Shown here piece by piece: positions 1 to 64,000 of a DNA stretch of 64,000 nucleotides. The translations under genes and the position numbers were made by a program. The notes beneath the pieces were generated by a model. The model did not search any database and was not told the origin of the DNA. It saw only the letters and a list, made by a program, of their open reading frames with translations. Where the stretch lies: positions 62,001-126,000 of the forward strand of contig VBFY01000063.1 of assembly GCA_005889405.1 (NCBI GenBank), written 5' to 3'. The DNA comes from Chloroflexota bacterium. Lineage in GTDB: Bacteria; Chloroflexota; Limnocylindria; P2-11E. Within the stretch, counting starts at the first letter, position 1. The number at the start of each line of letters is the position of its first letter.

Positions 1-693
1 CACGATCTCGAGGCCGTCGTGCCTCACAGAACTGCGCGCATCGATGAACGGGCTGTTCAACTCTCTCACGTTGGAAATGCCGGCGAACGAGCCGTCGGGC
101 TGGCGCGTGGCGACATAGATGTCCTGTGCGCCGAGACCGCCTGGTCGGGTGCTGTTGAAGAACAGGTACGTGGCGGCCACCTCGTCGTCTTGGAAGAAGC
201 TTGGCCCGGCCTCGCCGAAAGCCGTGTTGAGTGAGCTCACTGGCTGCGCGGCCTGCCAACCAAAGTCACCGAAGTCCTCGTCGGTATGCAGACGATATGA
301 GACCCAAATGTCGAGCGCATTCGCCGCGCCTCTCGCGAAGAACATCCAATGTCCGTCGCGCGAGAACGCGGGAACGCGCTCAAGGGCGGCAGTGTTGATC
401 GTCGCCGCGAGGGCCAGCGGCGCGCCCCACGCGCCGTCTAATGAGGAGCGATAGGAAACGTAGATGTCCTCGCCGCCCTGGCCGCCCGCCCGCGTCGAGT
501 AGAAGTACAACGCGAGGCCATTCTTCGAGATCGCCGGCCCGGCGTCTTCTGCCGTGGAGTTCACCACATCGCCGAGCCACGTGGGCGTGGCCCAGTCCGA
601 GTACTTCGGCGCACCGAGCGCCTGAGCGCCGATCAGGACGATGATCGCGAGCGTTGCCAGCCCGGTGCCGGCATGACGGATGTTCCGATCCAT
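1..693 (-). CDS. exported PD40/WD40-like beta-propeller protein, C-terminus cut by window edge
   Basis: An open minus-strand frame of 231 codons starts at an ATG (691-693) preceded by a strong AGGAGG and runs off the window edge. Residues 10-28 form a hydrophobic signal peptide ending near AQALGAP. After it come at least three repeats of about 45-50 residues with the PD40 signature, for example STRAGGQGGEDIYVSYR and STRPGGLGAQDIYVATR. Proteins of this type are extracytoplasmic TolB-like propellers, often annotated as WD40-like Tol biosynthesis proteins. No enzymatic function can be assigned. The family is clear; the full length is unknown because the 3' end is missing. Confidence 0.8.
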   Translation of the reverse strand, partial: MDRNIRHAGTGLATLAIIVLIGAQALGAPKYSDWATPTWLGDVVNSTAEDAGPAISKNGLALYFYSTRAGGQGGEDIYVSYRSSLDGAWGAPLALAATINTAALERVPAFSRDGHWMFFARGAANALDIWVSYRLHTDEDFGDFGWQAAQPVSSLNTAFGEAGPSFFQDDEVAATYLFFNSTRPGGLGAQDIYVATRQPDGSFAGISNVRELNSPFIDARSSVRHDGLEIV

Positions 694-780
694 TGCGTTC
701 CCCTCCTGTCGCGCCCGGGGCGATACCGAAGATCCGACCGGGCGCAGGCCGCGCGAGTCTACGGCACGATTCGCGCTGAA

Positions 781-1299
781 CTACTTGGAATAGCGCTCGT
801 AGCTGACGATCTCTGAGAGGGCCCTGCGTCCTCCTCGAAATGCGTTGGGACGCGGATCCTTGGCCGAGACGGGCCGCCCGATCATGACGATCGATCGGGC
901 GGTCCGCTCGGCCGGTATGCCGAGGATGCGCTTCGCCTCCGCCTGATGGGTGTCATCGCCGAACCAGGCGACCCCACCACCGAAGCCGAGCGCATGCGCC
1001 GCGATCAGGATGCGCTCGGTCACACGTCCTTCGTCGTATGACTCGAACATCGGATTCTCCCCGTCCAGGACGATCGCGATGCCGAGAGGTGCGGCAGCCA
1101 GCCAATTGATGAGAGCGCGCAGCCGGCTGATCTTTCGCAGCTGATCCTTGTCGGTGACGACGACGAAGTGCCACGGTTGCGCGTTTCGGGCGCTCCCGGT
1201 CCATTGCGCGACCCGCAGCAATTGCTTGACGACATCGTCCGGGATCTTCTCGTCCGTGTACTGCCGTACCTGACGGACGGTGCGGATGCGTTCGATCAT
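781..1299 (-). CDS. nitroreductase family protein
   Basis: This 172-residue protein has the nitroreductase fold signature: an N-terminal RTVRQVRQYTDEKIP segment for FMN phosphate binding, SARNAQPWHFVVVTD, and a C-terminal GIPAERTARSIVMIGRP motif. Such enzymes are FMN-dependent NAD(P)H oxidoreductases acting on nitro compounds, quinones or other small acceptors; the substrate here is unknown. The ATG at 1297-1299 was chosen because the frame upstream is a low-complexity Ser/Arg extension with no family similarity. It is transcribed divergently from the small gene starting near 1325. Confidence 0.85.
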   Translation of the reverse strand: MIERIRTVRQVRQYTDEKIPDDVVKQLLRVAQWTGSARNAQPWHFVVVTDKDQLRKISRLRALINWLAAAPLGIAIVLDGENPMFESYDEGRVTERILIAAHALGFGGGVAWFGDDTHQAEAKRILGIPAERTARSIVMIGRPVSAKDPRPNAFRGGRRALSEIVSYERYSK

Positions 1300-1324
1300 C
1301 GCATGGACGTTAGCATCTGCAGCC

Positions 1325-1531
1325 GTGGCGGCACCGGAGGTCGACCAGGGTGAGCTCGAGAGACTGAGCTCGGCACTGCGCCTCGCGGAGTCCGCGCTCG
1401 AGGAGGCTCTCGAGGCAGCGGAGAATCTCGGCAACTTCGACCGGCGCTTCGATGTCCCACGCGCGATCGGCGGCGCGCAGCGTTTGGTGCAGAACGCCAA
1501 TGAAGCGGTGGACGCGGCGCGACAAACATGA
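1325..1531 (+). CDS. small helical hypothetical protein
   Basis: A GTG at 1325 gives a 68-residue protein rich in Glu, Ala and Leu (ELERLSSALRLAESALEEAL) that should form an amphipathic helix or coiled coil, followed by QRLVQNANEAVDAARQT. Its TGA overlaps the ATG of the next gene as ATGA, which argues for translational coupling and a real gene. I do not recognise the family. An upstream ATG in frame at 1280 would overlap the divergent nitroreductase start, so GTG is preferred. The last 40 bases recur in altered form at about 2090-2129. Confidence 0.5.
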   Translation: MAAPEVDQGELERLSSALRLAESALEEALEAAENLGNFDRRFDVPRAIGGAQRLVQNANEAVDAARQT

Positions 1532-1911
1532 ACGAGACGCCCGTCCCGGTCGGCGCGGGCGTCAGCCCGAATCGCGACCGGATGTGGGGCCTGGTCGGTG
1601 GCCTGCTCGGCATCGCCGTCGGTCTTGGATCAGCCGCCATCGCGGTGTTCATCGAAGGCGCCGACCCTCTGTCGTCGACGTCGCCCTACCCCGCGTTCTT
1701 CGGGAAACGGCAGCTCCTGGTCTACGACGTGTTTCTCGCGGCGGTGATCGTCGTCGGGGTCGCCTTCGCCATCACCGGGATCGTGCTCACCAGACATAGC
1801 AAGTTCCCGCGCACAGACGCGCTCGGGACGCTGCTGGTGAGTGCGGTCCTCAGCGCCCTTGGTGCCGCGCTGCTGTTCACCCGCCTCGTCGCGGTCATAC
1901 GCGGCGCCTGA
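1528..1911 (+). CDS. hypothetical membrane protein, three predicted TM helices
   Basis: The 127-residue product has hydrophobic segments at about residues 20-42, 65-88 and 98-124, with short Arg-containing loops between them. The ATG overlaps the stop codon of the small helical gene (ATGA), so the two are probably one transcript. No known domain is recognised. Composition and length fit a small integral membrane protein of unknown role. Confidence 0.6.
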   Translation: MNETPVPVGAGVSPNRDRMWGLVGGLLGIAVGLGSAAIAVFIEGADPLSSTSPYPAFFGKRQLLVYDVFLAAVIVVGVAFAITGIVLTRHSKFPRTDALGTLLVSAVLSALGAALLFTRLVAVIRGA

Positions 1912-1929
1912 CCGCCGGCGAGATTCGGG

Positions 1930-2129
1930 CCTGCGTCAGCTCATCGGCAAGCGTCCCCTCGTGATCGAGGTCGGTTAGATCGTCGAGCTCGCCCGCGCTC
2001 CCGCGCACGGCGGTCGATGCCGGAACGGGGAGACGGGCGTGGAGCGTCACGTTATCCGCTGCCGAACCCGCTGCTCCTTCGCGAGCCGCTCGACAGAACG
2101 CCAACGAAGCGGTGGACACGGCACGCAAC
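1930..2129 (+). pseudogene. rearranged partial duplicate of the A1408 methyltransferase gene joined to a copy of the small-gene 3' end
   Basis: From 1931 the sequence closely matches the start of the methyltransferase gene at 2833 (CTGCGTCAGCTCATCGGCAA against ATGCGTCAGCTCATCGGCAA), including the same in-frame TAG (1976-1978 here, 2878-2880 there). About 80 bases are then missing, and similarity resumes at the part matching about 3033-3085. At about 2090 it switches to a copy of the end of the small helical gene (CAGAACGCCAACGAAGCGGT against CAGAACGCCAATGAAGCGGT at about 1490) and ends in TAG. Indels break the frame, so this is a non-functional mosaic remnant. Confidence 0.7.
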
Positions 2130-2136
2130 CATTAGC

Positions 2137-2778
2137 TCACGGCACATCCTCGCAGCATTGATTCATGTGCGCGGTGATGAAGGAGCGGATGCGTGTTTCG
2201 TCGTACGTCTCGAGAACGTCGAGCCATGTCCATGCGGTCAACGCGATCTGGCCTCGCGGGATTAGGTCGTACGGGCGCACCACGATCTTCACGGACCCGA
2301 AGCGATCGCGCGGATACGAGGCGCGAAGTGCTCCAAGCTTCTCGACGACGTCCGGCGTCGTGTTGTGTGAGATGACGATGCCGCCGTGTTCGAGGTTGTG
2401 CACCAGTTGTTCATCGGCGAGGCTTGTCACGTACGAACCCCAGGGCGTCGGCGTCGGCCAATGTGGGCCCGATGTCGGTGGAACCGAGTTGTATGTCGTC
2501 ACGCGTGTGTTCGCAGGCACGTGGCTATTGCCTTGGTCGCTGAGATGCTTGCCGATCGGATCGCCGGGCTTCACGGAAACGACCCCCGTGAGCGTTGCCT
2601 GCGCCGGACGCGTCGGTGTGCTCGTTGGCTGTGACGCCTGAATCAGCCCGCGGACCGCCTCCCAATCGCCCGCGATCGCAGGCGCTCGCTGCCACACCTG
2701 GATCGCTACGTTCGCCACCGAGGCGATGAGGATCAGTACGAGGACGACGAAAACTGCGATCGCCGGTCGCCCGGTCAT
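2137..2778 (-). CDS. DUF3105 domain membrane-anchored protein
   Basis: The 213-residue protein begins with one hydrophobic helix (about residues 6-28), then a Thr/Pro-rich linker, then a DUF3105 domain with YNSVPPTSGPHWPTPTPWGSY and EQLVHNLEHGGIVISHN. Conserved His residues in these motifs may bind a metal, but no activity is established for the family. The topology suggests an extracytoplasmic domain tethered to the membrane. It ends about 8 bases from the duplicate methyltransferase remnant and lies convergent to it. Confidence 0.85.
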   Translation of the reverse strand: MTGRPAIAVFVVLVLILIASVANVAIQVWQRAPAIAGDWEAVRGLIQASQPTSTPTRPAQATLTGVVSVKPGDPIGKHLSDQGNSHVPANTRVTTYNSVPPTSGPHWPTPTPWGSYVTSLADEQLVHNLEHGGIVISHNTTPDVVEKLGALRASYPRDRFGSVKIVVRPYDLIPRGQIALTAWTWLDVLETYDETRIRSFITAHMNQCCEDVP

Positions 2779-2832
2779 CGGGCGAGGGTAGCCGAGCTAC
2801 CGATCGGTGTCGGACCGTCGTAGCATCGCGCC

Positions 2833-3450
2833 ATGCGTCAGCTCATCGGCAAGCGCCTCCTCGAGATCGACGTCGGTTAGATCGCCGAGCTCGCCCGCGC
2901 CTTCCCGCGCACGGTCGTCGACGCGGGAACGGGAGACGGGCGCTATCCGCTTCACGTAGCGCGCACGAGACTTGAAACTCTCGCGATCGGACTCGACGCC
3001 TCCGCGGACGCGCTTGCGTACGCCGCGCGTCGAGCGTCACGTGATCCGCTGCCGAACCTGCTGCTCCTTCGCGAGCCGCTCGAGAGCATCCCGCTCGAGT
3101 CGTTCGCTGACGAGGTCACGATCCACTTTCCGTGGGGCTCGCTCCTGCGCGGTGCGCTTGCGGAGGATGAGAGCGTCTTCGCCGCGATCTGCCGTCTGCC
3201 AGGTCGGTGTGGAGCGTTGACACTGCTCGTGTCGCTTACCGCGCGCGACGGTCGCGCACCGCTCACCGACGTCGACGTCGCGCGAGTGTCGCGGGCCTAC
3301 CGGGTGCATGGCTTCGCGCTCGTCGAACTGCGCGCCATCGCGCCCGCGGACGTCGAGGCCGCGCGCTCGAGCTGGGGTAAGCGACTTGACATCGGACGGA
3401 CCCGACCGGGTCTATTGCTGCGCTTCGTCCGCGAAGGGGCATCAGCCTAG
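2833..3450 (+). pseudogene. 16S rRNA (adenine1408-N1)-methyltransferase-like gene with in-frame TAG at codon 16
   Basis: The reading frame encodes about 205 residues matching the KamA/KamB/NpmA-type A1408 methyltransferases, which methylate 16S rRNA and can give aminoglycoside resistance. Key features are MRQLIGKRLLEIDVG at the N-terminus, the SAM-binding DAGTGDGRYPL, GLDASADALAYAARRA and IHFPWGSLLRGAL. The single defect is TAG at 2878-2880, where homologues usually have a helix residue before the SAM motif; a GAG-to-TAG change would explain it. The 190 codons after the stop are intact. It is a recently dead gene, an amber-suppressed gene, or one using an unusual downstream start. No ATG or GTG lies between the stop and the SAM motif. 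Confidence 0.7.
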
Positions 3451-3773
3451 GTTCCGGGAACCGAAGAGCACTGAGTCCGTGCGCCACCTGCGATGCCGGT
3501 CTTCATCGTGCCGCCAACCGGTCACACAAGCCGCACGCCTGTCGCTGTGTACGTCAAGAGACCGTGCGACGGCTTGTCCCATGAAGGCTGCCGAAAGTAC
3601 CAAGGACCGCCGAAAAGTACCGCAGTACTACTCGGACTCTGTAGGTCAGTGGGTAATTCAGCCTGCGGAGCTTCTCATAGGCAAACCAGATTACGCGTGA
3701 GACCGTTAGGCCCATGAAGCAACGTTCCTGTGAAGAACCTGGAACGGTTGCGTAACAGTCGGAGGTAAGGGAT
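3451..3773 (+). promoter_or_regulatory. 323-base intergenic region with a stable hairpin before a TTG-start secreted-protein gene
   Basis: No convincing gene is present. Near the 3' end, GCAAC-GTTCC (3719-3728) pairs with GGAAC-G-GTTGC (3741-3751), a 10-bp stem with one bulged G and a 12-base loop, ending about 10 bases before the GGAGG ribosome site at 3761. A leader RNA or translational control element is possible. The segment GGCAAACC at about 3680 resembles a c-di-GMP-I riboswitch half-motif, but the partner motif is missing. Confidence 0.35.
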
Positions 3774-4193
3774 TTGTCTTTCAAGCACGCGATCGGTCTC
3801 ACGTCTGCTCTCTTTCTTTCATTGTCTCTTCTATCCGGGATCGCCGATGCCGCAAGGGGCGGCGCTCACAAAACCAGCGGCAGCGGCAGCGGAAGTCTGA
3901 ACCTGGTCCTACTCGACTCCACGGACAGCCTTGCGCACTGGGGGCAGCACGTCACGTTCAACGTCACCACGACACTGAGCTCCCCGTACGTGGATCTCCA
4001 GTGTTTCCAGAACGGGACGCTGGTCGCAGAAGGATGGGAGGGCTACTTCGCCGGAGCCCTCAGTGACCGGATCTTCGGCCTGTACTCGCCCCAGTGGACC
4101 GGCGGAGCAGCCGACTGCACCGCCTACATCGCGTACCAGACGAATCAGGGGTGGCAACGGGTCGCCTCCACGAGCTTCCACGTTTCTCCATAA
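3774..4193 (+). CDS. secreted hypothetical protein
   Basis: A TTG at 3774 lies nine bases after GGAGG and starts a 139-residue protein with a typical signal peptide (residues 1-26, ending GIADAARG). The mature part has a short Gly/Ser linker, then a compact beta-rich domain with two Cys residues (LQCFQNG and ADCTAYIAY) that could form a disulphide. Composition fits an Ig-like or carbohydrate-binding fold, but I cannot name a family. It ends at a strong terminator and converges with the large surface protein. Confidence 0.7.
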   Translation: MSFKHAIGLTSALFLSLSLLSGIADAARGGAHKTSGSGSGSLNLVLLDSTDSLAHWGQHVTFNVTTTLSSPYVDLQCFQNGTLVAEGWEGYFAGALSDRIFGLYSPQWTGGAADCTAYIAYQTNQGWQRVASTSFHVSP

Positions 4194-4219
4194 GGTCTGA
4201 GCGACTCGAGCTTGATCGA

Positions 4220-4247
4220 ACCGAGGCGGCCTACGGGCCGCCTCGGT
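4220..4247 (+). terminator. rho-independent-type terminator
   Basis: ACCGAGGCGGCC (4220-4231) pairs perfectly with GGCCGCCTCGGT (4236-4247) around a TACG loop, followed by GTTTGTG. It lies 27 bases after the stop of the secreted-protein gene and should end that transcript. Confidence 0.8.
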
Positions 4248-4306
4248 GTTTGTGCGGCGGGAGCGCCGTGTCACCGTCGTACGTTGTTAGGTGCAAACAA
4301 GAAAAG

Positions 4307-4337
4307 AGAGAGGGCGGCCGGCTTGGCCGCCCTCTCT
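4307..4337 (-). terminator. terminator of the surface-protein gene
   Basis: AGAGAGGGCGGCC (4307-4319) pairs with GGCCGCCCTCTCT (4325-4337) in a 13-bp stem. Read on the minus strand it is followed by TTTTCTTGTTTG, a T-rich tail. It lies just after the stop codon of the minus-strand surface protein. Confidence 0.8.
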
Positions 4338-4360
4338 TGCGCTGATCCTCTACAGCTGGC

Positions 4361-6499
4361 TTATGGGAACAGGGTCCCAGGTCCAGTGTCGTCCGTGAAC
4401 GTGAGGATGACGTTCTCGGCGCAGTTGCTCTGCCGGCCCGTGTGCACCGTGTCGCCTGTCGTGTAGGTGACCCACCAGTAGTAGGTCCCGTTCGTGGCCG
4501 AGGTCACGAAGAAGGTCGTGTTGGTCGTGTTGACCGTCACGCTGTGGCTACCGCCGACGGACGTGAAGGTCTGCTTGTAGACCAGCCCGCCGCTGCCGAG
4601 GGTATCGGTGTGAGCTTGGCAGTTCTGCAGGGCGGTGTTGCTTCCTGCGGCACCGTACAGCCTGAAGGTCACGGTCCCGCCGCTCGGAAGGTTGTCGCCC
4701 AGGATGGACGACGTGATCGTCGCGGAATCCTGCGGGTAGGTCTTCTGAGCGGTCGAGATCTCCGTTGGGATCTGTCTGACGGTAACCGCTTCGTTCGGGT
4801 CAGTGCCACACGCAGCACCGCTCTTGGCGAGCGTGTTGGGTAGATCGCCACTGTAGTTCGCGACCCATGTGTACTGACCAGGTGCGGTCGGTGTGTACTG
4901 GACCGGGCCGTACGTGCCGTCGCCGCTCACGCTCACCGAGATTCCGGCTGAGGGGAATCCGGTCGCGAGAGTGGTGCACTGGTCCGGACCGTAGAGGAAG
5001 AACGTGATCGTTCCTCCCGCGGCGAGGCCCGCTGTCGTCGGGTTGATGACCGGTGTCCCAGGCTTGTTCGCTGTGTTGCCGAGGGTGGCGGTGTCGGTGA
5101 CCGGATTCCCGAAGTCGACCGGGCCGGCGCCCGCCTGGGTCGTCAGTGTCGGTGTCCGCGGCGTGACGTTGAAGCACTCACCCGCGGTGTCGTCCTTTGC
5201 GCTCGGAGGGTTCGGATCGGTGGCGGAGATGAAGTTGCCCCGCCAGCAGTACCGACCCGCGGACGTGATCGTTGCCGCTGCCGAGGTCAGCGGCACCGGG
5301 GTCGCCTGATTGACCGACTGCGAGTCGACAAGGGTGCCGCCGCTGGTGCATGTGGCCGTGGACGTGATGTCCGTACCGATGAAGCACAGGTGGAACTCGT
5401 AGGTCCCGCTCCAGGTCGAAATGCCGGTGACCGTCAGCGTCGCGCTGTCCGTGACGCTGAGGGTGCCGGACTGCGGGATCTGGGCGGAGCCGCTGATCGA
5501 CGGTGTCGTAGTCGTGCTCGCGGTGCACTCCCCCAGCTTGCCGCGGGCGAAGTCGAACAGCGTCGCGGTCAGAGACTGGGAAGAGCGCGTGTCACCGATG
5601 AACACGTTGAAGCATTTGCCACCAAGATTCGTCCGCGTGAGGTTGAGGCCACCTTCGAAGAACTCGGCCTCTTGGAGGGTGTTCCCCACGCCGTCCGTCT
5701 TGTTCGAGGTCTTCCACGGAGTCGTGATCGGGCCGGTGATCGGCGCGCCCGTGTTCGTGGTCGCGCAGACGTCGTCGCCGCCCGCCGTACCTTTGCAGTC
5801 GGCTCCGTGGGCTACTGATGTCGCACCGAGTGATCCGCCTGCGCCACCGTTCCAGCGGTAGACGTCGATCGTGCTGACGCCTCCGCCTTTGGTGAACGCG
5901 GAGACGATGAGCAGGTCGCCATCGGTGTGGTTCCCGCTGAAGGTCTGGCTGGGGCCGGTCGAGACGCACCCCACGTCGTCCTGCAGGAACCAGAACCCGA
6001 CATTCGCATCGCCGGTGTTGGCGTTCCGCTCGAGCGCGAAGTAGATGATCGAGTCGCCGTTCGCGGCGAGGTACGCCGCGGCGTATGCATTCATGACATC
6101 GATCTTGCTGTTGACGTTGTTGTCGAAGTTGCACTGCCATCCCGAGATGGGCAGCGTGTCCTTGCTACCCGTCGAGTAGGTCGTCTGGTCCGAGGTGTTG
6201 AACGAACCATTCGAGTTCGTCACGAAGTCGGGGTCAAAACCTGTCGCGGTGAAGCCCGCGGGCTTGGTTTTGGGGGCGCCGTTGGAGTCGAACAGGCTGT
6301 CCCAGTCGATCGCCTGCGTAGTGCCGCCGACGTTCGTCGTCGTGCTCGCGCTGACGTCGCCGTCGAGCTGCATCGCGAGGTCGTGCACCGCGAGCGCGAG
6401 GCCTGGCGCTAGCAGCATCGACACCAGCGCCGTGAGGACGAGCACCACGAGAGCGCGGCTTGGTCGCCGGCCGGCCGTCGGCCGCTTGAAATGGATCAT
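4361..6499 (-). CDS. secreted Ig-like repeat surface protein
   Basis: The ATG at 6497-6499, preceded by AGAGAGG, gives 712 residues. Residues 1-36 are a signal peptide with an Arg-rich start and an ALVVLVLTALVSMLL core. The N-terminal half (about 40-340) has conserved elements seen in secreted Gram-positive-type proteins (DWDSLFDSNGAPKTKPAGF, ALERNANTGDANVGFWFLQD). The C-terminal half carries three Thr/Ser/Gly-rich Ig-like modules of about 100 residues, each with a Cys pair and a GTYEFHLCF-, GRYCWRGNF- or GQYTWVANYSGD-type strand. There is no LPXTG motif or obvious membrane anchor at the C-terminus. Probable role is cell-surface structure or adhesion. Confidence 0.75.
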   Translation of the reverse strand: MIHFKRPTAGRRPSRALVVLVLTALVSMLLAPGLALAVHDLAMQLDGDVSASTTTNVGGTTQAIDWDSLFDSNGAPKTKPAGFTATGFDPDFVTNSNGSFNTSDQTTYSTGSKDTLPISGWQCNFDNNVNSKIDVMNAYAAAYLAANGDSIIYFALERNANTGDANVGFWFLQDDVGCVSTGPSQTFSGNHTDGDLLIVSAFTKGGGVSTIDVYRWNGGAGGSLGATSVAHGADCKGTAGGDDVCATTNTGAPITGPITTPWKTSNKTDGVGNTLQEAEFFEGGLNLTRTNLGGKCFNVFIGDTRSSQSLTATLFDFARGKLGECTASTTTTPSISGSAQIPQSGTLSVTDSATLTVTGISTWSGTYEFHLCFIGTDITSTATCTSGGTLVDSQSVNQATPVPLTSAAATITSAGRYCWRGNFISATDPNPPSAKDDTAGECFNVTPRTPTLTTQAGAGPVDFGNPVTDTATLGNTANKPGTPVINPTTAGLAAGGTITFFLYGPDQCTTLATGFPSAGISVSVSGDGTYGPVQYTPTAPGQYTWVANYSGDLPNTLAKSGAACGTDPNEAVTVRQIPTEISTAQKTYPQDSATITSSILGDNLPSGGTVTFRLYGAAGSNTALQNCQAHTDTLGSGGLVYKQTFTSVGGSHSVTVNTTNTTFFVTSATNGTYYWWVTYTTGDTVHTGRQSNCAENVILTFTDDTGPGTLFP

Positions 6500-6670
6500 C
6501 GCGTGCCTCTCTTTTTCTTTTGAGTCCGCGGAGATGCCGACGGCGGCGCTCCGGCCTCCCCCTCCGGCGGGCGCGCGGAACGGACTTGCCGACCCGGCGG
6601 CGAAGCCCGCAATCTGGCTCCGTTCCGGTCGTCGGTCGATACCGAAAGCGCACCATGCGTGAGGCCTGGC

Positions 6671-6688
6671 GTACTTAGAACTAGGTAC
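6671..6688. promoter_or_regulatory. 18-base imperfect palindrome between divergent regulator and surface-protein genes
   Basis: GTACTTAGAACTAGGTAC is symmetrical at 14 of 18 positions and lies in the 314-base gap (6500-6813) between the surface-protein gene and the LuxR-type regulator. LuxR-family HTH proteins bind palindromes of this size, so it is a plausible operator for the adjacent regulator. A TTGACA on the minus strand just beyond it (about 6716-6721) could be a -35 box. Nothing else is recognisable in the gap. Confidence 0.4.
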
Positions 6689-6813
6689 GCGCGTGACGAT
6701 TTCGCCCGATCGCCTGTCAACCCTCGAAAGAAGGCTGCGCGGGCTTGCGCAGGTTGCTAAATTTGCGCCTCGACGGCCATTGGGCGGCGGCCGGGCAAAG
6801 GTGGGAGCAGGTG

Positions 6814-7419
6814 ATGGCGGGCCGGAACGGTGGACCGCAGGCGGCGGTCGTTGATCGCGTTGGGACGATCGTCGCGGTGCTCCGCCGCGCCTGCCCGGGG
6901 ATCGCATTCCGGACCGTGCGGTCCCGACGTGAGCTGACCACCGGTGAGAGCCTCGTGATCCTCGCGGCCTACACGACGGCCGACTGGGACGCCCTGGTCC
7001 CGCTCGCTCGCCGTTCAGCGACCGTGGTCATCTCCGCGACGCACAGACCTGCCGACGTGGAGAGAGCCCTTTCGGCGGGCGCGTTCGGCTACCTCGACCT
7101 CGAGTTCGGGCCGGCCGCGCTCCGCCGCGCCGTCCTCGGCGCACTGCGCGGCGAACCGGCGTACTCCCGAGCCGCGATCGGACGGCATCTCCGTTCGCAG
7201 CTCGAGGCGAACGTGCTCGGAGCGTCCCGTGCCAGCGAGCTGACGCCTCGCCAGCGCGAAGTCGTGGCACTCATCGCGAGCGGGCATTCGGACAGGGAGA
7301 TCGCGAGCGTGCTCGGGATCGCCACGACGACGGCGCAGAAGCACGTCACGAACGTCCTGCGACGGCTCCAGGTTCCGAACCGCGCCGCCGCCGCTGTCGC
7401 CGTCCTGCAGATCGCGTAA
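6814..7419 (+). CDS. LuxR/NarL-type response-regulator-like transcription factor with degenerate receiver
   Basis: The ATG at 6814 follows GGGAG and yields 201 residues. The N-terminal 120 residues have the alternating hydrophobic pattern of a receiver domain (LVILAAYTTADWDAL, ATVVISATHRPADVERAL, GAFGYLDLEFGPAAL) but no Asp at the expected phosphorylation site. The C-terminal part is a classic LuxR HTH (ELTPRQREVVALIASGHSDR, then EIASVLGIATTTAQKHVTNV). It probably acts without phosphorylation or on a ligand. It is divergent from the surface-protein gene, which it may regulate. An upstream in-frame start at 6745 would add 23 residues lacking domain similarity. Confidence 0.8.
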   Translation: MAGRNGGPQAAVVDRVGTIVAVLRRACPGIAFRTVRSRRELTTGESLVILAAYTTADWDALVPLARRSATVVISATHRPADVERALSAGAFGYLDLEFGPAALRRAVLGALRGEPAYSRAAIGRHLRSQLEANVLGASRASELTPRQREVVALIASGHSDREIASVLGIATTTAQKHVTNVLRRLQVPNRAAAAVAVLQIA

Positions 7420-7474
7420 TCGCGCACCCCACGGAGGTGCGGCGCGGCATCCCAGCACTGCATAGACTGAGCTC

Positions 7475-8101
7475 GTGCGCGAGCGGCGCCGGCGGCCGTC
7501 CAAGGGGTCGCTCCCGCCTGATGATCTGCGGTTCGTAAAGCAGATCGAAGAGCTCTACGGGCCGACTCGATGGCAGTGGGGCGAATGGAGCGGCGCGCCG
7601 GAGGACGTGGTTTCGAGTGGCTCGTCCCCTCCGATGCGCAAGCACGTTTCCGCCACATCGATCGTCCTCGGCACGCTCCTCTTGTCGGCGCTCGCGCTCA
7701 TGTTGTTGTATGTCGCCCTCGGTGATCGGGAAGCCCTCGGCCAAGCGCTGATGGCGCCGCTGAGGGCAGCGGGCATCGTGCAGCCGACGTCGGACCCCAC
7801 AACACCCGAGTATCTCCTCGCGCTTCAGACGCTCCGGGTCGGCGAAGTTCCCCCGCCCAGTGATGCCGTCGTCCAGCAGCTCAGGAGTCTTCTCGATCAG
7901 CTGGCACCCAAATGCAAGGAGGATCGGCTCGCGTTGGCGAGGGCCGTTCTCGCAGCGCACGACGCGTCCGCGGCTCGGGGCGTTGAGACCTCAGCTCTCT
8001 CGATCCTGACACGAGCCAACGCGGCTCTCTCCGATCAGACGCGTCAGCGATGGCCGACCAACTGCACCGACATCGTTGACCGCGCCGCGCGCGCTGACTA
8101 A
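7475..8101 (+). CDS. hypothetical single-pass membrane protein
   Basis: A GTG start gives 208 residues with a basic, charged N-terminal 55 residues, one TM helix at about 59-81 (ATSIVLGTLLLSALALMLLY) and a 125-residue C-terminal region that is probably extracytoplasmic and helical, with two Cys residues (APKCKEDR, PTNCTDI). No domain is recognised. It stands alone after the LuxR gene, about 55 bases downstream. Confidence 0.6.
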   Translation: MRERRRRPSKGSLPPDDLRFVKQIEELYGPTRWQWGEWSGAPEDVVSSGSSPPMRKHVSATSIVLGTLLLSALALMLLYVALGDREALGQALMAPLRAAGIVQPTSDPTTPEYLLALQTLRVGEVPPPSDAVVQQLRSLLDQLAPKCKEDRLALARAVLAAHDASAARGVETSALSILTRANAALSDQTRQRWPTNCTDIVDRAARAD

Positions 8102-8257
8102 CTGCTGGAGCGCCAGGCCCGCTCGGTCTTCGTTCACGCGTCCTCGCGGATCGGCTGCGTATTGGCGACGATTCGGTCATCCCCGGCAACGCGGGACAAT
8201 GAGATCGAAGGGCGTTCAGGTAATGTGAGCGCGAACGACAACGCGCGAGGAGGTCAC

Positions 8258-8398
8258 GTGTCGGAGCACCGGCCGGTCCGTGAGGAGCGACGCCTCGAAG
8301 AGCACAAGGTCTACGCGCTGCTCGCGATACCGATCTTCCTCGTGACGATCTTCATCATCGGGCTGCTGACGTTGTTCGGGACTTCGCCGCGGCCTTAA
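8258..8398 (+). CDS. 46-residue small membrane protein
   Basis: GTG at 8258 is preceded by GAGGAGG at ideal spacing. The peptide has a charged N-terminal half (VREERRLEEHKVY) and one TM helix (ALLAIPIFLVTIFIIGLLTL). The strong ribosome site supports translation. Its last 44 bases overlap the end of the convergent minus-strand gene. The 155 bases upstream of it show no other gene. Confidence 0.6.
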   Translation: MSEHRPVREERRLEEHKVYALLAIPIFLVTIFIIGLLTLFGTSPRP

Positions 8399-8858
8399 CG
8401 CGCGCCGGACGCGTCTCGGGTTCGGTCCACGCGACATCGCTCGGCAACTCTCGGCGCAGGATCGGCTCGAGCGCGATCACATAGGCGGCGATCCGTTCCG
8501 CGAGCTCGCTCGCGAGCCCTGCGTCCGGTTTCCGATGCGGCAATGGCTCCCACACTCGTGCCCACCCGCGGTCCCACTCCTCGATCCGCGCACGTGCGAG
8601 GGCGCGCCGTATCGCCTTCGCGTTCGCCGCGAACGCCGCGAGGAGCCGCGCGTTCGTGAGGGGATCGGCTTCGAAGTGGAGCCCGATCTCGATCGAGCCC
8701 AGCTTCTCGCGACGCCAGATCTCGTAGTGCAGCGCTTTGTTCCCGTACCAGAGCTTGCTCTGGAACGAGAACGACTCCCATTGGAAAGCACGAAGCTCGG
8801 CGGGAACGCGCTCGCGCACGAGCGGACGCACGCGCCGTAGGCACTCCTCGGACTGCAT
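8355..8858 (-). CDS. hypothetical cytoplasmic protein, second gene of a two-gene operon
   Basis: The ATG overlaps the stop of the upstream membrane-protein gene as ATGA. The 167-residue product has a conserved-looking core (FQWESFSFQSKLWYGNKALH, EIWRREKLGSIEIGLHFEAD) and an Arg/Lys/Ala-rich tail. I do not recognise a named family. The motif pattern suggests a globular protein, and the coupling suggests it works with the membrane protein upstream. The longer frame upstream in the same register is only a shadow of that membrane-protein gene. Confidence 0.6.
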   Translation of the reverse strand: MQSEECLRRVRPLVRERVPAELRAFQWESFSFQSKLWYGNKALHYEIWRREKLGSIEIGLHFEADPLTNARLLAAFAANAKAIRRALARARIEEWDRGWARVWEPLPHRKPDAGLASELAERIAAYVIALEPILRRELPSDVAWTEPETRPARVKAAAKSRTTSAAR

Positions 8859-9976
8859 CAGGGGATCCGCGCGCGCAGCGCGAGGTCCACGATCCCGGTC
8901 AGAGCGGGCATGGCGAAACCCGCGAGCGCTGTGAGCGCGAGCACGCCGCGGCGCGTCGGCACGGCGACGACACCCCAGATCACGTTGGCGACCAGTGAGC
9001 CAACGATGAACAGCGGAACGCCTGCGAGCGCTCCAAGTGGAATGCCTTCCCAGATCGCCGCCGCGGTGAACGCGAAGCCGACGGCAGCGAGAAACCAGAC
9101 CGCGGGACTGCCGCGCCGGTCGCCGCCGATCGCCACGATGAGGGCCGGGATCACGAACGGGATGAGGGTGCTCGTCCAGCTCAGCAGCGTCGCGAGACCG
9201 ATCGTGAGCCAGCGCCGCGCGCCAAAAGAATGCAGCAGGCCGAGCATCATCCCAGCCGACAGCGAGATGAGCGGGACGAACAGACCGTTCGACCGATCGA
9301 TGCCCGCGACGAGGTACATACGCGTCGTGTGTTGAAAGGCCGGTTCGTTCGCGAGGACCGGGATGCGAGAGACGTACTGGATCACCTCCGGCGACAGGTT
9401 CGTCGCGAACGGACCCGCGAAGCGCTCCGCCGACGTCGCCGCGATCAGGAATCCGAACACGGCCGCGCTCGGCCATCCGATCGGGCGCCACGGGCGCAGC
9501 GCGACGCGACACGACCTGATACCGAGGAAGGCGACGAAGAGACCCCAGCCGAGCATCGAGTGGGGCAACGACCAGCCCGTCTCGTCGAGGCCGAAGGTGG
9601 TGTGCCAGATCGCGTCGAACATGCCGGCGAGCGCGACGACCGCGAAGCCCGCGCCCGCGAGGCCGATCGCGCCGGGGATCGGGAACGGAATGCCTGGCAG
9701 GCGGAAGGTCGGCCCGAACCAGCGCCGCAGGTCCGGGGTGAACGCGATGTATGCGAGCGTGATCGTCGCGCAGAAATGCATGGAGTAGATGAAGAGATGC
9801 GGCGGCGAGAAGAAGTCTTCGAACGCGTGCGTCGCGTGCCAGCGTCGGTCCCAATCGAAACCGATGCCGAACGCGAGGAGGTCGAAGACGACGGCGAGCC
9901 AAAGAAGCCGATAAGCGGTCGCGAGGCCAGCGTCTTCGCGCACCGGTTCCACCGCTGTGATCGCGCTCGCACTCAC
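8858..9976 (-). CDS. hypothetical polytopic membrane protein
   Basis: This 372-residue protein has about ten hydrophobic helices separated by short loops. The first half carries His residues in or near membrane segments (WHATHAFEDFFSPPHLFIYS, MHFCATITLAY, DAIWHTTFGLDETGWSLPHS), a pattern seen in metal- or haem-binding membrane proteins, although no family is named. The GTG start at 9976 has only a weak ribosome site. It is coupled to the downstream gene by ATGA overlap and may be transcribed divergently from the tRNA-Thr. Confidence 0.65.
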   Translation of the reverse strand: MSASAITAVEPVREDAGLATAYRLLWLAVVFDLLAFGIGFDWDRRWHATHAFEDFFSPPHLFIYSMHFCATITLAYIAFTPDLRRWFGPTFRLPGIPFPIPGAIGLAGAGFAVVALAGMFDAIWHTTFGLDETGWSLPHSMLGWGLFVAFLGIRSCRVALRPWRPIGWPSAAVFGFLIAATSAERFAGPFATNLSPEVIQYVSRIPVLANEPAFQHTTRMYLVAGIDRSNGLFVPLISLSAGMMLGLLHSFGARRWLTIGLATLLSWTSTLIPFVIPALIVAIGGDRRGSPAVWFLAAVGFAFTAAAIWEGIPLGALAGVPLFIVGSLVANVIWGVVAVPTRRGVLALTALAGFAMPALTGIVDLALRARIP

Positions 9977-10065
9977 GTCATCAATACGCTAGAGGCGCAT
10001 CTATTTCTCCGTATCGCTCGCTGTTCGTGCCGGTGGCGATGGCCTAGAATCGCGAAGGCATTTAC

Positions 10066-10343
10066 TCCCTGGTAGCTCAGTGGTAGAGCGAGCGGCTCCG
10101 TGGTCAAGGGCAGCCCTTTGGGGAAACTCAGGGGTGTTACTGGGTGAATTGCGGGGAACCTACGGCGTGTTGTCGCCACGGCAATCCGCAGCCAAGCCCG
10201 GACGAAGGTCTGGGAAGGTTCAGAGACTATGCGCCCGGCGCCTAAGGCCTACAGGGCTATGGCGAAGAGATAGTCCACGCCCGCGGGAAACCGCGGGGTT
10301 CTGTGTAACCGCCAGGTCGGAGGTTCGAATCCTCCCCAGGGAG
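10066..10343 (+). tRNA. tRNA-Thr(UGU) interrupted by a group I intron
   Basis: Exon 1 is 10066-10097 and exon 2 is 10304-10343; together they make a 72-nt tRNA. Acceptor stem TCCCTGG pairs with CCAGGGA, the D arm is GCTC-AGTGGTA-GAGC, and the T arm is GGAGG-TTCGAAT-CCTCC with a 5-nt variable loop. The joined anticodon loop reads CT-TGT-AA, giving anticodon UGU (Thr). Exon 1 ends in U33, as group I splicing requires. The anticodon stem has one A-C mismatch at its base. No 3' CCA is encoded. Identity rests on the anticodon; splicing is inferred from the intron structure. Confidence 0.9.
10098..10303 (+). ncRNA. group I self-splicing intron in the tRNA anticodon loop
   Basis: The 206-nt insert has the group I core in order. 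P1 pairs exon GGCT with intron GGTC, with U-G at the splice site (10094-10105). P2 is AAGGG/CCCTT (10106-10118). P4 is TTGCGG/CCGCAG (10149-10154 with 10186-10191), followed by the conserved GCAGCCAAGCCC. P7 is GACTAT/ATAGTC (10225-10230 with 10270-10275), inside the conserved TTCAGAGACTA and GAAGAGATAGTCC. P9 is CCCGCGG-GAAA-CCGCGGG (10280-10297). The intron ends in G at 10303. It contains no ORF. The compact form resembles the tRNA-borne IC3 class, though the subclass is inference. Confidence 0.92.
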
Positions 10344-10400
10344 CAGCCAGATCCAAGCGAAACACTCATTCGCGCCGCTAATGCGTCCCGTCTTGTGCGT

Positions 10401-10452
10401 GCTTAGCCAAGCCGGAGAGTTGACGGCTTAGCCAATTAGAACTAATGTTCTA
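10401..10452. repeat. short direct and inverted repeats between the tRNA and the HNH gene
   Basis: GCTTAGCCAA occurs at 10401-10410 and again at 10426-10435, 25 bases apart. It is followed by a perfect inverted repeat TAGAAC-TAAT-GTTCTA (10437-10452) that ends just before the GTG of the HNH gene. These may be regulatory or traces of insertion; no function is established. Confidence 0.5.
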
Positions 10453-10454
10453 GC

Positions 10455-11375
10455 GTGCTGCTGATCTGTGAAACGTGCGGGAAATCGTTCTCAGATCGGC
10501 CGACCATCTTCGGGAAAGAGCGCCATCTCCACGGTCGAAAGCAGTGTCTGGAGTGTCTGCCATTCCGACCGCGTCACAGCCCGAGCTTCGTGGCGGCACG
10601 TCAGTCAAGGCAGCTTCGCTGCGAGGCTTGCGGAAGGCTCTTCGCGGCCAAACAGATGATCGACGGCAAGGTCCGAAGTCTGTACCGACGACGGTTCTGC
10701 CTCAGTTGCTCGCCGTTCGGGATCCACAACACTTCGGGCCGACCACCGGGCGATCTCCGTGCTGACGAGCTGCTCGAACATCGCCGGAAACGTCGCAACG
10801 CCAAGACATACCGGTACTTGAAGAAGCGTCGTCGACAGTTGAAGGCGCAGCTCGTCGCGATTCGCGGAGGTCAATGTTCCGGCTGCAGTTATTCCGGCCC
10901 GGCGGCGGCGTTCGATTTCCATCATCGCGATCCGACCTCCAAGCGGTTCGCGATCGGCACCTTCAACGGCACGTGGAAGGCGCTGTGGGCTGAAGCTGAA
11001 AAGTGCGACATGCTTTGCGCGAACTGTCACCGGGTTCACCACGCCGCAGAGGACCTCAAGGCAAAAGGCGGCGCGGTGGTGGACTACCGTCGCCGATCAA
11101 AGGTCCGCGCTGTTGACTACATGGGCGGTCGTTGCGCGGGCTGCGAGCGGACTGGTCCACCAGCCCTGTTCGACTTCCATCACATAGACGCAAAGGACAA
11201 AGGTTTCGGGATCGGCCAAGACGGTATCCCACGGAGCTGGGAGAAGATCGTCGCCGAGCTCGAGAAATGCGTGATGCTCTGTGCGAACTGCCATCGCGAG
11301 GTACACGCTGGCGCTCGCGAAATTCGACGCACGCTCCTCGGCCTGGCTGCAGAAGCTGCGAGGTACGCCGCCTAG
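10455..11375 (+). CDS. double HNH endonuclease with N-terminal zinc ribbons
   Basis: The 306-residue protein has two N-terminal CxxC...CxxC zinc-ribbon units (CETCGKSF...CLEC and CEACGRLF...CLSC), then a basic linker. Two homologous HNH/His-Me finger domains follow, at about 135-210 and 220-290: CSGCSYSGPAAAFDFHHRDP with CDMLCANCHRVHH, and CAGCERTGPPALFDFHHIDA with CVMLCANCHREVH. HNH proteins are metal-dependent nucleases common among homing and restriction enzymes. It begins 112 bases after the intron-containing tRNA, so it may have mobilised the intron, but it is free-standing rather than intron-encoded. The GTG start lacks a clear ribosome site. Confidence 0.85.
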   Translation: MLLICETCGKSFSDRPTIFGKERHLHGRKQCLECLPFRPRHSPSFVAARQSRQLRCEACGRLFAAKQMIDGKVRSLYRRRFCLSCSPFGIHNTSGRPPGDLRADELLEHRRKRRNAKTYRYLKKRRRQLKAQLVAIRGGQCSGCSYSGPAAAFDFHHRDPTSKRFAIGTFNGTWKALWAEAEKCDMLCANCHRVHHAAEDLKAKGGAVVDYRRRSKVRAVDYMGGRCAGCERTGPPALFDFHHIDAKDKGFGIGQDGIPRSWEKIVAELEKCVMLCANCHREVHAGAREIRRTLLGLAAEAARYAA

Positions 11376-11403
11376 CGCCCGTCCGCGTGGCACTATCGCC
11401 GCC

Positions 11404-11883
11404 GTGGACGGCCCGTTCTTCGAGGATCTCTCCGTGGGCGCGACGTTCCGCTCATCGATCGGTCGCACCATCACCCAGGCCGACAACGTCCAGTTCTCGC
11501 TGCTCACGAACAATGCGAACGAGATCCACATCAACGCGCACTACGCCGCGCAGACCGAGTTCAAACGTCCGCTGGTGAACAGCTTCCTCACGCTCGCGAC
11601 GGTCGCGGGGATGATGGTCCCCGAGACGAGCCGCTGGGGGTTCGCGCTCGGGGTGGGTGAGGTCACGCTGCCGAATCCGCTCTTCGAAGGCGACACGCTC
11701 TATGCCGACACCGAGGTGATCGAGGCGCGCGCGTCGCGCTCGCGTCCGGGGTGGGGCATCGTCACCGTACGCCAGCGCGGCATCAAACAGGACGGCACGG
11801 TCGTCCTGATCGCCAAGCGGATCTTCATGGTCCCGACGCGCGCGAACGCGCCGAAGCCGCACTTCCCCGAGCCGCGCGAGTAA
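11404..11883 (+). CDS. MaoC-like acyl-CoA hydratase/dehydratase
   Basis: The GTG at 11404 gives 159 residues that open with the usual family start (FFEDLSVGATFRSSIGRTIT). The hot-dog fold hydratase residues are visible as ADNVQFSLLTNNANEIHIN and RPLVNSFLTLATVAGM; the Asn-rich loop and His match the catalytic region of MaoC domains. It should hydrate an enoyl-CoA or dehydrate a 3-hydroxyacyl-CoA. It is the first metabolic gene of a six-gene operon; the CitE-like lyase downstream suggests a mesaconyl- or itaconyl-type CoA substrate, which is inference. Confidence 0.85.
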   Translation: MDGPFFEDLSVGATFRSSIGRTITQADNVQFSLLTNNANEIHINAHYAAQTEFKRPLVNSFLTLATVAGMMVPETSRWGFALGVGEVTLPNPLFEGDTLYADTEVIEARASRSRPGWGIVTVRQRGIKQDGTVVLIAKRIFMVPTRANAPKPHFPEPRE

Positions 11884-11885
11884 CG

Positions 11886-13052
11886 GTGGAGTTCGGCCGG
11901 ACCGACGAGCAGGAGTCGATCCGCTCGGCGGTGCGCTCGCTCTGCGCCCAGTTCCCGGATGAGTACTGGCGCGAGCTCGACCGAGCGAGCGAATACCCCG
12001 AGCGGTTCGTCCGTGCGCTCACCGACGCCGGTTGGCTCGGCGCCCTCATCCCCACCGAGTACGGCGGTGCCGGGCTGCGTCTCGCGGAAGGCTCGCTCAT
12101 CATCGAGGAGATCAACGCCTCGGGTGGAAACGCCGCCGTCGCGCACGCGCAGATGTACACGATTGGCACGCTCCTGCGGCACGGCAGTGAAGACCAGAAG
12201 CGACGCTACCTGCCACGCCTCGCGATGGGCGAGCTGCGGCTGCAGGCGTTCGGCGTCACCGAGCCGGAGGCCGGGTCGGACACGACGCGCATCAAGACGC
12301 TGGCCACGAAACGGGGCGACCGCTACCTCATCAACGGAAAAAAGATCTTCATCTCGCGTGCGCAACACTCCGACCTGCTGCTGCTGCTCGCGCGCACGAG
12401 GCCGTATGACGACCTCACCGACAAGACGCAGGGCCTCTCGGTCTTTCTCGTCGACCTGAAAGGCGCGATCGAGCGGAAGCGCATCGTCGTGCGTCCGATC
12501 GAGACGATGTTCAACCATCACACCACGGAGATGTTCATCGACGAGCTCGAAGTTCCCGCCTCCGATCTCATCGGCACCGAAGGTCAGGGCTTCCGCCACA
12601 TCATCGACAGCTGGAACGCCGAGCGGATCCTGATCGCGTCGGAGTCGCTGGGCGACGGGCGATGGTTCGTCGAGCGCGCCGCGGCGTACGCCTCCGGGCG
12701 CGTCGTCTTCGGCAAGCCGATCGGCTCGAATCAGGGTGTGCAGTTCCCGCTCGCGCAGGCGCACGCTCGTCTCGAGGCGGCGACGCTGATGCGCGACAAG
12801 GCGGCGTGGCTGTTCGACCACGACCGCAAATGCGGCGCCGAGGCGAACATGGCAAAGCTCCTCGCGTCGCAGGCGGCATGGGACGCCGCCAACGCGGCCA
12901 TCGACACGTACGGCGGCTACGGCTTCGCGCGCGAGTTCGATGTCGAGCGCAAGTTCCGCGAGACGCGGCTGCTGCTGGTCGCCCCGATCAGCAACAACCT
13001 CGTCCTCGCGTACATCGGTCAGCACGTTCTCGGGATGCCGCGGTCCTATTGA
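11886..13052 (+). CDS. acyl-CoA dehydrogenase
   Basis: The GTG start, two bases after the MaoC stop, gives 388 residues, the normal length for this FAD flavoenzyme. Visible motifs are LIPTEYGGAGL, the substrate/FAD segment FGVTEPEAGSDTTRI, GKKIFISRAQ and the C-terminal DTYGGYGFAREFDVERKFRE. It should introduce a 2,3-double bond into an acyl-CoA, feeding the adjacent MaoC hydratase. The stop overlaps the next start (TGATG). Chain specificity cannot be read from sequence. Confidence 0.93.
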   Translation: MEFGRTDEQESIRSAVRSLCAQFPDEYWRELDRASEYPERFVRALTDAGWLGALIPTEYGGAGLRLAEGSLIIEEINASGGNAAVAHAQMYTIGTLLRHGSEDQKRRYLPRLAMGELRLQAFGVTEPEAGSDTTRIKTLATKRGDRYLINGKKIFISRAQHSDLLLLLARTRPYDDLTDKTQGLSVFLVDLKGAIERKRIVVRPIETMFNHHTTEMFIDELEVPASDLIGTEGQGFRHIIDSWNAERILIASESLGDGRWFVERAAAYASGRVVFGKPIGSNQGVQFPLAQAHARLEAATLMRDKAAWLFDHDRKCGAEANMAKLLASQAAWDAANAAIDTYGGYGFAREFDVERKFRETRLLLVAPISNNLVLAYIGQHVLGMPRSY

Positions 13053-13951
13053 TGGACGCACCCCGACCGATGCGGTCGCTCATGTTCGTCCCCGCGCACC
13101 GTGCGCGAATGGTCGCGCGGGCGTTCGGGCTCGCCGAGTTCGGTCCGAGCGCGCTCGACGTCGCGATCCTCGACCTCGAGGACGGTGTTCCGTCAGCGTC
13201 GAAGGACGTGGCGAGACGCGCGATCGCGGACGTGCTGGCTCGCCCTTCACAGGGAGGACCGCTCCGTTTCGCGCGCATCCAGCGCGCGTTGAGCGACGCC
13301 GGCGAGGCCGACCTCGACGCCGTCGTGCGCTCCGGCCTGGACGGCATCGTCGCGCCGAAGGTGCGTCGGGCCGAGGAGATGGCGTGGCTGGCCGACGCGC
13401 TCGAGACGCGCGAGCGCCGGATGACGATCGCCCCCGGCGCGATCCGCATCGTCGCCTCGATCGAGAGCGCGGCCGCGCTGCTGGACGCGCCGCGCATCGC
13501 TGCGGCGTCCGAGCGCGTCATCGGTCTGGCGTTCGGGTCGGAGGACTTCGCCCTGGACCTCGGACTTCCCACGAAGCGCGAAGGCGAGGCCGCGGAGATG
13601 CTCTACGCACGCTCGGCGACCGTCGTTGCCGCCGCGTCCGCCGGGAAGTTCGCGTTCGATGGCATCTGGCCCGACATCGACGACGCCGCCGGCCTCCGCG
13701 CCGACAGTCTTCGCGCGCGTCGGCTCGGGTTCGCGGGCAAGACGCTCATCCATCCCGGGCAGATCGCGGTGGTGAACGAGGTCTTCAGCCCGAGCGACGT
13801 CGAGGTCGACGAGGCGCGCCGCGTCGTGCGAGCGTTCGATGAGGCGCTCGGTCGCGGCAATGGCGCGGTCGCCCTCGACGGACAGATGCTCGACGCACCG
13901 GTCGTGGACCGCGCCCGGCGCGTCCTGCGCGCGCACGAGCGCAAACTCTAG
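13052..13951 (+). CDS. HpcH/HpaI-family CoA-ester lyase (CitE-like)
   Basis: This 299-residue protein matches the CitE/malyl-CoA/citramalyl-CoA lyase family: an N-terminal RSLMFVPAHRARMV, the metal-binding DLEDGVP, RFARIQRAL, APKV, the catalytic-site SIESAAALLDAPRI and FGSEDFALDLG. These Mg-dependent enzymes cleave or form 3-hydroxyacyl-CoA C-C bonds. With MaoC and acyl-CoA dehydrogenase neighbours it could act as an (S)-citramalyl-CoA or beta-methylmalyl-CoA lyase, but no CoA transferase is in the cluster to fix the substrate. Confidence 0.85.
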   Translation: MDAPRPMRSLMFVPAHRARMVARAFGLAEFGPSALDVAILDLEDGVPSASKDVARRAIADVLARPSQGGPLRFARIQRALSDAGEADLDAVVRSGLDGIVAPKVRRAEEMAWLADALETRERRMTIAPGAIRIVASIESAAALLDAPRIAAASERVIGLAFGSEDFALDLGLPTKREGEAAEMLYARSATVVAAASAGKFAFDGIWPDIDDAAGLRADSLRARRLGFAGKTLIHPGQIAVVNEVFSPSDVEVDEARRVVRAFDEALGRGNGAVALDGQMLDAPVVDRARRVLRAHERKL

Positions 13952-13960
13952 GCTTCCCGC

Positions 13961-14860
13961 ATGCGACTTCTCACGTTCCTCTCCGACGACGGTCCGCGTG
14001 CCGGGACGTTCGTCTCGGACGGCACGATCATGGCGATCCGCGATCTCGTGCCGGGCGGGCCGATCGACATGCTGCGCGTGATCGAACAATTCGAGGGATT
14101 CCGCAAGGGCATCGGAGATGCCGCCAGGCGCGCCCGCGGCGGCGTCGATCCAACGAAGGCGAAGCTGCTCGCGCCGATCCCCGTGCCCCGACGCAACGTC
14201 TTCTGCGTTGGCTGGAATTACGCGGAGCACTTCCAGGAGGGCGCGAATCTTCGCGGCGGCCAGGGCGCGCCGGGCCAGCAGGAGATCCCGCAGCATCCAG
14301 CGCTCTTCTCGAAGAATCCCGCGACGGTGACCGGCCCCGATGCCGGTGTGCTGTTCCCTGCGCCGCATTCGGATCAGCTCGACTGGGAGGTCGAGCTCGC
14401 CGTAATCGTCGGCCGACCCGGTCGCGATATCAGCGAAGCGGACGCGATGGCGCATGTCTTCGGTTACACCTGCGCGAACGACGTCTCGGTGCGTGACGTG
14501 CAGCGGCGGCACGGCGGCCAGTGGTTCAAAGGCAAGAACTTCGATACACACCTCCCGATGGGCCCGTGGATCGTGACCGCCGACGACGTCGATCCGTCCA
14601 AGCTCCGCGTGCAGACGCGCGTGAACGGTGTGACCAAACAGGATTCGAACACGCGCTTCATGGTCTTCAAGATCCCGCGCCTGATCAGCGAGTTCTCGGC
14701 AGGCTGCCGACTCGAAGCCGGTGACATCATGATCACGGGGACACCCGAGGGCGTCGGCTTCGCGCGCAAGCCACCCGAATTCCTGAGGCTCGGCGACGCA
14801 GTCGAGGTCGAGATCGAGGGAATAGGGGTGTTACGGAATCGTGTTCAGGGGAGGACGTAG
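13961..14860 (+). CDS. fumarylacetoacetate hydrolase (FAH) family protein
   Basis: The 299-residue protein has the FAH C-terminal domain: RRNVFCVGWNYAEHFQEG, the metal-ligand motif LDWEVELAVIVGRPGRDI, FGYTCANDVSVRDVQ, KNFDTHLPMGPWIV and ITGTPEGVGFARKPPEFL. Members hydrolyse C-C bonds of acylpyruvates or catalyse hydratase or decarboxylase steps in aromatic catabolism. It lies nine bases after the lyase gene and one base before the dienelactone hydrolase, supporting a shared ring-cleavage or oxoacid pathway. Confidence 0.9.
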   Translation: MRLLTFLSDDGPRAGTFVSDGTIMAIRDLVPGGPIDMLRVIEQFEGFRKGIGDAARRARGGVDPTKAKLLAPIPVPRRNVFCVGWNYAEHFQEGANLRGGQGAPGQQEIPQHPALFSKNPATVTGPDAGVLFPAPHSDQLDWEVELAVIVGRPGRDISEADAMAHVFGYTCANDVSVRDVQRRHGGQWFKGKNFDTHLPMGPWIVTADDVDPSKLRVQTRVNGVTKQDSNTRFMVFKIPRLISEFSAGCRLEAGDIMITGTPEGVGFARKPPEFLRLGDAVEVEIEGIGVLRNRVQGRT

Positions 14861-15547
14861 ATGCCCGGTCAGATGGTGAAGTTCCCGGCGAACGGCGCCA
14901 CCGCGGATGGCTATGTCGCGACCCCTGCCGCGGGCAAGGGGCCTGGGGTGATCGTCATCCAGGAGTGGTGGGGCCTCACGGATCAGGTCAAAGGCGTCGC
15001 CGACATGTTCGCGCGCGAGGGGTTCGTCGCGCTCGCGCCGGACTTTTATCACGGCAAGGGCGCCAAGATCGGTGAGCCCGACAAGGCTCAGAAGCTGATG
15101 ATGGAGTTCTTCCAAGCGAATACCGCGACCAAGGATGCGAAGGGTGCGGCCGAATATCTCGCGAAACATCCTGCGGTCACAAGCACCAAGGTTGGCGTGA
15201 TCGGGTTCTGCATGGGGGGCTTCCTTGCGCTCTTGGTTGGCAGCGTCGCCCCCGACAAGGTCGGCGCGGTCGTTGATTGCTACGGCGTGGGGCAGCGCAT
15301 GCCGGACTTGAAGCCGCTACGGGGCATCCCGGTCCTCGGCATCTTCGGCGGCAAGGACCATTCCGCGGCCGAGTTCGCCGCCCTCGAGAGGGTCGCGAAG
15401 GAGAACGGGGTGCCCTTCACGAAGTACACGTACCCGGAGGCCGACCACGCGTTCCTTAACGAGCAGCGCAAGGACGCCTATCGGCCCGACGACGCGAAAG
15501 ACGCTTGGACCAAGATCCTTCCGTTCCTGAAGGCCAACGTGCGCTGA
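14861..15547 (+). CDS. dienelactone hydrolase family protein
   Basis: The 228-residue alpha/beta hydrolase carries the dienelactone hydrolase triad: the nucleophilic Cys in GVIGFCMGGF, Asp in IFGGKDHSA and His in YPEADHAFLNE. The QEWWGL motif provides the Glu that activates the Cys. Family members open dienelactones in chloroaromatic or hydroxyquinol degradation, although many act on other esters. It directly follows the FAH gene and overlaps the aldehyde dehydrogenase start. Confidence 0.92.
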   Translation: MPGQMVKFPANGATADGYVATPAAGKGPGVIVIQEWWGLTDQVKGVADMFAREGFVALAPDFYHGKGAKIGEPDKAQKLMMEFFQANTATKDAKGAAEYLAKHPAVTSTKVGVIGFCMGGFLALLVGSVAPDKVGAVVDCYGVGQRMPDLKPLRGIPVLGIFGGKDHSAAEFAALERVAKENGVPFTKYTYPEADHAFLNEQRKDAYRPDDAKDAWTKILPFLKANVR

Positions 15548-16962
15548 TGAGCGCGACCCTGTCGCCGATCACGAGCATCAACCCCGCGACCGGTGAGGTC
15601 CTCGCGCGATTCGACCCGTTCACGCAGGACGAGGTCGATCACGCGCTCGACGAGGCGCAGGACGCCTTCGTCGCGTGGCGGGAGCGTTCGTTCGAAGAGC
15701 GGGCGGTCCCGATGCGCCGACTCGCCTCGCTGCTCCGCGCGCGCGTGGATCGTTATGGCCGCCTCATCACCCTTGAGATGGGGAAGCCGATCGTCGAGGC
15801 GAAGGCGGAGCTGGAGAAGTGCGCCTTGGGCTGCGAGCACTACGCAGATCACGCCGCGCGCTATCTGGCCGACGAGGTCATCCCGACAAACGCGAAGAAA
15901 AGCTTCGTCGCGTTCCAGCCGCTCGGCATCGTTCTGGCGGTCATGCCGTGGAACTTCCCGTTCTGGCAGGTGATCCGATTCGCCGCGCCGGCGTTCATGG
16001 CCGGCAATGCCGCGGTGCTGAAGCACGCCTCGAACGTGCCGCAGTGCGCGCTCGCGATCGAGGAAGTCTTCCACGAGGCCGGCTTCCCCGAGGGGCTGCT
16101 CCGCACCTTGCTGCTGGCGGGCTCGCAGGTCGAGCCGGTCATCGAGGACGTGCGCGTCCGCGCGGTCACGCTGACGGGCAGCTCAGACACAGGTTCACGC
16201 ATCGCGCAGCTCGCGGGTCGTGCGCTCAAGAAGACCGTGCTCGAGCTCGGCGGCTCCGACCCGTTCATCGTCCTTGCGGACGCGGATCTCGATCAGGCGG
16301 CGAAAGTCGCCACGCGAGCGCGCAATCAGAACACCGGCCAGTCCTGCATCGCGGCGAAGCGCTTCATCGCCGTCGAGTCGATCGCCTCCGACTTCGAGCG
16401 TCGTTTCGCCGCTGAGGTCGGGGCGCTCCAGGTGGGCGATCCGCTCGACGCGAAGACCCAGATCGGACCCCTGGCGCGCGAGGATCTGCGCGAGGCACTC
16501 GAGCGGCAGGTGCGGGAGTCCAACGGCATGGGCGCGCGCGTCCTCACCGGCGGTGGGCGCGGCGACGGGAAGGGCTGGTACTACAGGCCGACCGTGATGG
16601 CCGACGTCACCGAGGACATGCCGGTGTTCAACGAGGAGACCTTCGGCCCGGTGGCCGCCGTGGTCCGCGTCCGCGACGCCGACGAGGCCGTTCGGGTCGC
16701 GAACGATTCCGCGTATGGGCTGGGCGCGAACCTCTGGACGAAGGACCTCGCGCTTGGCGAGCGGCTCGCGCGGCGCATCGAGTCCGGATCCGTCTTCGTG
16801 AATGGCATGGTCGCCTCCGACCCGCGCCTGCCGTTCGGTGGAGTGAAGCGCAGCGGCTACGGCCGCGAGCTCTCGTCGTACGGCATCAAGGAGTTCGTGA
16901 ACATCCAGACGATCTGGATCGGTCAGGGCACGCAGAAGCCCGCGGGGCCGCAGTCGGAATAA
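15547..16962 (+). CDS. NAD(P)-dependent aldehyde dehydrogenase, succinate-semialdehyde dehydrogenase-like
   Basis: The ATG overlapping the previous stop gives 471 residues. Motifs include MPWNFPFWQVIRFAAPAFM, the catalytic Glu in LELGGSDPFIV, the catalytic Cys in NTGQSCIAAKRF and EETFGPVAAVVRV. The closest subfamily by these signatures is GabD1-type succinate-semialdehyde dehydrogenase, which oxidises semialdehydes to carboxylic acids. As the last gene of the operon it would pull the pathway forward. Exact substrate is uncertain. Confidence 0.92.
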   Translation: MSATLSPITSINPATGEVLARFDPFTQDEVDHALDEAQDAFVAWRERSFEERAVPMRRLASLLRARVDRYGRLITLEMGKPIVEAKAELEKCALGCEHYADHAARYLADEVIPTNAKKSFVAFQPLGIVLAVMPWNFPFWQVIRFAAPAFMAGNAAVLKHASNVPQCALAIEEVFHEAGFPEGLLRTLLLAGSQVEPVIEDVRVRAVTLTGSSDTGSRIAQLAGRALKKTVLELGGSDPFIVLADADLDQAAKVATRARNQNTGQSCIAAKRFIAVESIASDFERRFAAEVGALQVGDPLDAKTQIGPLAREDLREALERQVRESNGMGARVLTGGGRGDGKGWYYRPTVMADVTEDMPVFNEETFGPVAAVVRVRDADEAVRVANDSAYGLGANLWTKDLALGERLARRIESGSVFVNGMVASDPRLPFGGVKRSGYGRELSSYGIKEFVNIQTIWIGQGTQKPAGPQSE

Positions 16963-16964
16963 TC

Positions 16965-17020
16965 GGGCGGCCCTCGCCGCCCTCATCTGCTTGGCGTGTG
17001 CGCTCCGCGCACGCCGCGTA
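16965..17020 (+). repeat. dispersed repeat, copy 1 (hairpin plus 23-base conserved core)
   Basis: GGGCGG-CCCTCG-CCGCCC (16965-16982) forms a hairpin just after the aldehyde dehydrogenase stop. It is followed by CTCATCTGCTTGGCGTGTGC (core 16982-17004), which recurs exactly at 49234-49256, again after a GC hairpin and in an intergenic gap. The 3' part (GGCGTGTGCGCTCCGCGCAC) can fold as a second hairpin, so this copy may also act as a terminator. Confidence 0.6.
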
Positions 17021-17026
17021 ATTGGC

Positions 17027-17680
17027 TCAGACGTTCGGCGTCGCGGGCAGGTGCTCGCGGAAGTGGTCCTCCAGGAGCGCCACGCTCTCGTCGAGGTCGA
17101 GCGATCCGTCGAAACGCTCGCAGCGGAGACCGAGCTCAGCGCACGAGGATACGATCCGCGCGTCGAGCAATACGTCGCGCGCGCCTACGTTGACGAGGGC
17201 GCGCTCGCGTTCGACGATGCCCGGGAAACGTTCGCGCTGACCGATGCCCCAGCGCCGGGATGCGACGATGTCACGGCGCTCCGGCGTCGGAACGAGAAAG
17301 ATCGACTGCCGTGCGGAGCTGAGCAAGGGCGCCACGCACCAAGGAAAGGCTCCCGGTCCTTCGGCGACGATCGTGCGCGAAGTGGGTAGCGCGAGCAGGT
17401 CCTCGACGACGAGGGCGAATCCTTCCTGCCACACGGCGATCGAACGCTCGAGGAGATCGACGGGGCTCGGGGCGACCCAACGCTCGTCCATCGAAAGGCG
17501 CGCGAACGCCGCGCTCGCCGCGCCGCCACGCAGGTCATGGTCTCGCACCGCGTGCCAGTCGAGGTTGTAGATCTTCAGATCCCACTTGCCCGCGAGCAGA
17601 CGCGACAACGTCGTTTTTCCCGCTTGAGGACCGCCTCCGATCCAGAGCACATGCGACAGTCGCTCGCGCAGATCATCCAC
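17027..17680 (-). CDS. P-loop kinase-like protein of unknown substrate
   Basis: The 217-residue protein starts with a Walker A motif (IGGGPQAGKTTLSRLL) and has a DWHAVRDHDLRGG segment and TIVAEGPGAFPWCVAPLL, typical of small-molecule or nucleotide kinases in the P-loop superfamily. No specific kinase can be named. It stands alone between the aldehyde dehydrogenase operon (convergent) and the acetolactate synthase-like gene (divergent). ATP binding is well supported; function is not. Confidence 0.7.
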   Translation of the reverse strand: MDDLRERLSHVLWIGGGPQAGKTTLSRLLAGKWDLKIYNLDWHAVRDHDLRGGAASAAFARLSMDERWVAPSPVDLLERSIAVWQEGFALVVEDLLALPTSRTIVAEGPGAFPWCVAPLLSSARQSIFLVPTPERRDIVASRRWGIGQRERFPGIVERERALVNVGARDVLLDARIVSSCAELGLRCERFDGSLDLDESVALLEDHFREHLPATPNV

Positions 17681-17765
17681 GGGCCGCGCATGATGCGCAC
17701 AACCTTGTCCGAAGAACAGTCTTCAATACGAGCCGCCGGTGGCGCAGAATAGGAGTGTCCCCGGA

Positions 17766-19418
17766 GTGAACGCCGCGCAGCTGCTCGTTCGCTGCCTCGA
17801 GAACGAGGGCGTGCGCTACGTGTTCGGCATACCTGGCGAAGAGACACTCGATCTGAACGCCGCGCTCGAGGACAGCGACAAGATCCAGTTCGTCCTCACC
17901 CGCCACGAGCAGGCCGCCGCGTTTATGGCCGACGTCTACGGACGGCTCTCGTCGTTCCCAGGCGTGTGTCTCGCGACGCTGGGCCCCGGCGCGACGAACC
18001 TGCTCACCGGGGTGGCCGACGCGCAGCTCGACCGCGCGCCGCTCGTCGCCATCACCGGACAGGCAGGGCTCGAGCGTGTTCACCTCGAGTCGCATCAGTA
18101 CATCGACGTGGTCCAGATGTTCACGCCGGTCACGAAGTGGAGCACGCGCGTCTCGGTGCCCGAGTCCGTTCCCGAGGTCGTGCGCAAAGCATTTCGGCTC
18201 GCGCGCATCGAGAAGCCGGGCGCGACGCATATCGAGCTACCCGAGGACGTGGCAAGAGAAGAGGTCCGCTCGGCCCCGCTCGAGGTGCGGCGGACCTCGT
18301 ATCCACAGGCGCAGCGGGAGGCGGTCCATCGCGCCGCGGCGATCATCAACGCGGCGAAGGGTCCGGTCGTTCTCGCCGGAAACGGGGTCACTCGCCGCAA
18401 CGCGGTCGGCAACCCGACGGTCGACGCGCTCCGACGATTCGTGCAGCGAAGCCGGATCTGGGCGACGCACACGTACATGGCGAAGGGCGTCCTCGATCCC
18501 CTGGGGCAGCATTCCCTGCCGCCGGTCGGCCTGCAGCGGCCAGGCGCGGATCTGGCGAACGTCAAGCTCCTGGCGGAGGCGGACGTCGTCATCGCCGTCG
18601 GCTACGACCTCGTCGAGTGGGCACCTGTGCTCTGGAATCCCAAGCGCGACAAGATCGTGGTCCATATCGACAGCACCGCGGCCGAGCTCGACGGGCATTA
18701 CCAGCCGTCGATCGAGGTCATCGGCGAGCTCGACGAATCGCTCAAGGCGCTGGCCGAGCTCGTGAGCCCGCGGAGCGAGCGCGACTCGGTCATCGCCGCC
18801 GGCCAGACAAGGCTCGGCAAAGACATACCGGTGCCGCTGCCACCCTTCGCGGTCGTTGCCGATCTGCGTGATGCCCTCGGACCGGATGACATCGTCGTGA
18901 GCGACGTTGGCGCGCACAAGGTGTGGCTCGCGCGTCTGTTCCCGACGGAGAGTCCCAACACCGTCGTGATCTCCAACGGCCTCGCATCGATGGGCATCGC
19001 GCTGCCTGGGGCGATCGCCGCGAAGCTCGTGCGCCCCGAGCGCAAGGTCGTCGCGTTCTGTGGCGACGGCGGGTTCCTCATGAACGTGCAGGAGCTTGAG
19101 ACCGCGAAGCGACTGGGGACGGCGATCGTGATCGTTGTGTTGGTCGACGACCGTCTCGGCGTGATAGAGGTGAACGAGAAGCGGCAGTTCGGTCGCGTGT
19201 TCGCGACCGAGTTCGGGAACCCTGACTTCGTTCAGCTCGCGCATGCCTTCGGTGTCGCGGGGTACGCCGTCGAGAGCGCGAAAGACCTTCTGCCGACGCT
19301 GCGACACGCGCTGGACCTCGGCGGTCCGGCGATGATCGCCGTGCCGTGGGACCACCGCGCGAACGAACACATCGCCGACGCGATGACGTACGGACGGCAG
19401 CCCTTCGTCGCTCGCTGA
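17766..19418 (+). CDS. thiamine-diphosphate enzyme, acetolactate synthase-like (AlsS type)
   Basis: The 550-residue protein has all three TPP-enzyme domains: the N-terminal GVRYVFGIPGEETLDLNAAL with catalytic Glu in LTRHEQAAAFMADVYGR, GPGATNLLTGVADAQLDRAP, and the C-terminal FCGDGGFLMNVQELETAKR with GDG-(x)n-N cofactor binding. Tyr/Phe-type positions match catabolic acetolactate synthase, which joins two pyruvates; glyoxylate carboligase-like activity cannot be excluded. No small regulatory subunit is adjacent. GTG at 17766 matches the normal family N-terminus; an in-frame GTG at 17739 would add nine residues. Confidence 0.85.
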   Translation: MNAAQLLVRCLENEGVRYVFGIPGEETLDLNAALEDSDKIQFVLTRHEQAAAFMADVYGRLSSFPGVCLATLGPGATNLLTGVADAQLDRAPLVAITGQAGLERVHLESHQYIDVVQMFTPVTKWSTRVSVPESVPEVVRKAFRLARIEKPGATHIELPEDVAREEVRSAPLEVRRTSYPQAQREAVHRAAAIINAAKGPVVLAGNGVTRRNAVGNPTVDALRRFVQRSRIWATHTYMAKGVLDPLGQHSLPPVGLQRPGADLANVKLLAEADVVIAVGYDLVEWAPVLWNPKRDKIVVHIDSTAAELDGHYQPSIEVIGELDESLKALAELVSPRSERDSVIAAGQTRLGKDIPVPLPPFAVVADLRDALGPDDIVVSDVGAHKVWLARLFPTESPNTVVISNGLASMGIALPGAIAAKLVRPERKVVAFCGDGGFLMNVQELETAKRLGTAIVIVVLVDDRLGVIEVNEKRQFGRVFATEFGNPDFVQLAHAFGVAGYAVESAKDLLPTLRHALDLGGPAMIAVPWDHRANEHIADAMTYGRQPFVAR

Positions 19419-19453
19419 CCTGCTTGCCTGGCGGCGTAGCCTGAGCCAGGCAC

Positions 19454-20134
19454 ATGCAACACACGGACCTGTTGGCGGTCGCGCGAAGCCTCGCTGACTG
19501 CCTGCCGGTGAACGAGCTCACCGACGCGCAGCTGATCGAGCTGCTCGCGCAGGCGAAGCTGCGACGCTTCGAGCGTGACGAGGTCATCTATCACCGCGGC
19601 GATCCGGCGCGCGATCTCCACATCGTGGTCGAGGGCTCGGTGAAGCTCATTCGAGAGGACGTCGAGGGACGCGAGGTCCTCCTGTGGGTCCTCGAGCGGG
19701 GAGGCGTTCTCGGTCAGTCGGCGGTCTTCGGACGGCCTCGGCCGACGACGGCGATCGCGACGACCGACGCCGCGACGATCCAGCTGCTCGGCGAAACCTG
19801 CGCCCGCATGCTCGAACGCAACCCACGGATCCTCTACCGCGCATTCGAGATGTTCGAGGCAAGGGTCGAGAAGCTCACTCAGGCGCTCGAAGACGTCATG
19901 CTCCTCGACGTCCCGAGCCGACTCGCGAAATACCTGCTCGACTCGGGCAATGGCCAGGCCGATCCGCACGCGCTCACCTTGACACAGGACGAGCTCGCAG
20001 CCGCGGTCGGCTCGACGCGCGTCACGGTGAACAAGGTCCTCGCCGATTTCGAGCACCGGGGGTTGATCCGTGTCGCGCGCCGCCATATCGACGTGCTCGC
20101 GCCCGAGCGTCTGCGAAAGGAGATCCACGGGTAG
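19454..20134 (+). CDS. Crp/Fnr-family transcriptional regulator
   Basis: The 226-residue protein has an N-terminal cyclic-nucleotide-binding fold (VIYHRGDPARDLHIVVEGSV, GGVLGQSAVFGRPRPTTAIA), a long dimerisation helix, and a C-terminal winged HTH (LTQDELAAAVGSTRVTVNKV). There are no N-terminal Cys clusters for an iron-sulphur sensor, so it is not Fnr-like in sensing. The effector-site PRPTTAIAT resembles the cAMP-contacting RSATVRA loop only loosely. It follows the acetolactate synthase-like gene by 35 bases and may be co-transcribed. Confidence 0.88.
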   Translation: MQHTDLLAVARSLADCLPVNELTDAQLIELLAQAKLRRFERDEVIYHRGDPARDLHIVVEGSVKLIREDVEGREVLLWVLERGGVLGQSAVFGRPRPTTAIATTDAATIQLLGETCARMLERNPRILYRAFEMFEARVEKLTQALEDVMLLDVPSRLAKYLLDSGNGQADPHALTLTQDELAAAVGSTRVTVNKVLADFEHRGLIRVARRHIDVLAPERLRKEIHG

Positions 20135-20168
20135 CACACATCCAGCCGCGGCCGTCCAGCGTATAGTC

Positions 20169-20184
20169 GAAAACAATCGATTTC
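20169..20184. promoter_or_regulatory. candidate LacI-family operator upstream of the first LacI gene
   Basis: GAAAACAATCGATTTC is symmetrical at 12 of 16 positions and ends just before CCGCGGGG, 17 bases before the TTG start. The following TTTCCGCGGGG (20181-20191) is repeated exactly upstream of the second LacI gene (23441-23451). Autoregulation is inferred. Confidence 0.45.
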
Positions 20185-20200
20185 CGCGGGGGGTGGCGGT

Positions 20201-21253
20201 TTGGCGGCACGGCGGGTCACGATCACCGACGTCGCGAAGGCCGCCAACGTCCATGCCTCGACCGTCTCGCGCGTGCTCAACGGACGGGTCGAGCTCAGTC
20301 TGCTCCCCGAGACACGCGAGCGGGTCATCGCCGCCGCGACGCGCCTCGGCTACCGGCCCTCCGCCCTCGCCCGAGGTCTCCGGCTCCGACGGACCTTCAC
20401 CGTCGGGATGCTCGTGCCCGACATCACGAATCCGGTCTTCCCTGCGATCATCAAGGGCGTCGAGGGTGCCGCCCACGCGCGCGGCTACCACCTGATCCTC
20501 TGCAACACCGACGACTCGTTCGAGCGCGAGGCGAGCTACCTGCGCGTTCTCAAGGAGTGGCGGGTCGACGGCATTCTCATCGCGTCCAGCTCGACCGCCG
20601 ACTCGACGATCGCCGAGCTGCGCCGCGAGAAGTTCCCGTTCGTCCTTGTCAACAGCGCGTCGCGCGCGAGCGACGATCTCGCGGTCGTCCCTGACCACCG
20701 GCAGGGCGTGTCGGCCGCGATCGACCACCTGATAGAGCTCGGCCATCGCCGCATCGGGTTGATCGCCGCACCCCAGACGACGATGACCGGGCAGGAGCGA
20801 CTCCTGGCCGCGCGGGCGACGCTACGCCGCCATCACCTCGCGCATGAGGACGCGCTCGTCGCGGTCGCCGACTCGTTCTCCGAGGCCTCCGGCTACAGCG
20901 CCGCACGCCGTCTGCTGCTCGATGCGGAGCCGCCGACCGCGGTCTTCGGCGCGAACGACCTCATCGCGCTCGGCGTGATCCGCCTCGCGCGCGAGCTCGG
21001 CCTCGCGATCCCGGGCGATCTCTCCGTCGTCGGCTTCAACGACATCCCGCAGTCCGAGCTGTTCGATCCGCCCCTCACGACCGTGCACGTGCCGAAGGAG
21101 GAGATGGGCGTTCTGGCGGCAGCCCTTCTCATCGACCAGGTCGAAGGACGACACATCGAGCGAAGGCGGGTCGTGCTGGAAACACAGCTCGTGGTGCGCG
21201 GGTCGACCGCGACACCGACGGTGGCCACGACCAGCGCGATGCGGACGGCCTAA
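20201..21253 (+). CDS. LacI-family transcriptional regulator
   Basis: A TTG start after a GGGGGG-rich ribosome site gives 350 residues. The N-terminal HTH is canonical (VTITDVAKAANVHASTVSRV, then LNG hinge) followed by a periplasmic-binding-protein-like effector domain (VGMLVPDITNPVFPAIIKGV, GFNDIPQSELFDPPLTTV). These proteins repress catabolic genes until a small ligand binds. The nearest structural genes are the minus-strand propeller/AhpD-like operon, which converges on it and overlaps by four bases. It is clearly paralogous to the second LacI gene 2 kb downstream. Confidence 0.92.
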   Translation: MAARRVTITDVAKAANVHASTVSRVLNGRVELSLLPETRERVIAAATRLGYRPSALARGLRLRRTFTVGMLVPDITNPVFPAIIKGVEGAAHARGYHLILCNTDDSFEREASYLRVLKEWRVDGILIASSSTADSTIAELRREKFPFVLVNSASRASDDLAVVPDHRQGVSAAIDHLIELGHRRIGLIAAPQTTMTGQERLLAARATLRRHHLAHEDALVAVADSFSEASGYSAARRLLLDAEPPTAVFGANDLIALGVIRLARELGLAIPGDLSVVGFNDIPQSELFDPPLTTVHVPKEEMGVLAAALLIDQVEGRHIERRRVVLETQLVVRGSTATPTVATTSAMRTA

Positions 21254-21627
21254 GCGCCGCGGGCCGGCAGCCCCACGCTCCGGCGCCAGTGCTGTCGCCC
21301 GAGCTCGAAGCCGACCGCGCACCCGAGGTCGACGAGTTCCGGCTCGCTGAAGAGTGAGTGCAATCGCGACCACAGCGCGTCGTCGGCTCTATCCGAGTCG
21401 AACGCGATCGCGTGCGTCCACTCGAGCGCGGCGCGTTCGCGGCCGGCGAAGCGTTCGATCTCGCGGGCGTCGGGGTCATTCGCGAGGAAGCGGAAGCACA
21501 GCTCTTTGAGCGTCTGATCGACGAGTCCGGATCCCAGGACGCTCCCCTCGATCTCCGCCCACGCATCGCGTGCCGCCGGCTGCAGCGCGCGGATTTCGTC
21601 GCCTGTGCGGCCCGGGAGTCGCGGCAT
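21250..21627 (-). CDS. carboxymuconolactone decarboxylase/AhpD-like paralogue lacking the CxxC motif
   Basis: This 125-residue protein aligns by eye with the preceding candidate selenoprotein: VDQTLKELCFRFLANDPDAR in place of SLKELCRVYVSKTIECEY, and LWSRLHSLFSEPELVDLGCA in place of VWAKLHEHFSDAQIVELGSF. It keeps the helical CMD scaffold but has lost the redox CxxC pair. Its ATG overlaps the upstream TGA stop (ATGA), so the two are translated together and may form a hetero-oligomer. The last four bases overlap the convergent LacI gene. Confidence 0.75.
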   Translation of the reverse strand: MPRLPGRTGDEIRALQPAARDAWAEIEGSVLGSGLVDQTLKELCFRFLANDPDAREIERFAGRERAALEWTHAIAFDSDRADDALWSRLHSLFSEPELVDLGCAVGFELGRQHWRRSVGLPARGA

Positions 21628-22196
21628 CACGTCTGCGCGCCCGGGGCGAGACTGGTGCCGGGCGTCCCAGCCAGCTCGTTGTGTCCGACGTGCCACGTCT
21701 TGATAACGCGCTGCTGTCCGAACGTCACGGCGATGAACGAGCCGAGCTCGACGATCTGCGCATCGCTGAAATGTTCGTGCAGCTTGGCCCACACCGAATC
21801 GTCCGCGCCCTCCGGATCCCAGACCAGCATGCTCGTGTACCGCAGCGCCGCCTTCTGGCGAGGGGTGAAGCGCTCTGACATCTCGAATTTCAGAAGGTCG
21901 ACGTAGTCATCCTCCGTCAGTCCCTGGTCCCTCCCACGGAGGGAGCGCTGCGAGCCTCAGTACTCGCACTCGATCGTCTTCGACACGTACACGCGGCAGA
22001 GCTCCTTGAGGGAGTGCTCGAGGACCCCCTGACGGAAGATCCGCTCCCACGCGCGCGAGAACGCCCTCGCGACCGCCGGCACGTGAGAACGGATCGCCTG
22101 TGTCTCGGGACGCGGCGTGCCGTACCGGCGAGCGAGATCGAGGTATTCGCGGAGCTCGGGGTCGTCCGGGTCAGTTATGTAGCTGATGCGGGCCAC
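21627..22196 (-). CDS. AhpD/carboxymuconolactone decarboxylase-like protein with in-frame TGA in the CxxC motif (candidate selenoprotein)
   Basis: Reading through one TGA (21957-21959) gives a single 189-residue frame. Before it lies HSLKELCRVYVSKTIECEY; after it lie GSQRSLRGRDQGLTEDDYVD and RQKAALRYTSMLVWDPEGAD, then VELGSFIAVTFGQQR. Homologues read CEYCGxQRS here, so TGA sits exactly on the second Cys of the redox CxxC, giving CEYU if decoded as selenocysteine. The frame downstream is intact with no other stop. A hairpin follows the TGA. The alternative is a nonsense mutation leaving 79-residue and 84-residue fragments. The start ATG overlaps the propeller gene by 22 bases. Confidence 0.7.
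21914..21953 (-). promoter_or_regulatory. candidate bacterial SECIS hairpin
   Basis: On the minus strand, 19 bases after the TGA, TCCCTCC-GTG-GGAGGGA (21944-21928) makes a 7-bp stem with a three-base loop starting in G. A lower stem, TCGCAG with CTG-A-CGG, brackets it across an internal loop. Bacterial SECIS elements typically need an apical loop about 16-37 bases after UGA with an early G. The fit is good but short GC stems are common in this genome. Confidence 0.45.
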
Positions 22197-23377
22197 TCGC
22201 CCATTGTGCCTTTCAGGACGTAGAGCCCGCCGCGTACGCGATCCGTGACGAAGATCGTGCCATCACGATCCACGAGCACGTCATTGAACTGGATCGCGGC
22301 CTGGCCGGCCGGCGGTTCGGGGACGAACGACGCGATCTCGCGGGGCGCCCGCGGATCGGCGGTGTCATACACGCGCAGGCCTGCATTGAAGTAGGTCACG
22401 AATACGATTCGGTCGCTCTGGAATGTCCCCGGCCGGTTCTCATGGACGTTGTGCGGCCCGAAGCGCGATCCGCGCGAGCAGTAGTCGCCATCGGGCACGG
22501 GAAAGCGCGACAGCTCGCGAGGGTGGTGCTCGTCGGAGATGTCGACGAGGTGGACATTCTTTGGAGCGCCCTCGCAGTTCGGCTCGATCGCCTCGTCGGT
22601 CACGACGAGAAGCTCTCGCTCGCCGAGCGGGAGTGCGGTATGTGTATGCGAGTGGCCGCCCTCGGGCCACGCCAGCGAGGAGATGAGCTCCAGCGATCCA
22701 TTCTCGCGGACCGCGTAGATCACGACGCCTGCATCAAAGTAGCCTCCATACGCGCGGTCACCCTGACGTATGACGTGATGAGCGCCGATGTCGCTGTCCT
22801 CCGGAAGAGACTCCGGATCGCCGGTGCGCTGACCGGGCCACCACCACGTCGCAGAGACCGCCGGTCGGTCCGCCTCTGCCATGTCGACCGTGATGAGGAC
22901 GCGATTCCGAAACCCGTCAAGCCGTGCCGAGGCGTACAGGTAGCGGTCCCCGTGCAACCTATCGCCAGCGAACCACATCCGATGGACGCCAAGCCCGCGG
23001 ACCGGCATGAAGCCGAGGAGATACGGGTCGCTGGGTTTCGTGGCGACGTCGTAAACACCGAGTCCGGTCCGTTCGGGCACGCCCACCCGGTATGGGTACC
23101 GCTCGTAGTTCACCACAAGCAACCCGTTCGCCAGCTGAACTTTATGCGAGTGCGTTCCACTCGGCACGGCGAGCTGCCGAACCACCCGCGGCCTCGCGAC
23201 ATCGGAGATGTCGATGACGCTCGTGCCGATGCCGAAGTCGCCCATGTGGCCCACGTAGAGCACATCGCCGTTGCGCATGATCTGCATGCCGTCGCCTTTG
23301 CCGCCGAGATCGGTGTGACCGACGAGCTCGAGGCCGCGCGCCTCGAGGGCCCGCGGTAGGGGACTCACGGCGCGCAT
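22175..23377 (-). CDS. LVIVD-repeat / beta-propeller protein
   Basis: The 400-residue protein has repeated strands of the LVIVD type (GTSVIDISDVARPRVVRQLA, GLGVYDVATKPSDPYLLG, NVHLVDISDEHHPRELSRF, GLRVYDTADPRAPREIASF), which fold as a cytoplasmic or exported beta-propeller. There is no signal peptide. Several conserved His residues (GTHSHKVQ, GGHSHTHTALP, GPHNVHENRPG) could bind metal, reminiscent of selenium-binding-protein-like propellers, but that link is only suggestive. It heads the minus-strand operon containing the AhpD-like pair. Confidence 0.75.
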   Translation of the reverse strand: MRAVSPLPRALEARGLELVGHTDLGGKGDGMQIMRNGDVLYVGHMGDFGIGTSVIDISDVARPRVVRQLAVPSGTHSHKVQLANGLLVVNYERYPYRVGVPERTGLGVYDVATKPSDPYLLGFMPVRGLGVHRMWFAGDRLHGDRYLYASARLDGFRNRVLITVDMAEADRPAVSATWWWPGQRTGDPESLPEDSDIGAHHVIRQGDRAYGGYFDAGVVIYAVRENGSLELISSLAWPEGGHSHTHTALPLGERELLVVTDEAIEPNCEGAPKNVHLVDISDEHHPRELSRFPVPDGDYCSRGSRFGPHNVHENRPGTFQSDRIVFVTYFNAGLRVYDTADPRAPREIASFVPEPPAGQAAIQFNDVLVDRDGTIFVTDRVRGGLYVLKGTMGEWPASAT

Positions 23378-23432
23378 TGTCGCGCCGTTTGACGATGCCC
23401 ACCCGGGGCTCTAGCCTCTGGCTGCTTCTACC

Positions 23433-23444
23433 GCAAACGTTTTC
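23433..23444. promoter_or_regulatory. candidate LacI-family operator upstream of the second LacI gene
   Basis: GCAAACGTTTTC contains the central AAACGTTT typical of LacI/PurR-type operators and sits between the divergent propeller and LacI genes, followed by TTTCCGCGGGG shared with the first LacI promoter. It could control both directions. Confidence 0.55.
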
Positions 23445-23454
23445 CGCGGGGAGG

Positions 23455-24492
23455 TTGGATACGGCTGCACGACGCTCCATCCTTGACGTCGCCCGTCTCG
23501 CGGGCGTGCATCCCTCGACCGTTTCGCGCGCGCTGCATCGCGCTGATCTCCCCGTGCGTGCCGAGACGCGTCGCAGGGTGCTGGCGGCTGTCGAGCGCCT
23601 TGAGTACCGACCGTCGGCCATCGCGCGCGGGCTGCGGCTGCAGCGCACGCACACGCTCGGCATGCTCGTGCCGGACATCACCAACCCCTTCTTTCCGCCG
23701 ATCATCCGCGGAGCTGAGGAGGCCGCGCGCGAGCGCGGCTACGAGCTCGTGCTGTGCAACACCGACGACGCGCCGGAGCGCGAGACCGCATCGCTTCGCG
23801 TCCTGCGCGAGCGTCAGGCCGACGGTCTGCTCATCGCGACGAGCCGCATGGCCGACACGACCGTCGCCGCGCTCCGCCGCGAGCGTTTCCCATTCGTTCT
23901 CGTGAATCGCGGCTCGAGCGTCACCGCGGACCCTTCGGTGGAGGTCGACAACGAGCGCGCTTCCGAGGCGGTGATCGGACATCTCGCGGGCCTCGGCCAC
24001 CGCAGGATCGGGCACATCTCCGGTCCACTGAGCACCACGACCGGCGCCGAGCGCGCGGCGGGATATCGCGCTGCCATGAAGGCGCGTGGCCTGCCGGTCG
24101 ACGAAGCGCTCCTCGCCGAGGCCGATGCGTACGCCGAGCCCTCAGGCTACGCGGCCGGAGCCCGGCTACTTCGCGCGCGGCCTAGTGCGATCTTCGCGGC
24201 GAACGACCTCCTCGTCCTCGGCGCGCTGCGTGCCGCGCGCGAAGCGAAGCTGCGCGTTCCAGAAGATCTCTCGCTCGTCGGCGTCAACGACATCCCGCTG
24301 GTGGACCTGATCGATCCGCCTCTCACGACCGTCCGTGTTCCGCAGCGGGAGATGGGACGGATCGCTGCCGACATGCTCATCGCGCTTCTGGAGAGCGCGC
24401 CGATCTCTCGGCGTCATGTGCTGCTCGATCCCACGCTGGTGGTCCGTGGGTCGACGGCCGTCCCGAGCGGTGCGGCGGGGAGCGCGGCGTGA
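23455..24492 (+). CDS. LacI-family transcriptional regulator, first gene of the 13-gene catabolic operon
   Basis: From TTG at 23455 the product has 345 residues: HTH SILDVARLAGVHPSTVSRAL, then an effector-binding domain (GMLVPDITNPFFPPIIRGAE, GVNDIPLVDLIDPPLTTV). It is closely similar throughout to the regulator at 20201. The start is uncertain: the GGGGAGG site touches the TTG, and an ATG at 23395 would place the operator inside the gene. Its stop overlaps the ABC ATPase start (GTGA), so it is expressed with the operon it presumably represses. Confidence 0.9.
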   Translation: MDTAARRSILDVARLAGVHPSTVSRALHRADLPVRAETRRRVLAAVERLEYRPSAIARGLRLQRTHTLGMLVPDITNPFFPPIIRGAEEAARERGYELVLCNTDDAPERETASLRVLRERQADGLLIATSRMADTTVAALRRERFPFVLVNRGSSVTADPSVEVDNERASEAVIGHLAGLGHRRIGHISGPLSTTTGAERAAGYRAAMKARGLPVDEALLAEADAYAEPSGYAAGARLLRARPSAIFAANDLLVLGALRAAREAKLRVPEDLSLVGVNDIPLVDLIDPPLTTVRVPQREMGRIAADMLIALLESAPISRRHVLLDPTLVVRGSTAVPSGAAGSAA

Positions 24493-25259
24493 GCGCACTG
24501 GTGGCGCGGATCTCCGTCGAGCGCGCGAGCAAGCGTTTCAGCTCGGGCAGCGTGACGGTCTTCGAAGAACTCGACCTCGCCGTGCGCGACAGGGAGGCGC
24601 TCTGCATCCTCGGCCCGTCGGGCTGCGGCAAGACCACGCTCCTTCGATCGATGCACGGCCTCGTTCCGCTCGACGCCGGCCGCATCGTGATCGACGGCGC
24701 CGAGGTGAGAGCGCCACGCCGGAACGTCGCGATGGTGTTCCAGCACTTCGGCCTGATGCCCTGGAAGCGGGTGCGCGAGAACGTCGCGTACGGGCTCGAG
24801 CTCGCGGGCCTACCGAAGGCGACTGTCGACGAACGCGTCGAGCGCTACATCGAGCTGGTGGGCCTGCGTGGATTCGAACGCTCGTACCCGAACCAGCTCT
24901 CGGGCGGGATGCAGCAGCGCGCTGGCCTTGCGCGCGCGCTTGCGGTCGAGCCGGACATCCTGCTCATGGACGAACCTTTCGGCTCGCTCGATGCGCTCAC
25001 ACGCGAGATCCTCCAGGACGAATTGCTCCGGATCTACCAGCTCGCGCCGCGCACGATGGTCTTCATCACGCACTCCATCGAGGAGGCGATCGCGATGGGC
25101 GACCGCATCCTGGTGCTCTCCGCGCGGCCCGCACGCGTGCGTGAGCTTCTCCAGGTCGACATCCCACGGCCACGCACAGTGGCGGGCGTGATCGCGCACC
25201 CGCGTTTCATCCCGCTCCGCGACCACTGCTGGCGCCTGCTCCGAGAGCGCGCGGCATGA
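24489..25259 (+). CDS. ABC transporter ATPase, NitT/TauT (SsuB/TauB) type
   Basis: The 256-residue ATPase has Walker A (LGPSGCGKTTLLRSMHG), Q-loop (VFQHFGLMPWKRVRENV), signature (LSGGMQQRAGLARALAVEPD) and Walker B (ILLMDEPFGSLDALTR), then the H-loop FITHSIEEA. The MPWK and ENV pattern is characteristic of importers for nitrate, taurine, sulphonates, hydroxymethylpyrimidine and aromatic acids. It is coupled to the permease by a four-base overlap. Confidence 0.95.
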   Translation: MSALVARISVERASKRFSSGSVTVFEELDLAVRDREALCILGPSGCGKTTLLRSMHGLVPLDAGRIVIDGAEVRAPRRNVAMVFQHFGLMPWKRVRENVAYGLELAGLPKATVDERVERYIELVGLRGFERSYPNQLSGGMQQRAGLARALAVEPDILLMDEPFGSLDALTREILQDELLRIYQLAPRTMVFITHSIEEAIAMGDRILVLSARPARVRELLQVDIPRPRTVAGVIAHPRFIPLRDHCWRLLRERAA

Positions 25260-26086
25260 CGCTGCATCAGGTCGGAGTCGAGGTCGACGAATCGCGCGCG
25301 GCCGCGCCGCGCACGAGCCGATGGCGCAGACTCCGTCCGGGCGACTGGGCCGTGCGGCTTGGCGCGATCGCCGTGATCCTCGGCGTGTGGGAGCTCTTCG
25401 GGCCGACGCTCAACAAGCTGATCCTGCGTCCGCCGTCGGACATCGTCCGCGCCTTCTTCGAGCTGATCGCCAACGGCGAGCTGCAGGACGCGATGAGTCA
25501 GAGCTTCCGTGAGCTCTTTGGCGGCCTCGGTGTCGCGCTTGTTCTCGGCCTGGTCATCGGGATCGCCTCGGGCCGCTGGCGCTTCGTGTACAACGCGATC
25601 GATCCTCTGGTCTCGGCGCTCTACTCCGTGCCATCGGTCGCCCTCGTGCCGCTGATCGCGGTCGCGTTCAAGTCCATTGGCGATCCACCACGCATCGCGA
25701 CCGTGGCTTTGTTCGCGATCTTCCCGATCCTCATCAACACGCAACAGGGCGTTCGTAACGTCGACCGCCAGCTGTTGGAGGTGGCGCGGTCGTTCCACAC
25801 GAGCGAACGGCGGCTCTGGACCGACGTGATCATCCCGTCGGCCACTCCCTACGTCCTGGCGGGCGTCCGTCTCGCGATCGGGCGCGGTCTCATCGGAATG
25901 ATCGTCGCGGAGTTCTTCATCGGTCTCGTCGGGCTGGGCTATCTGATCATCGCGTACGAGAACGTCTTCCGGATCGATCGAATGTTCGTGCCGGTGATCG
26001 TCGTCGCGACCATGGGCATCTTGATGATGGGTCTTGTCCAGTGGCTGGAGGGTCGAATCGCACCGTGGCTGAAGAAAGAGCAATGA
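25256..26086 (+). CDS. ABC transporter permease, NitT/TauT type
   Basis: The 276-residue integral membrane protein has about six TM helices and the BPD_transp_1 signature including the EAA-like loop LLEVARSFHTSERRLWTDVI. Family landmarks are YSVPSVALVPLIAVAF and GMIVAEFFIGLVGLGYLI. It pairs with the upstream ATPase and the downstream lipoprotein to form a complete importer. Length and topology are normal for SsuC/TauC homologues. Confidence 0.93.
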   Translation: MTLHQVGVEVDESRAAAPRTSRWRRLRPGDWAVRLGAIAVILGVWELFGPTLNKLILRPPSDIVRAFFELIANGELQDAMSQSFRELFGGLGVALVLGLVIGIASGRWRFVYNAIDPLVSALYSVPSVALVPLIAVAFKSIGDPPRIATVALFAIFPILINTQQGVRNVDRQLLEVARSFHTSERRLWTDVIIPSATPYVLAGVRLAIGRGLIGMIVAEFFIGLVGLGYLIIAYENVFRIDRMFVPVIVVATMGILMMGLVQWLEGRIAPWLKKEQ

Positions 26087-26100
26087 GAGGGAGTTCGCAG

Positions 26101-27189
26101 ATGCGTGCGCGTGCGTTTGGGGCCATCGGTCTCGGCTTCGCGATCTTGATCACCGCGTGCGGGGGCGGGGGAGGGGGGACGGGCGGCGCAGCGACGGCGA
26201 GCACCGCACCAACGGCCGCCGCCGCTACGGCGGCGCCGAAGGCGACGTGTGCCGCGAAGAAGATCACGATCGCGGTGCCGGTCACGCCGCCGAACGTCGT
26301 CCATCTCACGCCGTATGTCGCGGACGCGTTCGGCTATTTCAAGGACGAGAACCTCACCGTTGAGCTCGTGCGCTTTGACGGCGGCGTCGGTTCGCTCCGC
26401 GCGTCCGCATCCGGCGCCATCGACCTTGCCGGCACCTCGAGCGAACCGGTGGTCGACGCGATCGCCAACGGCGCCGACGTGAAGATCATCTACACGTACG
26501 CGCCTCTGGTCGACGTCTCCTTCGCCGTGGGGCCGGGCATCAAGACCCTCGCCGACCTCAAGGGCAAGAAGATGGGCGTCCAGGAGCCAGGCGGGTTCGC
26601 CGACGTCATGACCCGCATCGTGCTGAAGAAGGCTGGCCTCGACCCGGCCAAGGACGTCAGCTTCGTTACGACCACGACCGCGGGACGGGTCCAGGCCCTG
26701 GCGACGGGCACGACCGACACGGCTGTCCTCCACATCGATCAAGTGAAGACGGTGCAGAAGCAGACGCCGACCATCACCGTGCTTGCGAACATGTGGGAGG
26801 TCCTCACGGATTACCAGTACTCGGTCTACATCGTCCCGACCCAGGTACTGAAGGACGATCCCGCGACGCCCGAGTGCATCATCCGCGCGCTCATGCGAGC
26901 GAACCGGGCGATGTACGACCCGGCGAACCGCCAGAAGATCATCGATGTCGGCGTCACCCAGACGAAGGAGGCTGCCGACGTCGTAGCGGACACGTTTGAC
27001 ACGCTGGTCAAGGCAAAGGCCTGGCCGCAGAACGAGGGTCTGCTGAAGGCGAACATCGAAGGCACGATCAAGAGCGAGAAGGACTTTGGCAAGGTCACGA
27101 AGGACCTGAAGTTCGAGGACGTCACCGACCTCACCATCGTGAAGAGGGTCGTGGATCAGCTCGGACGCGTGAAGGACTTCCCGTACTGA
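26101..27189 (+). CDS. ABC transporter substrate-binding lipoprotein, NMT1/SsuA-like
   Basis: The ATG at 26101 follows GAGGGAG; 362 residues result, with a lipoprotein signal ending at the lipobox LITAC (Cys 20), then a Gly/Ala/Thr linker. The mature domain is the NMT1/THI5-like fold (VVHLTPYVADAFGYFKDENL, TLADLKGKKMGVQEPGGFAD). It captures the substrate outside the membrane. An in-frame ATG at 26083 overlaps the permease end and is less likely. The ligand is unknown; the downstream genes suggest a small organic acid or aromatic compound. Confidence 0.92.
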   Translation: MRARAFGAIGLGFAILITACGGGGGGTGGAATASTAPTAAAATAAPKATCAAKKITIAVPVTPPNVVHLTPYVADAFGYFKDENLTVELVRFDGGVGSLRASASGAIDLAGTSSEPVVDAIANGADVKIIYTYAPLVDVSFAVGPGIKTLADLKGKKMGVQEPGGFADVMTRIVLKKAGLDPAKDVSFVTTTTAGRVQALATGTTDTAVLHIDQVKTVQKQTPTITVLANMWEVLTDYQYSVYIVPTQVLKDDPATPECIIRALMRANRAMYDPANRQKIIDVGVTQTKEAADVVADTFDTLVKAKAWPQNEGLLKANIEGTIKSEKDFGKVTKDLKFEDVTDLTIVKRVVDQLGRVKDFPY

Positions 27190-27205
27190 GCCGGGAACTG
27201 TTGAC

Positions 27206-27970
27206 ATGACGAAGCTCGTCGACCTCACTCAGCCGTGGGGCGATCGGATGCCGACCTGGCCGCAGTTCGAGTCGATCCAGGTCACGGATATCACGACGCA
27301 CCATCGCGACGGAAAGAGCACCGTGCTGGTGCGCACGAACATGCACACCGGTACGCACATCGACGCGCCCATCCACTATTGGCCGACGGGCAAACATCTG
27401 GGGGAGATCCCGATCGGTGATCTCTACGGAACCGGCTTGGTGATCGACGTGCGGCCGATCACCAAGCCCTGGTCTTATTACTCGCTGAAGGACGTCCTCT
27501 CGTGCGTTCCGCGGGGTGAGCAGATCCGCGAGGGAGACGTCGTCATCTTGTACACCGGGTGGGACCGCTACAACTGGACCAAACCCACGCGCGACGACGT
27601 CGCGTACTTCGACAGGCACCCGGGCCCGCAGCCGGAGGTGTGCGATTACCTCGTCGAGAAGAAGATCCGCTGGTTCGGCGGCGACATCGCGTCGATGGAT
27701 CACTCATTGCATGTCCGTGTCCGGTACTTCCGACCCGATCTCGTGAAGGAGTACGAAGCGCAGACGGGCAAGCCCGTCGACGAGACGCTGCCGATCAAGG
27801 ATTTCGAGCATGTTCACTACCACATGGCGAAGGCGAACATTCCGATGCTGGAGAACCTCGGCGGTGAGCTCGCCGAGGTCGCCGGAAAGCGCGTCGACGT
27901 CGGCGCGTTCCCCTGGCGCTGGGTCGGCGGCGAGGGCTGCATCTGCCGCGTCGTGGCGTTCCAGCCATGA
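27206..27970 (+). CDS. cyclase family protein (kynurenine formamidase-like metal hydrolase)
   Basis: The 254-residue protein has the family metal site NMHTGTHIDAPIHYW plus GGDIASMDHSL and the N-terminal LVDLTQPWGDRMPTWP. Cyclase/formamidase proteins are metal-dependent hydrolases that cleave amide or isatin-type bonds, as in kynurenine formamidase and isatin hydrolase. It is the first enzyme gene after the importer, so it may open or deacylate the imported substrate. Substrate is not identifiable. Confidence 0.88.
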   Translation: MTKLVDLTQPWGDRMPTWPQFESIQVTDITTHHRDGKSTVLVRTNMHTGTHIDAPIHYWPTGKHLGEIPIGDLYGTGLVIDVRPITKPWSYYSLKDVLSCVPRGEQIREGDVVILYTGWDRYNWTKPTRDDVAYFDRHPGPQPEVCDYLVEKKIRWFGGDIASMDHSLHVRVRYFRPDLVKEYEAQTGKPVDETLPIKDFEHVHYHMAKANIPMLENLGGELAEVAGKRVDVGAFPWRWVGGEGCICRVVAFQP

Positions 27971-29058
27971 GGGCCGTCGGGACGACCGCGCCGCCGAGGG
28001 CCGCGACGATGCAGGCCCTCGTGCTCACCGCACCCCACGAGTTCGAGATCCGCGACGACGTGGCGATCCCGCGCCCCGGGCCCAACGAGGTCCTCGCGCG
28101 CGTGCGCGCGATCGCGATCTGCGGTACCGACGCGGAGATCGTCGACGGCACCTTCAGGGGCCGTTGGCCGCGCGCGTATCCATTCATCCCAGGCCACGAG
28201 TGGGCAGGGGAGATCGTGGAGGCCGGCGAGGTCGCGGAGGGCTACGGATTCGTACCGGGGACACGCGTCGCAGGCACGAGCCACTCGGGCTGTGGCTACT
28301 GCCGGATGTGCCGGACCGGCCGCTACAACCTCTGCTTCAACTATGGCCGGGAGGACCTCGGCCACCGTCAATACGGCCACTACACACAGGGCGCGTACGC
28401 GACCTACGTGGTCCATACGATCAAAAGCGTCTTCAAGATCCCCGCCGCGATGCCCCTCGACGTCGCGGCGCTGTGCGACACGGCGTCCATCGCGCTGCAC
28501 TCGGTGAAGCGGCCCGGCATCAATCCCGGTGACATCTATGTCGCGGTCGGCTCGGGTGGCATGGGACTCCTGACGGCGATGTGCGCGCGGGCGCTCGGCG
28601 CGGCGCGCTGCATCGTCGTGGGCCGCGGGAAGCGGCTCGAGCGTGCGAAGGAGCTCGGCTTCGAGACCGTCGACTACCACGACGGCGATCCGGTGGCGCG
28701 AGTGCGCGAGCTCACAGGCGGCATCGGCGCCGACGTCGCGGCGGACTCCGCCGGCACGAAGGACTCCGTCGGGCAAGCCATCCGCATGGTCCGCAAGGGC
28801 GGGCGGGTCGCGTTCACGGGGATCCCGAAGGAGCCTTCCTCCATCGACTTCCAGAAGATCGTGCTCGAGGAGATCGACCTCTACGGCGTCCGCGCGAACC
28901 GCAACACGATGGAGGAGGTCATACCGCTCATGGCCGACGGACGCATTCCCGCCGAGAGACTCATCACGCATCACTTTCCGCTCCGGGACTTCCGTGAGGC
29001 GCTTCGCACCTTCAACGAACGCGTCGACGGTGCGCTGAAGGTGATCGTCGAGCCGTGA
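27967..29058 (+). CDS. zinc-binding alcohol dehydrogenase (MDR family)
   Basis: The 363-residue protein has the medium-chain dehydrogenase layout: catalytic-zinc motif GHEWAGEIVEAG, the structural-zinc Cys cluster (CGYCRMCRTGRYNLC) and the NAD-binding Rossmann segment VAVGSGGMGLLTAMCARALG. It likely oxidises a secondary alcohol or polyol intermediate. The ATG overlaps the previous stop; a second ATG at 28009 gives a more usual N-terminus (MQALVLTAPHEFEIRDD). It is followed by a related dehydrogenase. Confidence 0.9.
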   Translation: MRAVGTTAPPRAATMQALVLTAPHEFEIRDDVAIPRPGPNEVLARVRAIAICGTDAEIVDGTFRGRWPRAYPFIPGHEWAGEIVEAGEVAEGYGFVPGTRVAGTSHSGCGYCRMCRTGRYNLCFNYGREDLGHRQYGHYTQGAYATYVVHTIKSVFKIPAAMPLDVAALCDTASIALHSVKRPGINPGDIYVAVGSGGMGLLTAMCARALGAARCIVVGRGKRLERAKELGFETVDYHDGDPVARVRELTGGIGADVAADSAGTKDSVGQAIRMVRKGGRVAFTGIPKEPSSIDFQKIVLEEIDLYGVRANRNTMEEVIPLMADGRIPAERLITHHFPLRDFREALRTFNERVDGALKVIVEP

Positions 29059-30128
29059 GCCGGCCCGTGGACGCCAACGGCATCCCATACGACATGTGGG
29101 CTGTTGTCTTCCGTAATCGAGGAGATGCGGTCGTCGATCTCGTGCCGGCGCCGCGTTCTCCCGAGCACTCCTGGGCACTGGCGCGCATTCGCGTGCACGC
29201 TTCGATGGTCTGCGCGTCGGATCGGAAGATCCTCGACGGCAAGTTCCCGGCAACGGCGTTTCCACACATACCGGGACATGAATTTGCTGGGGAGGTCGTC
29301 GACGTCGGCGACGGAGTCTTTGACATCGAGCCGGGAATGCGGGTGGCCCCCGAGGCGCACGTTGGATGCGGCGAGTGCGAACGTTGCCTCGAAGGTCTTT
29401 ACAACCTTTGTATGAACTACGGAAAGCCGGGCCACTGGCACATCGGCTTCACGAAGGCGGGGGGCCTGGCCGAATACGTGACCCTGCCCGTCAAGGCCCT
29501 CCACAAGCTGCCAGACAACATTTCGTTCGCACAAGGGGCGTGGACGGACAACCTCGGGGTCGCTCTCTGGGCGTTGGAGCGAGGCGCGATGCGCGGCGGC
29601 GAGCGCGTCGCGGTGATCGGATCTGGCGCGATCGGCTTATGTGCGGCCCAACTGGCGCGCGGCCTTGGCGCGGCTTCAGTGACCTTGGTCGGGCGTGGCG
29701 AACGCCTGTCGCGAGTTGCCAGGTTTGCCGATGACGTGATCTCCGACGTTCAGGCGCGTCAGCGCAAGGGCCAGTTCGATCTTGTGGTCGAGTTCGCCGG
29801 CACGGCTGACGGCGCGGCGCTGAGCATCGCGCTTGCCCGCCGCGGCGGCCGCGTCGTCCTCGGCGGAGCGACGGGCGCGGGCGTTGAGCTTAGCGGCGTC
29901 GACCTCTCGCAGATCGTTCGAGGTCACCTCGACATCTTCGGCTCTGTCGCGAATCCCAAGGGAGTCACAGCTCGCGCACTGGAGCTGCTGCGACGTGGTC
30001 TCGTGGACGTGGAACCGCTCATCACCCATCACTTCCAGTTACGCGACTTTCAGGAAGCGTGGACGACGTTCACCGAGCGCCGGGAGGGCGCGATCCGCGT
30101 GATGCTGCACCCGGTGGAGGGCAGCTGA
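29055..30128 (+). CDS. zinc-binding alcohol dehydrogenase (MDR family), second copy
   Basis: This 357-residue paralogue keeps GHEFAGEVVDVGD, the structural-zinc cluster CGECERCLEGLYNLC and the cofactor motif VAVIGSGAIGLCAAQLARGL. The tandem MDR pair suggests sequential oxidations or two stereoisomers. GTG overlaps the previous stop (GTGA), and the ATG of E1alpha overlaps this gene's TGA, so translation is continuous through the run. Confidence 0.9.
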   Translation: MSRPVDANGIPYDMWAVVFRNRGDAVVDLVPAPRSPEHSWALARIRVHASMVCASDRKILDGKFPATAFPHIPGHEFAGEVVDVGDGVFDIEPGMRVAPEAHVGCGECERCLEGLYNLCMNYGKPGHWHIGFTKAGGLAEYVTLPVKALHKLPDNISFAQGAWTDNLGVALWALERGAMRGGERVAVIGSGAIGLCAAQLARGLGAASVTLVGRGERLSRVARFADDVISDVQARQRKGQFDLVVEFAGTADGAALSIALARRGGRVVLGGATGAGVELSGVDLSQIVRGHLDIFGSVANPKGVTARALELLRRGLVDVEPLITHHFQLRDFQEAWTTFTERREGAIRVMLHPVEGS

Positions 30129-31090
30129 TGGACAAGGCCACCGCCATCGACCTGTACCGCGTGATGCGGCGCATTCGTGACTTCGAGGAACGCGCGACCG
30201 TGCTGTTCGGCGAGGGCAAGCTCTGGGGAACGATCCACTCGTACGCCGGCGAGGAGGGCATCGCCGCGGGCGTGTGCGCCCATCTACGGAACGACGACTG
30301 GATCACATCGACCCACCGGGGCCACGGGCACTGCATCGCGAAGCGCGCCGACCTCGGTCGCATGTACGCGGAGCTGCTCGGGCGCGAGACCGGCTACTGC
30401 CGCGGCCGCGGTGGGTCGATGCACATCGCCGACACGTCGAAGGGCAATCTCGGCGCGAACGGGATCGTGGGCGGCGGCATCCCGATCGCGACCGGCGCGG
30501 CGCTCACGGCGAAGCAGCTCGGGACAGACCAGGTCGCGGTCTCGTTCTTTGGCGACGGCGCCGTCAACCAGGGAGGCTTCCACGAGTCCGCGAACCTCGC
30601 GGCGATCTGGAAGCTACCGGTGATCTACGTCTGCGAGAACAACCAGTACGCGGAGAGCCTTCCGGTGAAGCGTGCGTTCGCGGTCGAGGACATCAGCAGG
30701 CGGGCCGAGGGCTACGGCATGCCCGGGCGCCGCGTGAACGGCCGCGACGTGCGCGCGGTGTACGAAGCCGCGGGCGAGCTCATCGCGCATGCGCGTCGCG
30801 GCGGAGGACCTGCGTTCCTGGTCGCCGATACGTACCGGCATGAAGGGCACTATTACGGCGACCCGCGGAAATACCAGACGAAGGACGAGATCGAAGGATG
30901 GAAGACGCGCTTCGATCCGCTGGTGGACACGCGCACCTGGATCACCGATACGAAGCTGGCGACTCAAGCTGAGCTCGACGCGATCGACGCCGAAGTGATC
31001 GAGGAGGCGACGCGCGCGGTCGCGTGGGCCGAGGCGGGCCCGCCGGCGTCGCCGATCATGCTGCCCGGGGACGTGTATGCAAGCTACTGA
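30128..31090 (+). CDS. 2-oxoacid/acetoin dehydrogenase E1 component, alpha subunit
   Basis: The 320-residue protein has the TPP-dependent E1alpha signature: HSYAGEEGIAAGVCAHLRND, GRGGSMHIADTSKGNLGANG and the GDG-(x)n-N motif FFGDGAVNQGGFHESANLAA with VCENNQYAES. Sequence style is closest to acetoin dehydrogenase (AcoA) or a related 2-oxoacid dehydrogenase. Its beta subunit is encoded after one intervening small gene. Real start is the ATG at 30128, overlapping the previous stop. Confidence 0.92.
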   Translation: MDKATAIDLYRVMRRIRDFEERATVLFGEGKLWGTIHSYAGEEGIAAGVCAHLRNDDWITSTHRGHGHCIAKRADLGRMYAELLGRETGYCRGRGGSMHIADTSKGNLGANGIVGGGIPIATGAALTAKQLGTDQVAVSFFGDGAVNQGGFHESANLAAIWKLPVIYVCENNQYAESLPVKRAFAVEDISRRAEGYGMPGRRVNGRDVRAVYEAAGELIAHARRGGGPAFLVADTYRHEGHYYGDPRKYQTKDEIEGWKTRFDPLVDTRTWITDTKLATQAELDAIDAEVIEEATRAVAWAEAGPPASPIMLPGDVYASY

Positions 31091-31592
31091 AAAGGGTCGG
31101 ACCGTGAGGGACACCACGACGAGCACGCTTGATCCCGAGCGTCTCTTCGACCTTTTGGCGGATCCGATCGAACGGCAGGGGTGGGACCTCTGTCCCTCCT
31201 ACACCCAGCAGGAGCCCGTGGCAGCCGCGCCCGGGGCCGCTTTAGAGGGCTCGCGCTTCACGGTTCGCGGCACCGCCCGTGGGGTCCGCTTCGTTGCCAC
31301 GGCCCTTGTCACGGCTGCCGACCGGCCTCGCCGCTACCAGACAGGCTCGGAAACGACATTCGAGCGTGCGTATCCCGACGCGGCGGCCATCGACGAGTAC
31401 GTGATCGAACCCGACGGCAATGGAAGTGTGGTCCACTACTCCGTGACGATCATCAAGGTCCCAGGGACCGGAGCGCCTCTCCTGGGGCTGCTTTCGTCAT
31501 TCTTGGAGCCCCTGCTGGTCCCCGGCGCCGCGAAGCGCAACTTCAGGAACACGCTCCGCTCCGCGGAGAGGCATGCGCAGGTAACGGTGTGA
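31077..31592 (+). CDS. SRPBCC/polyketide-cyclase-like protein
   Basis: The 171-residue protein lies between E1alpha and E1beta, overlapping the E1alpha end by 14 bases and the E1beta start by four. Its profile (LDPERLFDLLADPIERQGWD, then beta strands such as SRFTVRGTARGVRFVATALV, and a long C-terminal helix) fits the START-like SRPBCC hydrophobic-ligand fold. Insertion of such a gene between E1 subunits is unusual; it may bind a pathway intermediate. Enzymatic function is unknown. Confidence 0.75.
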   Translation: MQATEKGRTVRDTTTSTLDPERLFDLLADPIERQGWDLCPSYTQQEPVAAAPGAALEGSRFTVRGTARGVRFVATALVTAADRPRRYQTGSETTFERAYPDAAAIDEYVIEPDGNGSVVHYSVTIIKVPGTGAPLLGLLSSFLEPLLVPGAAKRNFRNTLRSAERHAQVTV

Positions 31593-32605
31593 GCGTCAAG
31601 GCTGCGGCGTCCCCACGTGTGGATCAGGCGACGCGCGAAATGTTCTACAACGAGGCGCTCGGCGATGCGCTGCGTCTGGAGATGGAGCGTGACCCGCGGG
31701 TGATCGTGCTGGGGGAAGATATCGCCGAGCACGGCGGCGCGTTCCAGGTCACGGCAGGGCTGCTCGACAAGTTCGGACCGACGCGAATCCGCCAGACGCC
31801 GATCAGCGAGCTCGGCATCGTCGGCGCCGCGGTCGGCGCCGCGCTCACCGGCCTCCGGCCGGTGGTCGAGCTGATGTACGTCGATTTCTCGGGGCTTGCG
31901 ATGGATCAGCTTGTGAACCAGGCAGCGCAGAACCGCTTCATGTTCGGCGGGCAGGCGCGCGTACCCATGGTGATGCGTACGCAGGGTGGCTCCGGTCGCG
32001 GGAACGCGGCCCAGCACTCGAAGTCACTCGAGGCGTGGTTCACGCATGTTGCCGGGCTCAAGGTCGTGATGCCCTCGACGCCAGCTGACGCGAAGGGTCT
32101 CCTCACGACAGCTATCCGTGACGACGATCCAGTGATCTTCCTCGAGCACAAGCTTCTGTACCGGACGAAGGGTCAGGTGCCCACCGGCGAGCATCTCGTG
32201 CCGCTCGGGGAGGCCGACGTCAAGCGCGCGGGCACCGATCTCACGATCGTGACGTGGTCGCGCGAGGTGCTGTTCTCGCTCGAGGCCGCGGAGAACCTGG
32301 CGGCCGATGGCATCGAGGCGGAGGTCATCGATCTTCGAAGCCTCGTCCCGCTCGATCGCGACGCCGTTCTCGCATCAGTGCGGAGGACGCATCGGCTGCT
32401 CGTCGTGCACGAGGCGATCAAGCGTGGCGGGTACGGCGGCGAGATCGCTGCGATGGTGGCCGAGGACGCCTTCGACGACCTCGATGCGCCACCGCGCCGG
32501 CTCGCCGGTCTCGAGACGCCGATCCCGTACGCGCAGCACCTCGAGAAGAGTGTCGTACCACAGGTGAACGACATCATTCGCGTCGCCAAGGAGCTCCTCG
32601 CCTGA
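31589..32605 (+). CDS. 2-oxoacid/acetoin dehydrogenase E1 component, beta subunit
   Basis: The GTG at 31589 overlaps the previous stop and gives 338 residues. Family motifs are VIVLGEDIAEHGGAF, TPISELGIVGAAVGAALTGL, RTQGGSGRGNAAQHSKSLEA and VVMPSTPADAKGLL. It completes the TPP active site with the alpha subunit. AcoB/PdhB families share these motifs; the neighbourhood favours an acetoin- or branched-oxoacid-type complex. Confidence 0.93.
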   Translation: MSVKAAASPRVDQATREMFYNEALGDALRLEMERDPRVIVLGEDIAEHGGAFQVTAGLLDKFGPTRIRQTPISELGIVGAAVGAALTGLRPVVELMYVDFSGLAMDQLVNQAAQNRFMFGGQARVPMVMRTQGGSGRGNAAQHSKSLEAWFTHVAGLKVVMPSTPADAKGLLTTAIRDDDPVIFLEHKLLYRTKGQVPTGEHLVPLGEADVKRAGTDLTIVTWSREVLFSLEAAENLAADGIEAEVIDLRSLVPLDRDAVLASVRRTHRLLVVHEAIKRGGYGGEIAAMVAEDAFDDLDAPPRRLAGLETPIPYAQHLEKSVVPQVNDIIRVAKELLA

Positions 32606-32624
32606 TGGGTGGGACGATCCGCGC

Positions 32625-33794
32625 GTGAGCGTCACGCGCGTCATCCTTCCCAAGCTCGGTCTCACGATGGACGAAGGGCGCCTGATCGCGTGGCATAAGA
32701 AGGAAGGCGAGCGCGTCGAGAAGGGCGAGGTCCTCTTCGAAATCGAGACGGACAAAGCGAACATGGAGATCGAAGCGTCCGCCTCGGGGATCGTGCGTCG
32801 CATCCTGCTGCCCGCGGACGCCAGCGCTCCTGTCGCGACCGTGATCGCGCTGATCGCGGACACGGCAGATGAGCCTCTACCTGCCAGCGTGGCGCCGGCC
32901 CCGTCTCCGCTCGCTCGGAACGACTCGCCCGCGGGGACGGGGCCGCCTCTCGCGGGCGCTGCGGTCGGTGCAGAAGCCTCCGACCGTGTCCGCTCGTCTC
33001 CGGCAGCTCGCAAGCGGGCGCAGGAGCTCGGCGTCGACATCAACCTCGTGCGCGGTACGGGCCCGGGCGGACGCGTCGGTCTTGAGGACGTCGAGGCTGC
33101 CGCGGCGTTGCCAGCCCCTTCGCCGTCGACCTCGGCCTTGTCCGCCGCTTCAGGAGGGAAGCGCGAGCCACTGACGCGCATGCGGCGGGCCGTTGCGGAG
33201 GCAATGACGCGGAGCGCGCGCGAGGCGCCGCAGTTCTCCATCTCCCGCGACGTGGACATGACGCGGGCCAACGCGAAGCGCGAGGCCGCGGGCGTGTCGT
33301 ACACCGATCTGATCGTCGCGGCCGCCGCGACCGCGCTCCGCGCCCATCCACGGCTTCGCTCGCGCTTCGATGGTGACGCCATCGTCATGTCGCAGAAGAT
33401 CGACGTCGGCCTCGCGATCGCGCTCGATGCCGGGCTGATTGTTCCCGTCCTGCGTGACGCGGACCGCAAATCGCTCGGGTCCCTGCGCGAAGAGCGCGAG
33501 GCGCTCGAGACCGCGGTGCGTTCAGGCCACGCGCGCGGCGACGCGTTTGGCGGGGCCGCCATCACCGTCTCGAATCTCGGCACCTTCGGCGTCGATCGCT
33601 TCACCGCGATCGTCAATCCACCCGAAGCGTCGATCCTCGCCGTCGGACGCGTTGCGGATCGCGTCGTCGTCGTGAACGGCTCGCCTGCGGTGCGCCAAGT
33701 GGTCTCGCTCACACTGACTGTCGACCACCGCGTCGCCGACGGCGCCGATGCGGCGCGCTATCTCGCCGACGTCGCGAAGGATCTCGAGAGCTAG
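32625..33794 (+). CDS. 2-oxoacid dehydrogenase E2 component (dihydrolipoyl acyltransferase)
   Basis: The 389-residue protein has one lipoyl domain with the lipoylated Lys in EIETDKANMEIEA, a Pro/Ala linker, a peripheral-subunit-binding domain (SSPAARKRAQELGVDIN, then GTGPGGRVG) and a catalytic domain ending in LTVDHRVADGADAARYL with the active-site His and Asp. It accepts the acyl group from E1 and passes it to CoA. No E3 gene is adjacent. Lipoylation presumably depends on lipA/lipB at 61-63 kb. Confidence 0.93.
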   Translation: MSVTRVILPKLGLTMDEGRLIAWHKKEGERVEKGEVLFEIETDKANMEIEASASGIVRRILLPADASAPVATVIALIADTADEPLPASVAPAPSPLARNDSPAGTGPPLAGAAVGAEASDRVRSSPAARKRAQELGVDINLVRGTGPGGRVGLEDVEAAAALPAPSPSTSALSAASGGKREPLTRMRRAVAEAMTRSAREAPQFSISRDVDMTRANAKREAAGVSYTDLIVAAAATALRAHPRLRSRFDGDAIVMSQKIDVGLAIALDAGLIVPVLRDADRKSLGSLREEREALETAVRSGHARGDAFGGAAITVSNLGTFGVDRFTAIVNPPEASILAVGRVADRVVVVNGSPAVRQVVSLTLTVDHRVADGADAARYLADVAKDLES

Positions 33795-34862
33795 ATGACG
33801 GCCGAGACCGCCGACCACGTCCGACTCGCAGCCGGGCACTGGAAGCCACGTTTCGTCGCAAACGGTATCGACTCGAACGACTTCGACCGTGTGCTCGACG
33901 AGACGCGTGAGTGGCGCGACTGGGCGCCGAACTGGAAGCGGGTCGGTGACGTGCATCGTGCGATCGCGGACGATGCGACAGGCGGGGGCCGCGCCGTGAC
34001 CGCGACAGACGCGTACCAGCGCGCGGCGTGGTGTTATCACCTCGGCAAGTTCCTCTGGTTCGAGGATCGCGAGCTGCACGACGAGCTGAGCGAGCTGACG
34101 GTCGCGAACTACGCGAAGGCCGTGACGCGACTCGACCCGCCTGGACGCCGCATCGAAGCGCCGTTCGAGGGCGCCGTGATTCCCGGCATCCTGCGAACGC
34201 CGCGCGGTGCGAAGAACGCCGCACTCACGATCCTCGTACCAGGGCTCGACTCCGTGAAGGAAGAGCTCTACGCGATGGAGAACGACTTCCTGCGCCGCGG
34301 CCTCGCGACGCTGACGATCGACGGACCTGGGCAGGGGGAGAACGCGCCACGCTTCCCGATCCGCGCGGACTGGTCGACCGTCATCACGCCGCTGCTCGAT
34401 CATCTCGCGTCGGCGGATCTCGGTGTCGACCTCGACCGCGTCGGCCTGATGGGCATCAGCATGGGCGGGATCTACGGCCCGTTCGCGGCCGCCAAGGAGA
34501 AGCGGCTTCGCGCGCTGGTCGCGCTCGCGGGCCCCTACGACCTGTCCGAGTGCTGGGCGCAGCTGAACCCACTGACAAAGGGCGGCTACGTCTTCTACAC
34601 GAAATCACGCAATGAGGCCGAGGCGTTCGAACGCGCGAAAACAATATCCCTTCGTGGCGTACTGAAAGAGGTGCACTGCCCGCTGCTGGTGATCCACGGC
34701 GGCAAGGATCGCTTGTTCCCGCCCGAGCAGGCCGAACGCATCGTGCGTGAAGCGCCGAACGCGACGCTGCTCCTCTACCCCGAGGGCAACCACGTCTGCA
34801 ACAACATTCCCTACAAGTACCGGCCGGCGATGGCGGATTGGATGCGCGAGCGCCTCGCGTGA
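33795..34862 (+). CDS. alpha/beta hydrolase, dihydroxypseudooxynicotine-hydrolase-like
   Basis: The 355-residue protein has an N-terminal helical region (about 1-130) preceding an alpha/beta hydrolase core, the layout of C-C bond hydrolases such as 2,6-dihydroxypseudooxynicotine hydrolase. The nucleophile is Ser in GLMGISMGGIYG, acid Asp in IHGGKDRLFP, and base His in YPEGNHVCNN. It is immediately adjacent to the E2 stop. It could cleave an acyl or ring-derived C-C bond, releasing a product for the dehydrogenase complex; this is inference. Confidence 0.82.
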   Translation: MTAETADHVRLAAGHWKPRFVANGIDSNDFDRVLDETREWRDWAPNWKRVGDVHRAIADDATGGGRAVTATDAYQRAAWCYHLGKFLWFEDRELHDELSELTVANYAKAVTRLDPPGRRIEAPFEGAVIPGILRTPRGAKNAALTILVPGLDSVKEELYAMENDFLRRGLATLTIDGPGQGENAPRFPIRADWSTVITPLLDHLASADLGVDLDRVGLMGISMGGIYGPFAAAKEKRLRALVALAGPYDLSECWAQLNPLTKGGYVFYTKSRNEAEAFERAKTISLRGVLKEVHCPLLVIHGGKDRLFPPEQAERIVREAPNATLLLYPEGNHVCNNIPYKYRPAMADWMRERLA

Positions 34863-36457
34863 CCGAGTTCGACGTCGTGGTCGCCGGCGCCGGCCATAAC
34901 AGTCTCATCACCGCCGCGTATCTCGCCCGAGCAGGCATGCGCGTCCTCGTGCTCGAGCGCGCGGCGCGCATCGGCGGGGACACGTCGACCGAGGAGGTCA
35001 CGCTGCCCGGGTTCCGGCACGACCTCTGCGCTTCCGCGCACACCATCTTCCAGTCGAGTCCGATCGTGCGGAACGACGAGCTCGAGCTCGGTCGCTACGG
35101 ACTGCGGTACCTGTTCCCGGATCCCGTAGTTGTCATGCCGTTCCTGGACGGCCCAGGCATCACGATGCATCGCGACCGCGCCGCGACCGTGCGCGATATC
35201 GCGCGGCATTCGCCGAACGACGCTCGCGCCTACGAGCGCATGCTCGACGATTGGGACTTGATCAAGGACTCGCAGAATCGCGCGCGCTACAGCCCCGCGG
35301 CGGGACCGAGCGACGCGATCGCCGCGCTCGAGGCGACACCGGCCGGCGTGGAGACGGTTCGCTGGCGGTACTCGAGCGCGCTCGACACGGTGCGCGAGCG
35401 CTTCGAGAACGAGCGCGTGCGGACCTTCTTCCTCTGGCTCTCGCTGATGACGATGGCGCGCGTCGATCAGCCGGGGACCGGACTCCTTCCGCTGTCGATC
35501 GCGGCGGGCCGTCAGGCGTTCTCGTGGACGACGGCCGAGGGCGGGTCCGTCGCCCTACCCGATGCGCTCGCGCGGATCGTGGTCGAACGCGGCGGGGCCG
35601 TCCGCACCGGCGCGGAGGTGACGCGAATCCTGATCGAGCACGGCCGTGCGGTGGGAGCCGTCACGTCCGATGGCGCCGAATATCGCGCTCGACGCGCCGT
35701 CGTGTCGACGATCCACGTCAAGCACCTGCCGGCCGTCGTGGGCGGGGCGGCGCTCGGCGAGGACTTCGTGCGCGGCCTCGCGCGCTGGCGTACCGGCGTC
35801 ACCATGTTCGTGACGCACTACGCGCTCGCGGCCGAGCCTCGCTACCGCCTCGACGGCGGTCCGACCTCGTCCGTCGCCGCCGGCATCTGTGGTTCGACCG
35901 AGGAGCTCCTCGCTGCGCTGGCCGCGTTCGAACGCGGCGATATCCACCTCGACCGCCCACCACTGCTGTGCATCTCCTCTTCGGTGGTCGACGCAACGCG
36001 CGCGCCGGCAGGTCGCCACACCCTCAAGATCGTCGGTTTTCTGCCCTACGAGCTGCGGAGCGGCGGACCGGAGCGCTGGGACACCGTGAAGGACGATGTG
36101 TCCGGCGCGCTCCTCGAGCAATACCTACGTCACACCAGCGGGCTGACGGAACGGGACATCCTCGCGCGGCACATCGAGAGCCCTCTCGATCTCGAACGGC
36201 GCAATCCGCATAACTACCGCGGCTCATGTCATGGCGGCGAGCAGGACCTCGCGCAGGAGGGTGCGCTGCGACCGATGCCGGGGTGGGCGGGCTACCGCCT
36301 ACCGGTCGCCGGCCTCTATCAAACCGGCGCGACCACACATCCGGGCGCGTCGGTCACGGGCGCACCTGGCCGCAACTGCGCGCAGGTGCTGCTCGAGGAT
36401 CTCGGGATCCATTTCGCGGACGCCGTCGCGGGCCGAGCCACGTCGTCACGCAGCTAG
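34859..36457 (+). CDS. FAD-dependent phytoene-desaturase-like oxidoreductase
   Basis: The 532-residue flavoprotein begins with the FAD-binding VVVAGAGHNSLITAAYLARA and VLVLERAARIGGDTST, the hallmark of the CrtI/phytoene desaturase superfamily. The C-terminal motif (GLYQTGATTHPGASVTGAPG) is also conserved. No carotenoid genes are nearby, so it probably oxidises or isomerises a pathway substrate. GTG overlaps the previous stop and it is the last gene of the 13-gene run. Confidence 0.88.
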   Translation: MTEFDVVVAGAGHNSLITAAYLARAGMRVLVLERAARIGGDTSTEEVTLPGFRHDLCASAHTIFQSSPIVRNDELELGRYGLRYLFPDPVVVMPFLDGPGITMHRDRAATVRDIARHSPNDARAYERMLDDWDLIKDSQNRARYSPAAGPSDAIAALEATPAGVETVRWRYSSALDTVRERFENERVRTFFLWLSLMTMARVDQPGTGLLPLSIAAGRQAFSWTTAEGGSVALPDALARIVVERGGAVRTGAEVTRILIEHGRAVGAVTSDGAEYRARRAVVSTIHVKHLPAVVGGAALGEDFVRGLARWRTGVTMFVTHYALAAEPRYRLDGGPTSSVAAGICGSTEELLAALAAFERGDIHLDRPPLLCISSSVVDATRAPAGRHTLKIVGFLPYELRSGGPERWDTVKDDVSGALLEQYLRHTSGLTERDILARHIESPLDLERRNPHNYRGSCHGGEQDLAQEGALRPMPGWAGYRLPVAGLYQTGATTHPGASVTGAPGRNCAQVLLEDLGIHFADAVAGRATSSRS

Positions 36458-36460
36458 CTC

Positions 36461-37390
36461 CTAGGTCAGCGCCCTTCGCAGGGCGGCACCCATGTCGTCG
36501 ATAGCGGTCCGGCCGGTGGGAACCAGCATCGCCATGGACGTGAAGCCGTGCACCATCCCCGGGTATTCGACGTACGTCGTCGGCACCCCGGCTTCGAGGA
36601 GACGTGCCGCGTAGGCCTTCCCCTCATCACGCAGGGGATCGCACTCCGCCGTGACTACGTGCGCCGGTGGCAGGCCTGAGAGATCCGGCGCGCGAAGCGG
36701 GGACGCGTACGGCTCGTCGCGGAGCTTTGGATCCGGCGCGTAGTGATCCCAGAACCACGTCATACCCGCGAGGGTCAGACCGAAGCCGGTGCCGTTCGTC
36801 CGATAGGAGGGTGTCCCGAAGTCGTGATCGGTCACCGGCACGTGCAGCAGCTGGAACGCGATCGGCGGCGCCCGGTGCTCACGGGCCATGAGCGTGACCA
36901 CCGCGGCGAGATTGCCACCGGCGCTCGAACCTCCCACCGCGATGCGTGACGGGTCGACGCCGAGATCGGTGGCGTGCTCGGCGGCCCAGCGTGTCGATGC
37001 GTAGGCGTCGTCCGCGGCGGCCGGATAGCGGTCCTCGGGCGCGAGCCGGTACTCGACCGAGAGGACGGCGCAACCACTCGCGTTCGCGAGCGCGCGGCAG
37101 AAGGGATCAGAGATCGCGACGCTGCCGACGACCCAGCCGCCGCCGTGGAAGTAGACGAGGAGCGGAAGCATCTTCCCGGAGCGTGGCCGATACAAGCGGA
37201 CCGGGATCGGCGGGCGTGTGTCCGTGATGACATCGCGGACCTCGGCGACCGGCTCCGGCGCGAGCGCCGGGGCGGCATTCACCGAACCGCCTCGCGCGCG
37301 AGCCTCCGCAACGCTCAGCGCTTCCAGCGGACGCGGGTCGATCCTTTCGGCCTCGGCAAGCAGGTCCGCGATCTTCGGGTCGACCGGCAT
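36461..37390 (-). CDS. alpha/beta hydrolase of the hormone-sensitive lipase (HSL) family
   Basis: The 309-residue esterase has the HSL oxyanion motif YFHGGGWVVGS, the nucleophile motif VGGSSAGGNLAAVV, Asp in AECDPLRDEGKAYA and His in YPGMVHGFTSM. Such enzymes hydrolyse short-chain esters, lactones or amides. The ATG at 37390 gives the normal start (MPVDPKIADLLAEAERIDPR). It follows the amidohydrolase gene by 10 bases and ends three bases from the convergent flavoprotein gene, so it is likely co-transcribed with the amidohydrolase. Confidence 0.92.
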   Translation of the reverse strand: MPVDPKIADLLAEAERIDPRPLEALSVAEARARGGSVNAAPALAPEPVAEVRDVITDTRPPIPVRLYRPRSGKMLPLLVYFHGGGWVVGSVAISDPFCRALANASGCAVLSVEYRLAPEDRYPAAADDAYASTRWAAEHATDLGVDPSRIAVGGSSAGGNLAAVVTLMAREHRAPPIAFQLLHVPVTDHDFGTPSYRTNGTGFGLTLAGMTWFWDHYAPDPKLRDEPYASPLRAPDLSGLPPAHVVTAECDPLRDEGKAYAARLLEAGVPTTYVEYPGMVHGFTSMAMLVPTGRTAIDDMGAALRRALT

Positions 37391-37400
37391 AGCTGCGAGA

Positions 37401-39020
37401 TTATCCGTTCCGGCGTGCGGGCCCGAAGAGCACTCGACCCGGCCGAGCGCCCGTATGCTCACCGTCGCGCAGAACGTGTGCTCCGTTGACGAGCACGTGC
37501 GCGACGCCCGTCGCGTACCGATGCGGCTCGGCGTACGTCGCGTGGTCCGAGATGGTCGCGGGGTCGAAGGCGACGACGTCGGCGTAGAACCCCTCCCGCA
37601 GGAGGCCTCGGCGATCCAGCTTGAGATTCTTGGCGGGGAAGCCCGTCATGCGCCGGACGACGTCCTCCAACGACGCGGCGCGCTCGCCGCGCACGAAGCG
37701 GCCGAGCACGCGCGCGAAGGTCCCATAGCTGCGCGGGTGCGGCTGCGATAGGAGGAACACGCCCTCGGGTGCGATCGAGCCGGCGTCCGAGCCAAAGCTC
37801 ATCCACGGAAGCGCGACCTCGCGTCGGAGATTCTCGGCGGAAGCCATGAAGATGACCATGCCAACGCGGCTCTCATCCTCGAGCACCAGGTCCATCGCGA
37901 CGTCGCGCGGGTCCGCGCGGCGCTGCCTCGCGACCTCGCCGAGCGTCTGGCCGGTCAGGGGCTTGAGGCGCTCGTTCTTGAAGGACACGAGCACGATGCC
38001 CTCGGGCGTGCCCGCGGCCTCGTAGAGGTTCTCCCAATCCGTTCCGGGGCGAGCCATGTCTTCGCGGATGCGCGCGCGCTGCGCCGCCTCGCGCAGGCGC
38101 GCGAGGGTCGCGCGCAGCCCGCCCTCGTGGGCCCACGGTGGGAAGCACGAGCTGAGACCGGTCGCGCCCGCCTCGTACGGGTACATGTCGGCGGTGACCG
38201 CGAGGCCGCTGGCGCGAGCACGATCGACGTGATCGATCACCGCGTCGAGCTTGTTCCAGTTCGAGCGGCCGGCCTGCTTGAGGTGATAGATCTCCGCCGG
38301 CAGCCTCGCGCGACGTGCGATCTCGATGACCTCGTCGACCGCTTCGACGAGCCGGTTGCCCTCGCTCCGCATGTGTGAGATGTACATGCCGCCGTGACGC
38401 CCGGCGGTCTCCGCGAGCGCGACGAGCTCGTCCGTATCCGCGTACGTCGCCGGCGAATAGATGAGCGCCGAGCCGAGACCGAGCGCGCCGTCACGCATCG
38501 CCGCGTCGACCAGCGCGCGCATCCGTCCGAGCTCCTCGGGCGTTGGCCGCCGATCGTCGTGCCCCAGCTCGTGGATGCGGACGGTGGCTGCCCCGACGAA
38601 CGACGCGATGTTCGACGAGATCCCGCCCGCGGCGATCGTGTCGAGTGCCTCGGCCAGCGTTGTCCAGGTGATGTCGTACTTGATGTCGCCTTGCTGCTCG
38701 GTCTGCTCGCGACGCATGGTCTCGTTCACCGGGCCGAGTGACCATCCCTCGCCGAAGACCTCGAGCGTCACGCCCTGGCGGATGTCGCTCTGCGACCGTC
38801 CGTCGGCGATGAGCGACGTGGTCGCCCAGCTCAACATGTTGATGAAGCCCGGCGCGACCGCGAGCCCTCGCGCATCGATCTCGGTGTGACCGCGCGCGCC
38901 GACCCTCCCGAGCTCCGCGACGCGGTCGCCATCGATCGCGACGTCACCTGTGAATGGCGCACCCCCGGAGCCGTCGTAGATCGCGCCGCCGCGGATGACG
39001 ACGTCATGTGCCTCGCGCAT
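37401..39020 (-). CDS. D-aminoacylase-like amidohydrolase lacking the HxH motif
   Basis: The 539-residue protein has the N-acyl-D-amino-acid amidohydrolase layout: VVIRGGAIYDGSGGAPFTGD, HMRSEG and IYHLKQAGRSNW (two metal-binding His), FGSDAGSIAPEG (catalytic Asp) and the C-terminal GFYADVVAFDP. Where D-aminoacylases have GFIDxHTHxD, this one reads APGFINMLSWATTSL, so the HxH pair is absent; the usual Cys ligand region reads FGEGWSLGP. A mononuclear enzyme with altered substrate scope is likely. This variant subfamily recurs in bacteria; I cannot name its substrate. Confidence 0.85.
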   Translation of the reverse strand: MREAHDVVIRGGAIYDGSGGAPFTGDVAIDGDRVAELGRVGARGHTEIDARGLAVAPGFINMLSWATTSLIADGRSQSDIRQGVTLEVFGEGWSLGPVNETMRREQTEQQGDIKYDITWTTLAEALDTIAAGGISSNIASFVGAATVRIHELGHDDRRPTPEELGRMRALVDAAMRDGALGLGSALIYSPATYADTDELVALAETAGRHGGMYISHMRSEGNRLVEAVDEVIEIARRARLPAEIYHLKQAGRSNWNKLDAVIDHVDRARASGLAVTADMYPYEAGATGLSSCFPPWAHEGGLRATLARLREAAQRARIREDMARPGTDWENLYEAAGTPEGIVLVSFKNERLKPLTGQTLGEVARQRRADPRDVAMDLVLEDESRVGMVIFMASAENLRREVALPWMSFGSDAGSIAPEGVFLLSQPHPRSYGTFARVLGRFVRGERAASLEDVVRRMTGFPAKNLKLDRRGLLREGFYADVVAFDPATISDHATYAEPHRYATGVAHVLVNGAHVLRDGEHTGARPGRVLFGPARRNG

Positions 39021-39046
39021 CGGCGGAATGCTAGAGACTGGCGTGC

Positions 39047-39655
39047 GTGTATGGACTCACGCGCTCCGAGGTCGGGCTGCTGCGCCGGCTCTCGACGCCC
39101 GACAAGGTGCAGCGCTACCTCGACGATCTGACCTACAACATCGAAAAGCACGGCGACACCGTGCGCTCCCCGCGTCGGGTGATGCGCGACCGCACCGCGC
39201 ACTGTGCGGAAGGCGCGTTCCTCGCGGCCGCGGCGTTCCGCGTCAACGGACGTCCGCCGCTGCTCGTCGACCTCGAGGCCGACAACGACGACGACCACGT
39301 GCTCGCGGTGTATCGCGACCGCGGACTATGGGGCTCGGTCGCGACGTCGAAGTTCTCGGGTTTGCGGTTTCGGGCGCCGGTCTATCGCACGATCCGCGAG
39401 CTGGTCATGAGCTACTTCGAGGACTACTTCAACTGGGACGGCGACCGGACCCTTCGCGCGTACTCCCGTCCGCTATCGCTTGCTCGCTTCGACCGTATCA
39501 ACTGGATGACGGCCGAGGACGACCTCTGGCCCGTTGTGGAGTGGCTGACCGTCGCCCATCACACGCCGCTCATCCGCCGGAGGGTGGCAAGCAGCCTGCC
39601 GCTCGTCGATCGGCGGTCGTACCGGGCGGGCGTTTTAGGGGCTCCGAAGCACTGA
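39047..39655 (+). CDS. conserved hypothetical protein, transglutaminase-like Cys/His/Asp signature
   Basis: The 202-residue protein has RDRTAHCAEGAFLAAAAFRV followed 30 residues later by DDDHVLAVYRDRGLWGSV, giving a Cys-His-Asp order like the transglutaminase/papain-like fold. The RSPRRVMRDRTAHCAEGA segment resembles the core of bacterial transglutaminase-like proteins. A thiol enzyme is possible, but the family is not named here. GTG start lies 26 bases from the divergent amidohydrolase. Confidence 0.65.
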   Translation: MYGLTRSEVGLLRRLSTPDKVQRYLDDLTYNIEKHGDTVRSPRRVMRDRTAHCAEGAFLAAAAFRVNGRPPLLVDLEADNDDDHVLAVYRDRGLWGSVATSKFSGLRFRAPVYRTIRELVMSYFEDYFNWDGDRTLRAYSRPLSLARFDRINWMTAEDDLWPVVEWLTVAHHTPLIRRRVASSLPLVDRRSYRAGVLGAPKH

Positions 39656-39704
39656 ATCTGTTAGCGTTTCGGCCCGCGTACGCCAGCGCTGAAGGGAGGG
39701 GAAG

Positions 39705-40265
39705 ATGCTGCGCACGGTCTCGGCCGTCGAGCAACGTCCCTGGCTGCTGCTTGGCAGTGTCTTCGCCGCCACAGTCTTCTTCGGGTTCATTGTCCAGGCG
39801 ATCGGTAACGTCTACCTGAACTGGCGGGCGGACCCCATCGTCAGCGAGTACCGCACCACCCTCACCTACACGTCCGCGGTCATAGGCGACGGGCTGCTCA
39901 TACCGCTCGCCAACGTGTTCATCACCAGTCAGCTCGTGGCGTGGCGCCGCCGGCCTCGCGCGGCGGAGATCGTCGGCGCCATCCTCGGCGCGGGCGTGGT
40001 GACCGTGGTGGTCCACCTCTATCAGGCCGTGAACGCGCTGCTCAACTGGACCATGGTGAAGCCGTTCGACTGGTCGCCGCTCGGTTACTACCACGCGCTC
40101 TTCATGTGGAGCGAGCTCAGCTTCGTCTTCTTCTTCTGGGGCCAGGTCGCGCTCGTCGGTAAGGAGAATCCGCGCGCGATCCTGTCCCAGCGCGTTGCGT
40201 TCGTGATCCTCTGCGGTGCGCTCTTCCTGAGACTCCTCTTCGCCGACTACGGGTATATCCACTAG
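39705..40265 (+). CDS. hypothetical membrane protein
   Basis: The 186-residue protein has about five TM helices (for example LLLGSVFAATVFFGFIVQAI and EIVGAILGAGVVTVVVHLYQ). A ribosome site, GGAGGGGAAG, precedes the ATG. No known domain is recognised. It ends 16 bases before the EamA transporter and may be co-transcribed with it. Confidence 0.65.
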   Translation: MLRTVSAVEQRPWLLLGSVFAATVFFGFIVQAIGNVYLNWRADPIVSEYRTTLTYTSAVIGDGLLIPLANVFITSQLVAWRRRPRAAEIVGAILGAGVVTVVVHLYQAVNALLNWTMVKPFDWSPLGYYHALFMWSELSFVFFFWGQVALVGKENPRAILSQRVAFVILCGALFLRLLFADYGYIH

Positions 40266-40281
40266 TCCATCGCGGGTCCTC

Positions 40282-41160
40282 GTGTGGTCTGCGCTCGGGG
40301 TCGTGTACCTCGTCTGGGGATCCACGTACCTTGCGATCGCGATCGCGGTGCAGACGCTCCCGCCGCTGCTCTCGGCCGGTCTCCGGTTCCTCCTTGCCGG
40401 CGCGCTCCTCGGCGCGTGGCTCGTCGCGAGACACGGCCGCGTTGCACTGGGTGTCGAGCGACGTCAGCTGGGAGGCGCTGCGCTCGTCGGAAGCTTGCTG
40501 CTCGCCGGTGGGAACGGCCTCGTCGTGCTCGCGGAGCGCACGGTGCCGTCGGGTCTCACCGCGCTCGTCGTGGCGTCGGTGCCGCTCTGGATCGTCGTCT
40601 TTCGGCTCGTCGCGGGCGACCGCGTTGCCGGGTCGCTGCTCCTGGGCGTGCTCGTGGGCTTCGCCGGCGTCGCGCTCCTCGTCGTCCCGCGCGGCGCCAG
40701 CGGCGACGTCGACCCGGTCGGCCTCGTCATCGTCGTGGGCGCGACGTTCTCGTGGGCGCTCGGCACGTTCGCGTCGCCGCGTGTGCCGACCCCGCGCGAT
40801 CCGCTCGCGTCGACGGCGCTGCAGATGCTCGCAGGCGGCGCGCTGCTGCTCCTCGTCGCGGTCGCGATCGGTGAGCCGGCGAGGGCCGATCCGTCGTCGT
40901 TCTCGACCGCGTCGCTCACGGCGATGGCGTACCTCGTCGTCTTCGGCTCGCTCGTGGCGTTCTCTGCCTATACCTGGCTGCTTCAGCACGCGCCCGTGTC
41001 GGTCGTCGCCACCTATGCCTACGTGAATCCGGTGGTGGCCGTCCTTCTCGGCGCCGTCGTGCTGAGCGAGGCCCTGACGCCGTCGATGCTCATCGGGGCT
41101 GCCATCATCCTGGCCGCAGTGGCATTCATCGTTTCGCGCGGCGCGACGCGGTCGGCGTAG
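40282..41160 (+). CDS. EamA/DMT-superfamily permease
   Basis: The 292-residue protein has ten TM helices arranged as two EamA repeats (VVYLVWGSTYLAIAIAVQTL in the first, AYLVVFGSLVAFSAYTWLLQ in the second). DMT permeases export metabolites or drugs. The WGSTYLAI and YVNPVVAVLLGAVVLSE motifs match the RhaT/YdcZ-like branch of amino-acid or metabolite exporters. Substrate is unknown. Confidence 0.92.
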   Translation: MWSALGVVYLVWGSTYLAIAIAVQTLPPLLSAGLRFLLAGALLGAWLVARHGRVALGVERRQLGGAALVGSLLLAGGNGLVVLAERTVPSGLTALVVASVPLWIVVFRLVAGDRVAGSLLLGVLVGFAGVALLVVPRGASGDVDPVGLVIVVGATFSWALGTFASPRVPTPRDPLASTALQMLAGGALLLLVAVAIGEPARADPSSFSTASLTAMAYLVVFGSLVAFSAYTWLLQHAPVSVVATYAYVNPVVAVLLGAVVLSEALTPSMLIGAAIILAAVAFIVSRGATRSA

Positions 41161-41170
41161 GAGTCGGCGG

Positions 41171-41845
41171 GTGGTGCGGCGGATCGTGGTGTGTGGTGGT
41201 CAGCAGCTCCTCTATCCGGCTCTCACGCGCTACCTTCTCGGCCTTGCACGCCGGGAGCGACCGCGTGTGCTCTTCCTCGCCACGGCCTCAGGTGACGGGC
41301 CGGGGTACCTCTTGACCTTCTATCAGGCGCTCGCCGGCGTCGACTGCGAACCGAGCCACCTCGCGCTGTTCGACCGGGTGATCGACGACATCGACCCCTT
41401 CGTCCGGTCTCAGGACGTCATCATCGTCGGTGGTGGGAACACCGCGAACATGCTCGCGATCTGGCGGGTGCACGGCGTCGAGGACGCGCTGCGTAACGCC
41501 TACGCCGACGGCACGGTGCTCAGTGGCTGGTCAGCCGGTTGCCTGTGCTGGTTCGAGGGCGGCGTCACCGACTCCTTCACCCCGAACCTCAGCGCGCTCC
41601 GCGACGGCCTCGGGATCCTGTCGGGCAGCGCATGCCCGCATTACGACTCCCAGGAAGGTCGCCGCCCGGTCTACGCGCGCGAGATCGCCGCGGGCCTGCC
41701 CCCCGGCATCGCGCTCGAAGACGGCGTCGCGGCGCGCTACGACGACGAGCAGCTCATCGAGGTCGTGAGCGCCCGACCCGATGGACGCGCGTTCTTTGTC
41801 GATGCGAAAGGTGAGCATCCGATTGCCGTTCGCGTGCTTGGCTAG
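41171..41845 (+). CDS. peptidase E-like (S51) serine peptidase
   Basis: The 224-residue protein has the S51 layout: RIVVCGGQQLLYPALTRYLL, VGGGNTANMLAIWRVHG and the nucleophile elbow LSGWSAGCLCWFEGG with the catalytic Ser, plus SACPHYDSQEGRRPVY. Peptidase E cleaves Asp-X dipeptides; related members act on cyanophycin or other peptides. It sits 10 bases after the EamA permease. Its TAG shares four bases (CTAG) with the stop of the convergent HTH fragment. Confidence 0.88.
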   Translation: MVRRIVVCGGQQLLYPALTRYLLGLARRERPRVLFLATASGDGPGYLLTFYQALAGVDCEPSHLALFDRVIDDIDPFVRSQDVIIVGGGNTANMLAIWRVHGVEDALRNAYADGTVLSGWSAGCLCWFEGGVTDSFTPNLSALRDGLGILSGSACPHYDSQEGRRPVYAREIAAGLPPGIALEDGVAARYDDEQLIEVVSARPDGRAFFVDAKGEHPIAVRVLG

Positions 41846-41955
41846 CTGCGGCGAGAGTCGGACTGACGTCGAGCCTTGCCACGCTCGTAGGCGATGCGAC
41901 CCGCGAGTTGTTTGAAACGAAGTCCGGTGCGAGCGGCAGCTTCTCGATACGTCAT
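41842..41955 (-). CDS. 37-residue HTH-like fragment, frameshifted tail of the LAGLIDADG gene
   Basis: The ATG at 41953-41955 overlaps the LAGLIDADG stop (ATGA). The peptide MTYREAAARTGLRFKQLAGR continues with IAYERGK, a helix-turn-helix pattern that in LAGLIDADG homologues forms the C-terminal DNA-binding tail. So this is either a translationally coupled separate product or the 3' part of a gene broken by a frameshift. Confidence 0.55.
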   Translation of the reverse strand: MTYREAAARTGLRFKQLAGRIAYERGKARRQSDSRRS

Positions 41956-42353
41956 ACCGCTCGCCACCAATCGCTGGCCTCCGCCAACGCCGCGCGCCGG
42001 CTATCGAGCTCGGCCCAATGCTTGAGTAGGGGTTCAAGGCGCGCCTCATGTTTTGCGCTCAATGGGCGAAGTTGCGCGAGCAATGCCTCCGCTCCCTTGC
42101 GCTGTTTGACCCTGAGGGTACCGATGTCTCGCTTACCGTCTCCTCGTGGCGGATAGATGTGATAGCCGTATGCGATATCCCACGCGCCCATCGTGTCGAC
42201 GAGATCGCCCATGACATCTAGATCCGAGGTCGCGATGATGAAAGCTCCCGAGCGTCCCCATGGCTTCGGCTTACCTTCGTAGTGCACGCAGCCTTCGCCA
42301 TCGAAGTAGCCGCGGACATACTCTGCCGACCGGATCACCGTTCGCATATTCAC
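41952..42353 (-). CDS. LAGLIDADG-type homing endonuclease domain protein
   Basis: The 133-residue protein has one LAGLIDADG motif in the form YVRGYFDGEGCVHYEG near the N-terminus and the DNA-contacting GSGAFIIATSD-like strand (GAFIIATSDLDVMGDL). It is a free-standing homing endonuclease or a maturase relative, inserted between peptidase E and glcD. The product is short and the HTH tail lies in another frame, so activity is doubtful. Start is GTG 42353 or ATG 42347. Confidence 0.82.
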   Translation of the reverse strand: MNMRTVIRSAEYVRGYFDGEGCVHYEGKPKPWGRSGAFIIATSDLDVMGDLVDTMGAWDIAYGYHIYPPRGDGKRDIGTLRVKQRKGAEALLAQLRPLSAKHEARLEPLLKHWAELDSRRAALAEASDWWRAV

Positions 42354-42400
42354 AAAGTCGTGAGACCGGTGCGATGGGACGCTCGTGTCCCTCGATGGTC

Positions 42401-43831
42401 CTATTGCACCGGTGACTCAGGCCTGTCGTACAACTTTCCCGGATTCAAGATCCCCTTGGGGTCGAGCGCTGCCTTCACGCGGCGCATGACATCGAGCGCG
42501 TCGCCGTGCTCGGCGCGCATGTACGGCTGACGAACCGCGCCGGTACCGTGCTCGCCGGTCACGGTGCCACCGACCTCGATGGCCAGGCGATGCAAGCGGT
42601 CCGCGAGCTCGTCCGCGCGACGGACCTCGTCGCCGTCCGAGGGATCGATGAGGATCGCCGAGTGAACGTTCCCATCGCCGAAATGACCGTAGAAGATCAC
42701 CGCGATATGTAGCTCGGCGCTCATCTCACGAGCACGCCGGATGGTGCGCGGGATCTCCGACAGCGGCACGGCGAGATCCTCGCCCGCGAAGATGCGGTGT
42801 TTGTCTGGATGCGCGAGCGCCGCCGCCGCGGCGAGACCGCTGCGCGCCGCCCAGAGCCTCGCGATGTCAGCCTCGGCCTCGGCGAACTTCGTCACGGTCG
42901 CGCGACGACGCACGATGCCGTCGACGTATCGCACCGACGAGGCGACGTGGTCCGGCGTGCCCTCCACCTCGATGAAGAGGACCGCCTCTCCGTCGGGAAG
43001 GCCGAGCTCCGGCTTCCAGCGCTGCAATGCATCCACCGCGCTCCTATCGAGGAGCTCCGCCGTAGACGGCAGCACGCCGGCCTCGAAGAGATCGTCGAGG
43101 GAGGCGACGGTGTCCTCGAGCGCCGCGTAACCGGCGAGCACGACGCCACGCGCGGGCGGTCGCGGCTGCACGCGCAGGCGAAGGCGCGTGATGATGCCGA
43201 GCGTGCCCTCCGATCCGACGAAGAGTCTCGTGAGGTCGATCCCGCTCGACGACTTCAGCGCCTTCGAGCGCACGCCGCCCGTCGTGATCACGGATCCATC
43301 CGCGAGCACGACCTCCGCACCGAGCACGTAGGCCGACGTCGTTCCCCAGCGGACCGCGTGCGGACCGCTCGCATTGTTCGCCGCCATCCCTCCGAGCGTG
43401 CACGCGCGTCCGCTGCCCGGATCGGGCGGGAAGAAGAGACCGTGGGGTCGGAGCGCGTCCTGCAGATCCGCGAAGACGAGTCCGGGCTCCACGACCACCT
43501 GCAGGTTGGGGCGGTCGATCTCGAGGATCTCGCGCATGCGCGCGAACGAGATGACGATGCCGCCGCGCGCCGCGATCGCGCCACCGGTCTGTCCGGTCCC
43601 CGCGCCGCGCGGGACGACGGGCGTGCCGCTCGCGTCGGCGAAGCGCACGACGCCGGCGACCTCGGTGGTCGTGTGCGGCACGACGACGACGTCGGGGAGG
43701 CGCTGCTGGCGGAGCGACCAGAATGAGGCGTCGTAGGCGTAGGGGAGCAGGGTCGCGGGATCGTCGATGACGCGATCCGCGGGGATGATCTCGCGGAGGC
43801 GATCCGCGAGCGTGGGCGCCGTCGTCGCCAT
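42401..43831 (-). CDS. glcD: glycolate/D-lactate oxidase FAD subunit GlcD-like
   Basis: The 476-residue protein has the FAD-binding type 4 domain (PDVVVVPHTTTEVAGVVRFA, VVPRGAGTGQTGGAIAARGG) and the C-terminal FAD-linked oxidase domain (ARSGLAAAAALAHPDKHRIF, VTGEHGTGAVRQPYM). GlcD oxidises glycolate or D-lactate and passes electrons to the iron-sulphur subunit. glcF is divergent, 21 bases away, so both may share one regulatory region. GlcE is not present. Confidence 0.88.
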   Translation of the reverse strand: MATTAPTLADRLREIIPADRVIDDPATLLPYAYDASFWSLRQQRLPDVVVVPHTTTEVAGVVRFADASGTPVVPRGAGTGQTGGAIAARGGIVISFARMREILEIDRPNLQVVVEPGLVFADLQDALRPHGLFFPPDPGSGRACTLGGMAANNASGPHAVRWGTTSAYVLGAEVVLADGSVITTGGVRSKALKSSSGIDLTRLFVGSEGTLGIITRLRLRVQPRPPARGVVLAGYAALEDTVASLDDLFEAGVLPSTAELLDRSAVDALQRWKPELGLPDGEAVLFIEVEGTPDHVASSVRYVDGIVRRRATVTKFAEAEADIARLWAARSGLAAAAALAHPDKHRIFAGEDLAVPLSEIPRTIRRAREMSAELHIAVIFYGHFGDGNVHSAILIDPSDGDEVRRADELADRLHRLAIEVGGTVTGEHGTGAVRQPYMRAEHGDALDVMRRVKAALDPKGILNPGKLYDRPESPVQ

Positions 43832-43852
43832 CGCGACCGTATCCTAGGGTCT

Positions 43853-45085
43853 ATCGCTTCGCTCTCCGCACACGTCCGCTCCGAGGATCTCGCCACATGC
43901 ATCTCGTGTGGACTGTGCCTCAACGATTGCCCCACGTACCGCGTCCTCGGCGAGGAGGCGGATTCTCCGCGCGGTCGCATCCAGCTCATCCGCGATCTCG
44001 TGTCGTCCCCCGCTGCGCCGAGCGCGGCGCTGAGCGGCCATCTCGATGCGTGCCTGGTGTGTCGCGCGTGCGAGACCGCGTGTCCGTCCGGCGTTCCGTT
44101 CGGGCGGATCATGGAGGGCGCGCGCGAGGTGCTCGCCGAGCGGCGTGCCGAGGGCCGCGTCAGGCGCGCGATCCGTCGGTTCGGCCTCGAGACCATCGCG
44201 CGTCGGCGACGTCTGGCTTTCGCGACGAAGCTGACCGACCTCGCCGTGCGCGCTCGGCTGACTTCACTGGCGCATCGGATCGGGCCGCGCCGACTGGCGT
44301 GGCTCAGCGCGCTCGCGCCGCGCGCGGAGGGCGAGCCGTTCGTGCTCACCGAGCGCGCCGACGCCGACGTCGCTCTCTTCGCCGGCTGTGTGATGCGTGA
44401 GGCGTTCGGCGAGACCGAACGCGCCACCGTGCGTGTGCTGGAGCGCGATGGGCGCCGCGTGACTTCGCCGGTCGAGCAGCTCTGCTGCGGCGCGCTGCAC
44501 GCGCACGCCGGCGACGGCGAGCAGGCGCGCGAGCTGGCACGTTTCAACATCGACGCTTTCGCGGGCGGCGGCGACGTTCCGGTCGTCGTCAATGCGGCGG
44601 GCTGCGGCGCGCACCTGAAGGCGTACGGCGATGTGCTCCATGAGGACCCCGCGTGGGCGCCGCGCGGTAGGGCATTCGCGGCGCGTGTACGGGATGCGAC
44701 CGAGGTCGTGCGGCCGCGGCCCGATCGCGTGTCGCGGCCGCTGCGCGTCGTCTATCAGGATGCGTGCCATCTTGCGCACGGCCAGCGAATACGCGCCGAG
44801 CCCCGTGCGCTGCTTCGCGCGATCGAAGGCGTGATGCTCGCCGAGATCGCCGATGCCGAACGCTGCTGCGGGAGTGCAGGGATCTACAACCTGACGCAGC
44901 CCGCCATCTCGCAGGAGCTCCAGCGGCAGAAGATCCACGCGATCCTCGCGGTGCGGCCGGATGTCGTTGTCAGCGCGAATCCCGGCTGCATCCTCCAGGT
45001 CGCGGCGGGGCTGCGCGAGGCCGGTTCGCGCGTCCCGGTGGTGCACCTGATGCGCTTTTTGGATGCTCCGGAGGCGTTCGCCTAG
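43853..45085 (+). CDS. glcF: glycolate oxidase iron-sulphur subunit GlcF-like, non-canonical start
   Basis: Two 4Fe-4S motifs, CISCGLCLNDCP and CLVCRACETACP, and two CCG domains (CCGALHAHAGDGEQ, DACHLAHGQRIR with ERCCGSAGIYNL) identify GlcF. The first motif lies upstream of any in-frame ATG, GTG or TTG; the first such codon (GTG, 44000) would delete it. Homologues have about 15 residues before the first Cys. Counting back lands on ATC at 43853 (ATC GCT TCG), three bases after TAGGG. I therefore annotate a probable ATC start; an indel error is the alternative. Product about 410 residues. Confidence 0.85.
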   Translation: MASLSAHVRSEDLATCISCGLCLNDCPTYRVLGEEADSPRGRIQLIRDLVSSPAAPSAALSGHLDACLVCRACETACPSGVPFGRIMEGAREVLAERRAEGRVRRAIRRFGLETIARRRRLAFATKLTDLAVRARLTSLAHRIGPRRLAWLSALAPRAEGEPFVLTERADADVALFAGCVMREAFGETERATVRVLERDGRRVTSPVEQLCCGALHAHAGDGEQARELARFNIDAFAGGGDVPVVVNAAGCGAHLKAYGDVLHEDPAWAPRGRAFAARVRDATEVVRPRPDRVSRPLRVVYQDACHLAHGQRIRAEPRALLRAIEGVMLAEIADAERCCGSAGIYNLTQPAISQELQRQKIHAILAVRPDVVVSANPGCILQVAAGLREAGSRVPVVHLMRFLDAPEAFA

Positions 45086-45096
45086 CGCAAGAGCCT

Positions 45097-45149
45097 GAAA
45101 ACGGGCCGAACAGGGGGCCGTACGGTCGGTCCGCGCGCGGGCCGTTTTC
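45097..45149 (+). terminator. hairpin after glcF
   Basis: GAAAACGG (45097-45104) pairs with CCGTTTTC (45142-45149) around a GC-rich inner hairpin (GGCCGTACGGTC). A TTTTCGTG tail follows. It may terminate glcF transcription or act as a regulatory site before the next gene. Confidence 0.45.
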
Positions 45150-45169
45150 GTGCGAAAATAGACGTACCA

Positions 45170-45481
45170 ATGAGTGTTTCTCGATCCACCTACCGTCACC
45201 GCCTCAGTTCCGAAGATGTCCGCAAAGCCAGGATCCTGATCACCAAGGACGCGTGGAAGCTCTTCCCCAATCCCGGTGAGCGCGTCGCGCTGCGCATCGG
45301 CGCGCGGCGCTTCGACGCGGAGATCAAGTCGGAGAACTGTGTCTGCGTTCCACCCGAGCATGAGCACTACCACCTGATCTGCCCGGCCCTGAAGGGACAG
45401 GCAGGCTTCAAGAGCGGGGCGCTCGTCGTCATCGCGAAGGACTCCGATGGTGGCTACCGCTTCGTTGAGGAGCGGGGCTAG
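45170..45481 (+). CDS. hypothetical protein
   Basis: The ATG at 45170 gives 103 residues with no signal peptide or TM helix. The sequence has alternating charged and beta-strand segments (ALRIGARRFDAEIKSENCVC, HLICPALKGQAGFKSGALVV). Two Cys residues in CVCVPPEHEHYH suggest possible metal binding, but no family is recognised. It is separated from the next gene by 16 bases. Confidence 0.6.
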   Translation: MSVSRSTYRHRLSSEDVRKARILITKDAWKLFPNPGERVALRIGARRFDAEIKSENCVCVPPEHEHYHLICPALKGQAGFKSGALVVIAKDSDGGYRFVEERG

Positions 45482-45497
45482 CCCCTAGACTTCGCCC

Positions 45498-45911
45498 GTG
45501 CCCGGTCCGACCTACATCCTCATTCATGTCTTCGGGACCGTCCGTGACGAGCTGGATCGCGAGGATCCCGGGAAGCGCAAGCACACCTATTCGGCGTGGC
45601 TCCGCGAGTACGTCGCCGAGCAGCCCCAGCGGCTGACCCAGATCGCTCGGCTCGTCGACGTCCTCACGGAGAACGGCTGGCGCGTCATCGGGTCGCCCTA
45701 TGACTGCGACGTGATGCTCGAGCGGGAGATCTCGCGCCAGACGGCCGAGGAAGAGCTTCGGCGCGCCGAGGTCTGGGACATCCTGATGCGCATCGCGTCG
45801 CCCGACGACGACGGACACATCATCTGGCGCGAACATCCCGAGGGAAAGCCGGCCGCCCCCCGCCGCCGGCGGAGGGTGCGCCGCCCGCCGACGCGCGAAC
45901 AGGGAAGCTAA
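45498..45911 (+). CDS. hypothetical protein with Arg/Pro-rich tail
   Basis: GTG at 45498 gives 137 residues: a helical globular region (TVRDELDREDPGKRKHTYSA, QIARLVDVLTENGWRVIGSP) and a basic low-complexity tail (APRRRRRVRRPPTREQ). No family is recognised. It abuts the deaminase-like gene, whose frame continues upstream through this gene's 3' end without a canonical start. Confidence 0.55.
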   Translation: MPGPTYILIHVFGTVRDELDREDPGKRKHTYSAWLREYVAEQPQRLTQIARLVDVLTENGWRVIGSPYDCDVMLEREISRQTAEEELRRAEVWDILMRIASPDDDGHIIWREHPEGKPAAPRRRRRVRRPPTREQGS

Positions 45912-46909
45912 CGACGCCGCACCCACTCGGCGACGAGCTCACCGAGCTCCATGTCCACCTTGGCGGCTCGGTCGACCCCGCGGCGATGTGGGGCATCGCG
46001 GCGAAGCAGGGGATCCGTCTTCCGACGAAGGACTACTGGGAGTTCGTCGATCTCATCACCGTCGGCAAGAAGGAGCGGACGTCGTTCGAAGAGTTCCTCG
46101 CGCTCTACCGCTGGACGGAGCTGATCCAGTCGAGCCCGCTCGCGGTCGAGGAGTCCGTCTACGAGGTCGTGGGCGGCGCATACCGGAAGGCGAACATCAC
46201 CACGCTCGAGCTCCGCTACAACCCGATGAAGCGCAACCGCGGCGGCGAACAAGACCTCGACCACATCATCATGGCGTCGATCCGCGGTCTCGATCGCGCG
46301 CGGCTCGAGTACCCGGTGCGCGCGGCCCTCATCTTCTGCCTCGATCGCACCTTCTCGTACGCGCTGAACGAGATCATCGTCGAGAAGGCGATCGCGTACC
46401 GACACCGTGGGGTGGTCGGCATCGACATCGCAGGCCCGTCACACGCGGACTTCCAATATCGCGACTACGCCGCGCTCTTCAAGAAAGCGCGCCGTGCCGG
46501 CTTGGGGCTCACGGTGCACGCCGGCGAGGACGAGGACTGGCGCTCGGTGGACGAGGTGCTCCAGCACCTCGAGCCCGAGCGCATCGGACATGGCATCCAC
46601 GCGGCGGAGAACGCGGCGCTGTGCAAGCGGCTCGCGGAGCGGGGCGTGCTGCTCGAGATCTGTCCCAGCTCGAACCTGCACACGCAGGTCGTGAAAGATG
46701 CCGATGAGCTCGGTCGCTACATCGCGACGTTCAAGAAGCACAGGGTGCGTTTCAGCTTCAACACCGACGGCCCCGAGATGCTCCAGACGACGCTGCGCGA
46801 GGAGCTTCGCTTCGCGGTGAAGAGCGACTGGGTCACGAAGGAAGAGCTCGCGCAGTGTGGCGAGTGGGCACAGCAGGCCTCCTTCGTGCAGCGAGCCGCG
46901 GTCGTATGA
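45911..46909 (+). CDS. adenosine deaminase family protein, start codon unresolved
   Basis: The metal-binding motif ELHVHLGGSVDPAAMW lies before the first in-frame ATG (45986), so the true start is upstream. The rest is a typical ADA fold: LELRYNPMKRNRGG, VHAGEDEDWRSVDEVL with the catalytic Glu, RIGHGIHAAENAAL, EICPSSNLHTQVV and FSFNTDGPEM (metal Asp). No ATG, GTG or TTG exists in frame between the previous gene and the motif; ACG at 45911, after AGGGAAGCTA, is the best local candidate. Product up to 332 residues; adenosine, AMP or adenine-type substrates are possible. Confidence 0.75.
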   Translation, partial: TTPHPLGDELTELHVHLGGSVDPAAMWGIAAKQGIRLPTKDYWEFVDLITVGKKERTSFEEFLALYRWTELIQSSPLAVEESVYEVVGGAYRKANITTLELRYNPMKRNRGGEQDLDHIIMASIRGLDRARLEYPVRAALIFCLDRTFSYALNEIIVEKAIAYRHRGVVGIDIAGPSHADFQYRDYAALFKKARRAGLGLTVHAGEDEDWRSVDEVLQHLEPERIGHGIHAAENAALCKRLAERGVLLEICPSSNLHTQVVKDADELGRYIATFKKHRVRFSFNTDGPEMLQTTLREELRFAVKSDWVTKEELAQCGEWAQQASFVQRAAVV

Positions 46910-47148
46910 CGCGCGGCCAAGCGGGGATCGTGCGGTTCCTGCTCATCTGCGCCGCCTGGGCGGTCGGCCAGACGCTCACGTGGGGGCTTGCCCTCGATCG
47001 GATCGGCGTGGTGATCCCGGCCGCGCTGGCGATAGGCGTGTTGGTCCTCACCGCGGATCTCGGGCGCCCGCGCGCGAGCGGCGGCGATCTCAAGTACTGG
47101 CGCGGTCGGCGGGTCGATGACGAAGCCCGCCGCGACCGCTGGAACTAG
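46906..47148 (+). CDS. 80-residue small membrane protein
   Basis: The ATG overlaps the ADA stop (ATGA). Two TM helices (IVRFLLICAAWAVGQTLTWG and IGVVIPAALAIGVLVLTADL) are followed by a basic C-terminal tail. No family recognised. Coupling suggests co-expression with the deaminase-like gene. Confidence 0.6.
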   Translation: MTRGQAGIVRFLLICAAWAVGQTLTWGLALDRIGVVIPAALAIGVLVLTADLGRPRASGGDLKYWRGRRVDDEARRDRWN

Positions 47149-47699
47149 TCGCGCCAAAATTCAGTTTCGCGCCGCTCCGTGAGGAGGACCTTGGCCTCAT
47201 TCGCACCTGGTTGCTGCGTCCCCACGTGCGGCGGTGGTACGACGACGTTCCGACGCAGGCATATCCGGACGATTCGATCGCGGACGATGTGCGCGCCATA
47301 CGCGGCGAGGATCCGACCGACCTCTACGTGATCCAGCTGGATGGCCGCCCGATCGGCGAGATCCAGAGCTATCGGATCGACGATCACCCTGAATACGCCG
47401 CGATGGTCGCCATCGGCCGGGCTGCACTCGGGATCGACCTGTTCATCGGAGAGCCCGAGCTGATCGGCCACGGTCACGGCCCGGCGCTCATCCGCGCGTT
47501 CCTCCGCGAGGTCGCCTTTCCCCGCTATGGCGTGGACCTCTGCGTCATCGGCCCGAGTCGAAGCAATGCCGCCGCGATCCGCGCCTACGAGAAGGCGGGT
47601 TTCCGCTTCGTCAAGAACTATCTGGAGCCCGACTCGCGCGAGCCCGAGCACTACCTGATGGAACTCACGCGCGCGGAGTTGGATGCAGGCAAGCTGTAG
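47139..47699 (+). CDS. GNAT acetyltransferase, AAC(6')-like; candidate CTG start
   Basis: The frame encodes an N-terminal FSFAPLREEDLGLIRTWLLR segment typical of AAC(6')-type GNAT enzymes, then VRRWYDDVPTQAYP, LDGRPIGEIQSYRI, the acetyl-CoA motif IGHGHGPALIRAFL and the C-terminal NAAAIRAYEKAGFRFVKNY. The first TTG (47211) would delete the N-terminal strand. An in-frame CTG at 47139 overlaps the previous stop region by 10 bases and is the best start; no ATG or GTG is available. Product about 186 residues. Substrate may be an aminoglycoside-like or other amine. Confidence 0.75.
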   Translation: MELVAPKFSFAPLREEDLGLIRTWLLRPHVRRWYDDVPTQAYPDDSIADDVRAIRGEDPTDLYVIQLDGRPIGEIQSYRIDDHPEYAAMVAIGRAALGIDLFIGEPELIGHGHGPALIRAFLREVAFPRYGVDLCVIGPSRSNAAAIRAYEKAGFRFVKNYLEPDSREPEHYLMELTRAELDAGKL

Positions 47700-47762
47700 T
47701 CAAATCGCGGTGCGTCGCCGCTTCGGTTCTGGGATGATGCGCGGGACTCGGAGGTGACCGGC

Positions 47763-48551
47763 ATGGGGCTGCTCGAGGGAAAGCGCGCGCTCATCGTCGG
47801 CGTTGGAAATCAGCGGAGCATCGCCTGGGGGATCGCGACCTGCTTCCAGCGCGAGGGCGCCCGGCTCGCGTTCACGTATCTCAACGATCGTTTCAAGGAC
47901 AACGTCGCCAAGCTGGTCGAAACGCTGCCGGATCACGAGAACATGCCGGTGCTGCTCTGCGACGCGGCCAAGCCCGAGGACGTCGCATCGCTCATCTCCG
48001 AGGTCGACCGTCGCTGGAATGGACTCGACATCCTCGTGCACTCGATCGCGTTCGCGCCCGTCGAGGATCTGCGCGGCCGCTTCCACGAGATCTCGCGGGA
48101 TGGCGTGTTGACCGCGGTCGAGATCAGCGCGTACACGCTGGTCTCGTTGTCCCGCGCCGCGCTGCCGCTGTTCACGAAGGCAGGCGGTGGGGCCGTGATG
48201 GCGCTGACGTTCAACGCGGTCGAACGCGTGGTCCCGAGCTACAACTCGATGGCGATCGCGAAGGCCGCGCTCGAGACGTGCGTGCGCTATCTCGCGGTGG
48301 ACCTCGGACCGTCGAACGTTCGCGTCAACGCGATCTCCGCTGGGCCGCTCAAGACGCTCTCCGCGAGCGCGGTGAAGGGGATCTCGACGGCGCGCGACAT
48401 CATGGAATCGAAGGCGCCGCTGCGCCGCAACATCACGCAGGAGGAAGTCGGCAACGTCGCGGTCTTCCTCGCGTCGGAGTGGGCACGTGCGATCACGGGC
48501 GCGACCATCTTCGCCGACAACGGCTTCAACATCGTCGGCGTCGCCGAGTAG
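47763..48551 (+). CDS. fabI: enoyl-[acyl-carrier-protein] reductase (FabI)
   Basis: The ATG at 47763 follows GGAGG by eight bases and gives 262 residues. FabI hallmarks are the cofactor motif VGVGNQRSIAWGIATCF, DILVHSIAFAP, the catalytic Tyr/Lys pair in PSYNSMAIAKAALETCVRYL (Tyr-x6-Lys) and RVNAISAGPLKTLSASAVKG. It catalyses the last reduction of fatty-acid elongation using NADH. No other fatty-acid genes are adjacent. Confidence 0.95.
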   Translation: MGLLEGKRALIVGVGNQRSIAWGIATCFQREGARLAFTYLNDRFKDNVAKLVETLPDHENMPVLLCDAAKPEDVASLISEVDRRWNGLDILVHSIAFAPVEDLRGRFHEISRDGVLTAVEISAYTLVSLSRAALPLFTKAGGGAVMALTFNAVERVVPSYNSMAIAKAALETCVRYLAVDLGPSNVRVNAISAGPLKTLSASAVKGISTARDIMESKAPLRRNITQEEVGNVAVFLASEWARAITGATIFADNGFNIVGVAE

Positions 48552-48554
48552 CCC

Positions 48555-49202
48555 TCAGCCGAGTCGCAGTCCCGGAAGCACGCCGACATCGCGGAGGCCG
48601 CGCAGCGTTTCGATCTCGGCGCCGAGCGTCGTCACCCCACCGTGGCCCGGGTAGACACGGGTCTTCGCCGGCAGTGACGACATGATGCGCGACAGGCTCT
48701 CGGCCATCGCCTCCGGGTCGCCGCCCGGAAGATCCGTGCGTCCGATATTGCCTTTGAAGAGCAGGTCGCCCGAAAACAGCGCGCCCTCACGTCGCAGGTA
48801 GAAGCAGGTCGACCCTTCGGTGTGGCCCGGCGCGTGAAGCGCGCTCAGCTCGACGTCGCCGAGAAAGCTCAGCTGGCCATCGTCGAAGAGGTCGTCCGCG
48901 GAGCACGCTGGAACCGCGAACTGGGTCGGCGGACGCCTCGGCCCAAGCCGGTATTCGTCGAGGCGGTGGATCGCGAGGCGAGCCTGCGTCGCTTCCTTCA
49001 CCGCGGCGTTGCCGAAGATGTGGTCGGGATGTCCATGCGTGTTCAGGATCTCGACCAGGCGCAGGCCCTGCTCGCGGACCCCGTCGATCACCTGTCGCTC
49101 GCCCATCGAGGGATCGATGACGATCGCCTCGCGCCGGTCGTCGACGATGAGATAGCAGCCGTTGTCGTACGGCGGCACTCGCCACGCGATGACCCGGACC
49201 AT
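48555..49202 (-). CDS. MBL-fold hydrolase (glyoxalase II-like)
   Basis: The 215-residue protein has the metallo-beta-lactamase motif THGHPDHIFG, GHTEGSTCFY, FSGDLLFKGNIGRTDLPGGD and PGHGGVTTLG, supplying the His and Asp ligands for two metals. The FKGNIGRTDLPG motif is shared with glyoxalase II and persulphide dioxygenase-like enzymes. It converges on fabI. Substrate not resolved. Confidence 0.92.
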   Translation of the reverse strand: MVRVIAWRVPPYDNGCYLIVDDRREAIVIDPSMGERQVIDGVREQGLRLVEILNTHGHPDHIFGNAAVKEATQARLAIHRLDEYRLGPRRPPTQFAVPACSADDLFDDGQLSFLGDVELSALHAPGHTEGSTCFYLRREGALFSGDLLFKGNIGRTDLPGGDPEAMAESLSRIMSSLPAKTRVYPGHGGVTTLGAEIETLRGLRDVGVLPGLRLG

Positions 49203-49217
49203 GCCCAGAACAGTAAT

Positions 49218-49262
49218 CGCGCGGCCTGGCCGCGCTCATCTGCTTGGCGTGTGCGCTTCGCG
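49218..49262 (+). repeat. dispersed repeat, copy 2
   Basis: A GCGCGGCC-T-GGCCGCGC hairpin (49218-49234) is followed by CTCATCTGCTTGGCGTGTGC (core 49234-49256), identical over 23 bases to copy 1 at 16982-17004. It lies in the promoter gap between the MBL hydrolase and the gamma-glutamyltransferase gene. Two exact copies 32 kb apart in intergenic DNA suggest a dispersed family. Confidence 0.6.
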
Positions 49263-49285
49263 TTCGTAGCGGTATCGTTCGCCGG

Positions 49286-51040
49286 GTGCCGGACGTCCCC
49301 GCGGAGAACACCGCTCCGTCCATCGGCGTCACGCAGGGTCGGCCCGCGATCCTCGCGACACGCTGGTTGGTGAGCTCCAGCCACTACCTCGCGTCGGCGG
49401 CCGGCGCGCGGATCTTCGAGCGTGGCGGGAACGCGATCGACGCCGGCGTGGCCACGGGGATCGCGCTCAACGTGCTCGAGCGACATCTCACCGACTTCGG
49501 CGGGGTCGCGCCCATCATCCTGTTCCGCCCCGGCATGGACGGCCCGGAGACGATCGACGGTCTCGGGCGCTGGCCCGCGAAGTTCAGCCTCGACGACTAT
49601 CGCCGGCGATACGGCGACGACATGCCGATCGGCGCCCCCCGCTCGGTGACGCCGGCCGCCGTCGATGCCTGGCTGACCGCCCTCGCGCGGCACGGCACGC
49701 TCACCCTGGAAGAGGTGCTGGCGCCCAACATCGAGCTCGCCGAAGGCTTCCCGGTCTACCCTCGACTCGCGCGCGCGATCGCGATGCTCGAGGAGCGTTT
49801 GCGCCGCTGGCCGACCAGCGCCGCCGTGTTCCTACCGGGCGGGCGCGCGCCACGTGTCGGCGAGATCCTCGTGCAGCGCGATCTCGCGTCGCTCTTCCGG
49901 CTCCTGGTCGAGACGGAACGCTCGCACAGCTCGCTCGGGCGTGCCGGCGCGATCATGGCCGCGCGCGACCTTATCTACACCGGCAACGTCGCGGGGCAGA
50001 TCGCCCGGTCGCAGGCGCGGCATGGCGGCATGATCACGACGCAGGATCTCGCCGACTATCGCGTGAGCATCACGCCGGCCGTCCACACGACGTATCGCGA
50101 CAACGACGTGTACGCCTGCGGCCCGTGGTCGCAGGGGCCACTCGTCCCGATGACGCTCAATCTGCTCGAGGCGTACGACATTGCGTCGATGGGTCCTGGA
50201 TCGCTCGCCTTCCTGCACACTTACACCGAGGCATTCAAGCTCGCGGCCGCGGATCGCGAGGGCTTCTTCGGCGACCCCGATCAGGTCGACGTGCCGATCC
50301 GCGGGCTGCTCGACAAGGGCTACGCGCAGGAGCGACGCGACCTGATCCGTGACGACCGTGCGTGGCCTCAGCTCCCGCCGCCCGGCGACCCCTGGCCGTA
50401 TGAAGGCCGCTCCGGACCACCTGGCTACGTCCCGCGCGTCGCGAGCGGCGTTGGCGCACCGGATACGTCGTATTGCTGCGCGATGGACGCCGAGGGCAAT
50501 GCGTTCTCCGCGACCCCCTCGGATCCCGGTCTCGGGTCACCGCTCGTCGACGGGCTCGGCATCATCGTCAGCACGCGTGGCGCTCAGCTGTGGACCACGC
50601 CCGGCCATCCATCGGCGATCGCCCCGCGCAAGCGTCCGCGACTCACACCGAACCCCGCGCTCCTCATGCGCGATGGCCGCGCGCTGATGCCCTTCGGCTG
50701 CCCGGGGGAGGACGCGCAGTGCCAGGCGATGGTGCAGACGGTCTGCAACGTCGTCGACTTCGGCATGAACGTGCAGGCCGCGATCGAGGCGCCGCGCGTC
50801 ATCTCGCGCTCGTTCCCGTGGACGTTCCATCCGCACGCGTACGAGCCTGGTGTCCTGACCGTCGAGGGGCGCGTCGCGCGCGAGGTCCGCGACGGCCTCG
50901 CGTCGCTCGGCCACATCATCCGAGAGCTCCCGGACTTCTCTCCCGCGGCCGCGGGGATGTGCGCGATCCGGCGGCTCGAGCCAGGCACGCTCGAGGGCGG
51001 AGCCGACCCGCGACGAGAGAGCTACGCCATCGGCTGGTGA
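49286..51040 (+). CDS. gamma-glutamyltransferase family protein
   Basis: The GTG at 49286 gives 584 residues. The large-subunit part has SSSHYLASAAGARIFERGGN and AIDAGVATGIALNVLERHLT; the autocleavage site is Thr in GAPDTSYCCAMDAEGNAFSA. These proteins self-cleave and transfer or hydrolyse gamma-glutamyl groups; related members are cephalosporin acylases or aminoacyl hydrolases. There is no signal peptide, so it appears cytoplasmic. In-frame GTG at 49244 would add a non-conserved extension. Confidence 0.9.
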   Translation: MPDVPAENTAPSIGVTQGRPAILATRWLVSSSHYLASAAGARIFERGGNAIDAGVATGIALNVLERHLTDFGGVAPIILFRPGMDGPETIDGLGRWPAKFSLDDYRRRYGDDMPIGAPRSVTPAAVDAWLTALARHGTLTLEEVLAPNIELAEGFPVYPRLARAIAMLEERLRRWPTSAAVFLPGGRAPRVGEILVQRDLASLFRLLVETERSHSSLGRAGAIMAARDLIYTGNVAGQIARSQARHGGMITTQDLADYRVSITPAVHTTYRDNDVYACGPWSQGPLVPMTLNLLEAYDIASMGPGSLAFLHTYTEAFKLAAADREGFFGDPDQVDVPIRGLLDKGYAQERRDLIRDDRAWPQLPPPGDPWPYEGRSGPPGYVPRVASGVGAPDTSYCCAMDAEGNAFSATPSDPGLGSPLVDGLGIIVSTRGAQLWTTPGHPSAIAPRKRPRLTPNPALLMRDGRALMPFGCPGEDAQCQAMVQTVCNVVDFGMNVQAAIEAPRVISRSFPWTFHPHAYEPGVLTVEGRVAREVRDGLASLGHIIRELPDFSPAAAGMCAIRRLEPGTLEGGADPRRESYAIGW

Positions 51041-51145
51041 AGCCGAGGGCCGGACTCGCGCCCGGCCCTGGCGCGGGCAAGCGACTGTGAAGACGACCCA
51101 GCTGTCTCGTTCGTCGTGTCGTGTCCCGGCTTACGCTTACCGCCG

Positions 51146-52300
51146 ATGAACGACCAGGAGCGCCGCTGGCGCGAGGAATTCCCGATCACGCGCGACCTCG
51201 TTTACCTCAACAACTGCTCGCTGACGCCGCTCCCGCGCTCGGGTCGCGAACGGATCGAGCGCTTCGCGCGCGAGTGGACCGAGCTCGGCGGACGCGCGTG
51301 GTACGACCACTGGATCGGTGAGTACGAAGCGCTTCGCGACGGCGTCGCCGGAGTGCTCGGCGCGACGCGCGAGGAGGTCGCCATCGAGCCGAACGTGTCG
51401 GCCGGGCTCGTCGGCATCGCGAGCACGTTGGATTACGCCGCGCGGCCGAAGGTCGTCGTCGCGGATCTTGATTTTCCGACGGACGGCCACGCCTTCCACG
51501 CGGTGGCCGACCGCGGCGCGCGCGTCGAGTTCGTGCGGAGCCCCGATCGGGTGCGCGTCCCGCTCGAGCTCTTCGAGCGAGCGGTGGACGAGCGCACGAG
51601 CGCCGTGTGCACGGGTCATGTGTACTTCACGACGGGTTGGATCCAAGACGTTCGCGCCCTCGCGGAGATCTGCCACCGAAAGGGCGCGGTGCTCGTCGTC
51701 GACGCATACCAGTCGATCGGAGCGTTCCCGTTCGACGTCCACGCGTCGGGCGTCGACTACCTCGTTGGCGGAACGCTGAAGTGGCTCATGGGCGGCCCGG
51801 GCATGGCATTCCTGTATGCGCGCCGCGAGATCGCTGAGCGCGCGAGGCCGAGCGCCGTCGGTTGGTGGGGCGTGACGCATCCGTTCGCGTTCGACGTCGA
51901 GCATCTCGCGTATGGGGCAGGCGCGCGCCGGTTCGAGTACGGAACTCCGGCCGTTGCGGCCATCTACGCCGCTCGCGCCGGCCTCGCGCTGCTCGATGAG
52001 GTCGGCGTCGCGACGGTGCGCGAGCGTCACATGCTGCTGTCACAGCGTCTGGTCGACGGCGCGATCGCTCAGGGGTGGGCCGTACGCTGTCCGCGCGCGG
52101 CCGCCGACCGTACCGCCATCGTCACGCTCGAGCATCCCGAGCCGCAGCGCGTCGTCGAGGCGCTCCGGACGGAGGGCGTGATCTGCGACAGCCGGCCTGG
52201 GCTCGTCCGTCTCTCGCCGCACTACTTCAACACCGTGGCGGAGATGGATCGCGCGCTGGAGCTGCTCGCGCCGCTGCGCGCGCTGGCCGCGACCGCCTGA
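51146..52300 (+). CDS. class V aminotransferase / kynureninase-like PLP enzyme
   Basis: The ATG at 51146 gives 384 residues with the class V fold: FPITRDLVYLNNCSLTPLPR, VVDAYQSIGAFPFDVHASGV and the PLP-binding Lys in GGTLKWLMGGPGMAFLYARR. The cofactor phosphate loop and the RFEYGTPAVAAIYAARAG segment also match. Cysteine desulphurase, isopenicillin epimerase-like and kynureninase enzymes share this fold; the LNNCSLTPLP start favours the epimerase/selenocysteine-lyase-like branch. Specific reaction unknown. Confidence 0.88.
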   Translation: MNDQERRWREEFPITRDLVYLNNCSLTPLPRSGRERIERFAREWTELGGRAWYDHWIGEYEALRDGVAGVLGATREEVAIEPNVSAGLVGIASTLDYAARPKVVVADLDFPTDGHAFHAVADRGARVEFVRSPDRVRVPLELFERAVDERTSAVCTGHVYFTTGWIQDVRALAEICHRKGAVLVVDAYQSIGAFPFDVHASGVDYLVGGTLKWLMGGPGMAFLYARREIAERARPSAVGWWGVTHPFAFDVEHLAYGAGARRFEYGTPAVAAIYAARAGLALLDEVGVATVRERHMLLSQRLVDGAIAQGWAVRCPRAAADRTAIVTLEHPEPQRVVEALRTEGVICDSRPGLVRLSPHYFNTVAEMDRALELLAPLRALAATA

Positions 52301-52971
52301 ACGCGCCGCGGGACCGCGGCCGTCTCATCGCATGGGCGGCGGTGATCAGTGTCATCGCGACGATCGGTTATGGCGCGCGGTTCAGCGGGGACAGCGCAAC
52401 GCCGCCGGACTTCTTGTTCCATTGGTCGACGGCGATCGTCACCTTCCTGTTCGACGGCATCATCCTCCTGCTCCTTCTCCTCATCGCGCGCGGCCTGCCC
52501 CTACGGGACACGTTCGCGCTGCGCCGGCCGCTGTCATGGCCGACGGCGTGGAAGGTCGCCGGCGGCGCGCTCGTGGCGACGTACGCCGCCTCATTCATGG
52601 AGGAGATCGTCATCGGGCACGGCTCACGCGAACAGGCCGTCCCGCAGTTCTGGGATCCGACGCGTGTCGACGCGTTTCTCGCCAACGCGATCGCGATCGC
52701 GTTGTTCGTTCCGATCGTCGAGGAGCTGGCCTGCCGTGGCCTCGGCTTCCGGCTGCTCGAGGCGTACGGTCAGCGTGTCGCCATCGTCGGCAGCGCCGTC
52801 GCGTTCGCCCTCGCGCACGGCGCGGTCATCGACCTTCCGTGGGTGCTCGTCACGGGTCTCGGCCTGGGCTATCTGCGGAGCCGCTCGGGCAGCCTCTATC
52901 CGTGCATCGCGCTCCACACGATCGTGAACGGCGTTGCCGTTGTTGCCGCGGCGGCCCTGCCCTCAGGCTAG
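52297..52971 (+). CDS. CPBP-family intramembrane metalloprotease; candidate CTG start
   Basis: The membrane protein has the CAAX-protease/bacteriocin-processing motifs: EELACRGLGFRLLEAY (EExxxR), ALAHGAVIDLP and ALHTIVNGVA (HxxxN). About six TM helices are visible. CTG at 52297 overlaps the aminotransferase TGA (CTGA) and keeps TM1 (LIAWAAVISVIATIGYGA) whole; the first canonical start, GTG 52342, would truncate it. About 224 residues from CTG. Such proteases process prenylated or antimicrobial peptides, or act on membrane substrates. Confidence 0.8.
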   Translation: MNAPRDRGRLIAWAAVISVIATIGYGARFSGDSATPPDFLFHWSTAIVTFLFDGIILLLLLLIARGLPLRDTFALRRPLSWPTAWKVAGGALVATYAASFMEEIVIGHGSREQAVPQFWDPTRVDAFLANAIAIALFVPIVEELACRGLGFRLLEAYGQRVAIVGSAVAFALAHGAVIDLPWVLVTGLGLGYLRSRSGSLYPCIALHTIVNGVAVVAAAALPSG

Positions 52972-53315
52972 TCGCGGGACCGAAGCGCGCCGACCACCTC
53001 GACGAGGTCGCCGCCCGGATCGTTGAACAGTGACCGACGTGCGGCGATCCTTTCGCCTTCGAGGACGTGCGCACGCAGCCGCGAGTAGGGCAAGAGCGGG
53101 TCCGCGAGATTGGCTGGGTCGTGATCGAGGCCGATGGCCTCGCGGATGCGCCGGCGAACCTCGGTCCAGCGCACGATCGTGTCACGATCATCTTCCGGCA
53201 GGGCCGCGTACGCCGCCACGTCGTTGAGCGCGGCGCGGTAGGGGAGGAGCCGTCGGCGTTCGGTGCCGCGCGGATGCTCCGCGGCGAGCGCGAGCTCCTT
53301 CTCGTCGATGCTCAT
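52968..53315 (-). CDS. hypothetical protein
   Basis: The 115-residue soluble protein has no TM helix. It is helical (ALNDVAAYAALPEDDRDTIV, RWTEVRRRIREAIGLDHDP). No family is recognised. It overlaps the end of the convergent protease gene by four bases. The start lies 10 bases beyond the end of the minus-strand membrane protein gene, so both may be one operon. Confidence 0.55.
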   Translation of the reverse strand: MSIDEKELALAAEHPRGTERRRLLPYRAALNDVAAYAALPEDDRDTIVRWTEVRRRIREAIGLDHDPANLADPLLPYSRLRAHVLEGERIAARRSLFNDPGGDLVEVVGALRSRD

Positions 53316-53325
53316 GGGTCTGATG

Positions 53326-54252
53326 CTAACCAGGATAGCGCGGGATGAATCGCGCTCGTGACGCGACCGCCGCGCTCAGTACGAGGAAGGCGGCGGCGAT
53401 CGGCTCGATCACGATGAACGTGACGATCGCGATGACGTTCTCCGCGGCGATCGATTCCGCGAGGCTCCGCGAGGCGAAGGGCACCTGCAACGCGAACCAT
53501 GGCACCAGCCAGACCGCGGCGACGATCGCGGCGTTCCGAACGCCCCCCGGCAACTGCGCGGCCAGCACACCGGCGGCGACGGCGGCGGCGACGATGCCGG
53601 CCGCGATCGTGAGCGCGCTCGTTGATCCGCCGGCTGTCTCTGCGGCGTACCCGGACTGAGCGACCGCGATCCCCCAGGCGGCATTCACGACGAAGAGTGC
53701 TAGGGCGAGCCCGCCCGAAACTCGCAGGAGTGAGTTGGTCCCCCCGCCGCGGGTCATGAGGCTGGTGCGTGCGAGCACGATGCCGAGGCCGATCCCCAGG
53801 AACTGTGGCCAGAGCGAGGCGAGGAAACCGACAGCCGTGCACTGATCCGGATCGGGTAAGGGGAGCGCTCCGCCGGACCGACCGCATGCCGTGATCACCC
53901 CTGGAACGCGCAGCGCAATTCCGATCGCGACGTAGACCAAGTCGAGCGCGAGCGCGACCAGTCCGCCGGTGCCCAAGGCAACGGCTGCGGCCGCGGCGGT
54001 GCCGGAGATGGTGACCAGGGGAAAGAGCGGGAAGGGCGTCGGCGCCCGCAGCGCTTGGATCGCTTCATTCGTGAGTCCGACCACGGCTTGCACGACGGAA
54101 GCGACGAGAAAACCGGCGCCGATTCCCGAGATCGTCGCCCAGACGACGGGCTCGCCCCACAGCACCAGGCGCCGTCCGACGCGGGCGCGGGCCCACGCCG
54201 CTGCTCGTAATGCTCCGGGGAACTCGCGTGCGAGGCCCTCGCGCATCGACAC
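53326..54252 (-). CDS. hypothetical polytopic membrane protein
   Basis: The 308-residue protein has six or seven TM helices rich in Ala, Gly and Val, and a loop with paired Cys (GVITACGRSGGALPLPDPDQ, then CTAVGF). No known domain is recognised. Start is GTG 54252 or ATG 54246, 13 or 19 bases from the divergent gene. It is probably co-transcribed with the small hypothetical gene downstream. Confidence 0.6.
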   Translation of the reverse strand: MSMREGLAREFPGALRAAAWARARVGRRLVLWGEPVVWATISGIGAGFLVASVVQAVVGLTNEAIQALRAPTPFPLFPLVTISGTAAAAAVALGTGGLVALALDLVYVAIGIALRVPGVITACGRSGGALPLPDPDQCTAVGFLASLWPQFLGIGLGIVLARTSLMTRGGGTNSLLRVSGGLALALFVVNAAWGIAVAQSGYAAETAGGSTSALTIAAGIVAAAVAAGVLAAQLPGGVRNAAIVAAVWLVPWFALQVPFASRSLAESIAAENVIAIVTFIVIEPIAAAFLVLSAAVASRARFIPRYPG

Positions 54253-54265
54253 CTATTGTGACCAC

Positions 54266-55015
54266 ATGAGTGAAGCGCAGATGGAGGACGCGAAGGCGGA
54301 GCACGACGTGCTCGCGATCGCGAAGACGATCGCGGCGAACGAGTTCCCGGTCGAGCGCGCATCGGTGATCGGCGTCGATCGAGAGAGCGGTCGTCTGCTC
54401 CGCCTGTCGCCGTTCCCGTGGAAGGGCAACGACACCGATCCACCGCTGCTGCGGTGGTCGTGGATCCACGCGCGCACGGTGAAGGACGAGCGCGACGTGC
54501 GGCCGGAGACGGTCAACGTTGACGGCGAGGTGACCGCGACCGCCTACATCGATGCGAAGGATGCGTGGCGACTGCGCTGGCCGTTCGTGCGGCCGCACGT
54601 TCGCACGTCGCTCGAGTCGCTTCAGGCGCTTGCGCGCGACCGGGCGGCGACCATCGGATTCATACGCCCCGCGGCCGACGGCGACGTACTCCATCTCCCG
54701 CTGCGGCTGCGCTTCCGCTGCGCGAGCGAAGACTGCGTCGAGGCGCACGAGCTACCGGTGCTGGACTGGGAGCTCCACGAGATGGCGCGACTCAGTCGCG
54801 AGCGATACGGTCCGCAGTGGGCGACGCGCTTTCGCGCGACGTGGGGCACGGCGCTCTTCGAGAAGTACGACGTGCATCTGCTGCTCTCGTCCTACGCGCA
54901 GGCGCCCTCACGCTTCTACGTCGCGGGACTCTTCTATCCGCCGAAGGAGAAGGAAGACGAGCATGCGCACCTGCATCACCAGGAGCACCGCGCGCATGCG
55001 AAGGCGGAGAGCTAG
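54266..55015 (+). CDS. conserved hypothetical protein
   Basis: The ATG at 54266 gives 249 residues with a globular, aromatic-rich pattern (RLSPFPWKGNDTDPPLLRWS, ARDRAATIGFIRPAADGDVL) and a CASEDCVEAHELPVLDWELH segment whose two Cys residues could bind metal. The tail is His/Glu-rich (EKEDEHAHLHHQEHRAHAK). No family is assigned. Stop lies five bases from the convergent gene. Confidence 0.65.
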   Translation: MSEAQMEDAKAEHDVLAIAKTIAANEFPVERASVIGVDRESGRLLRLSPFPWKGNDTDPPLLRWSWIHARTVKDERDVRPETVNVDGEVTATAYIDAKDAWRLRWPFVRPHVRTSLESLQALARDRAATIGFIRPAADGDVLHLPLRLRFRCASEDCVEAHELPVLDWELHEMARLSRERYGPQWATRFRATWGTALFEKYDVHLLLSSYAQAPSRFYVAGLFYPPKEKEDEHAHLHHQEHRAHAKAES

Positions 55016-55020
55016 ACGGG

Positions 55021-55455
55021 TCAGACCTTTCCCGCGAACTCCTTCGGGACGTCCTTGCGCTCGATACCCGTCTCGCCAGCTTTGCCCTTGTAGCCGTGCG
55101 GAAAGATGCGGAGGAGCAGGTACGTCCCGGTGACCGGATCCTCGGCGCGCTCGATCACAAGCGAGGGTCCCCACGGCGAATCGAACTTCTCGCCGACGTC
55201 GGGCTTGCGCTTCCCGACATCGAATCCTTGTTTGTCCCACTGAAGGACCGAGTAGCCTCGCACGACGCGTTCCTCGTCGCCGCCCTCGTCGGGCCGCCAG
55301 AGATGCGCGCCGGGATGTTCCTGCTGGCAGACCGCGGGCGAGCCCGAGTGCATCGTCACCCACTTGTATACGTCGGCGTCTTTGCTCTGCGCGCCGGTGG
55401 GATAGGCCGTGCGATAGCGCTCCTCTCCGAGCGTGCAGAGGTAGTAGAAGAGCAT
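55021..55455 (-). CDS. hypothetical protein
   Basis: The 144-residue product opens MLFYYLCTLGEERYRTAYPT and contains WVTMHSGSPAVCQQEHPGAH and KPDVGEKFDSPWGPSLVIER. There is no TM helix. The conserved Cys/His cluster hints at metal binding, but no family is recognised. The start codon is only 12 bases from that of the divergent hydrolase. Confidence 0.6.
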   Translation of the reverse strand: MLFYYLCTLGEERYRTAYPTGAQSKDADVYKWVTMHSGSPAVCQQEHPGAHLWRPDEGGDEERVVRGYSVLQWDKQGFDVGKRKPDVGEKFDSPWGPSLVIERAEDPVTGTYLLLRIFPHGYKGKAGETGIERKDVPKEFAGKV

Positions 55456-55467
55456 CGAGCGCAGTAT

Positions 55468-56343
55468 ATGTACGTGATCCGCTCGCAGATGTTGAACGTC
55501 ATGGGTCTGCGCACGCGCGTTCTCGAAGAGGGCGACGCCGGCGGCGGCGATGCGGTCGTGATGATCCATGGCGTCGGCGGTTGGGCCGAGAACTGGCGTG
55601 AGGTGATGTCGCCGATCGCTCACACCGGTCGACATGCGATCGCGTTCGACCTGCCCGGATTCGGCGAGACCGATCCGCCCGGGGACGTCGCGCACTTCGG
55701 ACCGCGCGACCCCTTCTATCCGCGCTTTGTCGGCGCGCTGCTCGATGAGCTGGGCATCCGCTGGGCGCATCTCATCGGCAACTCGATGGGCGGCGCCGTC
55801 GCGTACACGGCCGCGGTGAGCCAGCCGGAGCGCACGCGGTCGCTGGCGCTCGTCGCGGGCGGCGGCGTTGGCACCGATGTGGCCTTCTTTCTGCGGCTCT
55901 GCACGCTTCCCGGCGTCACGACCCTCTCGCGCGTGTTCGGCCGGCCGGAGCAAGCACGCGACGTGCTGCGTACCTGCTTCTATGACGCCCGTCGCATCCC
56001 GGTGTCGCTCTACGACGAGGCCGAGCGCTACGGCTTTCCGTCGTTCGGCGAGTTCGTCCGCGCGCTTCGCTCAGGTGTCACGATCTTCGGCGTGCGCCAG
56101 TCGGTGCGCGAGCACTGGGTGGCCCTCGCCTCGCGCTATGCGGGCCCGGTCATCGTGATCTGGGGTCGTGAAGACCGCGTGCTGCCCGTCGAGCATGCCG
56201 CTGAAGCCGAGAACGTGATGCCGCGCGCGCGCGTCGAGCTCATCGACGCCTGCGGCCATCTCCCCCAAGTCGAGCGCACGGACGCGTTCCTTGCGGCGCT
56301 ACTGCCGTTCCTCGATCGGGCGGAAGCGGCCGCCGCGGCGTGA
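55468..56343 (+). CDS. alpha/beta hydrolase
   Basis: The 291-residue protein has the canonical fold: VVMIHGVGGWAENWREVMSP oxyanion region, DLPGFGETDPP, nucleophile Ser in LIGNSMGGAVAYTAA, Asp in IWGREDRVLP and His in DACGHLPQVERTDAF. It resembles meta-cleavage-product hydrolases and other MhpC-like enzymes. Alternative starts at 55489 and 55501 are possible. It overlaps the next gene by four bases, heading the second oxoacid-dehydrogenase operon. Confidence 0.88.
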   Translation: MYVIRSQMLNVMGLRTRVLEEGDAGGGDAVVMIHGVGGWAENWREVMSPIAHTGRHAIAFDLPGFGETDPPGDVAHFGPRDPFYPRFVGALLDELGIRWAHLIGNSMGGAVAYTAAVSQPERTRSLALVAGGGVGTDVAFFLRLCTLPGVTTLSRVFGRPEQARDVLRTCFYDARRIPVSLYDEAERYGFPSFGEFVRALRSGVTIFGVRQSVREHWVALASRYAGPVIVIWGREDRVLPVEHAAEAENVMPRARVELIDACGHLPQVERTDAFLAALLPFLDRAEAAAAA

Positions 56344-58805
56344 GGGAAACTGACAGCATGAGGGCTGGCGTGAAGACCCGTTCGCGGCCCTTCATCACGA
56401 CGCCGCGCGCGAAGCTCACCCTCAGCGCCGAGCAGATCATCGCCGACTACCGCCTCGCCGTCCGAAGCCGCGCCGCGAGCGAGCTCGGGCGGCGCGAGGT
56501 GCTCGCAGGACGCGCGCCGTTCGGGATCTTCGGCGACGGGAAAGAGGTCGCTCAGCTCGCGATGGCGCACGTGATGCGTCCCGGCGACTGGCGCAGCGGC
56601 TACTACCGCGACCAAACGGTGATGCTCGCGGTCGGTGTCACGACGCTCGAGCAGTACTTCGCGCAGCTGTACGCCGATACGGATGTCGGACGCGAGCCGT
56701 TCTCGGGTGGACGGCAGATGTCGAACCACTACGCGACACGCATCGTCGATGCCGCGGGCCATTGGCGCGATCTCCTGAGCGGCGTCCAGGTCGCATCCGA
56801 CTTCTCGCCGGTCGCCGCGCACATGCCGCGGTCGGTCGGTCTCGCATGGGCGTCAAAGCTGTATCGGGAGTCCGCGGTGCTCCGCGACGTCGCAAACGGG
56901 TTTTCGCGCAACGGTAATGAGGTCTGCTTCACGACGATCGGCAACGCCGCCGCGGCCGAGGGCCTGTTCTGGGAGTCGGTGAACGCGGTCGGCGTCCTCC
57001 AGGTGCCGCTCCTCATCAGCGTCTGGGACGACGGCTACGGCATCTCGGTCCCCAACGAGCTTCAGATGACGAAGAGCTCGGTGTCCGCGGCGCTCGCCGG
57101 CATGCGACGCGACGGCGGTCCGGGATTCGACATCGAGGTCGTGAAGGGCTGGGATTACGTCGCGCTGTGCGATACCTACGCGATCGTCGCCGAGCGCGTC
57201 CGGCGCGAGCACGTCCCGGCGATCGTTCACGTGATCGAGATGACGCAACCGCAGGGGCACTCGACGAGCGGCAGCCACGAGCGCTACAAGCCGAAAGAGC
57301 GTCTGACGTTCGAGGTCGAGGCCGATCCGATCCGCCGGATGCGCGAGTGGATGATCCGCGAGGCCATCGCGGACGCGGCGACGCTGGACGAGCTCGAGAA
57401 GCGCGACCGTTCCGAGGTCGAGCAGATCCGCGAGCGGGCGTACGAGACGTTCCAGGAGCCGATCCGCCGTCGTCGCGACGAGGCGCTCACGCTCATCGCC
57501 GCGACCGCGACGGAGTCAGGCGTGCCGCTGGACGCGATGGCGAACGAGCTTCGCGAGGCCGGGGAGCCGCTCAGCCATCGGGCGGTGTACACCGCCTCGT
57601 TCCGCGCGCTCGCGGCGCTGCGTGGGCGTGAGGGCCCGGCGCGCGCCGAGCTCGCGCGATTCGTACGCACGTACCGCGAGGAGAACGAGGCCCGCTTCAA
57701 CTCGCATCTGCTCAGCGAGTCGGATCGTTCACCGCTGCGCGTTCGCCAGGTCGCGCCGGAGTACCCGGCGAAACCGGAGGTCATCGACGGCCGTCTGGTG
57801 CTGCTCCGCTGTTTCGACGCGAACCTGACGCGCGACGAGCGCATCGTGATCCTCGGCGAGGACGTCGGACGGTTAGGCGACGTCAACCTCGTCTACGAGG
57901 GGCTTCAGGAGAAGCACGGCGCGATGCGCGTTCACGACACCGGTATCCGCGAGGCGACGATCCTCGGGCAGGGGATCGGCGCGGCGATGCGCGGTCTGCG
58001 GCCGATCGTGGACATCCAGTACGTCGACTACCTGCTGTTCGCGCTCGAGCTTGCGTCTGACGATCTCGCGACGCTGCGGTTTCGCACGGCGGGCGGCCAG
58101 ATGGCGCCGGTCGTGATCCGCACGAAGGGCCACCGGTTGCAGGGGATCTGGCACACCGGCTCGCCGATGCAGATGCTCCTCGGCACCCTGCGCGGCCTCC
58201 ACGTCTGCGTGCCACGTGACATGACGCAGGCCGCCGGCTTTTACAACACGCTGCTGCGCGGCGACGACCCCGGCCTCGTCATCGAGGTGCTCTCCGGCTA
58301 TCGCCTGAAAGAGCGCGCTCCGACGAACATCGGCGAGTTCACCCTGCCGCTGGGGGTCCCGGAGCTGCTGCGTGAGGGCGCCGACGTCACGATCGTCACG
58401 TACGGTGCGCTGTGCCGGATCGCGCTCGAGGCCGCGCACGATCTCGCCGCGGCGGACATCGACGTCGAGATCGTCGACGTCCGCACGCTCCTGCCCTTCG
58501 ACCTAGGTCACACGATCGTCGGATCGGTGAAGAAGACCGGCGCGCTCCTGGTCGTGGATGAGGATCTTCCCGGCGGCGCGTCGGCCTACATCCTTCAGCA
58601 GATCGTCGAGACGCAGGGCGGCATCGATCATCTCGACGTCGGTCCGCGCACGCTGACCGCGCGCGCGAATCGCACGGCCGTCGGCGTCGACGGCGACTAC
58701 TTCTCCAAGCCGAGCCGCGAGGACATCTTCGCGGCCGCGTACGCGATCCAGCGCGAAAGGCAGCCGGGTCGCTTCCCCTCGCTCGACATAGAGTTGGAGC
58801 GATGA
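56340..58805 (+). CDS. fused 2-oxoacid dehydrogenase E1 alpha-beta (thiamine enzyme)
   Basis: The 821-residue protein joins an E1alpha-like half (about 30-430; GIFGDGKEVAQLAMAHVMRP, FTTIGNAAAAEGLFWESVNA, VWDDGYGISVPNELQMTKSS) and an E1beta-like half (about 470-800; VILGEDVGRLGDVNLVYEGL, DTGIREATILGQGIGAAMRG, VRTLLPFDLGHTIVGSV). Both TPP-binding and interface motifs are present. The organisation resembles fused E1 proteins of some Bacteroidetes and other bacteria. It is followed by another E1beta and an E2. The start is GTG 56340 (GTGA overlap) or ATG 56358. Confidence 0.9.
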   Translation: MRETDSMRAGVKTRSRPFITTPRAKLTLSAEQIIADYRLAVRSRAASELGRREVLAGRAPFGIFGDGKEVAQLAMAHVMRPGDWRSGYYRDQTVMLAVGVTTLEQYFAQLYADTDVGREPFSGGRQMSNHYATRIVDAAGHWRDLLSGVQVASDFSPVAAHMPRSVGLAWASKLYRESAVLRDVANGFSRNGNEVCFTTIGNAAAAEGLFWESVNAVGVLQVPLLISVWDDGYGISVPNELQMTKSSVSAALAGMRRDGGPGFDIEVVKGWDYVALCDTYAIVAERVRREHVPAIVHVIEMTQPQGHSTSGSHERYKPKERLTFEVEADPIRRMREWMIREAIADAATLDELEKRDRSEVEQIRERAYETFQEPIRRRRDEALTLIAATATESGVPLDAMANELREAGEPLSHRAVYTASFRALAALRGREGPARAELARFVRTYREENEARFNSHLLSESDRSPLRVRQVAPEYPAKPEVIDGRLVLLRCFDANLTRDERIVILGEDVGRLGDVNLVYEGLQEKHGAMRVHDTGIREATILGQGIGAAMRGLRPIVDIQYVDYLLFALELASDDLATLRFRTAGGQMAPVVIRTKGHRLQGIWHTGSPMQMLLGTLRGLHVCVPRDMTQAAGFYNTLLRGDDPGLVIEVLSGYRLKERAPTNIGEFTLPLGVPELLREGADVTIVTYGALCRIALEAAHDLAAADIDVEIVDVRTLLPFDLGHTIVGSVKKTGALLVVDEDLPGGASAYILQQIVETQGGIDHLDVGPRTLTARANRTAVGVDGDYFSKPSREDIFAAAYAIQRERQPGRFPSLDIELER

Positions 58806-59788
58806 CGGAGAAGAGCAACGTCCAGGCGGTGCACGACACGCTGCTGTCGGAATTCCGGCGCGACGAGCGCTACATCCTGATGGGCGAGGACGTCGGCGTG
58901 CGCGGCGGCGTGTTCCGCGTATCCGACGGGTTCATCGAGGAATTCGGCAAACACCGCGTCATCGACATGCCGGTCGCGGAATCATCGATCGTCGGCATCG
59001 CGATCGGCGCGGCGATCGGAGGTCTGCTCCCGGTCGCCGAAATGCAGTTCGCCGACTTCAGCGCCCCCGCGTTCGAGCAGATCGTCGACGAGGCGGCGCG
59101 CATCCGCTACCGCTCGAACGGCGCGTACGGGGTGCCGATCGTGATCCGCATGCCGTGGGGCGGCGGAATTCGCGGAGCGCTCTACCACTCGCAGTCGGTC
59201 GAGGCCTTCTACGCACACGTGCCGGGGCTGAAGGTCGTGGTACCGAGCACGCCGCGTGACATCACCGGCATGCTCCGGGCTGCGCTGCGCGATCCGGATC
59301 CCGTGATCTTCCTCGAGCACAAAGCCACGTATCGCGCCGTCCGCGGCGACGCCCCGGACGACGGCGAGTTCACGATCCCGCTCGGGCCGGCGGACGTGAA
59401 GCGCGAGGGGACCGACATCACCGTCTTCGCCTACGGGCTCATGCTTCATCACAGCCTGAGGGCCGCCGAGGCGCTGTCGAACGAAGGGATCTCGGTGGCC
59501 GTGGTCGACGTGCGCAGCCTCCGACCGCTCGACGCCGCGACGATCCTCCGGGAAGCAAGGAAGACCGGGAAATGTTTGATCGTTTATGAGGACAACCGGC
59601 TGTTCGGCGCGGGTGCGGAGATCGCCGCGCTCATCGCCGAAGAGGCGTTCGACGCGCTCGATGCGCCCGTGATGCGCCTCGGCGGACCGGAGGTCCCAGC
59701 GATGCCGTACAACAAACCGCAAGAGGATTGGTTCATGCCGGATCCAGAAAAGATCGCGACGAAGATGCGCGAGCTCGCGGCCTACTAG
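58802..59788 (+). CDS. 2-oxoacid dehydrogenase E1 beta subunit (stand-alone)
   Basis: The 328-residue protein has typical E1beta signatures: ILMGEDVGVRGGVFRVSDGF, VAESSIVGIAIGAAIGGLLP, PWGGGIRGALYHSQSVEAFY and VVVPSTPRDITGMLRAAL. It duplicates the function of the beta half of the preceding fusion, whose stop it overlaps by four bases. There is no partner alpha subunit alone at this locus, so it may pair with the alpha half of the fusion or be an additional isoform. Confidence 0.92.
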   Translation: MTEKSNVQAVHDTLLSEFRRDERYILMGEDVGVRGGVFRVSDGFIEEFGKHRVIDMPVAESSIVGIAIGAAIGGLLPVAEMQFADFSAPAFEQIVDEAARIRYRSNGAYGVPIVIRMPWGGGIRGALYHSQSVEAFYAHVPGLKVVVPSTPRDITGMLRAALRDPDPVIFLEHKATYRAVRGDAPDDGEFTIPLGPADVKREGTDITVFAYGLMLHHSLRAAEALSNEGISVAVVDVRSLRPLDAATILREARKTGKCLIVYEDNRLFGAGAEIAALIAEEAFDALDAPVMRLGGPEVPAMPYNKPQEDWFMPDPEKIATKMRELAAY

Positions 59789-59824
59789 TGCTGACCGCTC
59801 GCGGAATCTCTCCGGAGGTGCTCC

Positions 59825-61318
59825 GTGTCCGTCTTTGAGCTGAAGATGCCCAAGCTCGGTGAGTCCGTCACCGAAGGCACGATCGGCAAATGGTTGAAGC
59901 AGCCGGGCGAGAAAGTGAACAAGTACGACCTGCTCGTCGAGGTGCAGACGGACAAGGTGAATACGGAGATCCCGTCCCCCGTCGCCGGGACGTTGAAGGA
60001 AGTCCGCGTCGAGGAAGGGCAGACGGTCCCGATCGGCACGCTGCTCGCGACGTTCGACACGGCCGACGGCGACGTCGCCGCGGCGTCGCCTGCCCAGGGT
60101 GCGCTGCGGCCGCAGCCGACGCCTCCTCAGGCGAACGACGCGGCTGCTCCCGCTCCATCGTCAGCCGGGCCGTCTATGTCGCAGCCGCGACCGCCTTCGT
60201 CAGCCTCGGCTGCGTCCGCGCCGTCACGGCCTCAGTCAACGTCGGCTTCCACCTCCGAGTCGGTGCCGCAGCAGCCTCGGCCCGCGCCGTCCACCCCTTC
60301 AAGGTCGCCCTCGTCGCCGTCCGCGTCCGCCTCGTCCTCGGCATCGACGGAAACGGCGGAGCGTCCCGATCTCTCTGATGTGAGAGCAACACCGGCGGTG
60401 CGAAAGCTCGCGGCCGAGAACGGCGTCGACATCTCACAGATCGATGGCACGGGACTCGGGGGACGGGTCTCGAAGAAGGACGTCGAGGATTACATCGCGA
60501 ACGCGCAGGCCGCTCCCGCCGCACCGCCGCAAGCGGCGCGGTCCGCGGCCGCGTCGCAGGTGGTCTCGGGTGGTCCCGCTCCGATCGCGGCGCGACCGGC
60601 GCCTTCGATGTCGCTGGCGGGCGACGAGCTCGTGCCGCTCACGCAGATGCGCCGCGCGATCGCGAACAACATGGTCCAGGCGTGGGTCGCGCCGCACGCC
60701 CATGCGGTCATGGAGATCGACATGACCGCGCTCATGAAGTACCGCGACAAGGTGCGCGGCGACTTCGAGGCGCGCGAGGGCTTCGACCTGTCGCCCGCCG
60801 CGTTCATCTGCAAGGCGGCGGTCGAGGCGCTCCGGACCGTACCGCTCGTGAACTCGAGCTTCACTGATCAGGGCGTCATCGCGCACAAGGAGATCAACCT
60901 CGGTTACGCGGTCGCACTCGGCGACGAGGGTCTCGTCGTGCCGGTGATCCGCGACGCCGACGGAAAGAGCCTCGCCGGCCTGATGCGCTCCATCCGTGAC
61001 GTCGTCGATCGCGCGAAGGCGCGTCGGCTGACCTTCGACGACTTCTATGGCGGAACGTTCACGGTGAACAACACCGGTCCGCTCGGAACCATCATCTCGA
61101 GCCCGATCGTGCCACCGGGGCAGGCGGCGATCATCTCGTCGGAGGCGATCGTGAAACGGCTGATCGTCACCGATGACGACGCCATCGCTATCCGGCAGCG
61201 AATGAACCTCGTGATCGGCTTCGACCACCGTGTGGTCGACGGAGCGACCGCCGCGCGATTCCTGCAAACAATGCGCGATTGGCTCCAGACGGTCGGCCCG
61301 ACCGTGCCAGTGTATTAG
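59825..61318 (+). CDS. 2-oxoacid dehydrogenase E2 (dihydrolipoyl acyltransferase)
   Basis: GTG at 59825 follows GGAGGTGCTCC. The 497-residue protein has a lipoyl domain (lipoylated Lys in [20 protein letters not shown]), a long Ser/Pro/Ala linker (about 90-185), a subunit-binding domain ([20 protein letters not shown], then [17 protein letters not shown]) and a catalytic domain with [18 protein letters not shown]. The style is branched-chain or 2-oxoglutarate-type E2. The next gene, lipA, starts inside its stop codon. Confidence 0.94.
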
Positions 61319-62262
61319 TGGCCGAGCTCGCGCCGATCGTCTTCGAGATGCCGGGCGAGGTGGAGCGTCCGCGCTCGCGCGGGCGCGGCGCGTCGAATAC
61401 CGCCGTGCCGATCGATCGCTCGCGGCCCGAGTGGCTCAAGGTCCGCCTGCCGACCGGGCCGACGTACGAGAACCTGCGACGTCTCATGCGCAGCAAGGAG
61501 CTGCACACCGTCTGCGAGGAAGCGCACTGCCCGAACATGGCCGAGTGCTGGGGCGCGGGCACGGCCACCTTCATGATCCTCGGCGACACCTGCACCCGGT
61601 CTTGCGGATTCTGCGCGGTGAAGACAGGGCGGCCCGGCGTCGTGGACGTCGACGAGCCGCAGCGCGTCGGCGAGGCCGTCGCGCAGATGGCCCTGGGCCA
61701 CGCGGTCGTGACGAGCGTGAACCGCGACGAGCTGCCGGATGGCGGCGCCGAGATCTTCGCCGAGACGATCCGGGAGATCCGTCGTCAATCGCCGTCGACG
61801 ACCGTCGAGGTGTTGATTCCGGATTTCGTGGGCCGACCCGAATCGTTGGACGCGGTGCTCGCCGCGCGACCCGAGATCCTGAACCACAACGTCGAAACGG
61901 TTCCGCGTCTGTATCCGCGCGTTCGTCCACAGGCGCGGTACGAGCGGTCACTCGAGGTGCTGCGCCGCACGAAGCAGCGCGCGCCCGATCTCGTGTGCAA
62001 GAGCGGGATCATGGTCGGGCTGGGCGAAACGCGCGATGAGGTCGTCGCGACGATGCGCGACATCGCGTCGCAAGGGACCGACATCCTCACCGTCGGGCAG
62101 TATCTGCGGCCATCGCCGGTGCATCTGCCGATCGAGCGGTACTGGACGCCGTCAGAGTTCGACGAGCTGCGCGATACCGGCATGACGATGGGCTTCCGGC
62201 ACGTCGAGGCGGGTCCACTCGTGCGCTCCTCTTATCACGCCGAGCGTCATGTCCGACGCTAG
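61318..62262 (+). CDS. lipA: lipoyl synthase
   Basis: The GTG at 61318 overlaps the E2 stop. The 314-residue radical SAM enzyme has the auxiliary cluster motif [12 protein letters not shown] and the SAM cluster motif [15 protein letters not shown], followed by [20 protein letters not shown] and [20 protein letters not shown]. It inserts sulphur at C6 and C8 of octanoyl groups on E2 proteins, forming lipoyl cofactor. Its operon position serves the E2 encoded directly upstream. Confidence 0.97.
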
Positions 62263-63001
62263 CCCACTGCGCGCCACCTGGCTGGCACGGGTCGACTACC
62301 TCGAGGGCTGGCGTCTGCAGGAAGCAGTCGCCGGACGGGTGCGCGCCGGCGCCGACGAGCGGTTGCTGCTCCTCGAGCACGATGCCGTCTACACGATCGG
62401 GCGACGCGGCACGACGGACCATCTTCTGGCCGGCTTCGGCGAGCTCCGTCGCGACGGCACATCGGTATACCGCGTCGATCGCGGCGGCGACATCACCTAT
62501 CACGGGCCCGGTCAGCTCGTCGGTTATCCGGTGACGCGACTGGGCGAAACGCCGGACCTCGTGCGCTACGTGCGCGCCCTCGAGGGTGCGCTCATCGACG
62601 TCGTTGGTTCGTACGGGATCGTCGGGAGGACCGAACGCGGCAAGACCGGTGTGTGGGTCGACCTGCCGGGCTCGGGCGTGCCGGCGAAGATCGCGGCGAT
62701 CGGAGTGAGGGTGTCGCGTGGCGTGACGACGCACGGCTTTGCGCTCAACGTGAGCACCGATCTCGCTGCGTTCGAGCGGATGGTCCCGTGCGGTTTCGCG
62801 CACGCGGTCGCTTCGCTCGAACGGCTCGGAATCGCCGCGAACGTGCGCGACGCTGCCGGCCGCGCCGCCGTCGCGCTGGCGGATCGCCTTGGCCGGGACT
62901 TCGTGTGGTCCGACGTCGAGCCCGCGCGTGACGACGAGATCGCCCCGGACGCGCCGGTGCGGTGCGCCGCCGACCTGACGGGGGAGGCTGTCGCGGTTTA
63001 G
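62249..63001 (+). CDS. lipB: lipoyl(octanoyl) transferase
   Basis: The 250-residue protein has LipB landmarks: [40 protein letters not shown], the catalytic Lys in [20 protein letters not shown] and the acyl-accepting Cys in [16 protein letters not shown]. It transfers octanoate from acyl carrier protein to E2 lipoyl domains. It overlaps lipA by 14 bases. lipA and lipB together complete de novo lipoylation. Confidence 0.96.
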
Positions 63002-63309
63002 GCCGAGCTACGTCCCTTGGGCTTGGTGGCGAGCCCGCGGATGAACGTCTCCACCGGGATCGCGGTCAGGGTCTCGATCTGGACCGTGCCTCGTGCACCC
63101 AGCGCGACGGACAGGCGCGCGATCGTCTCGTTGTCCTTGGCCTCGACGATGTTCACGAAGTCGTAGCGGCCGAGCGTCGCGTACTGTGCGACCACTCGGG
63201 CGCCCAGCGCCTCGACATCCTTGTTGACCTCCTTGATGCGGCGCGGGTTCGAGTGGAGCGTCTTGACACCGGCTGCGGTGACCTTCGTGAGCAATACGTA
63301 CGTCGCCAT
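62998..63309 (-). CDS. GYD domain protein
   Basis: The ATG at 63307-63309 follows AGGAGGAACGCG. The 103-residue protein matches the GYD family: TYVLLTKVTAAGVKTLHSNP, LGRYDFVNIVEAKDNETIAR and the C-terminal RGTVQIETLTAIPVETF. GYD proteins are small ferredoxin-like folds with no defined function. It overlaps the lipB end by four bases. The frame upstream is a non-conserved extension. Confidence 0.88.
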   Translation of the reverse strand: MATYVLLTKVTAAGVKTLHSNPRRIKEVNKDVEALGARVVAQYATLGRYDFVNIVEAKDNETIARLSVALGARGTVQIETLTAIPVETFIRGLATKPKGRSSA

Positions 63310-63344
63310 CGCGTTCCTCCTGGGCGATACTCGGGCGTGAGCAT

Positions 63345-63662
63345 ATGCCGACGTACACGCGCACCCAGGCGGAGGCGCTGCTGCCGAAGGTCCGACCCCT
63401 GCTCGAGGATCTTCAGCGGCGCGTGAACGCGTATCGGAGGCGCCCATCGGACCCCGTGGCGCAGGAGATCAACGCGCTCCTCAAGGACATCGCCGAGCTT
63501 GGCGTCGAGGTGAAGGATCCCGACCGCGGCCTGGTCGATTTCCGCACGAAGTTCCGGGGCCGCGAGGTCTACCTGTGCTGGCAGCTGGGCGAGGGGAGCC
63601 ACATCAGCTACTGGCACGACCTCGAAGCCGGGTTCGCCGGAAGGAAGCTCATCGAGGACTGA
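63345..63662 (+). CDS. DUF2203 family protein
   Basis: The 105-residue protein is a clear DUF2203 member: YTRTQAEALLPKVRPLLEDL, GVEVKDPDRGLVDFRTKF and REVYLCWQLGEGSHISYWHD with GFAGRKLIED at the end. Function is unknown. The ATG is 35 bases from the divergent GYD gene. Confidence 0.92.
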   Translation: MPTYTRTQAEALLPKVRPLLEDLQRRVNAYRRRPSDPVAQEINALLKDIAELGVEVKDPDRGLVDFRTKFRGREVYLCWQLGEGSHISYWHDLEAGFAGRKLIED

Positions 63663-63667
63663 ACGCG

Positions 63668-63719
63668 GTCCCTCGAAATAGCAGACCACGTCGCACGAAC
63701 GTGTGACGGGGCGAGGGAC
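63668..63719 (+). promoter_or_regulatory. 52-base inverted repeat between DUF2203 and LAGLIDADG genes
   Basis: GTCCCTCG (63668-63675) pairs with CGAGGGAC (63712-63719) around a 36-base interior that contains a smaller CACG/CGTG pairing. It could be a terminator without a T tail or a trace of insertion. It is not a tRNA: no D or T arm consensus is present. Confidence 0.4.
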
Positions 63720-63755
63720 AGACAAGACCCCTGCCGATGTGTTCTTTACTCGTGC

Positions 63756-64000
63756 ATGGACCGGCACGAGCTTGCGTGGGCAGCGGGGTTCTTCGACGGG
63801 GAAGGGTGGGCGGGAAAGAGCAAGCGCGGAGTTCAGTCGCGCGTCAATCAAGCCGGGCCCGATGGCATGCCCGCGGTGCTGGTAAATTTCCAGCGGATCG
63901 TCGGCGTCGGACGGCTCAAAGGGCCGCAAGTCACGGATGGCAAACAGGATCTCTTCTGGTGGGAGGCGACGTCCCGCCCGGACGTCGGACGCGTCGCTGA
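63756..64000 (+). CDS. LAGLIDADG homing endonuclease, 3' end beyond window
   Basis: From ATG at 63756 an open frame of 81 codons runs off the window. It begins MDRHELAWAAGFFDGEGWAG, a clear LAGLIDADG motif in the AAGFFDGEG form, followed by RVNQAGPDGMPAVLVNFQRI and VGVGRLKGPQ, matching the DNA-contacting strands of single-motif LAGLIDADG proteins. It is the second LAGLIDADG gene in the window and unrelated in position to any visible intron. Confidence 0.8.
   Translation, partial: MDRHELAWAAGFFDGEGWAGKSKRGVQSRVNQAGPDGMPAVLVNFQRIVGVGRLKGPQVTDGKQDLFWWEATSRPDVGRVA

Follow-up and report, generated by a model that had tools for sequence, protein, structure and literature searches.

According to reviews, the group I introns of bacterial tRNA genes lie mostly between nucleotides 37 and 38, in tRNAs other than tRNA-Asn (PMC4033280, PMC8450103). 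The intron described here shares with those in the anticodon loops of tRNA-Leu(UAA), tRNA-fMet, tRNA-Ile(CAU), and tRNA-Arg(CCU) a small RF00028 ribozyme that lacks an open reading frame, a U.G pair at the 5′ splice site, and an omega-G at the 3′ splice site. However, it differs from them in its host, tRNA-Asn(GUU), in its position inside the anticodon (35/36), and in the presence of a second insert of 4 to 5 nt that shares J7/9 with it. In trans excision-splicing, the segment that is removed must end in G. In the laboratory, redesigned group I ribozymes cut segments of 1 to 28 nt from RNAs by means of P1, P9.0, and P10, and inside E. coli cells such excision has been obtained for single nucleotides as well (PMC4094466, PMC6155759). 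The present locus resembles these engineered Pneumocystis, Tetrahymena, and Candida ribozymes (Testa laboratory) in that a short segment would be removed by P1- and P9.0-type recognition. Whereas those ribozymes are engineered and act in trans, the presumed excision here would be natural and in cis, on the ribozyme's own host tRNA, with no evident P10. The single-base exon of placozoan cox1 is likewise a very small exon set off by group I introns (PMC5436844), but it is flanked by two full group I introns, whereas here one ribozyme seems to serve both introns, one of which is just 4 to 5 nt long. A literature search found neither a bacterial tRNA-Asn group I intron nor a natural case of excision-splicing.

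The window analyzed here is a stretch of 64,000 nt (positions 62,001 to 126,000, forward strand, of contig VBFY01000063.1) from Chloroflexota bacterium assembly GCA_005889405.1 (GTDB lineage Bacteria; Chloroflexota; Limnocylindria; P2-11E). The host genome (G000) is a metagenome-assembled genome (MAG) of 3.05 Mb in 114 contigs that is 96% complete; related records are titled Chloroflexi bacterium and are chiefly soil and groundwater MAGs. The covariance model RF00028 matches positions 10086 to 10297 over the full model, including the whole core (77.3 bits; E value, 6.9e-18; model positions 1 to 253). This is the sole Rfam family over threshold within the 64-kb window, and the match is the only group I intron in the whole genome. 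ARAGORN missed the interrupted tRNA at 10066 to 10343. The search with the Rfam group I model that accompanied the original prediction as a proposed check was therefore positive, which upholds the prediction of a group I intron in a tRNA anticodon loop; the P1, P2, P4, P7, and P9 pairings and the core strings that it quoted are also present. By these sequence features, the intron is real and of the self-splicing type. The parts of the interrupted gene are as follows.

10066 to 10097, + strand: tRNA-Asn exon 1, nucleotides 1 to 33, ending in GCGGCU (U33); the acceptor-, D-, and anticodon-stem halves pair with exon 2, and the acceptor stem covaries across seven loci.
10098 to 10102, + strand: mini-insert CCGUG (CCGTG in the DNA) between U33 and G34, a proposed mini-intron that would be excised with its last G as its own omega-G.
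10103 to 10104, + strand: two-base exon GU, anticodon positions 34 and 35, invariant in nine of nine insert-type loci and needed for GUU.
10105 to 10305, + strand: group I intron of 201 nt between U35 and U36, ending in omega-G 10305, as placed by RF00028, comparison with loci L039 to L042, and P9.0 covariation.
10094 to 10115, + strand: P1 region, with the internal guide sequence (IGS) GGGCAGCC at 10108 to 10115 and two registers.
10277 to 10279, + strand: J7/9 triplet ACG, which pairs with CGU at 10099 to 10101 or, alternatively, with UGU at 10302 to 10304 (P9.0).
10306 to 10343, + strand: tRNA-Asn exon 2, nucleotides 36 to 73 (U36 through A72 and G73); CCA is not encoded.

Judged from its exons, the interrupted gene encodes tRNA-Asn(GUU), and no other gene for this tRNA was detected in the genome. 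The exons are Asn-like, with U1-A72, G73, and a T arm like that of the relatives' tRNA-Asn, and they match both interrupted and intact tRNA-Asn genes of these relatives. All 40 tRNA matches in the host genome were read; they include intact Thr(UGU), Thr(CGU), Thr(GGU), and Arg(CCU) genes and no uninterrupted Asn(GUU), and a laxer search added no Asn. A BLAST search of the same genome with a tRNA-Asn query returned only the two exons of the interrupted locus and a Lys tRNA. One other tRNA (L032, positions 59 to 132; contig C45) is tentatively read as Leu(UAA), without a long variable arm and with C at position 33. The original prediction was right in calling the host unusual and mistaken in naming it tRNA-Thr(UGU). 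The second, intact tRNA-Thr(UGU) gene (locus L008) refutes the Thr reading; decay of the interrupted copy, which the original prediction had tied to such a gene, is not shown by it.

A pattern consisting of TGTTRA and the T arm has exact matches in 11 family members (G001, G002, G003, G006, G008, G009, G010, G013, G015, G021, and G022) and none in G000, G004, G011, G016, G017, G018, and G020, the seven genomes whose insert-type locus is complete. In these seven, neither BLAST nor two patterns nor the tRNA model detected a separate tRNA-Asn gene, whether intact or half. They are 96, 81, 95, 91, 90, 87, and 90% complete, respectively, and if completeness is taken as the chance of seeing a gene, the probability that an intact Asn gene is absent from all seven by accident is near 4e-8. 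Thus, the interrupted gene has to make tRNA-Asn.

The splice boundaries are indicated by four relatives from the same taxonomic order (L039, L040, L041, and L042; hereafter, plain loci), in which the exons read CUGU and UAA at the junction, the intron lies between U35 and U36, and there is no insert. In these loci, the IGS sequence GCAG pairs with CUGU, placing a U.G pair at the splice site, and once the intron alone is removed, ARAGORN reads tRNA-Asn(gtt) with loop CUGUUAA in four of four. The insert-type 3′ exon is identical to the plain type (UAACCGC), with an invariant G directly before it. The original prediction had placed the 3′ splice site after G10303; this position is A in four of seven homologous loci, whereas G10305, just 5′ of UAACC, does not vary among the 11 loci that have a 3′ exon. 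The site that would yield UGU is therefore not conserved, which speaks against the predicted splicing to a normal tRNA-Thr. Likewise, the single 206-nt intron inserted after U33 gives way to two elements, a 201-nt intron at U35/U36 and a separate 5-nt CCGTG insert at 33/34 (10098 to 10102) that had gone unrecognized. The two-base exon between them makes up two thirds of the anticodon. When both inserts are removed, on the assumption that the mini-insert is excised, ARAGORN reads tRNA-Asn(gtt) in seven of seven complete insert-type loci. Products of a single removal were rejected, as they gave Thr, Arg, a stop-type loop, or no readable anticodon; the Thr(UGU), Arg(CCU), 5-nt-loop, and insert-retained products were each built and read, with a wrong anticodon or none.

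The insert subtype is found in nine Chloroflexota MAGs, with C(C)RYG present in nine loci and missing from the four sister introns. Insert-type exon 1 has the form GGCU-C(C)RYG-GU-NAA-GGGCAGCC, that is, with 4 to 5 extra bases between U33 and G34 compared with L042 (GGCUGU). The insert is CCGTG in G000 and G004, CGTG in G011, CACG in G017, and CATG in G016, G018, G020, G023, and G025. U33, which forms the U.G pair of P1, and the terminal G of the insert are invariant in all nine insert-type loci, as is the GU that follows the insert; the base after GU may be C, U, or A. In G023 and G025 (MAGs 80 to 82% complete), the 3′ half of the tRNA has been lost through independent deletions (L052 and L053) that kept the HNH promoter region, and no other Asn gene was found in either.

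Pairing between the CRY of the insert and J7/9, which in relatives is GUG or AUG, holds in 21 of 21 cells (seven of seven loci), with two-sided changes at two of the three pairs; the combinations are CGU:ACG, CAC:GUG, CAU:GUG, and CAU:AUG. When the alignment is slid by 1 to 3 columns, at most 52% of the cells are paired. P9.0, formed by J7/9 and the triplet before the real omega-G, covaries as well (UGU:ACG, CAU:GUG, and UAC:GUG), with one mismatch (CAC:AUG). The two partners of J7/9 differ in sequence, e.g., CAU versus UAC in G016, and therefore neither was simply copied from the other. A full scan of the alignment, with 38,781 triplet pairings, left just eight that were paired in seven of seven loci and showed two or more compensatory pairs. 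Three of these are registers of the acceptor stem, three belong to one intron stem, and two are registers of insert:J7/9, the sole pairing outside known stems. The sample consists of seven complete, mutually related loci, and column shuffles reached the observed score in 15 of 500 cases. L044 and L045 cluster together (90/96) in a tree from which the tested columns were left out, yet they differ coordinately at the insert, at J7/9, and at the 3′ end. The final G of the insert is also able to pair with C10276. Overall, the mini-insert resembles a further 3′ splice site, or a second intron, for the same ribozyme.

The P1 region offers a register for each site. Register b (GCU.C/GGGC) sets U33.G, which corresponds to the 5′ site of the mini-insert, and register a (GGCUGU/GCAGCC), available after removal of the insert, sets U35.G, the 5′ site of the main intron. 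The GG at 10108 to 10109 is invariant in the nine insert-type loci, versus UA, CG, UG, or AU in the four plain loci. Unconstrained folding of P1 before removal gives GC.GCUC/GGGC.GC with U33.G in four of five loci and a mixed fold in the window locus (L001), which has an extra C (5-nt insert); after removal, it gives register a with U35.G. Inspection of the locus found no convincing P10 for either splicing step. A P10 between UAACC and GGUNA was dropped, as it would consume the microexon itself. Splicing does not strictly depend on a P10 (PMC7877785).

What can be read directly from the sequences is the host, the places of the two insertions, the lack of another Asn gene, the pairings, and their covariation; removal of the insert by the ribozyme and the order of the steps are what we infer from them. 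Removal is called for by the need for tRNA-Asn and has the support of the covariation. It is distinctly likely that the ribozyme excises the insert from U33/G34 and itself from U35/U36 of the only detectable tRNA-Asn(GUU). Two successive reactions by one ribozyme are proposed because the P1 and P9.0 elements are present in cis and a P10 is not an absolute requirement. In the first, the IGS would pair as GCU.C/GGGC and direct cleavage after U33; the CGU of the insert would pair with J7/9 and its final G would replace omega-G, so that U33 becomes ligated to G34 and the insert is set free. The extra C of the 5-nt insert in the window would have to be accommodated. In the second, GGCUGU would pair perfectly with GCAGCC (U35.G), as at the usual 5′ site, and J7/9 would pair with the UGU before omega-G 10305, joining U35 to U36. 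The predicted product is a 72-nt tRNA-Asn with loop CUGUUAA. The reverse order is conceivable, with the freed intron removing the insert in trans. That a single natural ribozyme splices its own pre-tRNA twice in succession, with J7/9 used both times and with IGS registers that overlap, and stitches a two-base exon into the anticodon of an essential tRNA, is reasonably probable. The insert may have originated by the reverse reaction, trans insertion-splicing.

Three rival readings of the locus were weighed. GGCU and GU are able to pair with GCAGCC around a bulge, so the main intron might splice with P1 in a bulged form (GGCU[insert]GU/GCAGCC), after which protein enzymes would remove the insert or an 11-nt anticodon loop would retain it; the insert could also act as a regulatory switch that competes with P9.0. 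However, a loop of 11 nt should not decode, and no tRNA splicing endonuclease is known from bacteria. Furthermore, the terminal G of the insert, the preceding U.G pair, and the covariation with J7/9 are what a group I splice site requires, and the GG of register b is conserved solely where the insert is present. This alternative therefore appears unlikely, although it is the least improbable of those considered.

We regard it as more doubtful still that the tRNA-Asn gene is decaying, with the insert as junk and a functional tRNA-Asn elsewhere that escaped detection. The loss of the 3′ half in two relatives (L052 and L053) and the incompleteness of the MAGs are compatible with decay, but the acceptor stem, the intron stems, P9.0, and insert:J7/9 all stay paired through compensatory changes, and the searches of the seven genomes recovered no intact Asn gene. 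A single 206-nt group I intron after U33 of a tRNA-Thr(UGU) is very improbable. Within the window alone, G10303 followed by UGUAA does give a legal Thr loop, and P1 register b would supply a canonical 5′ site through its U33.G pair; against this, G10303 is replaced by A in four of seven relatives, P9.0 covariation puts omega-G at 10305, the genome holds three intact Thr genes and zero Asn genes, and the body of the tRNA is Asn-like (U1-A72 and G73). The reading of two successive excisions by one ribozyme would, if true, mean that a reaction known only from engineered ribozymes serves in nature for making an essential tRNA and that a single active site handles introns of 4 to 5 and about 200 nt. 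It would also illustrate how a self-splicing RNA can start to act on introns beyond itself, as is usually assumed to have happened when spliceosome-like systems arose, and would do so in a setting small enough to be tested in one tube; it also accounts for the apparently missing tRNA-Asn across a whole bacterial lineage.

Downstream of the tRNA lie two further features.

10439 to 10450, + strand: LexA-like palindrome GAACTAATGTTC (GAAC-N4-GTTC) upstream of the HNH gene, a putative LexA binding site.
10455 to 11375, + strand: free-standing HNH endonuclease gene (306 aa), with two HNH-like modules, N-terminal CxxC motifs, and a match to Pfam PF01844 at its cut-off.

The HNH gene starts 112 nt after the tRNA, and almost every tRNA-Asn gene that carries the intron is followed by a homologue at a distance of 40 to 130 nt. 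Where the HNH gene follows the tRNA, GAAC-N4-GTTC is nearly always present at a similar place, generally 15 to 30 nt before the HNH start, and the gene is perhaps under SOS control via this LexA-like box. Like the homing endonuclease genes of group I introns, the HNH gene is tightly linked to the intron; in contrast to them, in these Chloroflexota it follows the tRNA as a gene of its own behind a LexA-like box, and it also occurs beside some intron-less tRNA-Asn genes. It adjoins intact intron-less tRNA-Asn genes in G002, G003, G008, G013, and G022, lying downstream in L139, L136, and L125 and upstream on the opposite strand in L131 and L128. On a Patescibacteria contig (L160, positions 1 to 330), the C terminus of a related HNH protein runs into the tRNA-Asn intron from upstream of the IGS; the contig end truncates this locus, removing exon 1. 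The HNH protein probably serves the intron as a homing endonuclease whose gene has become free-standing.

Scans covered 400 genomes of the phylum and, by exact pattern, 177 genomes of the class, IMG/VR, and 84,980 GTDB species contigs. In these, the tRNA-Asn intron is confined to the family of the window and one sister genome, a Patescibacteria contig, and an Acidobacteria-labelled contig, and the insert was seen solely in three genera of the window's family. The intron of the Acidobacteria-labelled contig (L166) is closely like that of the Chloroflexota locus L041, possibly reflecting a binning error. The readable group I introns of other Chloroflexota are in 23S rRNA, nrd-like genes, and fMet, Leu, and Met tRNAs without the insert; those of the fMet, Met, or Leu type are at L202, L205 to L207, L214 to L216, L218, and L219. 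Within the same family, further group I introns occur in 23S rRNA-like contexts (L047, L050, L051, and L054); one contig of G003 holds two or more of them. We also found, in G006, two tRNA-Asn 3′ halves 2.7 kb apart (L147; contig C68); the 5′ part at L147 is not tRNA-like, and the arrangement resembles an integration site.
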